DNA of 49,225 nt. Source: a virus. The position numbers and the translations under genes are program-made. Below the pieces are notes generated by a model, which was not told where the DNA came from, ran no database searches, and saw only the letters and a list, made by a program, of their open reading frames with translations. The DNA lies in the IMG/VR virus record IMGVR_UViG_3300009008_000063, positions 1 through 49,225 of that record; one strand, 5' to 3'. This document shows positions 1-49,225 of the stretch, one piece after another. Within the stretch, counting starts at the first letter, position 1. Each line of letters starts with the position of its first letter.

Positions 1-362
1 ATAGTAAATCCTGATTTAAATAATTTTACTTTTCTTTTTTCTTTAATTAAAGATTTTTCTAAAGTTTCAATATATATTTCATTATTAGAAATAATTTTAT
101 TTTGTTTTATTAATATGGTATCTAAATTAACAATCATATTTTTATAATAAAATATTAACTCTTCTTGAATTTTTATTTCTTCTTCAGTTGCAAATAATAA
201 TTTAGAACATTCATTAGCTTTAACTAATTTTGTTGCTATTTTACGCATTTCAGAAGTTGTATAACATATGATTGTATCTCCCTGGGAATTAATCCCAGTT
301 TGACCGTACAATACTGTCAAGTTGAGAAGCAGAAGAAATATTAATGTATTTAATTGTTTCAT
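1..362 (-). CDS. Exported coiled-coil protein, o-spanin-like candidate (partial)
   Basis: I do not recognise a named family. Reading leftward from the ATG at 362-360, the frame stays open for 120 codons to the left edge, so the C-terminus is missing. Residues 1-20 are a signal peptide (MKQLN, then a Leu-rich core, then LTVLYGQ). The mature part is charged and probably coiled coil, with cysteines near residues 32 and 50. The first 74 bases overlap the end of the upstream spanin-like gene in another frame, which is the arrangement of Rz/Rz1 lysis genes. Against an Rz1-type o-spanin: there is no lipobox cysteine at the signal cleavage site, and the chain is long. It could be a periplasmic accessory lysis protein. 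The signal peptide and overlap are seen; the role is inferred. Confidence 0.6.
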   Translation of the reverse strand, partial: MKQLNTLIFLLLLNLTVLYGQTGINSQGDTIICYTTSEMRKIATKLVKANECSKLLFATEEEIKIQEELIFYYKNMIVNLDTILIKQNKIISNNEIYIETLEKSLIKEKRKVKLFKSGFT

Positions 363-597
363 GATATACATTTCTTATTGAATCTTTATAAAGAATAATA
401 GTATCTCTTTGAGTAGAGAGATCACTTATAACTAAAGATAATGAATCATTTTGATTTTCTAAAATTTTAATTTCATTAAGAAGCCTGCTATTATCCACTT
501 TAGGTGGTAAAATAACAGGCTTTCTAAAGATTAAAATTAAAATCAAAATAACTATTATCATACTCATAATAACAATTATTTTGGAAGATAATTTCAT
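289..597 (-). CDS. Inner-membrane spanin-like protein (Rz-like)
   Basis: This 102-residue protein has one N-terminal membrane segment (about residues 7-25, almost all Ile/Leu/Val/Met) followed by a polar stretch from about 38 to 75 with coiled-coil character. That is the build of phage i-spanins, which span the periplasm and help disrupt the outer membrane after the holin and endolysin have acted. It lies directly after the holin-like gene and is overlapped by an exported coiled-coil gene, so the three look like one lysis cassette. It is in the same frame as the holin gene, separated from it only by a TAG stop and one TAC codon. No sequence signature proves the spanin role; topology and context support it. 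Confidence 0.6.
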   Translation of the reverse strand: MKLSSKIIVIMSMIIVILILILIFRKPVILPPKVDNSRLLNEIKILENQNDSLSLVISDLSTQRDTIILYKDSIRNVYHETIKYINISSASQLDSIVRSNWD

Positions 598-600
598 GTA

Positions 601-792
601 CTATTTTTTGAGTCCATTTGCAATGTGTTCACCCATATTACCTATGGCATATGTACCAAACACCCATACTACAAAATTAGACCATTGAGGGAAATCACAT
701 CTATCTGTGAATAGAAAAACACTTACAATTGCCATTAACACAAGAGCAAAAAACATTTTTCTACCTCCTAAAAATTTGAAAAAATTTTCCAT
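601..792 (-). CDS. Small two-helix membrane protein, probable holin
   Basis: This is a 63-residue protein with two hydrophobic segments (about 13-29 and 38-55), a short linker holding RCDFPQW, and a basic C-terminus (GLKK). Small proteins opening with a GGRK motif before the first helix are common in phages of Bacteroidota and are usually taken as holins, which permeabilise the inner membrane at the end of infection. The gene heads a leftward cassette with two spanin-like genes. It ends in TAG, the only TAG stop among the recognised genes whose stop lies in this window. No endolysin is visible here; it may lie beyond the left edge. Confidence 0.6.
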   Translation of the reverse strand: MENFFKFLGGRKMFFALVLMAIVSVFLFTDRCDFPQWSNFVVWVFGTYAIGNMGEHIANGLKK

Positions 793-829
793 TATTTATT
801 GTTTTAAATTTATCAAATATATAAAAATT
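793..829. promoter_or_regulatory. Divergent 37-bp intergenic region between lysis and replication genes
   Basis: This is the only space between the leftward holin gene and the rightward DnaA-like gene, so any promoters for the two must overlap it or the coding regions. On the minus strand, TATATTTG at 821-814 matches the Bacteroidota -7 consensus TAnnTTTG and sits about 20 bases before the holin start. I see no convincing TTTG -33 box at the right distance. The plus strand is A/T-rich directly before the ATG at 830. Promoter function is inferred. Confidence 0.3.
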
Positions 830-1273
830 ATGAAACTTTCTGAAAAAAAAATAAAAGAAGCAGAAAAATTGATAGATAATTTTAAAAAAAATTTTAAAAA
901 GAAATTTTCTATGAATTTAAATATAGAATATACATTTACTGATGAAATTGAATCTGTAAAATTACCATTATTAGAACTAGAACAATTACAAAAAATAATA
1001 AATGATTATTTAAAATATAATACTAATTTTCATGATATTAAACAAAAAACTAGACACGGTGATGTAATTATTTATAGACATATTTTTTGTAAACTTGCAA
1101 GAGATATGAAATACACATGGACAAAAATTGGAAAATTTTTAAATTTAAATCATGCAAGTGTATTACACGGAGCTAATTCTATAACAAAATATATAAAAAT
1201 TGGAGATACAAATGTTATAACTGCATATGTATCTATAATTACTTATATAAAACTTTTAGAAAATTATGAATGA
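830..1273 (+). CDS. DnaA domain IV-like DNA-binding protein
   Basis: This 147-residue protein has a C-terminal half resembling domain IV of DnaA, the helix-turn-helix that binds origin boxes. The signs are TRHGDVIIYRH near 74-84 (like the RHGDVVRAR region of DnaA) and LNHASVLHGANSI near 105-117 (like the DnaA signature DHTTVLHAVRKI). There is no AAA+ domain, so it could bind DNA but not load helicase by itself in the way DnaA does. I chose the ATG at 830: an upstream ATG in the same frame (707) would run through the divergent holin gene and adds basic, unstructured sequence. Its end overlaps the next gene by 8 bases (ATGAATGA), which suggests coupled translation. It may mark the phage origin or act as a regulator. 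Confidence 0.75.
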   Translation: MKLSEKKIKEAEKLIDNFKKNFKKKFSMNLNIEYTFTDEIESVKLPLLELEQLQKIINDYLKYNTNFHDIKQKTRHGDVIIYRHIFCKLARDMKYTWTKIGKFLNLNHASVLHGANSITKYIKIGDTNVITAYVSIITYIKLLENYE

Positions 1274-1850
1274 AATGTATAAAATTCTTATAAGAAATAA
1301 AATAAGTCCAAATGGTCTTTATTTATTATATAATATTAAAGAAAAAACATCCACACCAATTATAAATACTGAAAATGTAAAAAAATTATTAATAAAAAAT
1401 AATTGGTTAGATGCTAATAATAAATTAACAGATAAATCTAAAAGATTATTAATTGAAGTAGAAGGATTATTTAAAAAAGTAAAAAAACAAACTAGTGATA
1501 AAATAATGGGAAATAATTATAATGATAAAATAAATGAATATAATCAGTTATTTCCAAAAATGAAGCTTCCTACGGGTAAAGCAGCTAGATCTTCAATAAA
1601 TAATTTAGAAAATGCATTTAGATGGTTTTTTCAAAATCATAATTATGATTGGGAAACTATTTTTAAAGCAACAAACGCTTATTTAATTGAAAGAAAATTA
1701 CAAAATTGGAAGTTTACAAGAAATTCACAATATTTTATAAGAAAACAAGCCGTGGACAAAACCTGGGAATCATCATTAGCAGATTGGTGTTTAATGATTG
1801 AAGATGGGATAGATGAACAAGACACACATTTCAAGGATAAAGTATTTTAA
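1266..1850 (+). CDS. Unknown replication-block protein, 194 aa
   Basis: I do not recognise this protein. It is basic and mostly helical in appearance: an N-terminal region that could be a winged helix (about 1-60), a Lys-rich linker (about 70-95), and an aromatic-rich C-terminal part (about 110-185) with repeated W/F residues (FRWFFQNHNYDW, then W residues near 148 and 166). It starts inside the end of the DnaA-like gene and precedes the DnaB-type helicase. An N-terminal DNA-binding fold followed by a helical C-terminus is also the general build of phage replication initiators and helicase loaders, so such a role is possible; this is inference from position only. Confidence 0.7.
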   Translation: MNEMYKILIRNKISPNGLYLLYNIKEKTSTPIINTENVKKLLIKNNWLDANNKLTDKSKRLLIEVEGLFKKVKKQTSDKIMGNNYNDKINEYNQLFPKMKLPTGKAARSSINNLENAFRWFFQNHNYDWETIFKATNAYLIERKLQNWKFTRNSQYFIRKQAVDKTWESSLADWCLMIEDGIDEQDTHFKDKVF

Positions 1851-1856
1851 TTGATT

Positions 1857-1894
1857 ATATTCATAATAACTTAAAAACAAATTATTATGAATAT
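1857..1894. repeat. Perfect 13-bp inverted repeat overlapping a start codon
   Basis: ATATTCATAATAA (1857-1869) is the exact reverse complement of TTATTATGAATAT (1882-1894), separated by the 12-base spacer CTTAAAAACAAA. No T-run follows the second arm, so it is not a normal terminator. The second arm contains the ATG (1887-1889) of the small membrane ORF. It could be an operator, an RNA hairpin hiding that start, or part of a replication origin. Confidence 0.6.
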
Positions 1895-2066
1895 TATTAA
1901 AACCACATTCAATTTATTTTTATTTCATTCATTTTCATATAGTATAATTAGTTTTTTTATATTGAATATTACCATTATTCAGTATATTTTTATTGCAATA
2001 ATTTTGATTTTAAATTCAATATTTCATAAATTAGCAGTTCGCAATAACACAATTAAAACTAATTAA
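1887..2066 (+). CDS. Small hydrophobic protein, 59 aa
   Basis: This ORF runs from the ATG at 1887 to the TAA at 2064-2066, five bases before the helicase start. The product begins MNIIKTTF, has one long or two short membrane segments (about 8-30 and 31-46, rich in Ile, Phe and Leu), and ends with a polar tail (HKLAVRNNTIKTN). No family is recognised. Caution: T-rich noncoding DNA also translates into Phe/Ile-rich peptides, and this stretch is T-rich on the plus strand whereas its coding neighbours are A-rich. It may therefore be an AT-rich regulatory or origin segment and not a gene. Confidence 0.4.
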   Translation: MNIIKTTFNLFLFHSFSYSIISFFILNITIIQYIFIAIILILNSIFHKLAVRNNTIKTN

Positions 2067-2070
2067 TCTA

Positions 2071-3066
2071 ATGATAGGACAATGGAAATCTCAAAAACAA
2101 GCATATCAAGAATCTTTAGTATACTTAAAAGGAAGAAAGAACGGACTAATAACTAGTATTAAGAGTCCTTGGGAAAAATTTAATAATGCATCAACAGATG
2201 GCATAGAATGGAATTCAATGACTGTTATTGGTGGTAGACCTGGTTCAGGAAAAACATTATTAAAAGATCAATTTATAAGAAATGCTTTTCCTTTAAACCC
2301 TGCTGAAAATTTTAGAGTTTTAGAATTTCAACTAGAAATGGTTGGTAAAAATTCTGCTATACGTGCATACGCAAGTGAACTCGGAACAAGTTATAAATAT
2401 TTATGTAGTGCAGATGGTGTTTTGTCAGATGCAGATTTAGTTAGATGTTTTGAATATGCTAAAAAAGCTATCAAATATCCAATTGATATTGTTGAAGAAG
2501 CTCCCAATGTATTAGAATTTAAAACAATTATAATTAATTATTTAAATAAACATGCAAAAATTGTAAAATGTCCTAAAACAGGAGAAAATATAAAAGAATA
2601 TACTAAAACTATAATTACTTTAGATCATTCAATACTAATTAAAGTTAAACCTAAACAAAGTAAAACAGATATGTTATATAATTTAGGTGAAGTTTTAACA
2701 GAAATTAAAAGAAAATATCCTGTTGCATTTATAATATTATCTCAATTAAATAGAGGTATTGATGCTCCTGAAAGAAATGAAGACGGTAAATATGGAAATT
2801 ACATATTAACATCAGATATTTTTGGTTCAGATGCTTTATTACAACATGCAGATTTTGTTATTGGTTTAAATAGACCAGGTATTCAAAAAATTAGATTTTA
2901 TGGACCTGATAGATATATAATTGATAATATAAATATATTAGTAATGCATTTCTTAAAATGTAGAAACGGTGAAACTGGATTAGCATTTTTTAAAGCTATT
3001 TTTGAAAATATGAAAGTAGAAGAAGCTAATACACCACCAAAATTAAACGTAAAACAAATAATATAA
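2071..3066 (+). CDS. DnaB-type replicative helicase
   Basis: This is a 331-residue RecA-fold ATPase matching the C-terminal motor of DnaB/gp4-type helicases, which unwind DNA at the fork as a hexamer. Visible motifs are a Walker A, GGRPGSGKT, at 54-62; a beta strand with Asp, TIITLDHS, near 181-188; a sensor-like strand IILSQLNR; and FLKCRNGETG near the C-terminus, matching the KxRNGxTG motif of DnaB. There is no separate N-terminal domain, so the protein is shorter than bacterial DnaB (about 470 aa). It follows the DnaA-like gene and the 194-aa unknown, and its TAA is followed directly by the ATG of the next gene. Confidence 0.88.
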   Translation: MIGQWKSQKQAYQESLVYLKGRKNGLITSIKSPWEKFNNASTDGIEWNSMTVIGGRPGSGKTLLKDQFIRNAFPLNPAENFRVLEFQLEMVGKNSAIRAYASELGTSYKYLCSADGVLSDADLVRCFEYAKKAIKYPIDIVEEAPNVLEFKTIIINYLNKHAKIVKCPKTGENIKEYTKTIITLDHSILIKVKPKQSKTDMLYNLGEVLTEIKRKYPVAFIILSQLNRGIDAPERNEDGKYGNYILTSDIFGSDALLQHADFVIGLNRPGIQKIRFYGPDRYIIDNINILVMHFLKCRNGETGLAFFKAIFENMKVEEANTPPKLNVKQII

Positions 3067-3582
3067 ATGAAAACTAAACTTACACCACAAGCAAGAAAAG
3101 AACTTGTAAGTGCATTAAGAAAACATCATGAAAATACGTTTCAAGAATTAAATATACCCAATGCTGTTTATATACCTAAAATGGCACACAATGTAACTGG
3201 ACAAACTGGAATACATATGGGATTTTTTGAAACAGAAATAAATCACGGAGAAGATGTATATACTGAAAAAGTTAGTCGTTTTATGGAATCAGAAGATCCA
3301 AGTAGGACTTTATATAAATTTACATATAATCCTCACTTTAAAGAAGAATATTCTACTTCTGAACCAGCTGTAACAGGAAATGTAAGATATTATGTTCCTG
3401 TAGATGAACTTGAAATAATAGATATTTCAAATATGGAAAATGAAGAATTTAATCTCATGAATCCTGATGAAGATCTACCACTAGATCAATTAACAATAAG
3501 AGACCTTGCTGCATTATTGTTAAACAAACCTGTAAGCAAGAAGATTTGGCTTAACCAAATAATAAACAAAAAAATCAAATAA
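3067..3582 (+). CDS. Unknown replication-block protein, 171 aa
   Basis: No family is recognised. The protein is soluble, with a basic N-terminal helix (TPQARKELVSALRKHHENT), a central part rich in beta-type residues with several aromatic residues (about 35-115), and an acidic stretch (NMENEEFNLMNPDEDLPLD) before a short C-terminal helix. The ATG abuts the TAA of the helicase gene, and the AAA-type ATPase gene begins two bases after its stop, so it belongs to a tight operon. A part in the replication machinery is suggested by position only. Confidence 0.7.
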   Translation: MKTKLTPQARKELVSALRKHHENTFQELNIPNAVYIPKMAHNVTGQTGIHMGFFETEINHGEDVYTEKVSRFMESEDPSRTLYKFTYNPHFKEEYSTSEPAVTGNVRYYVPVDELEIIDISNMENEEFNLMNPDEDLPLDQLTIRDLAALLLNKPVSKKIWLNQIINKKIK

Positions 3583-3584
3583 TA

Positions 3585-4271
3585 ATGGCTCAAAGTATTT
3601 TAATAATTGGAGAATCAGGGTCAGGTAAGTCTACAGGAGGTAGAACTTTAAAACCTGAAGAAACATTTTGGATTAATGTTGCTAATAAACCTTTACCTTT
3701 TAAAGGTTGGAAAACTAAATATCCAAAACTTAGTAAAGATAATAATAAAAAAGGAAGATTATCTACTGTAAGTAGCCCAAATGGCATAATCAAAGCAATG
3801 CAGTATGTAAGCGATGAAAGACCAGAAATCAAAAATTTAATAATAGATGATTGGCAATATATGTCAGCATTTGAATATTTTGATAGAGCAGATGAAAGAG
3901 GTTATGATAAATTTACAGATATTGGTAAATGGTTAGCAGCTACAGCTAAGAAACCTATGTCATTAAGAGAAGATTTATTTATTTATTTTTTAACTCATTC
4001 TGAAGAAAATACTGATGCTTTAGGTAAAAGAAAACAAAAAGCAAAAACTATTGGAAAAATGGTCGATGAAAAATTAACTTTAGAAGGTTTATTTGCTATT
4101 GTATTATATGCAAAAGTTAAAAGAGATGATGATGGAGAATTAAAATATGTATTTGAAACTAAAAATAACGGTATGAATACATGTAAAACTCCTATGGGAA
4201 TGTTTAAAGAAACTGATATCCCAAATGATCTAGAATTTGTAAGAGAAAAAATTGTTGAATTTGAAAACTAA
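3585..4271 (+). CDS. RecA-like P-loop ATPase (Sak4-type)
   Basis: This 228-residue ATPase has Walker A GESGSGKST at 9-17 and Walker B NLIIDDW at 84-90. The size and order of motifs fit phage Sak4-like, RecA-core ATPases, which work with single-strand-binding protein in single-strand annealing and recombination. The next gene encodes a likely SSB, the usual partner, which strengthens the call. A strand ending in T-H (FIYFLTHSEE, about 138) is a likely sensor element. The C-terminal part (KTPMGMFKETDIPNDL) resembles the end of the same group. A more general phage AAA ATPase is the alternative. Confidence 0.72.
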   Translation: MAQSILIIGESGSGKSTGGRTLKPEETFWINVANKPLPFKGWKTKYPKLSKDNNKKGRLSTVSSPNGIIKAMQYVSDERPEIKNLIIDDWQYMSAFEYFDRADERGYDKFTDIGKWLAATAKKPMSLREDLFIYFLTHSEENTDALGKRKQKAKTIGKMVDEKLTLEGLFAIVLYAKVKRDDDGELKYVFETKNNGMNTCKTPMGMFKETDIPNDLEFVREKIVEFEN

Positions 4272-4278
4272 AAAAAAA

Positions 4279-4956
4279 ATGATAAGTACAAAAAAAACAG
4301 ATAGTGAAGGAAATGATAATTTTATTAATAAATCATTGCAACCAGGTAATACAGTAGTTAAAGTTACAAGAATTTATTTAGATGAATTTCCATTTGAAGA
4401 AAATGCATATAATTTAATATTAGAAGCACAAGGTGTTGATTTAGACAATTTTGAAGGTTTTAATATAGATAATGATGATGAATCTAAAGGAAAACATAAA
4501 TGTCAAGTTGGTAGAATTAAAAGTAATCAATGGGCATATGTTAATAAAAAATTAAACGATGAAATTACTATTATTAGAGATGATGAAATAGTTAAATTTT
4601 TAAGAGCATTTTGTTTTTGCACTGATACAACTGATTGGTTAGACAGTGTAGATGATAAATATGAAACTATTGAAGAACTAGTTGCAGCATTTAATGATGA
4701 TTATCCTTTTAAAGATAAATGGTTAAATGTTTGTATAGGAGGAAGAGAATATTTAAATAAAGCAGGATATACTGCATATGATTTATTTTTTCCAAAATTT
4801 ACAAGAAACGGAGTTCCTTTTGAATCAATTGATATTGAACATTCAGATTCAAAAGTATATACATTTAATGATAAAGAACACATTAAAAGAAAAGAAGTAA
4901 AAGAAGTAGATTCATTTGAACCAGAAAAGAAAAATGATGACTTTGAATTAAATTAA
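4279..4956 (+). CDS. Probable single-stranded-DNA-binding protein
   Basis: This is a 225-residue acidic protein. It is placed as an SSB because of its acidic, unstructured C-terminal tail (EPEKKNDDFELN), like the protein-interaction tail of SSBs, and because it follows a Sak4-type ATPase. The core has alternating hydrophobic strands (about 20-190) compatible with an OB fold, but I see no diagnostic SSB motif. I chose the ATG at 4279, seven bases after the stop of the ATPase gene; a longer form would need a TTG at 4252 inside that gene and adds only Lys-rich residues. A hairpin terminator follows 24 bases after the stop. Confidence 0.5.
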   Translation: MISTKKTDSEGNDNFINKSLQPGNTVVKVTRIYLDEFPFEENAYNLILEAQGVDLDNFEGFNIDNDDESKGKHKCQVGRIKSNQWAYVNKKLNDEITIIRDDEIVKFLRAFCFCTDTTDWLDSVDDKYETIEELVAAFNDDYPFKDKWLNVCIGGREYLNKAGYTAYDLFFPKFTRNGVPFESIDIEHSDSKVYTFNDKEHIKRKEVKEVDSFEPEKKNDDFELN

Positions 4957-4979
4957 TTTTTAAAATCAAAAAAAATAAT

Positions 4980-5013
4980 AAGTGCTTAAGGATAAAACTT
5001 TAAGCACTTTTTA
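4980..5013 (+). terminator. Rho-independent terminator after SSB-like gene
   Basis: AGTGCTTAA (4981-4989) pairs exactly with TTAAGCACT (5000-5008), with a ten-base loop followed by a short T-run. It closes the first replication operon (830-4956) and comes just before the primase gene. Confidence 0.8.
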
Positions 5014-5029
5014 ACCTAAACTAATAGTC

Positions 5030-5974
5030 ATGATCAAAACAATAGCAGAAATAGATAAAATACCATCTGCATGGGTTTTTGAACATTATTGCAATTTATC
5101 TGAAATATTACACGGACAAAGTATTAAAATACTTTCTATGTTTAATAATAAAGATACTGTCCCATCTATGTTTATTTACATTTGGAATGATGATAAATAT
5201 TATTTTAAAGATTTTTCATCTGGTAAAGGAGGAGATTGTACAAAATTAGTAATGGAGTTATTTAATTTAAATAGATTTCATGCTATACAAAAAATCATTA
5301 AAGATTATAAAAACACTAATATAAAAGATTCTAAAGTAATTATAAAACCTGTAAGTTCATATAAAGTTACTTCACATATAAAAAGAAAATGGACTGAATT
5401 AGATGCAAAATATTGGATTCAATTCAATATTGGTACAAAATTATTAAATAAGTATAATGTATTTCCTTTAAAAGAATATACATTTTCAAAAGAACTTGAT
5501 AAAAAAATATCTGAAATAAATATAAAAAATAATTATACATATGGATATTTTAAAAATGATGGAACATTGTATAAAATATATCATCCATACTCTAGTAAGA
5601 AAAAATTTATTAAAGTTAAAAGTTATATACAAGGTACTGATCAATTAGAGTATAAAAAACCAAATTTAATTATAACATCTTCATTAAAAGATATTATGAG
5701 TTTAGATTCATTAAACTTAAATTCAGAATTTATAGCTCCTGATAGTGAAAATACTATAATTCCAAAAAAAATCATGTCATCTTATTTGCTTAAATATGAT
5801 AATATACTTACATTATTAGACGATGATGAAGCAGGTCATTTAGGTATGATTAAATATGAAGATTATTACGGAATATGCAGTATTCATTTAAATTTATCAA
5901 AAGATCCATCAGATTCAATAAAAGATTTTAATAAAACCACAGTCAAAAATTATATTAACCCTTTAATACCTTAA
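5030..5974 (+). CDS. DnaG-type primase (Toprim domain)
   Basis: This 314-residue protein is a DnaG-family primase, which makes RNA primers for DNA replication. The N-terminal part (YYFKDFSSGKGGDCTKLVMEL, about 57-77) resembles the end of the CHC2-type DNA-binding region, but the zinc-binding cysteines are mostly absent. The Toprim core is visible as PNLIITSSLKDIMSL (211-225), LLDDDEAG (262-269) and KDPSD (291-295). Oddly, the place of the usual catalytic Glu in the first Toprim motif (normally EGxxD) is occupied by SSLKD. The gene starts 17 bases after a terminator, so it needs its own promoter. It is followed by a 57-aa ORF and a RuvC-like gene. Confidence 0.8.
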   Translation: MIKTIAEIDKIPSAWVFEHYCNLSEILHGQSIKILSMFNNKDTVPSMFIYIWNDDKYYFKDFSSGKGGDCTKLVMELFNLNRFHAIQKIIKDYKNTNIKDSKVIIKPVSSYKVTSHIKRKWTELDAKYWIQFNIGTKLLNKYNVFPLKEYTFSKELDKKISEINIKNNYTYGYFKNDGTLYKIYHPYSSKKKFIKVKSYIQGTDQLEYKKPNLIITSSLKDIMSLDSLNLNSEFIAPDSENTIIPKKIMSSYLLKYDNILTLLDDDEAGHLGMIKYEDYYGICSIHLNLSKDPSDSIKDFNKTTVKNYINPLIP

Positions 5975-5976
5975 AA

Positions 5977-6150
5977 ATGAGTGTAGATGATTTAAAAAAC
6001 AGCTATAATGAAAAAATTGAAAACGAAAATAGTCCTTTTATGAAAAACATATTAGAGGCAGAATTAAAACATAAATTAGAATTATTAGAATTAGGTATTG
6101 AAAATATAATTCCACCTGAACCTGATGATTGTATTGCTTGTAGCGGATGA
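5977..6150 (+). CDS. Small acidic protein with C-terminal CIACSG, 57 aa
   Basis: This ORF lies between the primase and resolvase genes. It starts two bases after the primase stop, and its TGA overlaps the ATG of the resolvase (ATGA), which supports real, coupled translation. The product is mainly one amphipathic helix (about 3-42), then IIPPEPDDCIACSG; the closing CxxC could bind metal or form a disulfide. No family is recognised. Its tight packing and A-rich coding pattern resemble its neighbours, so I regard it as a real gene of unknown role. Confidence 0.65.
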   Translation: MSVDDLKNSYNEKIENENSPFMKNILEAELKHKLELLELGIENIIPPEPDDCIACSG

Positions 6151-6590
6151 AAATATTAAGCTTAGATATTGCCAGTACAACTGGATGGTGTTTAGATAAA
6201 CACTTATATGGAACCTGGGATTTTAAAACTAGAAAAGATGAATCTATGGGTATGAAACTCATAAGATTTAAAGCAAAATTAAATGAAGTATATGATTTAG
6301 AAAAATTTGATATAGTAGTATATGAGCGTCCTGCAGGCAGGCATGCTCATGCTATTATACATCAAGCTAAATTAATAGCTATACTTGAAAAATTTTGTGA
6401 AGAAAATAATGTAGAATACAAATCTTATTCTGCATCTGAAATAAAAAAGTTTGCCACTGGAAAAGGAAATGCAAACAAAAAACAAATGATTGACACTGCA
6501 AAAATTAAATATGATTATCCTGGTGATGATGATAATGAAGCAGATGCAATTCATATGCGTTATTTAGCAAAAGAAGAACTAGAAATTTAA
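6147..6590 (+). CDS. RuvC-like Holliday-junction resolvase
   Basis: This 147-residue protein has the RNase H-like fold of RuvC/poxvirus-type resolvases, which cut branched DNA during recombination and before packaging. Catalytic acidic residues are visible: D7 in LSLDIASTTGW, E60 in IVVYERPAG, and the NEADAI motif around 130-134 (with D133) near the C-terminus. The length fits the family. It is translationally coupled to the preceding 57-aa ORF. The ejected DNA and concatemers of a large phage need such an enzyme, and related genes are usual in crAss-like replication blocks. Confidence 0.85.
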   Translation: MKILSLDIASTTGWCLDKHLYGTWDFKTRKDESMGMKLIRFKAKLNEVYDLEKFDIVVYERPAGRHAHAIIHQAKLIAILEKFCEENNVEYKSYSASEIKKFATGKGNANKKQMIDTAKIKYDYPGDDDNEADAIHMRYLAKEELEI

Positions 6591-6605
6591 TTAAAAACTT
6601 AACAA

Positions 6606-7793
6606 ATGGCATTCAATCCTTTTATAGAATTGGATGAGAATGAGATATCAAAACTTGCTTTTGAATATACTACTCATCCTTATATTTATTATTCAGATGA
6701 ATATGGAAGACATTATGGAACACTTTATAGTGTTAAAAAAGATGTATATAAAAAAATTAGACAATTATTTAATGGAGATAATAATAATACAATAGGAAAA
6801 AAAGATAAAGTATTTATTTGTCCTGGTTGTAAATTACCTCAATTTAGAATTAAAGAATATCTTAAAAAAATAGGTGCTACCTTAACAAGAGATATTGAAA
6901 AAGCTACCATTATTATTTCTACTGATGATATGTGTGAAATGGTTGATAATGGTTATAAAGAAAATAAACAAGCAAGAATATCAAAAATATTTTTTGAAGA
7001 TACAGGCATGTTTTGTTTTAGACCTTTTGATCATACAATAGATGAAAATTATGATAATGAATATGAATATTGTGAACACCATATAGATGAAATGAATTTA
7101 TCTGAAAGTAGAATTTATGATAAAGGTTCTATAGAAAATGTATTATTTAGTGCAAAAACAATAGATCATACACCCTGGACATCTATTTTAAAAAGAAGAA
7201 GTGAATTATTAACAAATGATTATGAATATTTTCTTTATCCAATAGGAATGAAATTAATATATGAAATACTTAGTAAAAAAATACCTGTATTATTTGAAGA
7301 TGAATTATGTGCTGTTGCAAATTCAGGTTTAAAATTAAATGATCCAGAAGTATTTGAAAGTATTAAAATGATGTTAAATGGGACAATAGAAGATAGAGAA
7401 TTAGCTAAACAAATGATATTTAATTCAGATTTTAAAAATTGTGAACATGAAATATATTGGTTAGCTCAATATGAAAATAATCTATATTATTCTAGTACTA
7501 GAGATAAAAACAGAGATTATTTTTGCAATGAATCTGGTTTTCATAAGTTTGTACATATGACTGATCTTGATTTTATTGAATATATGCATGAAAATGATAA
7601 ATTAGATACTAAAATATTTCAACAATATATATGTGGTTTTATAGAAGAATGTTTAGAAGATTTAGGTCGTAACAAATTTTATAATTTATTTGATTTTAAA
7701 ATTAAATGGAAAGATGAATGGTTAGAATATTCTTTAGATGAAAATGAAAAAGAAAATGAATATATTATAAATAAAACTGAAAAAAATGAATAA
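6606..7793 (+). CDS. Unknown protein, paralogue A (possible BRCT-like segment)
   Basis: No enzyme motif is recognised in this 395-residue protein. Residues 65-106 read KKDKVFICPGCKLPQFRIK, then an amphipathic helix, GATLTRD and IIIST. This is a beta-alpha-beta pattern loosely like a BRCT domain. The same block and a later block (about 237-290) recur in the next gene, so the two are tandem paralogues. The C-terminal third is acidic and ends with NKTEKNE. The stop overlaps the next start (ATGAATAA), implying co-translation. They may act as a heterodimer within the replication or recombination machinery; the role is unknown. Confidence 0.7.
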   Translation: MAFNPFIELDENEISKLAFEYTTHPYIYYSDEYGRHYGTLYSVKKDVYKKIRQLFNGDNNNTIGKKDKVFICPGCKLPQFRIKEYLKKIGATLTRDIEKATIIISTDDMCEMVDNGYKENKQARISKIFFEDTGMFCFRPFDHTIDENYDNEYEYCEHHIDEMNLSESRIYDKGSIENVLFSAKTIDHTPWTSILKRRSELLTNDYEYFLYPIGMKLIYEILSKKIPVLFEDELCAVANSGLKLNDPEVFESIKMMLNGTIEDRELAKQMIFNSDFKNCEHEIYWLAQYENNLYYSSTRDKNRDYFCNESGFHKFVHMTDLDFIEYMHENDKLDTKIFQQYICGFIEECLEDLGRNKFYNLFDFKIKWKDEWLEYSLDENEKENEYIINKTEKNE

Positions 7794-9042
7794 AGATAAT
7801 TTTAAAACAATCATTCAAATAAAAAGAATGGTTTCACCTAATAGTACATCATATGATATTACAGAACATGATTATACTAGTCCTAATAATCCTACAAAAA
7901 AAATTTTTAATTATATATCGTATTCTGAAAGAATAATTTGTATAAATAAAAAAGAAGCATTAACTCAAATAACATCAGATAAATATATTTATAATAAAAA
8001 AGATAAATTATTTTTTGGTGCAGGATGTACAATTCCAAGACATAAAGTTAGAGAATGGGGTAAACAACATGATATATCAATTACTATAAAGCCTGAAAAA
8101 GCAAATGTAAATGTTATATCAAATAATTGGGTTAATAATTTATTTGGTTATTGGAGTTCTTATTATAATGTATTAGTTGATAAAAATAATTTTATAGAAT
8201 TTTTAGAATTAAATTATACTGATACAGTTGACACTTTAATTCAATTAATTAAAGATTCTGAACATGATAAAATTATAATAAATAAACATGATCATAAAGA
8301 TATTATGGGTCATAAACAATCATATTATAATAATCGTAGTAAAGTATTAACTCCAACAGAAATTAAAGAAAGAAAGGAAGAAATGGGTGTAATATCACAA
8401 TATTGTGAAATGTTTGGAAATGAAGAATGGAAAACTGAAGATAAGGATTATGAATGGGATTTAATGGAAGATTCTAAACAAAAATATAAAGATTTAAATA
8501 AATTATTTGATTTAGATGATTCTGTTACAACTATTCTTGATACAACATTAGTTGATGTAGTAAATGAAAGTGCTATAACAATTGATAATGAGATGTCAGA
8601 TCAATTAAAAACAATGTTACATAGTACTGATATTAAAAATCATGTTTTAGCAATGGAAATAATTGCTAATAGTAATTATAGAACATCTTTACATAAAATT
8701 TTATTAATCTTTAGAGAATATGGAGGTAGAATTTGGGATCGTCAAGAAAGAAATCATGTTAATTTTAAAAGTTTAATAAAATTTATTGATTTATATAATT
8801 GGTATAATCCTAGTTATGATAATATTATTAATTGTTTAATGAAAAAAAACTATTTAACAGCTGATATATTATCTGAATTTATGCCTTTAGTTAAAGAAGA
8901 AATAGAATCTGAAACAAATAGATGTCATCCTATATTTAAAGTAAAGACAATAACAGTATCTAATGAAGTAAAAAGATATTTTGGACTAGATATACCTTTA
9001 AGTAAAGAAGAATTAGAAGAATTAGAAGAAATAAATAAATAA
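7786..9042 (+). CDS. Unknown protein, paralogue B (possible BRCT-like segment)
   Basis: This 418-residue protein is the tandem relative of the preceding gene. Both share the block beginning KKDK (71-74 here) with GAGCTIPRHKVREWGK (78-93 here), and a later block (VVNESAITIDNEMSDQLKTM, with a helical stretch ending IIANSNY) parallel to the neighbour's VANSGLKLND... segment. The copies have diverged greatly, so the duplication is old. The N-terminus is basic and the C-terminus ends in an acidic Glu/Leu helix (KEELEELEEINK). No catalytic motif is visible. Overlapping start and stop codons tie its translation to paralogue A. Confidence 0.7.
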   Translation: MNKDNFKTIIQIKRMVSPNSTSYDITEHDYTSPNNPTKKIFNYISYSERIICINKKEALTQITSDKYIYNKKDKLFFGAGCTIPRHKVREWGKQHDISITIKPEKANVNVISNNWVNNLFGYWSSYYNVLVDKNNFIEFLELNYTDTVDTLIQLIKDSEHDKIIINKHDHKDIMGHKQSYYNNRSKVLTPTEIKERKEEMGVISQYCEMFGNEEWKTEDKDYEWDLMEDSKQKYKDLNKLFDLDDSVTTILDTTLVDVVNESAITIDNEMSDQLKTMLHSTDIKNHVLAMEIIANSNYRTSLHKILLIFREYGGRIWDRQERNHVNFKSLIKFIDLYNWYNPSYDNIINCLMKKNYLTADILSEFMPLVKEEIESETNRCHPIFKVKTITVSNEVKRYFGLDIPLSKEELEELEEINK

Positions 9043-9044
9043 AT

Positions 9045-10076
9045 ATGGATATAAAAAAATTAGAAGAAGAATTTTATAGTAAAGAATTTACATATAGTTA
9101 TTCATCTTTAAATAAATTGTTATATGATCCACAGTTATTTTTTAAATGGTATGTTTTAAAACAAAAAGAAGATAAATTGGACCAACATCTCATTGATGGG
9201 AAGTTGGTTCATTGCCTTCTTTTAGAAAAACATAATTTTGAAAATAATTTTGTACTTGTAGATTTTAAAGTTCCATCTGGAAACAATAAAAAAATTGTTG
9301 AATACATATGGAAACTAAATAAAGGTTCAGATAATTTAGATATATATGAATCTGAAATTATTCAATGGTTAACATGGAATGATTTACATCAATCTTTAAA
9401 AGATGATAAAGATCCTAAAGCTTCAGATTATAAAACTGGTGATCAAAAAAGAATAAAAAAGATTCTAACAGATGAAAATAAAAAATATTTAAATTTTTTA
9501 TATAAATCTGAAGGTAAAAATATTGTAGATAAAGACACATATGATAAATGTTTAGAAACTGCAGATAAAGTAAAATCTAATAAAGAAATATATAAATTAT
9601 TAAAATTAGATGGAGCTGAAGATTTTGAAAATATAGATGTTCATAATGAACTTAAAATAGATGGTTATTCTAATTATTTTGAATGCAATATAAAAGGTAT
9701 AATAGATAATTTAGTAATTGATTATAAAAATGAATATATATACATAAATGATGTTAAAACATCTGGTAAAACATTATTAGAATTTGAAGACACAGTAGAA
9801 TATTATAAATATTGGCTTCAAATGGCAATTTATGATGAACTTGTCAAAATTTATTTAAAAAATAAATCTATAAACTTTAATAATTTAAAAATTATTTCTA
9901 CTTTTATAGTAATTGACAAATATCAAAATGTTTATCCATTTGAAGTTTGTGGATCATCAATAGAAAAATGGAAACATAAAACTAAAGTAAATGTAATTGA
10001 TAAAGCAAAGTACCATTATAATGAAAAAAATTATTCATTACCATATGAATTTTTAACAAATAAAATCATGCTTTAA
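9045..10076 (+). CDS. PD-(D/E)XK exonuclease (RecB/Cas4-like)
   Basis: This 343-residue nuclease belongs to the restriction-endonuclease-like superfamily that includes RecB, Cas4 and lambda-type exonucleases used in phage recombination. The pattern is complete: an N-terminal helix opening (YSYSSLNKLL, 18-26), the helical motif with H56 (DGKLVHCLLL), the metal-binding D221 (GIIDNLVID), D236-x-K238 (INDVKTS) and the Q259xxxY263 motif (LQMAIY). It starts two bases after the paralogue pair. It probably acts with the Sak4-type ATPase and SSB in recombination or in host-DNA breakdown. Confidence 0.82.
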   Translation: MDIKKLEEEFYSKEFTYSYSSLNKLLYDPQLFFKWYVLKQKEDKLDQHLIDGKLVHCLLLEKHNFENNFVLVDFKVPSGNNKKIVEYIWKLNKGSDNLDIYESEIIQWLTWNDLHQSLKDDKDPKASDYKTGDQKRIKKILTDENKKYLNFLYKSEGKNIVDKDTYDKCLETADKVKSNKEIYKLLKLDGAEDFENIDVHNELKIDGYSNYFECNIKGIIDNLVIDYKNEYIYINDVKTSGKTLLEFEDTVEYYKYWLQMAIYDELVKIYLKNKSINFNNLKIISTFIVIDKYQNVYPFEVCGSSIEKWKHKTKVNVIDKAKYHYNEKNYSLPYEFLTNKIML

Positions 10077-10087
10077 AACTATTATTT

Positions 10088-10633
10088 ATGGATCGTATAT
10101 ATAACGAATATTTTCAAAAATCAAGAGTATTTTTATACCCTATGTTAAACATTAAAAAAGGTGTAAAATATACACCTATTGAGACGTATATAACATGGGA
10201 AAATAATGTTGATATTACTGAATCAAAATTAATTTGTTTATATAAAATTCACGATAATAAAAATTTTTTAAAATTTGAAAATGATTTTCTTTTAACGCAT
10301 AAAAATTTTGATAATTATTATCAAATAGATGATAATAAAGGTATATATACTTTTAAAGTAAATAAAAATGATTGGAAACATTTTTTATCTGGTAGATATT
10401 CTCTTTTATCAGAGAAATTAAAAACACAAATAATTAATTTTCATAAAAATTATTCTAATATATCTTATATAAAAAGCTATTTATATCCTAATGAATATTT
10501 TGAAACATATTCAAATATATTATCAGTAAAAAAAAGTGTTTTAAAACAAGTTGGAGAATTATGTGATAAACCTGATTTAAAAAAAGAACAACTTATTTTA
10601 ATAAATGACACTTTGGAAATAAAAGATATATGA
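10088..10633 (+). CDS. Unknown protein, 181 aa
   Basis: No family is recognised. The protein is soluble, basic and rich in Asn, Lys, Tyr and Phe. It opens with MDRIYNEYFQKSRVFLYP, continues with several predicted beta strands (about 30-100) and ends with a helical part (VKKSVLKQVGELCDK, KKEQLILINDTLEI). It lies between the PD-(D/E)XK nuclease and a 155-aa unknown in the same operon. No membrane segment or signal peptide is present. Confidence 0.65.
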   Translation: MDRIYNEYFQKSRVFLYPMLNIKKGVKYTPIETYITWENNVDITESKLICLYKIHDNKNFLKFENDFLLTHKNFDNYYQIDDNKGIYTFKVNKNDWKHFLSGRYSLLSEKLKTQIINFHKNYSNISYIKSYLYPNEYFETYSNILSVKKSVLKQVGELCDKPDLKKEQLILINDTLEIKDI

Positions 10634-10663
10634 CTATATTTGTATAAATCTAAAAATTATATT

Positions 10664-11131
10664 ATGCCTGAAAAAACCAAAAAAAATCAATCATGGGGTC
10701 TTGAATCTTCTATGTTAATAATTACATCTAATTGGGGCCCTACACCATCTTTTAAATTAATGCCTGTGACAAAAAATTGTCCATATATTGAAGGTATATT
10801 TAATCCTACTGGTAAAGTATTAGTTTTAATAGGAACTGAAAAAAAAGATGTTTTTCATATGGTGGAAAGATTGGATGAAAATGGAGATCCTAGAATGAGA
10901 AAAGGTAAAGCTACAAAAGAAGAACCTCATCAAAAACAAAGAATAAGTTTAGAAAGTTATAGTGAATATTATATTTCTGATTATGAAGAAATAAAAGATT
11001 TTCTAAAAAATATTGCAGTAAATCATAATGAATATGATTATGATGCAATTTTAGATATGAAAACTATGTCAACTCCTAATTTATTAGGAACTACACCTGC
11101 AGAACCTGTAGAATTAATTAATGTAAAATAA
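10664..11131 (+). CDS. Unknown protein, 155 aa
   Basis: No family is recognised. I use the ATG at 10664 (MPEKTKKNQSWGLESSMLIITSNW); an in-frame TTG at 10640 would add eight residues without support. The N-terminal half is beta-rich and compact (SWGLESSMLIITSNWGPTP, then GKVLVLIGTEKKDVFHMVE), the middle is a charged linker with RMRKGKATKEEPHQKQR, and the C-terminal part is an acidic helix followed by a polar tail. It is the last gene before a strong terminator and just ahead of the DNA polymerase gene. Confidence 0.65.
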   Translation: MPEKTKKNQSWGLESSMLIITSNWGPTPSFKLMPVTKNCPYIEGIFNPTGKVLVLIGTEKKDVFHMVERLDENGDPRMRKGKATKEEPHQKQRISLESYSEYYISDYEEIKDFLKNIAVNHNEYDYDAILDMKTMSTPNLLGTTPAEPVELINVK

Positions 11132-11153
11132 GATTAATTTTTTATTTTGTCAT

Positions 11154-11180
11154 AAGCACGGATAGTCCGTGCTTTTTTTT
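11154..11180 (+). terminator. Rho-independent terminator before DNA polymerase gene
   Basis: AAGCACGGA (11154-11162) pairs exactly with TCCGTGCTT (11166-11174) around a three-base loop and is followed by a run of T. It is one of the most GC-rich spots in the region and closes the primase-to-unknown operon. Confidence 0.9.
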
Positions 11181-11197
11181 GCTTAAAATTTAAAAAT

Positions 11198-13183
11198 ATG
11201 AATAACCATTGGGTAATGGATTATGAAACTATGGCCAATTGTTTTGTAGCTGTATTTGAGCATTATAAAACAGATGAACAAAAAATTTTTGTAATCCATG
11301 AAAAAACAAATGATTTTAAGGAGTTTATAAATTTCTTAGAAACTAATATTTCCAATAAAGAAAAACATATATCATATAATGGATTAGGATTTGATGCACA
11401 AATTACTGAATACATGTTAGAAGCTAAAGATACCTGGGAAGAATTCTCAGCAAAAGAAATAACACATGAAATATACGCTTTAGCACAACATGTTATAAAT
11501 AAACAATCAAATAGAGAGTTTTTAGACTATTATGAGTATAATATGCAAATACCTCAACTTGATGTGTTTAAACTTAACCATTGGGACAATGCAAATAAAA
11601 GATCTAGTTTAAAATGGATACAATTCTCAATGAGATGGGAAAATCTACAAGATATGCCAATTCATCATGGAGATTGTATTTATGATAAAAAAGATTTAGA
11701 TATGATTATTGATTATTGCATAAATGATGTCAAATCAACTAAAGAAATTTTTAATAGATCTATTGATCAGATTAAATTAAGAAAATCTTTAACAGAACAA
11801 TATAAAATAAATTTATATAGTGCTTCAGAACCAAAAATTTCTAAAGAATTATTTTTACATTTTTTAACTAAAAAAACTGGATGGAAAAAAAATGATATAA
11901 AATATTCAAATACTATAAGAGAATCAATAATTATAAAAGATATAATTTTGCCGTATATTAAATTTAATAATAAACAACTTATAGAATTATTAGAAAAATT
12001 TAAATTAAAAACACTTGATCCTTCAAAAACAAAAAAAGGATTTAGTGCTAGTATTAAATTTCATGGTGTTAAAACTGATTTTGGTTTAGGTGGTATACAC
12101 GGGGCTCGTGAGAGTGGAATATATACAAGTAATGAAGAAATGATTATTATGTCATCAGATGTTACTAGTTTTTATCCTAATCTTGCTATTAAAAATGAAT
12201 GGTCTCCAGCTCATTTACCAAAAGAAGCTTTTTGTGAGCAATATGAATGGTTTTTTAATGAAAGAATAAAAATACCAAAATCTGATATTAGAAACTATGT
12301 ATATAAGATTATCTTAAATTCAACATATGGTTTAAGTAATGATAAATATAGTTTTCTTTATGATCCTCAATTTACTATGCAAATAACTATTAATGGACAA
12401 CTTAGTTTATTAATGTTATATGAAATGATTATGGATAATATACCTGGGTCAATTCCATTAATGCATAATACTGATGGAGTAGAAACTTTAATACCTATAA
12501 AACATAAAGAAAAATATCTTGAAGTCTGTAAAAAATGGGAATTATTAACCAATTTAAACTTAGAACATGATAGTTATAGACAATTAATATTAGCTGATGT
12601 AAATAATTATATTGCTGTACATAATTGGAAAAAAATTACTCGTGAAGAATATAATAAATTAAAAGAAAATCCACATAATTTACTTAAACAAGAAAAAGGT
12701 TATTTTTATCATTCTAAAGTAAAATGTAAAGGTAGATTTGAATTTCAAAATTTACCCTTACATAGAAATTCAAGTAGTTTAATTGTTACTAAAGCTTTAT
12801 ATCATTATTTTTTAAATAATGTTACGCCTGAAAATTATATTGAAAATAACAGAGATATATTTGATTATTGTATAGGTAAAAAGATTAAGGGTAACTGGAG
12901 ATTTGAAAAAAGATGGATTGATAAAGAATATAAAACAGAAAAATTACAAAAAACAATACGTTATTATGCAAGCCATAAAGGATGTAAAATAATAAAAATA
13001 AATAATAATGATAACCGTGAAATCCAAACAGAAAGTGGAAAATGGTTATTAACTATATTTAATGTATATAAAAATAAACAATGGTCTAAATACAATGTTA
13101 ATGATAAATATTATCTGAACTCTATTTATACAGAAATAGAAAACATTGCGGGCCCAAAAACTAAACAAATAAAATTATTTTAA
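11198..13183 (+). CDS. Family B DNA polymerase with 3'-5' exonuclease
   Basis: This 661-residue protein is the replicative polymerase. Exonuclease motifs are visible: D8-x-E10 (VMDYETM), YNGLGFD near 60, and an IDYCINDVKST segment (YxxxD) near 175. Polymerase motifs are A, D321 in SSDVTSFYPNLA; B, K370 in KIILNSTYG; and C, NTDG with D426. In motif C the usual first Asp of DTD is Asn, while the second, catalytic Asp is kept. Only about 49 residues separate motifs A and B, so the fingers region is compact. The C-terminal part (about 480-661) is basic with many aromatics. Crass-like phages carry either family A or B polymerases; this is a B-type lineage. Confidence 0.88.
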   Translation: MNNHWVMDYETMANCFVAVFEHYKTDEQKIFVIHEKTNDFKEFINFLETNISNKEKHISYNGLGFDAQITEYMLEAKDTWEEFSAKEITHEIYALAQHVINKQSNREFLDYYEYNMQIPQLDVFKLNHWDNANKRSSLKWIQFSMRWENLQDMPIHHGDCIYDKKDLDMIIDYCINDVKSTKEIFNRSIDQIKLRKSLTEQYKINLYSASEPKISKELFLHFLTKKTGWKKNDIKYSNTIRESIIIKDIILPYIKFNNKQLIELLEKFKLKTLDPSKTKKGFSASIKFHGVKTDFGLGGIHGARESGIYTSNEEMIIMSSDVTSFYPNLAIKNEWSPAHLPKEAFCEQYEWFFNERIKIPKSDIRNYVYKIILNSTYGLSNDKYSFLYDPQFTMQITINGQLSLLMLYEMIMDNIPGSIPLMHNTDGVETLIPIKHKEKYLEVCKKWELLTNLNLEHDSYRQLILADVNNYIAVHNWKKITREEYNKLKENPHNLLKQEKGYFYHSKVKCKGRFEFQNLPLHRNSSSLIVTKALYHYFLNNVTPENYIENNRDIFDYCIGKKIKGNWRFEKRWIDKEYKTEKLQKTIRYYASHKGCKIIKINNNDNREIQTESGKWLLTIFNVYKNKQWSKYNVNDKYYLNSIYTEIENIAGPKTKQIKLF

Positions 13184-13184
13184 A

Positions 13185-14756
13185 ATGCCAACAAAAATAG
13201 GACAAATATCGGAAATGGAACTTAAACAAGTTCCTCTTCCAACAGGATTTAGTAAACAATATGTAACTGTATCTCACGGATACATAATTGATACTGTAAA
13301 AGATCTATTAGATCAAAATAATTATGAAATAAAAGAAACTATTTATAGATGCACAAATGGTGGAGAAGTAGTTCAAGCAGTTTATCATATTAACCATGGT
13401 GATGATCCTGAATTAGGATTAATGTTTGCATGGTCAAATTCATATGATAGATCTCAGAGATTTAAATGTGCAGTAGGTGCTCATGTATTTGTATGTGGAA
13501 ATGGAATGCTTATTGGAGATATGGCCAATTATGGAAAAGTTCATAAAGGTGATAAAAAACAAGTATTACAAAATGTAACTGATCATATTACATTACAACT
13601 TAAATCAGCATCTAATTTTTATGATATGATTAAAAAAGATAAAGAAGCTATGAAAAACATCTGTCTAACAGAAAAAGAAATAGCTGAATTAATGGGTGTA
13701 TTATATTTTCAAGAAGATCTATTAACTAGTGGACAATTAATCACTTCTAAAAAACAATTTGAAGAACCAAGTTATGATTATAATGCACCATTGAATTCTT
13801 TATGGTCTTTATATAATCATGTAACTTATAGTTTTAAAACATCTCATCCAAAAAAATGGATGGACACACAAGCTAATTTTCATCAATTTATAGCAAAAAC
13901 TTATATTCCAAAACCTGTTATAGATCCAAATCAAATGAATATCACTGATGTTATAGAAGTTCCAGATAATCAGTTAATTACTAGTGAAGTAACTCCAAAT
14001 CCATTAGGTGAAGATGACATGAATTCTTGTCCTGAAAAACAAGAAGAATGGGATCAACAAACTAGAATTGAAGAAGGTTTAGATCATAAAGGTGAATTTC
14101 CTGAACATGATCCTGTTAGTTTAAGAGTAAGAGATGGTGAAATAGAACAGTTTGATGATGAAACAGGTGAAGTAATAAAAAATGAAGCTTTAGATAATGT
14201 TGCAGATGAAAAAGTAAACGAATTAGAAATGTTTGTTTTACAATTTTATAATGAAGAAACTGAAGAATTAGAAGATAATAAATGTAAACTAATTCCAGTT
14301 GATGAGTATGATGAATATGATCCAGAGTATAAAGATTGGAGATATGAAGGTACAGGTATGATTTTTAATAAAGAAACTGTAGTATTAATAAATAAAACTA
14401 CTATAATGAATGATTTATTAAAACCAGATGATAATGTATTAATTGATTCTTCAGGTAATTTAGCTGATGAAGAAGCTGATATGATTGAAAAAGAAGAGAT
14501 TATTGCAGAAAGAGAAGAGGAAGATGTTTTAACTGAAGCTGAAGTAACAGAAAAACCAAGTGATGAAATATCTTTTGATAATTATCCTGGACTTAAAGTT
14601 GATGAAGATATAAATTTATCTGAACTCAATGATATAGAATCTGAACTTAAAAAAGATTCTCAAGAAGATCATGATGAAAAAGAAGATAATGTTACAGAAG
14701 ATGTTGTAGAAGAATCAAATGATGACAAATTGGAGTTGCCAGAATTTGAATTCTAA
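13185..14756 (+). CDS. DUF932-like protein with acidic C-terminal tail
   Basis: This is a 523-residue protein. The N-terminal half (about 15-250) resembles DUF932/phage-plasmid DUF proteins: an HxVxxxL-type start (YIIDTVKDLLDQ), then LGLMFAWSNSYDRSQRFKCAVGA and VFVCGNGMLIGD, a common Arg/Cys-Gly-Asn-Gly-Met pattern. Helices follow to about 250. The second half is very rich in Asp and Glu (about 265-523) and probably disordered; such tails can mimic DNA or bind basic partners. The function of DUF932 proteins is not settled. It follows the polymerase gene by one base, so a replication-linked role is possible. A strong terminator follows. Confidence 0.6.
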   Translation: MPTKIGQISEMELKQVPLPTGFSKQYVTVSHGYIIDTVKDLLDQNNYEIKETIYRCTNGGEVVQAVYHINHGDDPELGLMFAWSNSYDRSQRFKCAVGAHVFVCGNGMLIGDMANYGKVHKGDKKQVLQNVTDHITLQLKSASNFYDMIKKDKEAMKNICLTEKEIAELMGVLYFQEDLLTSGQLITSKKQFEEPSYDYNAPLNSLWSLYNHVTYSFKTSHPKKWMDTQANFHQFIAKTYIPKPVIDPNQMNITDVIEVPDNQLITSEVTPNPLGEDDMNSCPEKQEEWDQQTRIEEGLDHKGEFPEHDPVSLRVRDGEIEQFDDETGEVIKNEALDNVADEKVNELEMFVLQFYNEETEELEDNKCKLIPVDEYDEYDPEYKDWRYEGTGMIFNKETVVLINKTTIMNDLLKPDDNVLIDSSGNLADEEADMIEKEEIIAEREEEDVLTEAEVTEKPSDEISFDNYPGLKVDEDINLSELNDIESELKKDSQEDHDEKEDNVTEDVVEESNDDKLELPEFEF

Positions 14757-14762
14757 CAATAA

Positions 14763-14792
14763 AAAAAGGGAGGATAAAACCTCCCTTTTTCT
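14763..14792 (+). terminator. Rho-independent terminator after DUF932-like gene
   Basis: AAAAAGGGAGG (14763-14773) pairs exactly with CCTCCCTTTTT (14780-14790) around a six-base loop. The rest of the gap to 14892 is AT-rich and holds no ORF; it should contain the promoter for the last rightward gene. Confidence 0.9.
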
Positions 14793-14892
14793 TTATTAAC
14801 CTAATAACATATCTTAAAAAGAATATGATATAGTAACACAATCAAAACAAAGTTAAACATAATTTATTTATAAACAAATTAAATTTAAAAAA

Positions 14893-15366
14893 ATGGCAAA
14901 AACAAAAACTTACACAAGACATAACAAAAATTGGACAAAACAAGAATTAAATACTTTATTAGAACAACATATAGATGGTGAATCTGATAAAACTATTGCA
15001 AATGTATTAGAAAGAAAAATTGAAAGAGTAAAACTTAAGAGAACTGAACTTATGAGAGAATTAGTAAATGGCTTTACTAAACTGGATAATAATGGTTTAG
15101 ATGAAAAAGGTATTGAACCTAATGAAGGTTATTATTTAACTAAAGATGAATATGAAAAAATGTTAAGTTTTGTAAATAGTGATCTAGACACTGAATTATT
15201 TAATTTATTGATTAAAGAAAATTTAGAAAAAAATGCTATAATGAATGTATTATTTGATAATGAATGGGTTCCTAGTATTTTAATACAACATTGTATTGAT
15301 GCAGCAACAGGAATTACAGATAAAGACGTTGAAAATAAAAAAAAAGAAAATAAAAAAGCTATATAA
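14893..15366 (+). CDS. Small protein with possible Myb/SANT-like helix-turn-helix
   Basis: This is a 157-residue protein. Residues 10-55 (NKNWTKQELNTLLEQHIDG, then DKTIANVLERKIERVKLKR) follow the pattern of a SANT/Myb-like or GcrA-like DNA-binding helix set: a Trp-Thr start, a Leu-rich helix and a basic recognition helix. The middle has a Gly/Asn-rich linker; the rest is helical and acidic, and the end is a Lys-rich tail (KKKENKKAI). It has its own 100-base leader after a terminator, and it is the last early-strand gene before the convergent late block. A transcription regulator is plausible but unproved. Confidence 0.6.
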   Translation: MAKTKTYTRHNKNWTKQELNTLLEQHIDGESDKTIANVLERKIERVKLKRTELMRELVNGFTKLDNNGLDEKGIEPNEGYYLTKDEYEKMLSFVNSDLDTELFNLLIKENLEKNAIMNVLFDNEWVPSILIQHCIDAATGITDKDVENKKKENKKAI

Positions 15367-15438
15367 ATGAATATTGTTTATATATTTATAGCATAATTAA
15401 ATCTCTTTATTTAATTATTCTTTTTCATTTGTTAAGTT

Positions 15439-15470
15439 AGAGGCTGTCAAGAAATTGGCAGCCTTTTTTA
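15439..15470 (+). terminator. Terminator between convergent early and late blocks
   Basis: AGGCTGTC (15441-15448) pairs with GGCAGCCT (15457-15464), with one G-T pair, and a T-run follows on the plus strand. It ends rightward transcription. No T-run follows on the minus strand, so a stop for late transcripts is not seen here. Confidence 0.8.
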
Positions 15471-15487
15471 AATTTCTTAACATTTAT

Positions 15488-15850
15488 TTAACTGGTAAGA
15501 TCACCTTCTCTTTTTCTGAAAGCTTCATAATCTAATAGAAGTTCTGTATCTTTTTTAATATCAATTTTTGTAGTCATACTTATTGTATTATTTAAACAAT
15601 CTATTTTACATCTGACATTAGGCTCAGAAGAACTATTATAAATACCTATATAACCAAGAGGAAATAAAACACCCCAAGGTTTCTGATTATGAGAAAAACA
15701 ATATTTAAAAAGTTTTTCTTGTGGTTTTTTAGTTAACAATATACCTGGAGAAACTTCTAGTTTAGTTCTTTTAGGTATATCTTTTTTTGCAAATACACCT
15801 AATCCGTGTAAATTAGATTTTCTAATTTCAATATAATCAGAAATAAACAT
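15488..15850 (-). CDS. SET-domain protein (lysine methyltransferase-like)
   Basis: This 120-residue protein matches a minimal SET domain, the fold of protein lysine methyltransferases. It opens with YIEIRKSNLHGLGVFAKKDI (6-25, like the xxSxIHGxGVFA start), continues with PLGYIGIYNSSSEPN (64-78) in place of the usual LGYGxxYNHSxxPN, and ends with IDIKKDTELLLDYEAF (97-112, like the GEELxxxY end). The His of the NHS motif is Ser here, which may weaken S-adenosylmethionine binding. The gene is the last of the late operon and starts one base after the stop of the 2477-aa protein. Its target (virion protein, host protein or none) is unknown. Confidence 0.75.
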   Translation of the reverse strand: MFISDYIEIRKSNLHGLGVFAKKDIPKRTKLEVSPGILLTKKPQEKLFKYCFSHNQKPWGVLFPLGYIGIYNSSSEPNVRCKIDCLNNTISMTTKIDIKKDTELLLDYEAFRKREGDLTS

Positions 15851-15851
15851 T

Positions 15852-18800
15852 TTATCTAAATCTTTGTCTTACTGTACTAAAGTTTTGTATACCTACTGCT
15901 GGATCTACTGTAGAACCTGAAATACCAAAAGTTTTTCCTAACACATTCCAAAATTTATTAGAACCTTTTTTCTGCCAAGAATATGGACCTACATCTTTTG
16001 CATAATCAACTTTTTTATCATCCATAAAAAATGTTCTATCAAGTTGATCCCACATTTTAAAATAATTATCAGCAGTGGGCCCAAAAACAACTGAAGATAC
16101 ATTTTTCATTTGTGCTAAATCTTTTAAACCATATCTAGGTAATGGTATAAATTGTTCATTTTCAGCTCTTATATTCATTAATAACATTAATCCATGATTT
16201 GCTAACCATCCATTCATGTTAAAAGGTCTATCTGGATCAGATGGTACAAACCATCCAGGATAAGCACCTGATTTAGCTTTTAATTTTTTCCATTTATCAT
16301 CATCATCTAAATCAAATCCAAATAACCACCATTGTAATAATACAAGACTTTTTAAAGCTATAATATCAAAAACTGTTTTTTTAACAGCACGAACTTGTTC
16401 AGGACGCATATACATAATAGCACTTTTTCCTTCCTTTATAATTTCTTTACCTAAATTGAAAAATTCCCAATAAAATCCTAATGTCATTTCAGCTTTTCCT
16501 ATATTATATCTTTCTTGAACACCACCTTCTTTCCAAATTGATCCCGCATATCCCCATCTATCTAAAAACATTGGTGTAAAATATTTTCTCATATATGAAA
16601 ACATTTGGTATAATAAATATCTATTTGCTTCAGGTTGATCTTCTTCAGCGTATGCACCTTGTAAATCTTTAGTAACAGTTTGTATTCTATTTTTTATTTC
16701 AAGAAACTTTTTACCTTTTAAATCATATTCAGGATCTAAATCATCTTTTAATTTTATTTGATCATTTTCATCTAATTCAAAAGCTTCTAAATATGGTACA
16801 GTTTGTTTAATACCATCTATTATTATATGATTTCCGTTTTCATCTATTTTAGGAACTTTTACATGATACATCATTCCACCAAATGATTGTAAAGTTGCAC
16901 CAATTTCAACAAATTTTCTTGGTGAATAAACCCATGAACCAGACGCAACATCTCTTAATAAACTTCTTCCAGAAGATTCACCAAATTTTTCTCTTTCACG
17001 ACCTTGAATAGCACCAAAAACATCTATCATTTGTACATTTAAACTTTTACTACCTACTTTATACAATTGTGAAGAAAGTTGAGGTTGTGCACCCATTGCC
17101 CATGCTTTTCCTCTTAAATAACTTGTTGGTGACATATATTTACCTGCAGTTGATTCTAAAATACCTTGATACATTGCACCATATCTGTTTTTTAGAGCTG
17201 ATGGTATGTTTAATTGAAAAAATGCAAATGATGCATTTTTCTTTAACATATTTACTGTTTTATGTAATATAGGAGCATCTTTAACACGTCCTGTAACTTT
17301 TTGCCCATGAAAATCTCTTTCAATTATATCATCAACAGCTTTAGCTCTAATACTTCTATCTTTTTTACTATTTCTTATTGAAGTTTCAACTCCATAATTT
17401 TGATACATTTTTTTCTGTATCTTTTTTATTCCGTTAATTGTTTGTATAGGAGCATTTTTAGGATTATTTAATACATCTGATAAAGCTTTTGCAACAGGAC
17501 TTATTTCAATTAATTTTTTTTGTTCTTCCGCAGATATTTGATATCTGTCCATTCCTGATAATACATCCAATGAAACTTCTTTTAAATCCATATTATATTT
17601 ACCACGTATAGGAATTTTAGATATCATTTCATCGTTAAATAAATCTATATCCACTAAAACACGTTCTTCTTTTGCATTTAAACCACTTTCAAAATCATCT
17701 TCACTTCTTAAAATACCTGAACGAATCTCTTTAACAAATGATGTCAATTTACTAAACTTTTCACCAGCTATACCTTGAGTTTGAATGATATCTAAATTTG
17801 TTTTTCTATATCGAGCAATATCAAACCCTAATTTACTTTTATCTGTTAAACCTTCCTGGTTTTCAATATGAAATTTTTTAATTTTTTCTAATAGTTCAAA
17901 TTCACCACTATTTTTATTCATATTTTCATATTCCATATTTATATATCTGTAAGGATCTTCTAAATCTGGATTTTTTGCTACTATTTTTTTCATTTGAGCA
18001 TATGACTTTGGCAATTTATTCCCTTTAATATCAATTGTTTCACCAACTACATCTTTAACAGCATATTCTTTTTTAACAAGTCTTTGTTTATATTTAATAG
18101 AAGGTGTACCCAAAATTTCATCTAATAACACACCTTCTGTATCAAATATTTTTGTCTTTAAAAAATATGGACTATTTTCTATTTTTTTTGTTTCTTCATT
18201 ATATATTGGAGCTGGTTTTACTTTACTCCACACATACACTCTTTTATAATTTAAGTCTTCTTCTTCCCCATTCCAAAATTCATTTTCAATATGATTTTTT
18301 TCAAACCAAATTTTAAATGCTTTTGATTTTCCTTTTAGAGAACGTATTATATGTTTTTCATCTAATAATTCATTTGCAGTATTAATATCAAACTCTTTAA
18401 CACCAAAAGAAACTTCAATATCATTATTTAAATTTTCTTTATCAATTATATCATTTAATTGATCTAAATAATATTGTGTAGGATCTGTTATTTGTAATGC
18501 ATTTAATTCTTCATATGCAGACATCAATAAAGCTTTTTGAGTTCTGTTTAAACCAAGTTCACTTTTTCTTTTTAATAATTCTATTCTTCTATTGTTTTCT
18601 TTTTTTGTAATAGGAATACCATTGTTTATTTTATTATAAATATCAGTTAATTCATCTAACTCAATAATTGTTAAACCTGTAAGACCTGCATATGCTTTTC
18701 TTTTACTTTTTATTTCTTCTTGTAATTCTTTAACAGATTTAATTCTTTTATCACTCATTTCTGTTGCATCAGGTTCATTATTATTATCTCTAAATGGAGT

Positions 18801-21800
18801 TACAGCATCAAATATTTCATCATAATTTTCTTGTATTGATATAGATTCTTTAACTTTAACAGGTAAATTTTTAGTTAACATTTCAATTCTATCAAAAATC
18901 TTTTGTCTTTCATCATACCACTCTTGTGAAATTTCTGGTGTAGTATTTTGCATTAACCATATATCTAGTTTTTCTTTATATTTATCCTTAAATTCTTTAG
19001 AATTTTCATCTAAATTTTCTTCTAACAATGATTGATGCAACTTTTCAGTAAAATTTAAATAAGCATTATTAAATGCATTTGGAATTTCTTTCCACTCATA
19101 AAATTCTTTTTTAGCTTCTCTATATTCTTTTAATAAACGAGCTTTTTCTTTGCCATTTTCATCTTTTCCATATTCAGAAAACAACATTCTATATTCTTTC
19201 CATTTATCATTAATAAGAGCATAATGATCAAATTCATCTAATTCATCTGTTATAGCATCTGTTAAATAATTTAAATCTTTTAAAATTTGATCTCTTTCTA
19301 GAAGAGCTTCTCGACCTAATTCATTATCTAAAATTTTATCAGCTTCATAAAATTTATCAACAAAATCTTGATTAAAAAATATTCTTTTATGTTCTCTAAA
19401 CTTAGCTAATTTATTTGCATAATTGATAAAAGATTCTTTTGTTCTTTTATTTATATATTCTTTTTGAGCATCATCTACAGATTCTTTCATTTTAGCTAAT
19501 GCAAATCTATAATCTTTATGTTTATTTAATAATGACCATACTTCGTATTCTTCAATATTTCCTTCTTCATTTTTTCTTACATCTTTATCAACAAAAAGAT
19601 AAGGTTTCCAAAATTTTTCTAAATTATTTGCGTTATACCCAACTTTATCTAATAAAGGTTTTAATTCATCCATCATCTCATTAGATCTTCTATTTGCATC
19701 TACAAAAACTTCTGATAACGAATCTCTTAAAAATACTCCAAAACTTGCAATAACAGGATCATTGCTATACATATAACCTTCTAAAAAGTTATTCATAAAA
19801 TGTGCATCTCCTAAATTTCCTTTTAAATAATCTTTGAATTTTTCTTTAGACATAAAATATTTTTCATATCTATCTTTTTCTTTTTTAATTTTTTCTGCGG
19901 GTGCTCCTTTTTCTTTTAATTCTGCTTTTCTTTCATTCCAAAGTTCAGTCATTCTTTCATTAATAACATTAAACTTATCCCATAATACATCCACTAATCC
20001 TTTTTCTCTAACATTATTTATTATAATTTGAGATCGTTCAACACTTGATAAAATTTTATTTGTTAAATTGTCTAAATCAGTTCCTGGAGGAATTCCAGCA
20101 TCAATCATATTTTCTCTAATATTTTTTATAAAATCATTCCAATTTTCTAATAAGCTTTGATAATAATGCATTTGTATTAAATTATCTTTATTATCTGGTG
20201 ATTTAGAAATTTCTATTAAATGTTTATTTATTTTTTCTGATATTTTATCAATTTTTATTATATTTTTAATTAATGCATCTGAAGCTTCTTTATGAAAATT
20301 TAAATCTTCAATTAAATCTTCCATTGCTTTATTTGCGTTTGTTAATGTTTGTATATCAATAATATTTTTAGACATTTGATTATATAAGCCTTCACCTATT
20401 TCAGGAGCTAATATATCACGCATAGCTTTAAGATTGTTTTCTTTTCTAATTCTTGTTATATGATTTAAAATAATAGTATAATTTTCATTTATTATTTGTA
20501 ATAAATTATCTGTATCAAAATTTTCTAATTCTTCTGAAAATTTATTTATATCAGTTAAATATTGAACAATATCTTTATTACTTATTATATCTGTATTGAT
20601 ATTAAACGTCCCTCCTTCATTTGTGGCAGCTTTATTTAACATATCAGCTAATTCTATCAATGTAGTATTAGGAGATAAATTTTCAATTTTAATTTTATTT
20701 CCAAATAAATATCTAAGAACTTTTTTTATACCTAAAATAAGTCTTTTAATTATCGACTCATTAGCTTTTGTATTTGTATCATTTTGTTTTGTAAAAACTG
20801 ATTTAGTTAATGCTTTCACTAATATTTCATTTGTAATAACTGGATCAGATTCATTAAAATTAGGATATTCTTTTAATGCCTCATTTAAAAAAATTTCATA
20901 ATCACTAGTTTTTTTCAAATCTTCAATTAACTTATTATATAAACCTGGATTAGTTATTCTAATAGCGTCAATTAAAGGATGAGAAAATTCATGAATTATT
21001 TGATCAGTTGATTGTAATTTATCTACAAAATAAACTTGCCCATTAAAATAAAATGATGATTGACCTGCCCATGGATTTTTTGTACCAGTAGTAATACTTC
21101 TTGCTTCGTCTTCTGATACAATATTATATCCTATATTTAATTTAGATGATAAACCATTTGCAATTTGTAATAATATGTTATTTGCTATTTTATTTTTTTG
21201 TCCTTTTTCATCTAAACTAAAAAACTGTACTTCTTTTTTTACTTCTTCTTTTAAAGTTTTTGCATCTTGAAAAAATTCTTCAATTGTATCTTGTTCTTCT
21301 TTTAATGTCCAAAATCTAAAACCTTTATTTGTAAACTTATTCTTATCTTCAGATGTTGGTACAAAAAATATTAAATCAGCCATATCTTTTGGCCTTCCCA
21401 TATTGATTTTAGCTTCCATTATTTGTTTCCAATCTTTATAATAATGATCAAAAATCTCTGGATAATTACCTTCAGATGTTCTTAAAAAGAAATCTAATTG
21501 AAATCTTTTAGGTAATAATTTACCATGATCAGGATCATTTGCATTATCAAGAAATTCCATTTCTGTAGGATGCTCAACATATCCCATTATTGTAATACTC
21601 TCACCTTTTTTATGATCTCTACCTATAAATGTATTTTCAAATGTCCAAGTTGGAAAACTATTTTTAATATTTTTATACCATGTTTGATCTTCAATAAATC
21701 CTAATAATTTACTTCTAAACTTCTTTTTTGCAGAAGGAGAAATTTTCTTTGAAAGATGTATTCCTTCATTTCTAATCCAATTAAACATTTCAAATGCATT

Positions 21801-23285
21801 ATCTTCTGAAAGAAATTGTTCTAACTCTATAACACCATCAATATCATGTAAATCTTCACTTACAGATCTTAATACTGTTCCATATTTACGTAATGTTAAT
21901 GAACCACTTGCTTTAAATCCTAAATATCCTTTTCCTAAAGCGGTTAATCCAAAAAGTTTTTCTAATATACTTCTAGCAAAAGGATCTTTATTTAAAGTTT
22001 CTTCATAACCTTTAACTTCATATACAGTTCCATTTGTATCTTCCACTTGACCTGTTTCAGGATTTAAACTATATGCAGATAATATTTTATCAAAATTTTC
22101 TTTATATACATCATCAACAATATCCATGACAATATTATTGAGTTCATCTTCTTTCATTTTTTTAAATACACTATTTCCTAAAATATTATTTATTTCATTC
22201 CATATAATATTAAACATCCTTATGAACCAATTTTCTTCATATCTATTTTTTATTCCATGACTTTCTAACCATTTTTTAGTAATTTCTGGATTTTTTCTTT
22301 TAGGTCCTTTATAATCATGATCTAATCCAGCCTCTAATGCTAATGCAATAAAATTTATTATAACTTGTTTTTTTGCCCAAGGATTTGTGTATTTTTCATC
22401 AATAAATATATCTTCTTCTTCTTCTACAGTTTCAGCTTCAGAATAATTATTATACATATTATAATATTTCTCAAATTGTGACCATTGATCAATATTATGC
22501 CATATACGCGATCTAAGATATGTCTTAACTCCTAAAAATGAATATATAATATTTGCTGATTGCATTAATAAATCTTTATCAGATATATTTTCTTTTAATA
22601 CTAATAATTTTTGTAAAGTATCAAATGCAGTCATTGGTTCTCCAACTCTTAAATTTAAATTTTCAATTAAATTTTCTGCATCAAGTGAATCAACTTTAAT
22701 ATTCAAACCATTTAAATATTTTATAAGTTTGTTTCTTAATTCTTCATTGAATTCCATTTGAGTTATGTTACCCAATGTTTCATCTATTTCTTTTTGAATA
22801 ATTTTCTCACTTTTATCTTCAACTAATTTAAACGCATTTTGTTTTTTGAATACTAAAAATTGTTTTGTATCATCTATATCCACATCAGAAACATAACCAT
22901 CTGAATTTTGATCTAAATTAGATATAGCAATTTTATCAAGATTTTTAATTTTTTTAGGATTATTAATACTTAAAAAATAAGAATTTGATAAAGATTGTTT
23001 TTCTCTATCAATACTCATATCATCTTTAAAATATAAATCTGAAACTTCAGAGTCTTTATATAAAATTATAGGCTCATTATTTTTATCTACTGCAACAGAG
23101 TCTTTAAAAAATTTTTTAAAAGAAGGTGTATGAACTTGTGCCCACATTTTTAAAGCCTCTTCTTCATTATTTTTTAATTCAGGAAAAGATAATATATGAG
23201 AATATAAAAGTGATTCACTACCATTTGGAGCTAATACTTTTTTAATTTTATTATCATTTCTATTTCTTATTACACTACAACTCAT
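15852..23285 (-). CDS. Giant virion-associated multidomain protein with zincin and ART-like domains
   Basis: This 2477-residue protein sits directly after the RNA polymerase gene. Residues about 45-165 follow the pattern of ADP-ribosyltransferase-like domains of phage polyvalent proteins (KFFKDSVAVDKNNEPIILY, SYFLSINNP, then QFLVFKKQN), but the usual YHGT is YKDS, so catalysis is doubtful. A zincin-like metallopeptidase has HEFSH at 765-769 and a possible third ligand near E820. Long charged, coiled-coil segments fill about 890-1900. The C-terminal 500 residues are aromatic-rich, with a hydrophobic stretch (FDIIALKSLVLLQWWLFGF, near 2305-2325). Giant proteins next to the polymerase in crAss-like phages are packaged cargo, probably ejected. 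The peptidase may cut itself or partners; this is inference. Confidence 0.75.
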   Translation of the reverse strand: MSCSVIRNRNDNKIKKVLAPNGSESLLYSHILSFPELKNNEEEALKMWAQVHTPSFKKFFKDSVAVDKNNEPIILYKDSEVSDLYFKDDMSIDREKQSLSNSYFLSINNPKKIKNLDKIAISNLDQNSDGYVSDVDIDDTKQFLVFKKQNAFKLVEDKSEKIIQKEIDETLGNITQMEFNEELRNKLIKYLNGLNIKVDSLDAENLIENLNLRVGEPMTAFDTLQKLLVLKENISDKDLLMQSANIIYSFLGVKTYLRSRIWHNIDQWSQFEKYYNMYNNYSEAETVEEEEDIFIDEKYTNPWAKKQVIINFIALALEAGLDHDYKGPKRKNPEITKKWLESHGIKNRYEENWFIRMFNIIWNEINNILGNSVFKKMKEDELNNIVMDIVDDVYKENFDKILSAYSLNPETGQVEDTNGTVYEVKGYEETLNKDPFARSILEKLFGLTALGKGYLGFKASGSLTLRKYGTVLRSVSEDLHDIDGVIELEQFLSEDNAFEMFNWIRNEGIHLSKKISPSAKKKFRSKLLGFIEDQTWYKNIKNSFPTWTFENTFIGRDHKKGESITIMGYVEHPTEMEFLDNANDPDHGKLLPKRFQLDFFLRTSEGNYPEIFDHYYKDWKQIMEAKINMGRPKDMADLIFFVPTSEDKNKFTNKGFRFWTLKEEQDTIEEFFQDAKTLKEEVKKEVQFFSLDEKGQKNKIANNILLQIANGLSSKLNIGYNIVSEDEARSITTGTKNPWAGQSSFYFNGQVYFVDKLQSTDQIIHEFSHPLIDAIRITNPGLYNKLIEDLKKTSDYEIFLNEALKEYPNFNESDPVITNEILVKALTKSVFTKQNDTNTKANESIIKRLILGIKKVLRYLFGNKIKIENLSPNTTLIELADMLNKAATNEGGTFNINTDIISNKDIVQYLTDINKFSEELENFDTDNLLQIINENYTIILNHITRIRKENNLKAMRDILAPEIGEGLYNQMSKNIIDIQTLTNANKAMEDLIEDLNFHKEASDALIKNIIKIDKISEKINKHLIEISKSPDNKDNLIQMHYYQSLLENWNDFIKNIRENMIDAGIPPGTDLDNLTNKILSSVERSQIIINNVREKGLVDVLWDKFNVINERMTELWNERKAELKEKGAPAEKIKKEKDRYEKYFMSKEKFKDYLKGNLGDAHFMNNFLEGYMYSNDPVIASFGVFLRDSLSEVFVDANRRSNEMMDELKPLLDKVGYNANNLEKFWKPYLFVDKDVRKNEEGNIEEYEVWSLLNKHKDYRFALAKMKESVDDAQKEYINKRTKESFINYANKLAKFREHKRIFFNQDFVDKFYEADKILDNELGREALLERDQILKDLNYLTDAITDELDEFDHYALINDKWKEYRMLFSEYGKDENGKEKARLLKEYREAKKEFYEWKEIPNAFNNAYLNFTEKLHQSLLEENLDENSKEFKDKYKEKLDIWLMQNTTPEISQEWYDERQKIFDRIEMLTKNLPVKVKESISIQENYDEIFDAVTPFRDNNNEPDATEMSDKRIKSVKELQEEIKSKRKAYAGLTGLTIIELDELTDIYNKINNGIPITKKENNRRIELLKRKSELGLNRTQKALLMSAYEELNALQITDPTQYYLDQLNDIIDKENLNNDIEVSFGVKEFDINTANELLDEKHIIRSLKGKSKAFKIWFEKNHIENEFWNGEEEDLNYKRVYVWSKVKPAPIYNEETKKIENSPYFLKTKIFDTEGVLLDEILGTPSIKYKQRLVKKEYAVKDVVGETIDIKGNKLPKSYAQMKKIVAKNPDLEDPYRYINMEYENMNKNSGEFELLEKIKKFHIENQEGLTDKSKLGFDIARYRKTNLDIIQTQGIAGEKFSKLTSFVKEIRSGILRSEDDFESGLNAKEERVLVDIDLFNDEMISKIPIRGKYNMDLKEVSLDVLSGMDRYQISAEEQKKLIEISPVAKALSDVLNNPKNAPIQTINGIKKIQKKMYQNYGVETSIRNSKKDRSIRAKAVDDIIERDFHGQKVTGRVKDAPILHKTVNMLKKNASFAFFQLNIPSALKNRYGAMYQGILESTAGKYMSPTSYLRGKAWAMGAQPQLSSQLYKVGSKSLNVQMIDVFGAIQGREREKFGESSGRSLLRDVASGSWVYSPRKFVEIGATLQSFGGMMYHVKVPKIDENGNHIIIDGIKQTVPYLEAFELDENDQIKLKDDLDPEYDLKGKKFLEIKNRIQTVTKDLQGAYAEEDQPEANRYLLYQMFSYMRKYFTPMFLDRWGYAGSIWKEGGVQERYNIGKAEMTLGFYWEFFNLGKEIIKEGKSAIMYMRPEQVRAVKKTVFDIIALKSLVLLQWWLFGFDLDDDDKWKKLKAKSGAYPGWFVPSDPDRPFNMNGWLANHGLMLLMNIRAENEQFIPLPRYGLKDLAQMKNVSSVVFGPTADNYFKMWDQLDRTFFMDDKKVDYAKDVGPYSWQKKGSNKFWNVLGKTFGISGSTVDPAVGIQNFSTVRQRFR

Positions 23286-23296
23286 GTTTTAAAAAT

Positions 23297-26200
23297 TTAA
23301 TTACATTCTTGATCTAATATACTTAATATTTTATCAATATCAGAATTTATACTTTCTCTTAAATATTTATTATCAATCTCTTGTGTTTTTTGTACCATTT
23401 TGGTTAATTCACTCGACTTCATTACACCAGGGTTTATAAAACCAAATTCTTCATATAATAAAGTTGTTAAATAACTATATGTTCTAGGAGCTTTTTCTTG
23501 AAATTCTGTTCCATAACCACTATCTATAAAAATTATATTATTACCATTTAAATTAAGTTGATCAGATATCATTTTAATTTGTTCATTTAATAACTCTACA
23601 TTTTCATCAAAATTTTCATCAATCATGTCTGTAACAGTTATAGGTAATACAGTATTACTTTTATTAATTTTTGAATAATTAGCTTTGTCCTTACCAATAA
23701 TCATTACGTCTTTATCTTTTATTGATGGAGCTACAAGAACTACATTTTCTTTCCCATTTATTTCTTTTATTGTATTATCAATCACTTTTATACTGTCTTT
23801 TATATCTTTAAAAGAAAAACTATATATATTATCTCCAATAATATTAGAAGTTTCTATTAAATCTTCCATAATTTGTGTATCTACTGTCCAATCTCTAAAT
23901 CTATAATTTGATTTTGAATTACTACCTGCGTATTTAGCTTCAAATTTTTGAGCAAAATCTTCTAATTTTTCATATATAATTAAATCATCTTTACTATTTA
24001 ATATATTTAAAGCACTTGTTGAAGCTGCCTTTAAAATATTAATTATATTTTCATTAGGTACAGCTCTTACCATTGATAATGGTGTTTTTATGTCTTGGCC
24101 ACTTTGTAAAAATGCATAAAAAGGAAATCTTTGAAAAAATTCAGATATTCTTTTGTTTTCAAATTGATTTTCATTTTTTATTATGCTTGGATCCATAAGT
24201 TCAATAAGATTCATATAATAATTTTCTAAAATTTCAGATTCTTTAATTTTTTCAGAAAATTTTAAATTGAATATTCCATAGCCTTCATCTATTTGTATGT
24301 TATTTAATATTTCATATTGATCTAATAAATTTTCATTTTTATTTATAATTTCTATTAATTCAATAGCATATGATCTTTTAGAAGATCTAAATATCTTATA
24401 TCTATTATAAATATTATCAAGTGCTTTATTTTTTAAAAATGCATTATAAGCATCAGTAATTTTTCTTTTTCTAAAATCTTCTTCTGATTCAACAGGTTTT
24501 ACTTTACCACCAATAAATTTAACTTTACGTTCTATTATTTCTTCTGCTTCATTAATAAATCTTATAAAACCAGGATCATCTACAATTTTTTCAGGTTTTA
24601 ATATATATCTTAAATATTCTTTTTCTAATAAATAATCCATATATTCTTCTTCACTTTTAATAAAACTTAAATTTTCATATCTTCTATTTTTAAATTTTTC
24701 TTTTAATGTTTTTGGATCCATGTATATTATACCATCTTTTATAACAACAGCATCTTCAAAATTTTCAAACTTAACAGATTTTATATCTTCAAATCTAAGT
24801 CCATTATAATATTTATTACCATCAGATTCTAATATTAATTTAGATTCATCTTTAATTTTATTTTGAAATAAACTACTTACATATTCATTTTTAAATAAAT
24901 CAATATATTTTTCTTGTGCTTCAGGACCAGAACCTAACCGCATTCTATTCATTATTTTATTTATACCAGGTTCATTTATTTTATTTAAAAGAAATGAATT
25001 AATATTTTCATGATTTCTTAATTCAAATAAATTAGTTAAAAACCTAATACTAAAATTAGAAATATCAAATTTACCTATAATGGATTCATTTAATAATTTA
25101 TCAATCATATTAGGATTGACATATTTTAAATTTTTTAAAAGTATTTTACTTTGTTCTCTTGAAAAAGCTTGATATAATGATGTAGATTTTTTAGTATCAT
25201 AATTCAAATTTGTTTTCATAGTTGTTATATTAGAAGCAGGATCTTCTAATTGTAAATAATGATAAAATAAAGCTTGTGCTAATTCTCTATTATTATCGTT
25301 AATTCCATCCTCTGCAATGCTTTTTAAATTTTCTAATGTAAATTCATTTTCATATTTATTTACTTGAGAATTTAAAAAATCTGGACCTAATTTATACATG
25401 TTCCATGGAAATTTATTTAATTTATTATTAAATACATTTCTTCTTGCAGTTTCTTTAACTCCAGTTTTCACATTTAAAACTGTACTAAATATAGATTTTC
25501 TTATTTGCATTTGTTTTACATACTCTGACACATACGGATTAGATATAAAATAAACTGCTAAATCACGAGAAACTCCAGATTCAAATAAAGTAGTTAAAAT
25601 AGGAGCATTTTCTAAACCTGCATTTATATCAAATAACCAAGCTTTTTTCTCAACATCCACAGCACCATTAATTAATTGTGAATTTGTATCTGATATCTTA
25701 TTTCCAGTAACATCATATATATTAGATAATGATATATATTCTTTTTTATTTATTTTACGTTTATTATGTGGGAGTTTTAATTTCACTTTTAAATTAATTC
25801 TAGGATTATTACCAGTATGATATACTGTATAATCAGCATCAATACTTTTTAAATAATCTATAAAATAACTATCAACTCCTGGCATATCTCCTACAACAAA
25901 ATTATAACCTGCAGCACTAAGATCTGCAATATTATTTTTTGTTTTATCTAATAAATCAATACCATTAAACTTTCCATTTCTAGCTAACATTATTGTTTTT
26001 CCTGTAGGTTTTAATGCAATTACATAAGCATGTTTAGATTTAGCATCTTGACCAATATCAGTCATTGTTTTAGTAGCTCCAGGACTTGCTAAATTAAAAC
26101 TAGTTAATGTAGAAGATTCTTTTCCAGCTGTCCAATCTATTTCACCTATAAATCCTGCATCTGCAGCTTTTCTCATTGCTTTATCTTTACCGTCTCCTTG

Positions 26201-29200
26201 AGGAGTTCCTTTACCTCTATTTTCAAATCCACCTTTTGTTTTAAATTCAAAATCATCTATATACATTCCAATTCTATTAAATTGTGAATTAAAAGTATTA
26301 TTAACAGCATATAATCCTAAAACATCTTTTCCTATTGAGTTAGAAGCATGTTTATATAAATTATACATAGGTTCAAAAATTCTTGCAACTTCTAATATAT
26401 CAGAAGTTCCTTCACCATTTAATTTTGTAAACTGTGAATATTTTTCTTTACCTACTTTACTTGAAGCTAATTTATCAGCAATATCTTCTAATTCTACATT
26501 TCCAATTGGTAATATTAAATCTACAAAGTTTTCAGGTTGTTCTAATATATTTTTAATGACCATTATCATATCATTATCAATACCTTTAGAAGTTTTTGAA
26601 TTTAACTTTCTTTTTACCTGGGCCATTTCTTGATACAAAGGTTCTAATTTTGCTTGTTGTTCTTTTGTAAAAATTTGATATTTTTTCATATCATAAAAAG
26701 ATGATAATTCTTCAACTCTTTCTTGAGCCTCATCTAATTTTATTCTTACTTCATTTAATTTATTTAATACATAACTTCCTTTTACTTTTCTAGATTGTAA
26801 AAATAAATTATCCCATTCTTTTTTCAGAGTTATAATCTTTTTTCTATCCTCTTTACTTTCTTTTTTAAATTTATTTTTTTGTTCTAAAAATTCTTTTTTC
26901 AAATTTTCATCTAAATTATTAAACTTATCTTTATAAGATTTTTGTAAAAATGCATCTCTTTTTTCTTGTATAGTATCATATAAATAATCTTTACGATCTA
27001 ATAATTCTTCTTCAGTTTCAGATACTTCCATATTTTCAACTAATTCAGGTTTATTACTTATTAATGATATATTAGGCATATATATAGAAAGTTTATCAAC
27101 ATCAAAATCTGAACCTGATTTAGCAACAATTTCAGATGGTGGAATTATTATATTACCCGCACTTTCAGGTAAAAATTCTTGAACTTGCATGAATTCCATA
27201 GAATTAAGACCTTGTACAGGTATTCTTACACCAACCATAGTGATCATATCTCTATTTTTACCTATACTTAACCATTTTTCATCGGTAATCATAGCATTTA
27301 ATCTATCTAAAGTTTTGATTGCTTGGCCATCTATATGTTCTGCATTTAATAATTTTTTAAAATCACCTTGTAATGCAATCTTCACACCCATTCCAACAGT
27401 TAAACCAGTATTAGGATCTTTTATATATGATGTTAAACCATTAGTACCATAAGTAGCTAAATCTAATTCAGAAGGATTTGTAAATTGAGAACTTTCAAAA
27501 CCAGAATTAGAAACTTGGATAAGCATTTCTCCATTTAATTTTTCTCTAATCAATCGATTATTAACTAAAGCCATCAATAATTTTTCAATTTGTGGAGCAT
27601 TAAGAGACAAAGATAAATCTGTTACAATTTCACCTGTAATTGGATCAGCATTTATAAAATCAAGTTCATGCATAGATAAATCTCTTGCTTTTAAATGTTT
27701 TACAACCATTTCTATTAAACCTGAAACATCTTTAGAACCTAATGTATAACCTGATTCTTTTAATATTTCTTCTTTACTTCTTTCTATTCTTTGTTCAATT
27801 AAACCTTCATAAATATTTACAAAATTTTTCATTTTAGAAGAAATAGCTCTTCCTTTATTAAATAAATTTAATTCAACTAATTTTCTAAATTGAGTTGCAA
27901 AAGTAGCTTTTCGTTTATATGATTCATTTATATCAATTTGATCTTTTAAAAATTCTATATAAATAGGATTAGATAAATATGTAATTGAATCATCAAAAAC
28001 TCTACTTTCTGTTGCTTTAATTTGTTCTTGATAAAATGGATTTGCTTTACCATCTTCAGTAATAGTACTTATTTTACTTGATGATTGATATGTAGCATAA
28101 CCTTTATTTTCTTTTACTAACTTATCATGTAATAATTGTAAATTTGTTCCTTCGATAAGATTAGGTATTAACGGTAATAATGAATATTTATGTAATGCAA
28201 TTAATGGTAAAGTTCCAGTTGTAGCTAAAGGTCCTGAATATTGATATTTTCTAACTGGAAAATATTCAGTTAAATCATAATTAGATACATCTTCACCATT
28301 TATTATTTTATTATATAAATCTTCTTGTTCATTTGACCATTTTCCTTGAAGACGACCTAACATTCTATACATATCAAATGTAAGATAACCTTGCGCATCT
28401 CCTTCTTCCATTTCTCTGTATGGGCTTATAGCATTTTCAACAGCATTATTAATAGTTTGTTGTCTTATATTTTTAGGTAAATCTTTATATCTTTCAGTAA
28501 AATATTCTATAAACGCATTTTCATAATCGTTTATATAACCTGATGTAACAAGATTTTCTTGTAAAATCACTGTATCTATAATACCATTAAAATCTTCAAT
28601 ATCATGTCCAATAGATGCAGCATATGTAGCAAATTTATTTGGATCATCTGATACATTCATTACATTATTTATATAATTATAAATTGCAGGATCATTTCTA
28701 AATATTTGTCCAGCTGAAACTAATGATGAGTTTCTTTTATGAAAATCTTCTTTAGCCATATTATATTGAAGTGGATCACCATATAATATACCCATCATAT
28801 CAAATTTATTTAACATTTGATTTGATACATATGATTTTATAATTGCTTCAACTACATCATTATTATTAATTTCAGTTTCAGTAGATTTTTTTAAAATATT
28901 ATTAGTAACTTCATCTAATAATTCATTAGAAATAAAAGGTAACTCATTAAATATCAATCTTGTTCCTTGATATACATTTTCTAAATATGTATTTAAATCT
29001 ATAATTAATTTTTCTTCGATTGTAAAGTTTTTATTAAACTGACTATCTAAAATTGTATCAAAATCAACTTCAAACAATTCATTATTAAAATTTTTGTCAT
29101 TTAATTCAGTAATAGCGTTATATAAATCCGTAGATAACATTCCTTTAAAAAGAGATAATTCTTTACCAACAGCATTATCACCAGCTGTATATCCTAATAC

Positions 29201-32200
29201 TTCTGGTTGATTTCCTTTTTTAATAATATTAATTCTATCAATTTCTGACTTTAAATTTTCTATTAATAAGTCTATAGTAGAATAAAAACCTTTATTAATA
29301 ACAATATCATCAGATATTTCAATTTTATTATTTACATAAAAATCAGATGAATCCACATATAATTTTGTATTGTATGTAGCATATGCATTTATTCTTGAAG
29401 CTGTTAAACTTAACGATTGAGATTTAGATCCATGTCTTGGTAATTCAGGAGTTCCTCTTAATAAAGTTGTATGAATATCTTGTATTAATTTATCGTATTC
29501 AGATAAACTTAAAGTAATATCAGAATCTTCAAGTATACCATCAGTTACACGTGCAACACCTGATAAATTAATTAATAATAATTTTACTTCTTTTTTAGTT
29601 AATGTATCAATAACTTTTGGATATTCTGGTTTGTTAAAATCATATATAGATTGTAATATTCTATTGCTTGATACTTGCGGATTAAATTCAGGATCAAGGT
29701 ATGACATGTAAGGGTAATTCTTTACTAAATCTGATAATGATTTACTTTCATTTATCGCATTTGTAATTCTATTGATACTTCCATTAAATGTAAACTCATT
29801 TACAATATCATTATTCACATTTGATGCAGAAAAATTAGAATACTTATCACTATATCTTGCTTGTAATTCCAATATTTGATCAAGTCTTCCGCTTTCAGTT
29901 TTTAAATCTTTTGATATATCCGTAATAAAACCTTTTGTTCTAATAGTTTTATAAATCCATTTAACAGCTGTTTTATATTGTTTTTTTCTATTTAATTCAT
30001 TTATAATCATTTTATTATCATCAAGTCTTATACCTGCATCATATAAAAATTGATAAACATTATCCGTTGCATCATATTCAGTAGAATATTTTTCTATAAA
30101 TTTTGATCCTTTTTTAGCATTCAAATAGTTCTGATTATATTTATTTTTTTCTATAAATCCATTTGAATCATCTAATGATTTAAATTTAGAATTTATATCT
30201 CTTTTAATTTTAAGAAGTGTTGCTGATGTTCTTCCTACTGTAACAGTTTCTTCAGGAACATCTAACTCTTCTATATTTCCTTCTGAATCTTCAACTTTTG
30301 TAACTCTCTCATATGTTAATGCTTCTAAAGGAACAACTGATTTATTAAATGTTTGCCAAAATTTTGTCCATAAATGAGCTTCAGATTCATAATTATGTTT
30401 ATGAGGATTTCCTAATTTATTTTTTAATTCTGTTAAAACACCAGTAAATTTAGGATCAGTTTCTATTTCATTTTCAATAACAGCATACATTTTTTGAGGA
30501 CTAGATAGGGATTGTAAAATTTTTTGTAATCTACTCCATGTTTCATTAAAATCTCCATTCGCATGAAAACCTAATGGATCTAGTATAGGATTTCCTTTAT
30601 TATCATATTTATGTAAACTTTTAATTAAAAATAAAATTTCATTACTTGCAGTCTCTTTTGATGTTAATTTATTAGATGATCCTTCAACAGTTTGTTGCCA
30701 TGTAATATTCTCATTTATTTCATTAGTTAATTCTTGTATTGTTTCAGTATCTAATGTTAATTTTCTATCAGATAAATATTTAGAATTATTTCTATGATAT
30801 GCTACAACACCTTCATTAGTAGTTAGATTTTCAATATCACCCCAGTTTGCAATTGCATAATCAATCAAATCTATTTTAGATTGATCAGTTAAAATATCTC
30901 TTTGTTCACTTAAACGTCTTAATGCATAATTATAACCGTGAACATACATTATCTCAGGTTGTGTAAATAAAACAGATGTCCATTTCTTATGATCAGGATA
31001 TTTTGCATTTTGTAAATTAATAAACTCAGAAAATAAAGAATCAATTGATCTTAATATTACTCTAGATTTTTGTATATCAAGATTTTCAAATTCATCATTT
31101 ACTGGTTCAATACCATAATTTAATTGTCCCCATCTTGGATTGTTAATATTATATTTATATTTATTAAATACTTCTCCTGTAGATAATTTTTGTTGTAATT
31201 CTCTAACTTTTGCAATTGATTCAGGACGAGTAATTGCAGTTTCATAACTAGTTCCATAAAATAAATATTTAAGAAAATCTAATATCTTTTGAAAAATTGA
31301 TTTTTTTACATTAGATACTTTTAATTTACCATCAGATAACATATATTTTTTAAAATCTTCTGCTAAATATTCTTCTATTTCTTTATCTGTAGCTTCAGAA
31401 AACTTTTTAGTTTCACCTTTATATGTTTTAAATTTACCAGAATCCTTTTTAACACTATCATATAATTCTTGTCTCTCACTACTAGGTAAAAACAATTGAG
31501 TAAATCCATGCCATGCTTCATGATAAAGATCAGTATAATTACTTCCTTTATATAATGTTATACCGTTTACCATAAATTGTGCATATGCATCTGAATTTAC
31601 AGCATTAAAAGCAGGAGTAAATTTTAATAATAATTCTCCTTTTTTATTACGTGGCATTGTGTCATTATACCATTTTTCAGCTTTATTTATATGAGCTAAT
31701 TCCTCTTTAGTAATTTTTCTTTCAATTGGTTTTCCTTCTTTATCTTTTAATATAGACTGTCTTAATTCATCAGTTATATCATCTAAATTATTATCACTAA
31801 TATTACTATTATATGTAGTATTTTTAATAACTGGTTTGGTATTATCCGTTTTTAATACATTACCTTTTAGTAAGATATTTTGAGCAGCATATAATCCATC
31901 AATAAATGCTTCATCTATTTCAGTATTTGATGGATGTGTAAACTCTGCATATTTTAATAATCCTTTAGCAGCTTTAGAATCAGAGTTTTGAACAAATGAT
32001 TCTATTACTAAATCTTTCATTAATTCAAGATTGATACTATAATCAGCATTTTTACCTCTTATTTTTTTACCAAATCCAGGTGTATTTTTAAGATTATTAT
32101 ATTTATCATAAGTTGCTTGATCAAACTCACCTGATTTTAATGATTGATACGCATGCTCAACACTACCATATTCTTTTTCTTCATATGTAAATTTCCTAGG

Positions 32201-35200
32201 TGCTAAATTTGATAATATTCTTACATCAGATTCAGATGATTTATTTCTATTTTTACCGCCCCAAAGAATTTCTATAGAACCTGTTGGTTTAGAAATTGGA
32301 TCAGTTTTAATTAATTGAGGTTTTAATTTATCAAACTCTTTTTCAGAATTTATACCTATTCCCATTGAATTTCCTTTTGTTGCAATTGATATATGAGGAA
32401 AAGGTATATCTAATTTAATGTCAAGTTCTTTATTTATAGTTTCAATTATACTAAGTATATCAGGTGAATTTACTTTTTGTATAATTGATTGTCTTGTCTC
32501 AGATGGTTTACTTTGTTTTTTTCCTTCTTTATCAGTCCATTCAGCAGCAGGATAAGTTTTAGAAATCATATAATATTCTGGTAATCTAGTATATGCAATA
32601 TGTCCTTCTTTTTCAGTAACTTTTTTTATTAATCTATTTAATTCTTTTCTTACATTATCTGATTTATCAGAAAGATTTTCTTCAATTATTCTTTTTAATC
32701 CAAATCCAATTACTGTTATATGTTCTTCATCTTTTATATCAAAATCATTATCATCTATATAATTTTGTATATTATCTGAAATTTCATCTTTTTTAACTGG
32801 TAATAAAATAGTTTTTACTGGATCAGAAATTCTTATTACTTTTTTAACAACTGTTTCAAACTCACTCTCTGATTCAGTAATTCCAAATATATCAACTTGA
32901 TCTTTTATATCTAGTTTTGTATTCTTTTCTCTTGTTACACCTGTTAATACTGTTGTTAATCCTTTTGCAGTATTTCCATCAATTATAGCATCACCATACT
33001 TTGGTTTGAATGTTATAATTACATTTTCTTCTGATTTAAGTTTATATGTATTATTTAACAAAATATTATATGCAGATAATTGTAAGGTAAACTTTTCTTT
33101 ATCTGACATCCCAAACATTGTAGAGTCATAATATTTAGTACCTTGTTTTTTAGATTTTATATCATATATTTTAATAGCACCTGTTTCAGTATTCACTGTC
33201 AATAAATCAGGAGTTCCTGCAACACCCAGTTCATCATTATGTAATACTATACCTTTAGAAATAACTTCTTCATTATTTTTTTCAAAATATGTATCTAATA
33301 TATCTAATTCATTTAAAAATTCTTCATATACATCTTCACTTACAAAATATGATGTATTATCAATTTTAGATACATAATCTTCATAATCATTAACTCCTTC
33401 TTCAGAAAAATAATCTCTTACTAATTCATCTAAATTATTTCCTATTTCTGTAGAAGTTTTTAAATTTATTAAAGTATCATTTATTGTATCAATATTTCCT
33501 TCACTTATATTATCATATAGATCTCTAATATTACTAGGAAGACTATGATAATCAGCTACGCTTATTAATCCATTATCAGAATTAAAATATAATGGGATAT
33601 CGTTTTCATCACGCTCATCCATTAAACTAAATAATTCTAATTCTTGATTTTTTGGACTAATTACATCTGTTACTCTATTATATTCTATTTTCCTACCATC
33701 TACATATCTTTCATATTTATTAGTTTCATTATTAAGTTTAATAGATTTACTAATATTTAATATTTGATTTATAATTTCTTTAGATGTTAAATAACTTTTA
33801 TTAGTTACTTTATTTTGAATATCAGTTATTCTTTTAACAGATTTTTGATTTTTACTATTTAATAAATATTCATTATCAGATTGAAATATATAGTATCCAC
33901 CTAAAATTGGTAATAAACCCTCATCATTTGGAATTAACTGTGTATAGTTATTTTCTTTAATCCAATCTTTATAAGACATTTCAGTAGTGTCAACTATATT
34001 ATTTTCAATGTCAGTAATATCATTTATTTTATTATTACGCAACAAAGTTTTATTTATATTTAATGTGTACTTTTTAAAAATTTTATTTAATGTATTTTCA
34101 ATTTCATCTTTGTCTTCAACAATTTCTCCTTCAATTTTTACTACAAAATCATTTTTATTTGTTGTTAAAAATTCAATATATCTTTTAGCATAGAAATAAC
34201 TATTAATATAATCTACTCTTTCTTTAGCAGTCATTTTTCTTGTACGACCAGTTCTTGTTCTAATCTTTAGATTATCATTTGTTGCTAATTCTATTATAAG
34301 ATCTTGATATCTTGTATTTTCAATTAAAGGGCTCCACACTCTTATTGGTTGATACACATCATCATTTAAATTTATAAATGCAAATGAACCTTCAAAATCT
34401 ATATCAAAACCAAAAGGTGTTTCTTCCCATTTAACATCACTTAATTTTGTAAATTCAGTAATATCTTCAGAATGCATTCTTAATAAATAACCTGGATTTA
34501 TCGCAGTTATATCATTAATAACTATATTATTTTTTTTATCTGCATGAATATAATCTATCATATTCCATAAAGCATCAAATTCTTCTTTTAAAAATTCTTT
34601 TACTTTTTTAATTGATAAACCTGTTTGATCACTTATTTCAGAGAATGATTGTAATGTAGTATATCTAGTACCATATTCATTGATCTTAGAATTTTTTCTA
34701 ATATTGTCATATATAGCAACACCTTCTTTTTTATCTACTACAGAATATGTTCCATCTTTATTTTCTTTAAAATATAATATATTTCCATCAACATCAGTTA
34801 TAACAGCTGAGACTCCATCTTGAAAAGATTTTTTTCTACCCTTTAATGAAATATCTTCTTCTACATCTTTTCCTAAATCTTCATCATATCTATAATCTGT
34901 ATAAACTTTATCATTCTTTCTTTTTCTATGTGACTCACGTAAATCTTTATCTCTAAGTTTAGTAGAAGACATTATTGTCATTTTAAACCCAGTATGACCA
35001 CCATAAGTTAATTCAGATAACCCAAGATTTTTATTTTTACGTAATAATCTTGATAACTCTTTTTTAAAGTTTAAATAAAAAGATTCATTCTCATCTTCAA
35101 TTCTTTCATTTTCTTTAACAGCTGCAAACTTATGAGGCCTTGTTAGTGTTGCAAAAAAAGTACTCGGTGAAGCATCATATAAAACTTCACCAGTTTTTTT

Positions 35201-35647
35201 ACCTTTTTTTATTATAGATGTTTTAGGTTTACTTGTATTTACACTACTAGAAGTTGATTCTTTTTTATATAGAGCATTTAATTCCTTTATTCTTTTTTTA
35301 GATAATCCTTCATCTTCTTTTAAGAACTCTATAACATTATTAAAATCCGAAAAACTTTTTCTTAGCTTATTTAATCTATTAAAATCAAAATCTTTATCAA
35401 CTAAATAATCAGTAAAATTATCAATATGACCAATTACTTGAACATATATTCTTGGAAACTGTTGAACATATGCAGCCATAAGTTCAGCACTTTGATTATT
35501 TTCAATTCCTCTAATATAAAAATCTCTTAAAGTTTTTTCAATATCAAAATCACTATCATTAGCAACTGCCTCTTTGATTCTTTTTACAGCTACACTTGCT
35601 AATTTATCAATTTTATCAGGTGTTAATTCTATATCACAAATTGCCAT
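23297..35647 (-). CDS. Virion RNA polymerase fused to nuclease, 2H, NADAR, zincin and SLOG-like domains
   Basis: This is a 4116-residue protein. The catalytic core is of the crAss-like/QDE-1 type: DFDVDKL at 2847-2853 gives the three metal-binding Asp residues, preceded by RIPVQGLNSMEF (2808-2819) as in beta-prime subunits (R...NADFDGD), and K2756 in MGVKIALQGDF may be the Lys of the first barrel. Before the core are: a PD-(D/E)XK nuclease-like domain (about 733-870; GTPD814, YD829IK), a 2H phosphoesterase-like domain (HITV at 976, HISI at 1085), a NADAR-like domain (about 1120-1262; LSNLAPRKF, SVEHAYQSLK) and a zincin (HEAWH 1376-1380, Glu near 1426). After it, at 3145-3290, lies a Rossmann/SLOG-like segment (FVVGDMPGVDSYFIDYL). 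Packaged polymerases of this type transcribe early phage genes. The extra domains suggest delivered anti-defence or processing activities (inferred). About 700 N-terminal residues are unassigned. Confidence 0.85.
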   Translation of the reverse strand: MAICDIELTPDKIDKLASVAVKRIKEAVANDSDFDIEKTLRDFYIRGIENNQSAELMAAYVQQFPRIYVQVIGHIDNFTDYLVDKDFDFNRLNKLRKSFSDFNNVIEFLKEDEGLSKKRIKELNALYKKESTSSSVNTSKPKTSIIKKGKKTGEVLYDASPSTFFATLTRPHKFAAVKENERIEDENESFYLNFKKELSRLLRKNKNLGLSELTYGGHTGFKMTIMSSTKLRDKDLRESHRKRKNDKVYTDYRYDEDLGKDVEEDISLKGRKKSFQDGVSAVITDVDGNILYFKENKDGTYSVVDKKEGVAIYDNIRKNSKINEYGTRYTTLQSFSEISDQTGLSIKKVKEFLKEEFDALWNMIDYIHADKKNNIVINDITAINPGYLLRMHSEDITEFTKLSDVKWEETPFGFDIDFEGSFAFINLNDDVYQPIRVWSPLIENTRYQDLIIELATNDNLKIRTRTGRTRKMTAKERVDYINSYFYAKRYIEFLTTNKNDFVVKIEGEIVEDKDEIENTLNKIFKKYTLNINKTLLRNNKINDITDIENNIVDTTEMSYKDWIKENNYTQLIPNDEGLLPILGGYYIFQSDNEYLLNSKNQKSVKRITDIQNKVTNKSYLTSKEIINQILNISKSIKLNNETNKYERYVDGRKIEYNRVTDVISPKNQELELFSLMDERDENDIPLYFNSDNGLISVADYHSLPSNIRDLYDNISEGNIDTINDTLINLKTSTEIGNNLDELVRDYFSEEGVNDYEDYVSKIDNTSYFVSEDVYEEFLNELDILDTYFEKNNEEVISKGIVLHNDELGVAGTPDLLTVNTETGAIKIYDIKSKKQGTKYYDSTMFGMSDKEKFTLQLSAYNILLNNTYKLKSEENVIITFKPKYGDAIIDGNTAKGLTTVLTGVTREKNTKLDIKDQVDIFGITESESEFETVVKKVIRISDPVKTILLPVKKDEISDNIQNYIDDNDFDIKDEEHITVIGFGLKRIIEENLSDKSDNVRKELNRLIKKVTEKEGHIAYTRLPEYYMISKTYPAAEWTDKEGKKQSKPSETRQSIIQKVNSPDILSIIETINKELDIKLDIPFPHISIATKGNSMGIGINSEKEFDKLKPQLIKTDPISKPTGSIEILWGGKNRNKSSESDVRILSNLAPRKFTYEEKEYGSVEHAYQSLKSGEFDQATYDKYNNLKNTPGFGKKIRGKNADYSINLELMKDLVIESFVQNSDSKAAKGLLKYAEFTHPSNTEIDEAFIDGLYAAQNILLKGNVLKTDNTKPVIKNTTYNSNISDNNLDDITDELRQSILKDKEGKPIERKITKEELAHINKAEKWYNDTMPRNKKGELLLKFTPAFNAVNSDAYAQFMVNGITLYKGSNYTDLYHEAWHGFTQLFLPSSERQELYDSVKKDSGKFKTYKGETKKFSEATDKEIEEYLAEDFKKYMLSDGKLKVSNVKKSIFQKILDFLKYLFYGTSYETAITRPESIAKVRELQQKLSTGEVFNKYKYNINNPRWGQLNYGIEPVNDEFENLDIQKSRVILRSIDSLFSEFINLQNAKYPDHKKWTSVLFTQPEIMYVHGYNYALRRLSEQRDILTDQSKIDLIDYAIANWGDIENLTTNEGVVAYHRNNSKYLSDRKLTLDTETIQELTNEINENITWQQTVEGSSNKLTSKETASNEILFLIKSLHKYDNKGNPILDPLGFHANGDFNETWSRLQKILQSLSSPQKMYAVIENEIETDPKFTGVLTELKNKLGNPHKHNYESEAHLWTKFWQTFNKSVVPLEALTYERVTKVEDSEGNIEELDVPEETVTVGRTSATLLKIKRDINSKFKSLDDSNGFIEKNKYNQNYLNAKKGSKFIEKYSTEYDATDNVYQFLYDAGIRLDDNKMIINELNRKKQYKTAVKWIYKTIRTKGFITDISKDLKTESGRLDQILELQARYSDKYSNFSASNVNNDIVNEFTFNGSINRITNAINESKSLSDLVKNYPYMSYLDPEFNPQVSSNRILQSIYDFNKPEYPKVIDTLTKKEVKLLLINLSGVARVTDGILEDSDITLSLSEYDKLIQDIHTTLLRGTPELPRHGSKSQSLSLTASRINAYATYNTKLYVDSSDFYVNNKIEISDDIVINKGFYSTIDLLIENLKSEIDRINIIKKGNQPEVLGYTAGDNAVGKELSLFKGMLSTDLYNAITELNDKNFNNELFEVDFDTILDSQFNKNFTIEEKLIIDLNTYLENVYQGTRLIFNELPFISNELLDEVTNNILKKSTETEINNNDVVEAIIKSYVSNQMLNKFDMMGILYGDPLQYNMAKEDFHKRNSSLVSAGQIFRNDPAIYNYINNVMNVSDDPNKFATYAASIGHDIEDFNGIIDTVILQENLVTSGYINDYENAFIEYFTERYKDLPKNIRQQTINNAVENAISPYREMEEGDAQGYLTFDMYRMLGRLQGKWSNEQEDLYNKIINGEDVSNYDLTEYFPVRKYQYSGPLATTGTLPLIALHKYSLLPLIPNLIEGTNLQLLHDKLVKENKGYATYQSSSKISTITEDGKANPFYQEQIKATESRVFDDSITYLSNPIYIEFLKDQIDINESYKRKATFATQFRKLVELNLFNKGRAISSKMKNFVNIYEGLIEQRIERSKEEILKESGYTLGSKDVSGLIEMVVKHLKARDLSMHELDFINADPITGEIVTDLSLSLNAPQIEKLLMALVNNRLIREKLNGEMLIQVSNSGFESSQFTNPSELDLATYGTNGLTSYIKDPNTGLTVGMGVKIALQGDFKKLLNAEHIDGQAIKTLDRLNAMITDEKWLSIGKNRDMITMVGVRIPVQGLNSMEFMQVQEFLPESAGNIIIPPSEIVAKSGSDFDVDKLSIYMPNISLISNKPELVENMEVSETEEELLDRKDYLYDTIQEKRDAFLQKSYKDKFNNLDENLKKEFLEQKNKFKKESKEDRKKIITLKKEWDNLFLQSRKVKGSYVLNKLNEVRIKLDEAQERVEELSSFYDMKKYQIFTKEQQAKLEPLYQEMAQVKRKLNSKTSKGIDNDMIMVIKNILEQPENFVDLILPIGNVELEDIADKLASSKVGKEKYSQFTKLNGEGTSDILEVARIFEPMYNLYKHASNSIGKDVLGLYAVNNTFNSQFNRIGMYIDDFEFKTKGGFENRGKGTPQGDGKDKAMRKAADAGFIGEIDWTAGKESSTLTSFNLASPGATKTMTDIGQDAKSKHAYVIALKPTGKTIMLARNGKFNGIDLLDKTKNNIADLSAAGYNFVVGDMPGVDSYFIDYLKSIDADYTVYHTGNNPRINLKVKLKLPHNKRKINKKEYISLSNIYDVTGNKISDTNSQLINGAVDVEKKAWLFDINAGLENAPILTTLFESGVSRDLAVYFISNPYVSEYVKQMQIRKSIFSTVLNVKTGVKETARRNVFNNKLNKFPWNMYKLGPDFLNSQVNKYENEFTLENLKSIAEDGINDNNRELAQALFYHYLQLEDPASNITTMKTNLNYDTKKSTSLYQAFSREQSKILLKNLKYVNPNMIDKLLNESIIGKFDISNFSIRFLTNLFELRNHENINSFLLNKINEPGINKIMNRMRLGSGPEAQEKYIDLFKNEYVSSLFQNKIKDESKLILESDGNKYYNGLRFEDIKSVKFENFEDAVVIKDGIIYMDPKTLKEKFKNRRYENLSFIKSEEEYMDYLLEKEYLRYILKPEKIVDDPGFIRFINEAEEIIERKVKFIGGKVKPVESEEDFRKRKITDAYNAFLKNKALDNIYNRYKIFRSSKRSYAIELIEIINKNENLLDQYEILNNIQIDEGYGIFNLKFSEKIKESEILENYYMNLIELMDPSIIKNENQFENKRISEFFQRFPFYAFLQSGQDIKTPLSMVRAVPNENIINILKAASTSALNILNSKDDLIIYEKLEDFAQKFEAKYAGSNSKSNYRFRDWTVDTQIMEDLIETSNIIGDNIYSFSFKDIKDSIKVIDNTIKEINGKENVVLVAPSIKDKDVMIIGKDKANYSKINKSNTVLPITVTDMIDENFDENVELLNEQIKMISDQLNLNGNNIIFIDSGYGTEFQEKAPRTYSYLTTLLYEEFGFINPGVMKSSELTKMVQKTQEIDNKYLRESINSDIDKILSILDQECN

Positions 35648-35664
35648 AATTAATTTTAGTTATT

Positions 35665-38600
35665 TTAACAATATAAATCATCTTCATCTTCTTCTGCTTT
35701 ACCTTCAGATTTTTCTAAATCTTTTGCTCTATCTTTAGTAATATTAATATTTTCATTATTAGAGTTAGCTTTCTTTTTATCTTCTTCAGATGTATTATCT
35801 AAATCTGATTTTTTTATACCTTCTTTGCTTTCAGGTGTAACTATTTGAAAGTTATCTGTTCTCTTAATTTCTTTAGAGTCCATGTCATCTATTTTTGTAC
35901 CTATTAATTTTATTGTTTTATCATTGATATCTGTTACTTGATATTCTTTTCTTCTATATTTAATAATATCACCAATTTTAATTTCTTTTGGTATTTTATT
36001 TTTCTTTTCCTTTATTATGTCATCTATTGGATTTAATTCCTCTAATAAAAATGTTTCATTATCTATTAATTTATATTTATATGTTTTACCATTTTTAGTA
36101 ACTGTATGAGTTTTACTAATATAGTCTATATGTTCATCAAATATTTTATCTAAATCTTTTGCAGTTTTTGCATTATTAATTTTATCATTTATATCATGTA
36201 TATATTTAAGTTCTGCTTCTGCAATTATTTTAGTAGTCAGATCATCTTCTACTTCTTCTGTTCTTAAAGTATATAAATGCATTTTTCCTTCTCCATTTAA
36301 CCATTTTACAGTTGAAGAAAAAGCTGCATAATATGTTACTCCATTACTTTTAACTGGATGTATATTATCTTTTGTTTTTTTAGTTGGTAAATCTTCTGTT
36401 TCTATAATTATTTCTTTACCACCTGCTTCTTCTACAGTCATAAATCCTTTATAACGAATAGCAACAATAGTTCCATCTAAAAAAAACATAGCTGCCATTT
36501 CAGGATTTTCAGAATCTGTTATTGGTGTTATTTTTGCATTTGCAGTTCTTATAGTAGTTGTTTTAGTTTTATTTAAAATTTTCTTTTTATTAGTTTCTGT
36601 AAAAATAGGTGTTTTAATTTCACCCATATCTTTTCTAGGATCATTTTCATCTAAAAGTCCAGCAGAAATTCGTCTTATTATAATTTCATTATCACCTTCA
36701 TCCCCTTTTCTTTTCATACCTCTCCTACTTTTTCTTTTTGTTTTTATAGTAGATTTAGAGTTATTTAATTTATTTTCTAATTCATCTATTTCATTTTTTA
36801 TTGCGTCCCTTATTTCTTTACTTAATTTTTTATCTTTTAATTGTTCTTTTAAATCACTAATTTTTTGTTCTATTGTTGTTTCTTTTTCTTCAGGTTTAAT
36901 TCCTTCATTCCATTTTTTTATAGCAATAAATATCTTATCACCTGGTTTAGCATTCTTAATCCTACTAAACATATAGTTATCAGGTACATTTTCACCATTT
37001 TCAATTTTAATTTTAATTTCATTTTCTACAATAGCTTTAATCTGATTTTGTAATTCTTCAGGCATATCTTCAAATTTAGTATCTGTAGTTATAATACCAT
37101 CATCTTCACCTTCATCTTTTTTATCATCATCCTCATCCTCATCATCTTTATAAGATGTTCCTCCAGGTTTAGTTACATTAACTGGGTTTATCCCTTCTTC
37201 TTCATAATATGCATTTAAAATATCTTGAATTTCTTTTAAATCTTCTTCTTTTGTTACTTCTTTACCAGCTTGTGGATTATCTATATCAAATCTATAATAA
37301 AAAGGTATTTTAATATCTAAACCTTGTAATAAAGCTTGAACAAAATGAGGTTTTGTAAAATAACCTGCATCATATAATTTATTTAAAACTAATTTATTTA
37401 ATTTTAATAACTTTTGATAACCATCATATGCTCTTTTTATATCTGCTTCTTTATTAGACCATATTTTATCTCTATATGTTTTAAATCTTTTTCTATACTC
37501 TTCAAATTCACCAGGGTTAAGCAATTTATCTATAGTATCTTCCATTATATTTAAATCAGAAGTTAAAGTGTGATAATCAATTATTTTTTGAAATGAATCT
37601 TCTAATTGTTCTTCTGTAACAAATTCTCCTTTACTTTTTGCAACACTTTTTACATAGTCTACATATATATCAAATAATTTATCAGCTTCAGTTTTTTTAG
37701 AATCAATAATATCTTCTAATTCTACATTAGATTTTAAAACTACTCTTCCATTTTCTAATTTTACTTTGTCCCCTCTATCTTCAATAACTTTGGATGTACC
37801 TCCAGCAGGAGTATTAAGTTTTACAGAATCACCAACAGTAACATCTCTATCTATTATTTTAGATTGTGGTTTATTTAATTCTGTTTCTAAAGTTAAAAGA
37901 CTATCTAAAAAATTATCTAATTTTTCTTTTTTTAGTTTTTTATTTTTTAATTCTTCTTTACTTTGTTTAGTTAAACTATCTGCATCTTCTAATGTATTTA
38001 TTTCAGACTGTAATAATTCTATTTCTGTAAAAAGTCTATCTTTAGTTAATAACACAGTAAATTCAGATGCTGATATATTTTTTAAAGATTTAATAGAAAG
38101 ACTATTTGCAATATTAGTTCTTCTTTCTAAAGCTTTATCAAATGAATGTTGTAAAAATACCATTTGATCTTTAGCATCTTCAAACGCTAAATAATCATTT
38201 TGAGCATTTATATATTCTGGAGTGCCAGGTTTAAACTGATTATAATCAAATGCATTGATCATTTGATCTGCTACTTGTTTTCTTTTTTTAATATTTTCAG
38301 CATTTTCAAGCATGCTGTCTAATTTAGCTCTTAAATCAACATTTTCTAATTCATTAATATTCATTGTTTGAGAAAATGCTTCTTTTAATGCAGTATCATC
38401 TAATTCTTGTAATTGTTTTATTCTTTGAATGTATCCATCAAACATACCAGTTTTTAATGCAGTAGCTACATGAATATATTCTTGTGTATTTTTTAAATCA
38501 TGCCATGTTTTATAATCACCTTCTTTTTCAGCTTGATTTTTTAATTTTTCTATTTCTATTTGAGCTAAACCATTTTCAGATAACGCATTTGCATATTTAA

Positions 38601-40434
38601 TTGGACTATTAAATAATTCATTTAACTTTATTACGTTATCTTTTATAATACCTTCTTCATAAGTTTTTTTATCTTTATATGCTTTTCTATCTGTAAAATA
38701 ATTAAAGGCATCTTTTCCTGCAGTACCTGCACCATAAACACTTCCAACCATACCACCCATAGCAAATCCAGACATAAATATTCCAAATCCTTCTTTACTT
38801 TTCATGGTATTCATACCTTTTATTATAGTATCATAATAACCACCTCTTTCACCACTATCTTTTGATACACCATAATACATATTCATACCAGCTGCGAGAC
38901 CTTCTTGATAAAGTTCCTGAACACCTTCTGCAACATTTCTTGAAGAATATTTTAACATATTTCTACCTATTGTTCTAGGATTATAAAACTGTTTTGTCCA
39001 AGGTTTAGCTGAATGTTTAACAAATTCAACAGAACCATCTTTTGTCATTTTATAAAAACCATTTTTTGCTACAGATCTAAAAGGTCTAAATGGAGTTGCA
39101 ATACCATCAAATACAATTTTGTTAGTCATATATATAAAAGGAGCATTCCAAGCAATTGTTTCCATACCTGCTTGTTTAGATTCAGCCATAACTTCTTTAA
39201 CTTGTTCAGCTGTCAAAGGTGTATCTTGATTTGCTAATATCTCATCATATCTTTTTTTAGAAACTTCATTTTCAACTAATCCTCCTTCTAATTTAGCTTC
39301 AGCCATTGCCATGTTTATATTTCTAGCATCTCTAACCGCTGCACCAAAAAATATATAACCATCCATAAAATCATATACATTTTCTGAACCATGTAATCTT
39401 TTAGCATTTCTTCCTTTTGTATATAAGTCTCCTCCAACTTTTGTCATATTTTCAAAAGGATTTATAACTTTACCCGCACCTTTAATAGTATTCCAAGCAA
39501 CTTTTGCAGCTCCTAAATTATTTATATTTCTTAAATCTTTAATAACACCTCCTCCAAATCTTCCCATTTTTCCTATTGTGGAATATTTCACACCAGTCTT
39601 AACTCCCTGATATAAAGCTTTAACACCTCTTCCCATACCTGCAACAAAAGGAATTGCCCCAGGTCCACCAGTTCCTATACCAGCAATAGCAGCACCAGTT
39701 GCTAAAACAGCTTCTTCAGTTAAAAAAGCTCCAATCATACCAAAAGTCATACCTGTATTTAACATAGTATTCATAGCCCAAGCACCAGTACCATCTCTTG
39801 ATGAAGAACCTATTGCCATAGCTTTATGCATTTTATCAGCATTTGCTAAATCTGTTGTTGTAAAATATCCACCACCTGAACCTATATCTGCCCATGATGT
39901 AAAATAATTATTATAGCCAGCAGAAAATACATTCCAAAATTGCTCATTTCCTCTATTCCAATCATCCCATATAGTTGTATTTTCATTATAAAATTTTTCA
40001 TTATCTCTATAAGGATTAAAACCTAATTTATTAAAATGTTCAGACTTATAATATCTCTGAAAATTTAATCCATCAAATGAAGCATTATATGTTCCAGGAG
40101 TTCCAGATTTTATTGGATCATACGCATATGAACCAGCATTATCCATTAACATTTGAGCATGTTCAGTAATAGATAATATTTCTTTATCAGGTGGAGTTCC
40201 TAAATTCCCTGAAGCAGTGTTTAATGCAGCATTTCTTTTTTGAGGGCTTTGAGGTATAAATGAAGAATGTGAAGGAATGTTAGAAGTTAATTCAAACATA
40301 TCTGAAGTATAATCAATAGCATTTGCTTGATTATGAGCAGAGTAAGTCGGATAATCAAGAGGTGGTTGTTGAGGTGGTTGTTGAGGAACTTCTTGATTTA
40401 ATTGAGGGTCATTTATTTCTAAATCTTCAGCCAT
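35665..40434 (-). CDS. Large virion cargo-like protein with hydrophobic and acidic segments, 1589 aa
   Basis: I recognise no enzyme motif. Residues 17-26 hold a PQQPPQQPP repeat. A Gly/Ala/aromatic-rich region (about 150-280) includes hydrophobic stretches (MTFGMIGAFL, AVLATGAAIAGIG, IPFVAGMGRG), and another lies near 550-575 (IFMSGFAMGGMVGSVYGAG). These could insert in a membrane during DNA ejection. The middle is long coiled coil (about 590-1050). An Asp/Glu-rich patch lies near 1095-1115, followed by charged helices and beta-rich segments (about 1290-1500). The C-terminus is acidic (EGKAEEDEDDLYC). Position between virion proteins and the polymerase fits crAss-like cargo proteins ejected with the genome; the role is inferred. 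Confidence 0.7.
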   Translation of the reverse strand: MAEDLEINDPQLNQEVPQQPPQQPPLDYPTYSAHNQANAIDYTSDMFELTSNIPSHSSFIPQSPQKRNAALNTASGNLGTPPDKEILSITEHAQMLMDNAGSYAYDPIKSGTPGTYNASFDGLNFQRYYKSEHFNKLGFNPYRDNEKFYNENTTIWDDWNRGNEQFWNVFSAGYNNYFTSWADIGSGGGYFTTTDLANADKMHKAMAIGSSSRDGTGAWAMNTMLNTGMTFGMIGAFLTEEAVLATGAAIAGIGTGGPGAIPFVAGMGRGVKALYQGVKTGVKYSTIGKMGRFGGGVIKDLRNINNLGAAKVAWNTIKGAGKVINPFENMTKVGGDLYTKGRNAKRLHGSENVYDFMDGYIFFGAAVRDARNINMAMAEAKLEGGLVENEVSKKRYDEILANQDTPLTAEQVKEVMAESKQAGMETIAWNAPFIYMTNKIVFDGIATPFRPFRSVAKNGFYKMTKDGSVEFVKHSAKPWTKQFYNPRTIGRNMLKYSSRNVAEGVQELYQEGLAAGMNMYYGVSKDSGERGGYYDTIIKGMNTMKSKEGFGIFMSGFAMGGMVGSVYGAGTAGKDAFNYFTDRKAYKDKKTYEEGIIKDNVIKLNELFNSPIKYANALSENGLAQIEIEKLKNQAEKEGDYKTWHDLKNTQEYIHVATALKTGMFDGYIQRIKQLQELDDTALKEAFSQTMNINELENVDLRAKLDSMLENAENIKKRKQVADQMINAFDYNQFKPGTPEYINAQNDYLAFEDAKDQMVFLQHSFDKALERRTNIANSLSIKSLKNISASEFTVLLTKDRLFTEIELLQSEINTLEDADSLTKQSKEELKNKKLKKEKLDNFLDSLLTLETELNKPQSKIIDRDVTVGDSVKLNTPAGGTSKVIEDRGDKVKLENGRVVLKSNVELEDIIDSKKTEADKLFDIYVDYVKSVAKSKGEFVTEEQLEDSFQKIIDYHTLTSDLNIMEDTIDKLLNPGEFEEYRKRFKTYRDKIWSNKEADIKRAYDGYQKLLKLNKLVLNKLYDAGYFTKPHFVQALLQGLDIKIPFYYRFDIDNPQAGKEVTKEEDLKEIQDILNAYYEEEGINPVNVTKPGGTSYKDDEDEDDDKKDEGEDDGIITTDTKFEDMPEELQNQIKAIVENEIKIKIENGENVPDNYMFSRIKNAKPGDKIFIAIKKWNEGIKPEEKETTIEQKISDLKEQLKDKKLSKEIRDAIKNEIDELENKLNNSKSTIKTKRKSRRGMKRKGDEGDNEIIIRRISAGLLDENDPRKDMGEIKTPIFTETNKKKILNKTKTTTIRTANAKITPITDSENPEMAAMFFLDGTIVAIRYKGFMTVEEAGGKEIIIETEDLPTKKTKDNIHPVKSNGVTYYAAFSSTVKWLNGEGKMHLYTLRTEEVEDDLTTKIIAEAELKYIHDINDKINNAKTAKDLDKIFDEHIDYISKTHTVTKNGKTYKYKLIDNETFLLEELNPIDDIIKEKKNKIPKEIKIGDIIKYRRKEYQVTDINDKTIKLIGTKIDDMDSKEIKRTDNFQIVTPESKEGIKKSDLDNTSEEDKKKANSNNENINITKDRAKDLEKSEGKAEEDEDDLYC

Positions 40435-40436
40435 TT

Positions 40437-43400
40437 TTATTTTTTTCTACTTTGATTATATTCATACCAAAATCTTTGGTTTTGAATTCTATAAGAATTT
40501 AATACATCATACCAAAATTCATATAAACCTTTATAATCATTAGGAGATACACCTTGGCTTGCAGCAAGAGATTGTTCTACATTCACAGGTTCAAGAACTG
40601 AAGTGTATATTTCTGGTTTATTTGTTTCAGGATTTATTCTAGCTTCTTTAACAGTCATGTGTATCATACCATCTTTTAATTGAACGGTTCCAGCACTATT
40701 TGCAAAATCAGGTATAGTCCATTGTTTCATCATTTTTTCTTCAACTCCACTTCTGACTCCATAAAATAGTTTTGTTTCTTCAGCTATTTTATAAGGTAAT
40801 TCAATTCTTATACCTTTAGTATGATTCCAATTTCTTGTTGGACCAGGTGCATTTTTTGTACCTTGATATTTATCAATAAATTTTTGATCAGGATATATTG
40901 TTAGTGAAGCAATATCTCTTTTATTAGCTGTAACAGCATTGTAATCAACATCAAATATATATTCAGCTCCTTGTGGCATTTTAGAATAATCAACAGGTTT
41001 TAATATTTCATCAAATATTAATTTTGTTAATTTTTTTTGTTTAGAATCTGTAAGTACTCCTGGTATTGTAACATCTACACCATCAGCATTTAAATTTTCT
41101 TCATATACTTCTAAAAAATCTCTAGTTAATACAAAAGGTTGAGATAATCTTTTTAATGTGGATAATTGTGCATATAATTCTTTTGAAGTAAAAGCTGTAC
41201 CACCACCTGCTCCTTCAAGATCAGACATAATACTTGGAGGTGTTACATGTTCACCATATAATCTTTTAAAATTATAATCTAATACCTTATGAAGATCTTT
41301 AGCATGATGTATTGCCTCACTTTTATGAAAATATGGTTTTTCTTTTGGAGCTTCATTCCAATCAAAAATATAATCAACTTTACCTCTATCAGGTGATCTA
41401 AAATAATCTGGTTGTGAACCTACAGCTTGTTCATCATATTGCATTGATTTTATATAACCTTTTTCAGCTGCATCAACATATGCATCAACAAATTCTTGAC
41501 CTGAGTAAGGAAATTCTCTATCTTTTGGCCAATACATTTGTTGTATAAGTTCACTCATACTAAGATTAGGATCTACACCATTTTCAATACATAAATCACT
41601 TGTACATGCACCTGCATTACCTTGACCTTCTTCAACAATATAATCACCAGGTATATAAGAATAAAAATTTTCACCAATTTTACCTGCAAAATAAAATTTT
41701 TCTCTTACTTTATTTAATTGTTCAGATTCATTTTTAACAATATTAGTATATTGAATCTTTTTTTCAGAATTTAATTTAAAATAAGGTTGTAGTTCTTGAT
41801 TTACAATATTCCAATAGTTTCCTAATTCAGGATTCATATAATTTGTATTAAATCCTAACATTCTTGAAACATCGCTTCCTTGAGTTATATCTCCATTAAA
41901 TTGATATAACGATTGTATGTAATCACTAACAAAAGCATTTCCTTTAGTATAATGATTCATTAAAATTTCTTGATTAGGTTTTGTATTATCATATGCTCCA
42001 TTATTTTCTTGAAATGATAATATTCCATTTATATATTCAATAGCATTAGCAGATGCTCCAGTTTTATCATTTATTAAATCATTTAATATTTGATCACCTA
42101 TCTTTTTATCATAAAAAGGATTTATAGATTTATCTAATGTATTAGATGATATAAAATCTTTTTGTATACGATTGACTAAATCTTTTAATATTATAGGTCC
42201 AAAAGTACTATCTCCTTCTATTCCTTTCATAAAAGTAGTGACTATTGCTGATTGTGCATAACTTATATCATTTTCTAAATCAGTTCTATAATCAATAAAT
42301 TCTTTTTCAATTACTTGTCCTTCAGAAGATTTTATTTCATCAGTAGAAGAACCAGTTGCTTCTGCTTCAACATTTCTAGGAACAAATCCTTGATTTGGAT
42401 CTTTAGTATTATAATTAAAAGACCATGGTTTCCATTTATTTTTTGCTTTTGAATTAACAGAACCTCCGTGTGCATCAATAATTTTATTAAGTTTTATTTC
42501 TTCTTTTTTCTCAATCTCATCTAACTTATATTCATGTTTTATTTTTGCCATTTCTTGATCTATAGCAAACTTGTAATCCATCTTCCATTTCGCTGATGCG
42601 TATTCATCAGCTTTTATTGTTTGCTTTATTGTTCCATATGCATAATCTGTAGCAATTTTTTCTAAATCAGTTTGCAACATGTTATTAGAAACAATAGAGT
42701 TTATTCTATTATTATATGTATTAATATCTCTAATATCAACCCCATTACTTAATAACATTTGAATTCTTTCTAAACGTTGTTTTTCACTTTCTATCGTTTC
42801 TTCTTGATCTTTTAAAAATTCATGATGCTCTGTTTCATATTTTTCAGGATAATGTTTTTTTAAAAACTGTTCCATTTGACTTAATTGATTATCTACATTT
42901 TTATATGCAGTATTATTTTGTAATTCTTGATCCGTGAAAACATCATATGCTTGATCTAATTGAATCATTGCATATTTATTCTCAGCTTCCTGTTCATTAT
43001 TATATTTCATTTCATTTTCAGAAAGCCATCTTCTTTTTTCAAGATCAGCTTTAACATTATAAAATGCTTGATATTTAGGATCATTAGAAAATACATTATT
43101 TAAATAAGACTGTAATGGTTGTCTTAAAGGTTCACCATTTTCAGTTGTTAACCTATATTTTCCATCACCAACCCAATCAACAACTTTAGTTTTTAGTTTT
43201 GCATCTTTTATTATTTTATTCGCATCTTTAGCTACATTTTGTGCAGGTATAAATTTAGGAGCATTCATTTTTAATGCTTCCTCATCTGAAGAATCCGCAT
43301 AATCTTGAATTTGATAATTCATATATTCAATACCACCATCCCAATATAAACCATCTGGACATTTTTTTGGATCAGTACAATTTTTTAATGCTTCAGCTTT

Positions 43401-43760
43401 ATTAAATTCATTTCTAATTTTTTTAGTATAAGACCAATCATGAATCATATTTTCATTTTCATATAAAGGTTTAAATACATTATATGCAGCATTTAAATTT
43501 TGTTGATTAGATAAATCAACAGCAGATAGTCTTTTTATTTCAAAATCAGCAAGTTTTAAAAACTCATCTCTTCTTTGCACATCTACTTGTCTTGTAAGAG
43601 GTGAATTAAATAAACTATTATATAATGAATTTAATTTACTAAAGTTGTTATCATACTGCTGTTGTCTACGCATCAAAGCATTTTGATACAACTGTAAATT
43701 AGGTTGCCACGGTTGTATTTGTGGAATATATTCTGGTATTTCTTTTATATATTTTGGCAT
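40437..43760 (-). CDS. Large virion cargo-like protein, 1107 aa
   Basis: No named family is recognised. The protein starts MPKYIKEIPEYIPQIQPWQPN and is mostly helical, with a long Gln/Glu/Lys-rich coiled coil (about 25-420, including a strongly charged EIEKKEEIKLNK helix). Aromatic-rich globular parts follow, and the end is basic (SYRIQNQRFWYEYNQSRKK). A small insert has three cysteines (GACTSDLCIENG near 725, TDPKKCPDG near 130). The start lies 47 bases after the upstream gene and the stop two bases before the next. Placement between the 1324- and 1589-aa proteins suggests packaging in the capsid with the polymerase; this is inference. Confidence 0.7.
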   Translation of the reverse strand: MPKYIKEIPEYIPQIQPWQPNLQLYQNALMRRQQQYDNNFSKLNSLYNSLFNSPLTRQVDVQRRDEFLKLADFEIKRLSAVDLSNQQNLNAAYNVFKPLYENENMIHDWSYTKKIRNEFNKAEALKNCTDPKKCPDGLYWDGGIEYMNYQIQDYADSSDEEALKMNAPKFIPAQNVAKDANKIIKDAKLKTKVVDWVGDGKYRLTTENGEPLRQPLQSYLNNVFSNDPKYQAFYNVKADLEKRRWLSENEMKYNNEQEAENKYAMIQLDQAYDVFTDQELQNNTAYKNVDNQLSQMEQFLKKHYPEKYETEHHEFLKDQEETIESEKQRLERIQMLLSNGVDIRDINTYNNRINSIVSNNMLQTDLEKIATDYAYGTIKQTIKADEYASAKWKMDYKFAIDQEMAKIKHEYKLDEIEKKEEIKLNKIIDAHGGSVNSKAKNKWKPWSFNYNTKDPNQGFVPRNVEAEATGSSTDEIKSSEGQVIEKEFIDYRTDLENDISYAQSAIVTTFMKGIEGDSTFGPIILKDLVNRIQKDFISSNTLDKSINPFYDKKIGDQILNDLINDKTGASANAIEYINGILSFQENNGAYDNTKPNQEILMNHYTKGNAFVSDYIQSLYQFNGDITQGSDVSRMLGFNTNYMNPELGNYWNIVNQELQPYFKLNSEKKIQYTNIVKNESEQLNKVREKFYFAGKIGENFYSYIPGDYIVEEGQGNAGACTSDLCIENGVDPNLSMSELIQQMYWPKDREFPYSGQEFVDAYVDAAEKGYIKSMQYDEQAVGSQPDYFRSPDRGKVDYIFDWNEAPKEKPYFHKSEAIHHAKDLHKVLDYNFKRLYGEHVTPPSIMSDLEGAGGGTAFTSKELYAQLSTLKRLSQPFVLTRDFLEVYEENLNADGVDVTIPGVLTDSKQKKLTKLIFDEILKPVDYSKMPQGAEYIFDVDYNAVTANKRDIASLTIYPDQKFIDKYQGTKNAPGPTRNWNHTKGIRIELPYKIAEETKLFYGVRSGVEEKMMKQWTIPDFANSAGTVQLKDGMIHMTVKEARINPETNKPEIYTSVLEPVNVEQSLAASQGVSPNDYKGLYEFWYDVLNSYRIQNQRFWYEYNQSRKK

Positions 43761-43807
43761 AACTGTAAATCTACAAAAATTTTTAAAGTTTAATAAACTT
43801 CATAAGT

Positions 43808-46800
43808 TTATGATCTTTGATTATATCTCCAATCATAATCATAAGGTTGAGGATATCTTCTTCTATTTCTTACATTAATATTAGGTTGATTTAAATCTCT
43901 CATAAGTTTTTTTAATTCATATTCATCTTTATAAGCTTTTCTTTGATCCTCATTCATACCTCTATATCCATCCCAATCAAAACTTGAATCTGATGAAAAA
44001 CTTTTAGAAGTTCTATTATAATTTATTGCTCTATCTCTTATATCAAATTGATCAGTGCTCATTAAAGAAAAATCTATTTCATTTGCCATATCACTTGATC
44101 TTAATTGTGCACTAGTGTCTAATGCTCTATTAATTCTTTTCCAATAATTATCTTTTATTGTATTTTGATCTGCAAAATAATCATTTAATTCTCTTGTATT
44201 AAACATAGATGCCTGATTCATTCTTGTAGCATTAGCATCACTAAATCTATTTAATATATCAACATTATAATTTGCTATATTAGAATCAATTTTAGATTGT
44301 TCACGTAAATTAGGAAATACACCACCAAGTGTTGTATTTTTACCAAAAGCTTTAACAGCATCTAAAGCTGTATTTTGTTGAGCCAATTGTTCATTAGCTT
44401 CATAATCTTTTGATTTTAATGTAGGTTCACCTATAAGAGGAGTGGATAAAGCCAAATCTCTTCTTTGTTTCCAAGGCCATCTCCATCTTCTCAATGGATC
44501 ATTTGGATTAGGGAATCCTTCTAATGTTTCATAATATATAGCTGATCCAGGAATAATTGGATCTGGATTTTCTTTAGGTGTTTCTTCAGGTGTTTTAGGT
44601 TCTTCTTTTGGATCTGGAATTTCTTTTAAGTTTGCAACATCAAAAGCACGATGACTAATTCCAAATAAATTATCTGTTCCAATTGGTTTACCTTGTTCAT
44701 TCGCACCTCTTAAATCAGGAATTTCAATTCCTTTGTCATCTGTAAATTTAACTAATTTTGTTAATGCATCATAATATGATTGTGGAATTTTATCAGGATT
44801 TATATATCTTCCTTTTCCACTACTTTTCATATTAGGTGATTTATCCCAATAATTATCAACTAAATTTTTCTTTTCTTTATGAAATTCATCAATAAGTTTT
44901 TGAAACTCTAAATATTCACTATGTTTCATTTGAGTTTGAAACTGTCTTTCAGAAGTTATTTTTTCTCTTTGATCAGTATTTTCATCCCAATATAAACCTT
45001 TATGAGTTCCAAATGCTGTAACCATATCATCAGGACCTATTTCTCCAGGTGGTTCTTGAAGCATTCTTATACTTCCACCTTGTCTGAATTCTTCTAAAAC
45101 TGAATCTACTTGATCCCAATCAACTTTATTAAGAAGGTCATCTGATTTATCATACCTTCCTTTACTATATAATTCTAACGCTCTATATAAATTTTCATCT
45201 ATGTTCGGATTAATATCTAATGATTGTAATCTAGGATTATCTAATATTCTTTCACCTCTTCTTTGTTTTCTTTCCCTATCACCTAGATACATTAAATCCG
45301 TAGCATTTCTATATCTTCTTCTATCTCTTCTTGTTCCAATATTAGATTCATAGATATCATCCACATTATCATAATTTGGAAAATAAGGTTGATCATAGTA
45401 ATTAGGTCCAGAAGCTGGAGCTATTTCTCTTATTGGTCTATTATAGGCATCTCCACCAACTGCAGGTCTATATTTAGAACCTGCATTCAGCCAATTCATG
45501 GTATCATTTTCTTGTGTGACTTGTCCTGGTGGAACTTGATACCTTCTTGTTGATCCTCCTTGTCTTTGATAAAAAGGTCTCTTATACCAAACAGCATCTC
45601 TTGCTGGATTTGGTAATGTTTCTGGTAAAGTATTATCTCCAGGATAATCAGGATTATCTATTCTATCTATATTATCATAATAAAATAATCTCGCATCATT
45701 CATTAATTTAGTTTGTTCTTCAGGAGATAAATTAGATATTGCATCAGAATATTTACCATATTCTGTTTCAAATTGTTGTTTTAAATCATTATCTGTCCAT
45801 CCATAATTATCCATAGCATCTTTATAATCAGCTCTACCAGCTAATCCAGTAGTATTTCCTTGACTTTTTAGATATTGATCTAACATATATATTCTTGGAT
45901 CATTTCCTGAACTATATCCATAATCTAACATTGCAGGTTGTACTTCTTTAGAAAAACCAGATATTGATGGTGCATAATCTCTAATAATTCTATTTACAAG
46001 ATCTTCTCTATATGTTGCACTACTTTCATCTAAATAATCTGCATCAGTAGGATCTAAATTAGTATATCTATTTGCTCCTAAATTAGAAAGACCATAAGCC
46101 CCTTGCCTTGAAGCATTATATCCACCACCTATTCCTTCAAAATCTAATATTTCATTAATTGAAGGTCTTAAATAACTATAATCTTCATCATCACCAGGTG
46201 GTGGAGGAGGTGGAGGTGGTGGAGGAGGTGGAGGTGGTGGATTATTTGGATCTTCCTCTTCAGGTTTAGCATAATCATATCCTCCAGTTGCACGCCAATT
46301 ACCATCTTTATCTTTTATAAAACTAGTTGAATTTACTGATTGTATTTCTCTTTCATCTTCCACTCCTAATCTTTCTAAAGCATCTAAATAACCTTGTCTT
46401 CTACGATTTCTCCAACTTTTAGGATTTCTTACTTTATCTTTAACTTGATTTAACGGATCTTTCCATGAAGAACCTCTTTCATTTCTTGCTTCATCCCATT
46501 CACTTCTAATATCTTCATATGAACCTTCTAATCCAAATCTTTGATCTTTTGGATCATCTTGTGTTTTATCAAAATATTCATTATAATCATATATTCTTCT
46601 TCCATCAACTATATCATAACCAGGAGTTGGTCTTTCATCAATACCATATCGAGTCCACATATCTCTTTCTTTATCCATTCCTTCTCTCATGTTACTTCGA
46701 TAATCTCTTTTTATTTTTCTTCCTTCTTTAGTTGATAAAAAATGTTTTAATCTATCATCATAAATATCTTCATAATTTGTAGTTGCTGGATCTCCTGTAA

Positions 46801-47782
46801 ATTGAATTTCATTACCAAATTCATCTGTAAAAGGTATAGTATTTCCTGTTCCATCTAAACCATATCCTAAACTTCTTAATTGATCTTCTAAACCTCCTTC
46901 AGGACTATAATACTCTTCTCTTAATTGGTCTCTATACTGATCTTTATATTGATCTGTTAAATATCTATTAAATTTTCTATTATCTCGTTCTCTTTTTCTT
47001 ATAGCTCTTTGTTTTGGTGAAAAATATCCACGTTGTGCTGTAGGTATATAGCCACCATATCTTGCCATTGGCATTTGTGGTTGTTGAATTTGCCCTCCTT
47101 GTTGAGCTTGAGGTAACAAACTATTAGGGTCAATATTATTCATTTGAAGATAAGGCATTGCTATATCAGGAATTCCTTGTTTAAATCCTTTTGTTGATTC
47201 TTGAATTAATGCCAATTGACCTAATTTATTTACATAATTTCCTATCATTAACTCAGCAGTCGTATTAGAAATATCATCAGTGGAATTATCTAATAATGTT
47301 TTCTTATATTCATTTAAATTATATTTTTTTGCAATACTAGCAGGTGTATGACCTTTTTTATGATTTTTTATACCAAATTCTAATAATGCATCAGGATCAG
47401 TAATTTTCATACCTTTTTCACCTTTTTTACCTGTTTTATAATCAGAATAAATAAATGAACCTTCTGGTAAATCTAAAGGAGTCCCCCCTTGAGCATGTCT
47501 TTTACCACCAATAATATATGTTTCTGGAATACCATCTCCCATAGAAGGATGACTAGTTAAACCCATACCTCCGTCACTACCGTTAAGATTAGTTACAGCA
47601 ACTTCACCTTTTTCAGCTTCAATATTTGCATCATCTCTTTTAACAGGTTTTAATGTGCGTGAAATATCTTGTTCATGTGTTCCTAAATTATTTAAATTTT
47701 GTGCATTAAAAAACATATTACCACCTGGAACTTCTGCTCCATGTGATGCTCTTGGTGTTCTTTTAATTCTAACTTTTGGCAT
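43808..47782 (-). CDS. Virion protein with polyproline run, 1324 aa
   Basis: The N-terminal 170 residues have a pattern I associate with crAss-like virion proteins upstream of the polymerase genes: Gly-rich start, EAEKGEVAVTNL, then GGKRHAQGGTPLDLPEGSF and DPDALLEFG. Low-complexity Arg/Asp/Tyr-rich sequence fills about 250-510. A run of 15 prolines occupies 515-529. A globular region follows (FEGIGGGYNASRQGAYGLSN near 550; similar to lysozyme-like or transglycosylase-like openings, but no catalytic motif can be confirmed). Arg/Asn-rich disordered stretches continue to the end (PQPYDYDWRYNQRS). The gene ends 47 bases before the 1107-aa gene. A structural or cargo role is likely; an embedded peptidoglycan-degrading domain is only a possibility. 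Confidence 0.65.
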   Translation of the reverse strand: MPKVRIKRTPRASHGAEVPGGNMFFNAQNLNNLGTHEQDISRTLKPVKRDDANIEAEKGEVAVTNLNGSDGGMGLTSHPSMGDGIPETYIIGGKRHAQGGTPLDLPEGSFIYSDYKTGKKGEKGMKITDPDALLEFGIKNHKKGHTPASIAKKYNLNEYKKTLLDNSTDDISNTTAELMIGNYVNKLGQLALIQESTKGFKQGIPDIAMPYLQMNNIDPNSLLPQAQQGGQIQQPQMPMARYGGYIPTAQRGYFSPKQRAIRKRERDNRKFNRYLTDQYKDQYRDQLREEYYSPEGGLEDQLRSLGYGLDGTGNTIPFTDEFGNEIQFTGDPATTNYEDIYDDRLKHFLSTKEGRKIKRDYRSNMREGMDKERDMWTRYGIDERPTPGYDIVDGRRIYDYNEYFDKTQDDPKDQRFGLEGSYEDIRSEWDEARNERGSSWKDPLNQVKDKVRNPKSWRNRRRQGYLDALERLGVEDEREIQSVNSTSFIKDKDGNWRATGGYDYAKPEEEDPNNPPPPPPPPPPPPPPPGDDEDYSYLRPSINEILDFEGIGGGYNASRQGAYGLSNLGANRYTNLDPTDADYLDESSATYREDLVNRIIRDYAPSISGFSKEVQPAMLDYGYSSGNDPRIYMLDQYLKSQGNTTGLAGRADYKDAMDNYGWTDNDLKQQFETEYGKYSDAISNLSPEEQTKLMNDARLFYYDNIDRIDNPDYPGDNTLPETLPNPARDAVWYKRPFYQRQGGSTRRYQVPPGQVTQENDTMNWLNAGSKYRPAVGGDAYNRPIREIAPASGPNYYDQPYFPNYDNVDDIYESNIGTRRDRRRYRNATDLMYLGDRERKQRRGERILDNPRLQSLDINPNIDENLYRALELYSKGRYDKSDDLLNKVDWDQVDSVLEEFRQGGSIRMLQEPPGEIGPDDMVTAFGTHKGLYWDENTDQREKITSERQFQTQMKHSEYLEFQKLIDEFHKEKKNLVDNYWDKSPNMKSSGKGRYINPDKIPQSYYDALTKLVKFTDDKGIEIPDLRGANEQGKPIGTDNLFGISHRAFDVANLKEIPDPKEEPKTPEETPKENPDPIIPGSAIYYETLEGFPNPNDPLRRWRWPWKQRRDLALSTPLIGEPTLKSKDYEANEQLAQQNTALDAVKAFGKNTTLGGVFPNLREQSKIDSNIANYNVDILNRFSDANATRMNQASMFNTRELNDYFADQNTIKDNYWKRINRALDTSAQLRSSDMANEIDFSLMSTDQFDIRDRAINYNRTSKSFSSDSSFDWDGYRGMNEDQRKAYKDEYELKKLMRDLNQPNINVRNRRRYPQPYDYDWRYNQRS

Positions 47783-47792
47783 AACTATTTTT

Positions 47793-49225
47793 TTAATAAT
47801 TTAATATTTCTACTTCACCACCCATAGAAATAAATTTTCTTAATTCCTCTTCAGACATCTCAATTTCATCTCCTACTTGTGCGCCTAATTGAGCATATGT
47901 AGCTGCATTACTTAAACTATGAGTTCCTTGACCAATATGAGGTATAAATTCTCCAAAATTGTTTGGATCAGTTTGACCTCGTGTAAAAGGTTCTTCCATA
48001 TGTCTATTTACTAACGCTTGTCTATATTGATGATCTGGAATTTGTCCCATAGTTGATCCAGCATGTTTAGATCTTAAATATGCATTATCTTCACCTGTAA
48101 AACTTGCAATCATTCCTAAACTTCTTGTAGGATCATCTAAAAATTGATCTTTCATAAATGAACCAACAGCTTTAGCACCCATTCCAAATTTACTTTTATT
48201 TCGTGGATCACCTTCTAATGTCATATCTCCTGCGTATGTTTCTTTATCTTCTTTAACCATTGGATCAAAATTTGGATCATACTGATCACTAGTAGGATCT
48301 AATCTTGGATCATTCATATCATAATATTCCCACGGATCAAATTCTGATGTTAAATCAGGTGATTTATATTCTCCAGTACCATATCCAACATCACCTTCTT
48401 CTAAAGCAGATACTTGTCTAGTATAAGCATCTCCTTTTTTATTAACACCTGATACTGTTTTTGTTTTAAAATCAGGCATTTGTTCTACTGTATTAAAATA
48501 TTCTTTTGTATAATCAATATCTGCTTGCTTTCTAGTAAATTTAGAACTTGGATCAATTTTTAAATCAAAATTTGATTGTGTATATTCTTCATCAGTTTCT
48601 GGATTAATATCTGTATCATATATATTTTTTTCTTCATTTAAGTATCCCCAACTATAAGGATTTTTTGATTTTTTATAATTTTTATAACTTAACCCGCTAT
48701 TTTTAAAGTCTTGTCTTTTCTTTTTCCAGCCATCCCACCAGCCTCCTTGTGCTTTCATTAATTCTCCACCATCTTCATAAACATTACCTCCACATTCAAA
48801 ACAAGGTTCTCCACCATCTTTTCTTAAATTAAAATTATCTTTAAGAATTCCAGATTCATCATATTCAACTGCATTAGGATCTCTAGTAATAACTCCTTTA
48901 TTATACAATCTTTCTGGAGTCCATCCTTCTTTATGTACAAACTTTCCAGAATTAGGTTTTAGATGAAATCTATCTGTCCCTTGTCTAGTTTCCCACATCT
49001 TTAATCGTGCTTGTGCTTCAGGACTCATCCATTGATAAGCACCAGGATAAAAGAAAACTGAATCTCCTGTAGTAGGCTTTAACCATTCAGGACCAAATCC
49101 TATTACAGTATTAGGATCAGTTAATACTTCATTTTTATTTTTAATATATGATTTAAATCCATCACTATTTATAAGATCTTGCCAATAATCATCTTGTACA
49201 GCCGTTTCTATTGAAGAATTATATA
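47793..49225 (-). CDS. Virion protein, partial (start beyond right edge)
   Basis: The frame is open from the right edge (49225) to the TAA at 47793: 476 visible residues. An internal ATG at 49028 exists, but the reading frame upstream of it continues without a stop (visible there: TAVQDDYWQDL, TVIGFGPEWLKPTTGDSVF), so the true start is outside the window. The protein is rich in Asp, Lys, Tyr and Gly, with a Cys pair in a Gly-rich loop (GGEPCFECGGNVYEDGGEL), and ends with an acidic helix and EVEILNY. It resembles the 1324-aa neighbour in style (Gly-rich blocks, charged low complexity). The gene ends ten bases before that gene. A virion role is inferred from position. Confidence 0.65.
   Translation of the reverse strand, partial: YNSSIETAVQDDYWQDLINSDGFKSYIKNKNEVLTDPNTVIGFGPEWLKPTTGDSVFFYPGAYQWMSPEAQARLKMWETRQGTDRFHLKPNSGKFVHKEGWTPERLYNKGVITRDPNAVEYDESGILKDNFNLRKDGGEPCFECGGNVYEDGGELMKAQGGWWDGWKKKRQDFKNSGLSYKNYKKSKNPYSWGYLNEEKNIYDTDINPETDEEYTQSNFDLKIDPSSKFTRKQADIDYTKEYFNTVEQMPDFKTKTVSGVNKKGDAYTRQVSALEEGDVGYGTGEYKSPDLTSEFDPWEYYDMNDPRLDPTSDQYDPNFDPMVKEDKETYAGDMTLEGDPRNKSKFGMGAKAVGSFMKDQFLDDPTRSLGMIASFTGEDNAYLRSKHAGSTMGQIPDHQYRQALVNRHMEEPFTRGQTDPNNFGEFIPHIGQGTHSLSNAATYAQLGAQVGDEIEMSEEELRKFISMGGEVEILNY

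Follow-up and report, generated by a model that had tools for sequence, protein, structure and literature searches.

Exchangeable enzyme modules around and inside a predicted crAss-like virion RNA polymerase

The giant polymerase gene and its surroundings

The minus strand of the window (the whole stretch of 49,225 bases analysed here) carries a block of very large genes, one of which is a single ORF encoding a protein of 4116 residues (Table 1). Intact colinear homologues of 4095 and 4080 residues were found on independent contigs (L035 and L036/L116/L117). Searches of Pfam, PHROG and PDB with the whole protein were nearly blank, and therefore domain segments and profiles built from homologues were used. 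Matches to MOG1, METTL14 and Alliinase_C were dismissed as chance.

Table 1. Position of the polymerase gene, its domains and the adjacent giant genes in the window
Feature	Residues	Window position	Strand	Remarks
Giant crAss-like virion RNAP fusion	4116 aa, one ORF	23297..35647	(-)	single uninterrupted frame
N1 region	11-360	34568..35617	(-)	N-terminal, conserved in RNAP giants, without known family
PD-(D/E)XK (Cas4/RecB-like) nuclease	716-890	32978..33502	(-)	G811, D814, D829, K831, Q856, Y860
2H-phosphoesterase-like segment	955-1112	32312..32785	(-)	motifs H976-I-T-V and H1085-I-S-I; unproven
NADAR domain	1114-1262	31862..32308	(-)	profiles and predicted structure
Zincin-like metallopeptidase	1313-1530	31058..31711	(-)	HEAWH 1376-1380, E1426
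RNAP core, part 1	2240-3135	26243..28930	(-)	RIPVQG 2808, DFDVD 2847-2851; 6vr4 match, tblastn, alignments
DFDVD metal-binding motif (DxDxD)	2847-2851	27095..27109	(-)	three D invariant in 15 aligned rows
Inserted domain	3136-3286	25790..26242	(-)	GKGTPxGDGKDKAMR, VVGDMPGVD; predicted Rossmann-like fold
RNAP core, part 2	3287-3600	24848..25789	(-)	colinear with insertion-free relatives
DUF7831 domain	4010-4098	23354..23620	(-)	C-terminal, recurs in RNAP giants
Second giant gene	2477 aa	15852..23285	(-)	neighbour in transcription/cargo block
1589-aa gene	1589 aa	35665..40434	(-)	immediately upstream of RNAP gene; position similar to crAss cargo genes

The polymerase core was identified by two routes. 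When a profile made of residues 2527-2887 and 14 relatives was compared with solved structures, the sole match was the RNAP of phage phi14:2 (6vr4, E 4.5e-52). A tblastn search with the C-terminal 1877 residues retrieved crAss-like phages, the best rows being 22-24% identical over about 600 residues, and phi14:2 g066, annotated as a catalytic RNA polymerase subunit, was among the matches (E 2e-15). The earlier note had recognised a phi14:2-type core in this protein, and it had placed the DFDVD motif and R2808, which sits in VGVRIPVQG, at exactly the positions found here. By its homology to phi14:2 gp66 and its DxDxD motif, the window protein is assigned to the crAss-like (Crassvirales-type) virion RNAPs.

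The size of roughly 2200 residues quoted earlier for such polymerases holds for phi14:2 but not for the related crAss RNAP proteins, which are usually 3000-5400 residues long and in most cases already carry a zincin. The window protein shares with phi14:2 gp66 and the crAss-like RNAPs the core with RIPxQG and DFDxD and the same gene block; unlike the window protein, gp66 has 2180 residues and lacks the zincin motif, the NADAR domain and the inserted domain. The fusion size of the window protein recurs in crAss relatives from the gut, which have 4400-4800 residues and in most cases a zincin.

Two regions without an assigned activity frame the protein. N1, for which an iterative profile search gave 67 matches, is N-terminal in most relatives. 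DUF7831 was recognised by Pfam at 7.5e-4 in the window protein and at 8e-37 in one relative; its 48 matches among RNAP giants are C-terminal and only now and then N-terminal (L050).

The second giant gene encodes an HEFSH motif at residues 765-769 (window positions 20979-20993), and a stretch of 93 residues around it is 36.8% identical to Bacteriophage sp. MT835470. PD-(D/E)XK was not detected in this gene, unlike its counterparts in about 50 relatives. By eye its N terminus resembles ART-PolyVal; the ART profile built here gave no support, and the assignment was dropped. A family search with the 1589-aa gene was without match; the gene order that it shares with crAss genomes makes it a putative counterpart of the crAss cargo genes. 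A crAss-like replication block would fit the content of the window's other half, where a DnaB-type helicase, an AAA ATPase, a DnaG-type zinc ribbon and a stand-alone PD-(D/E)XK protein are encoded.

Enzyme domains before and within the polymerase core

In the earlier note, four enzyme-like domains in front of the polymerase core and a SLOG-like segment behind it had been claimed. Among these five, the PD-(D/E)XK, NADAR and zincin domains are supported, and the 2H and SLOG assignments are tentative.

The nuclease segment matched the exonuclease family phrog_298 at 1.2e-9 in the window protein, and the same family was recognised in 22 of 26 rows; Cas4 and further exonuclease families also match, as does Pfam PDDEXK_1 (0.005). 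The G-x2-D ... D-x-K ... Q-x3-Y motif set of Cas4/RecB-type nucleases is present, its residues G811, D814, D829, K831, Q856 and Y860 being 94-98% conserved over 52 rows. For the zincin, H1376, E1377, H1380 and the downstream third ligand E1426 are 93-100% conserved over 102 rows, which bears out the zincin claim by its HExxH...E motif; comparison of the segment with solved structures and Pfam gave no significant match.

Taken alone, the NADAR segment of the window matched weakly (Pfam 0.013; phrog_1017 1.6e-7). It is 55% identical to the domain in L033, and the NADARs of other RNAP giants reach up to 5e-14 with Pfam NADAR. The profile led to E. coli YbiA (2b3w, E 1.8e-5), and the same structure was the top Foldseek match (prob 1.00) of an AF2 model with pLDDT above 90 over most of its length. 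Furthermore, E1164, H1165, K1171 and H1238 are 96-100% conserved. The domain is thus identified as a NADAR, with a predicted YbiA-like fold and the active-site residues kept. It has the same fold and family as the NADARs of the YbiA superfamily (PF08719) but is embedded in an RNAP protein; outside RNA-virus polyproteins, NADARs are typically standalone (virus survey, PMC9503650). A scan of bacterial genomes for NADAR found none.

The retention of catalytic residues argues for the nuclease, zincin and NADAR being active enzymes, and from the intact residues the nuclease and zincin activities are plausible.

The 2H phosphoesterase is a candidate by motifs. What was found is the motif pair HITV at 976 and HISI at 1085, and such a 2H-type pair arose in 0.26% of segment shuffles and 6% of whole-protein shuffles. 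Two approaches found no homologue of the segment, no Pfam family matched, and a scan with the motif pattern retrieved two 2H-like phage proteins whose similarity to the segment was not significant. The predicted model was poor (pLDDT mostly about 45-64, low confidence) and gave no fold match with Foldseek.

The last of the claimed domains proved to be a conserved one that lies inside the RNAP core rather than after it. Alignment with near relatives showed a clean insertion of about 150 residues at SIGKxxLGLYAVNNTFNSxFNRxG / KLPHNK...ISLSNIYDVTG..ISDTNSQLINGAVDVEKKAWLFDI, common to the window, L035 and L036. Six relatives (L019, L037, L038, L039, L043 and L095) have 0-25 residues at this site, with both flanks in register. 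A search with the segment found 24 viral loci, and the 24 aligned members share the motifs GKGTPxGDGKDKAMR, MLARN, VVGDMPGVDSxFIxYL and YHTG. Elsewhere the domain stands after the RNAP (e.g. L011, L014, L019, L032) or before it (L016, L025, L027).

The AF2 model of the inserted domain is alpha/beta (pLDDT 82.9). Compared with PDB by Foldseek, it gave nothing significant (best 0.094; SLOG-containing ThsA at rank 8, 0.34), and against a viral library the best match was an unnamed protein (6.8e-3), with DprA-like and DUF2493 proteins at 0.53-0.73. Membership of the SLOG family received no support from profile, Foldseek or profile-profile comparison (P 0.4 with the cpYpsA SLOG profile). The inserted segment is real, strongly conserved and, as modelled, Rossmann-like; SLOG is a lead and not a result, and the domain is called SLOG-like below in this sense.

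Exchange of modules among relatives

The earlier note had also suggested that crAss-like polymerases be surveyed for the same domains. This was done with about 110 relatives, gathered with an RNAP alignment (best 80 of 526 matches), a two-row NADAR alignment (80 loci) and the SLOG-like segment (24), and the loci were annotated with profiles built from the window's domains. Loci L035-L114 were picked by RNAP alone, and L011-L034 and L115 onward by NADAR or SLOG-like similarity. Viral contigs scanned with the entire protein, or with the NADAR segment by itself, gave no match.

The constant part of these proteins is N1, zincin and RNAP, often with DUF7831 at the end; the zincin is found in most crAss RNAP giants. 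Among the best 80 of 526 matches picked by RNAP alone, NADAR was present in four and the SLOG-like domain in three, so that each single module is uncommon.

The position of the modules varies. NADAR lies N-terminal to the zincin in the window, L036, L126, L128, L131 and L133-L135, between zincin and RNAP in L138, and after the RNAP in many loci. It also occurs inside the RNAP, ahead of the RIP motif in L130 and L188 and immediately after DFDID in L118, and in a neighbouring gene (L123-L125, L143). In about 50 loci PD-(D/E)XK belongs to the giant gene next to that of the RNAP; the RNAP protein itself contains it in the window and in L035 and L036.

The latter two are the most informative for the stretch between nuclease and zincin. 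Their RNAPs are 72% identical to that of the window over the profile region, and the stretch itself is swapped: the window has the 2H-like segment and NADAR, L036 a cpYpsA SLOG domain (PF12694, 3.4e-24) and NADAR, and L035 ART-PolyVal (PF18760, 1.3e-3) and an AlkB-like 2OG-Fe(II) oxygenase (PF13532, 2.6e-8). The cpYpsA SLOG domain of L036 occupies a neighbouring slot and differs from the window's RNAP insertion. In L159 and L163 a cpYpsA SLOG domain stands C-terminal to NADAR in the same ORF, and in L036 N-terminal to it; the pair therefore seem to travel together.

In the regions after the RNAP of 93 relatives, Pfam recognised AAA_30/PIF1-type helicases (12), 2OG-Fe(II) oxygenases (8), NADAR (5), cpYpsA (2) and ART-PolyVal (2), with HD, RNase H and zeta-toxin-like domains occurring singly. 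Proteins of 4600-5400 residues extend up to about 3000 residues past the RNAP motif (L120, L118, L083, L137); in the post-RNAP stretch of L120, Pfam recognised no domain.

Other arrangements were observed during the survey. Five giant phage ORFs of 3900-6000 residues (L139, L142, L147, L149, L177) carry NADAR, crAss RNAP not being detected in them, and on their sequence may be further polyvalent-type proteins. In cr108_1 (L002, 17903-18200) the RNAP gene ends right after GSD and resumes about 250-300 bases on at YDIDKMYL, so that the DxDxD motif is split by intervening, intron-like sequence. In L093 (9990-10010) the RNAP consists of two ORFs with a 4-base overlap in the conserved core, either a split polymerase or a frameshift.

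In an RNAP tree of 112 rows, built quickly and with branches that are long and deep forks that are weak, NADAR changed state at least 21 times and the SLOG-like domain at least 18 times. NADAR and SLOG-like identities are inflated and their range narrowed because similarity to those domains was used to collect part of the loci; read with this limit, zincin and RNAP identities correlated with r=0.92 among pairs of NADAR-bearing giants and NADAR and RNAP identities with r=0.25, the SLOG-like domain gave r=0.12 with the RNAP (zincin control, r=0.90), and the NADARs of RNAP giants averaged 53% identity and their RNAPs 26%. For instance, L118 and the window are 65% identical in NADAR and 20% in RNAP. 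The inserted domain of the window shares 48-49% identity with the copy in L035/L036 and 59% with that in L018, the RNAP of which is 26% identical. Judged by these identities, zincin and RNAP form a co-evolving chassis to which neither NADAR nor the SLOG-like domain is coupled.

A probable delivery chassis and its rivals

RNAP, PD-(D/E)XK, NADAR and zincin reside in one ORF, and among the relatives domains are shuffled combinatorially, with MPTase and ART among the recurring partners, as in polyvalent proteins. We consider it probable that the injected virion RNAP of this crAss-like phage is such a protein, made of an inherited chassis and exchangeable enzyme modules. The earlier note had proposed a polyvalent protein fused to the injected RNAP; the comparison favours this, as domains swap and move around the zincin-RNAP chassis, among them ART-PolyVal, a Pfam family that takes its name from polyvalent proteins; the 2H and SLOG parts of the proposal are tentative. 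Relatives swap accessory enzymes, even within the polymerase core, and this gives the injected polymerase the look of a chassis that would deliver a changing set of enzymes for host takeover or counter-defence.

The vertically inherited chassis would comprise N1, the zincin metallopeptidase, the double-psi-barrel RNAP with DxDxD and usually a C-terminal DUF7831, with module slots of at least three kinds: the gap between N1 and zincin, loops of the RNAP core and the region after the RNAP. If phi14:2 and phi-crAss001 are a guide, the protein, its N-terminal part included, would be carried in the capsid, leave through the tail in a partly unfolded state and refold in the host, where it would begin early transcription. 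In phi14:2, the products of g066 and of the genes beside it belong to the virion (annotation with an MS/MS note); phi-crAss001 virions hold RNAP-associated cargo proteins, and partial unfolding is needed for tail exit (PMC10172136). Since they would be carried by the injected RNAP, the attached enzymes would arrive ahead of any phage gene expression.

In the window phage, the modules would be the Cas4/RecB-type nuclease, a possible 2H phosphoesterase, NADAR and the conserved Rossmann-like domain. NADAR enzymes reverse guanine ADP-ribosylation and are antitoxins of DarT1 (PMC11543638); most plausibly, therefore, the NADAR of the window would strip ADP-ribose off guanine of the incoming phage DNA or transcripts, or off ADP-ribose-derived signals. 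The remaining modules would cut nucleic acid or degrade signals, and the substrate of the zincin may be host proteins or the polyprotein itself.

The main rival to a counter-defence purpose is a role in starting up transcription, in which the enzymes would serve the polymerase and the incoming genome by unwinding, end processing and base repair, and would also take ADP-ribose or alkyl adducts off the template. PIF1-type helicases and AlkB-like oxygenases are frequent in the slots and RNase H occurs there too, about 50 relatives have a Cas4/RecB-type nuclease in this block, for the most part encoded by the gene next to that of the RNAP, and modules adjoin the RNAP motifs. The helicase, AlkB-like, RNase H and nuclease modules of the relatives suit nucleic-acid housekeeping as well as counter-defence. 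However, frequent gain and loss among close relatives points to conflict genes more than to core transcription factors, and ART-PolyVal and zeta-toxin-like modules are unsuited to repair. As the explanation in place of anti-immunity we regard this role as possible, if doubtful; both roles may hold.

A rather unlikely reading is that the zincin or another protease cuts the giant protein apart into its enzymes, either as it matures or once it has been injected, the fusion being a packaging device. The zincin is near-universal in the chassis and lies between the N-terminal slot and the RNAP, which would also be compatible with a polyvalent delivery chassis; release of the modules inserted in the core would require cutting the polymerase, and phi14:2 g066 has no zincin motif. 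It is very unlikely that the modules are passengers, that is, tolerated chance fusions of little or no function in a giant that is extruded and refolded anyway: each is in a minority of the best 80 of 526 matches by RNAP, but the catalytic residues are kept and the same few families recur at independent positions. As for an assembly or gene-calling artefact joining several genes, the record is metagenomic, of 49,225 bases and without a named near relative, but the single uninterrupted frame and the independent contigs L035 and L036/L116, with the same order and insertion, refute this.

With regard to known systems, a fusion of zincin and RNAP is nothing unusual in these phages. Publications have described RNAP genes of giant, multidomain type, and PD-(D/E)XK in large transcription proteins of some crAss-like phages (PMC7886860), zincin-fused, PD-(D/E)XK-bearing crAss giants and N4-type polyvalent RNAPs being already known. 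In Iyer et al. 2017 (PMC5512222), N4-type RNAP with zincin and effector domains is a worked example of polyvalent proteins: the N4-like virion RNAP is injected and fused to a zincin MPTase, some members having ART or other effectors, which follows the same logic as the window protein. However, the polymerase of N4 is of the single-subunit, T7 type and is not related to the double-psi-barrel enzyme of crAss phages; NADAR and SLOG have 0 occurrences in that paper, and the passages considered describe no RNAP-core insertion. A search of the literature other than the structure paper on phi14:2 and the crAss paper of 2018, where an earlier mention may stand, turned up no crAss RNAP described with NADAR, ART, SLOG or AlkB-like modules, nor any with an enzyme inserted in its core. 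Within the literature searched, the NADAR/ART/SLOG slots and the insertion into the RNAP core are thus new, and the real finding is the swapping of modules around and inside the RNAP core.

A further proposal, which we hold to be unlikely, is that a NADAR, AlkB-like oxygenase or helicase borne by a core loop acts on template or transcript at the transcription bubble and removes base modifications made by the host (e.g. guanine ADP-ribosylation of DarT1 type) at the very sites where the polymerase would be blocked. If true, the injected RNAP would be a moving repair and counter-defence machine with a plug-in module.

A NADAR or a Rossmann-like domain within an RNA polymerase core is an unusual case. 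As close relatives carry swapped modules, direct tests are possible with one chassis and differing cargo. The polyvalent crAss-like RNAP would be a convergent counterpart of the N4 polyvalent RNAPs, built on an unrelated polymerase fold, and it points to where early-acting counter-defence enzymes of phages could be sought. These observations suggest that in crAss-like phages, which are very abundant, the injected polymerase also serves to carry a fast-exchanged set of enzymes.
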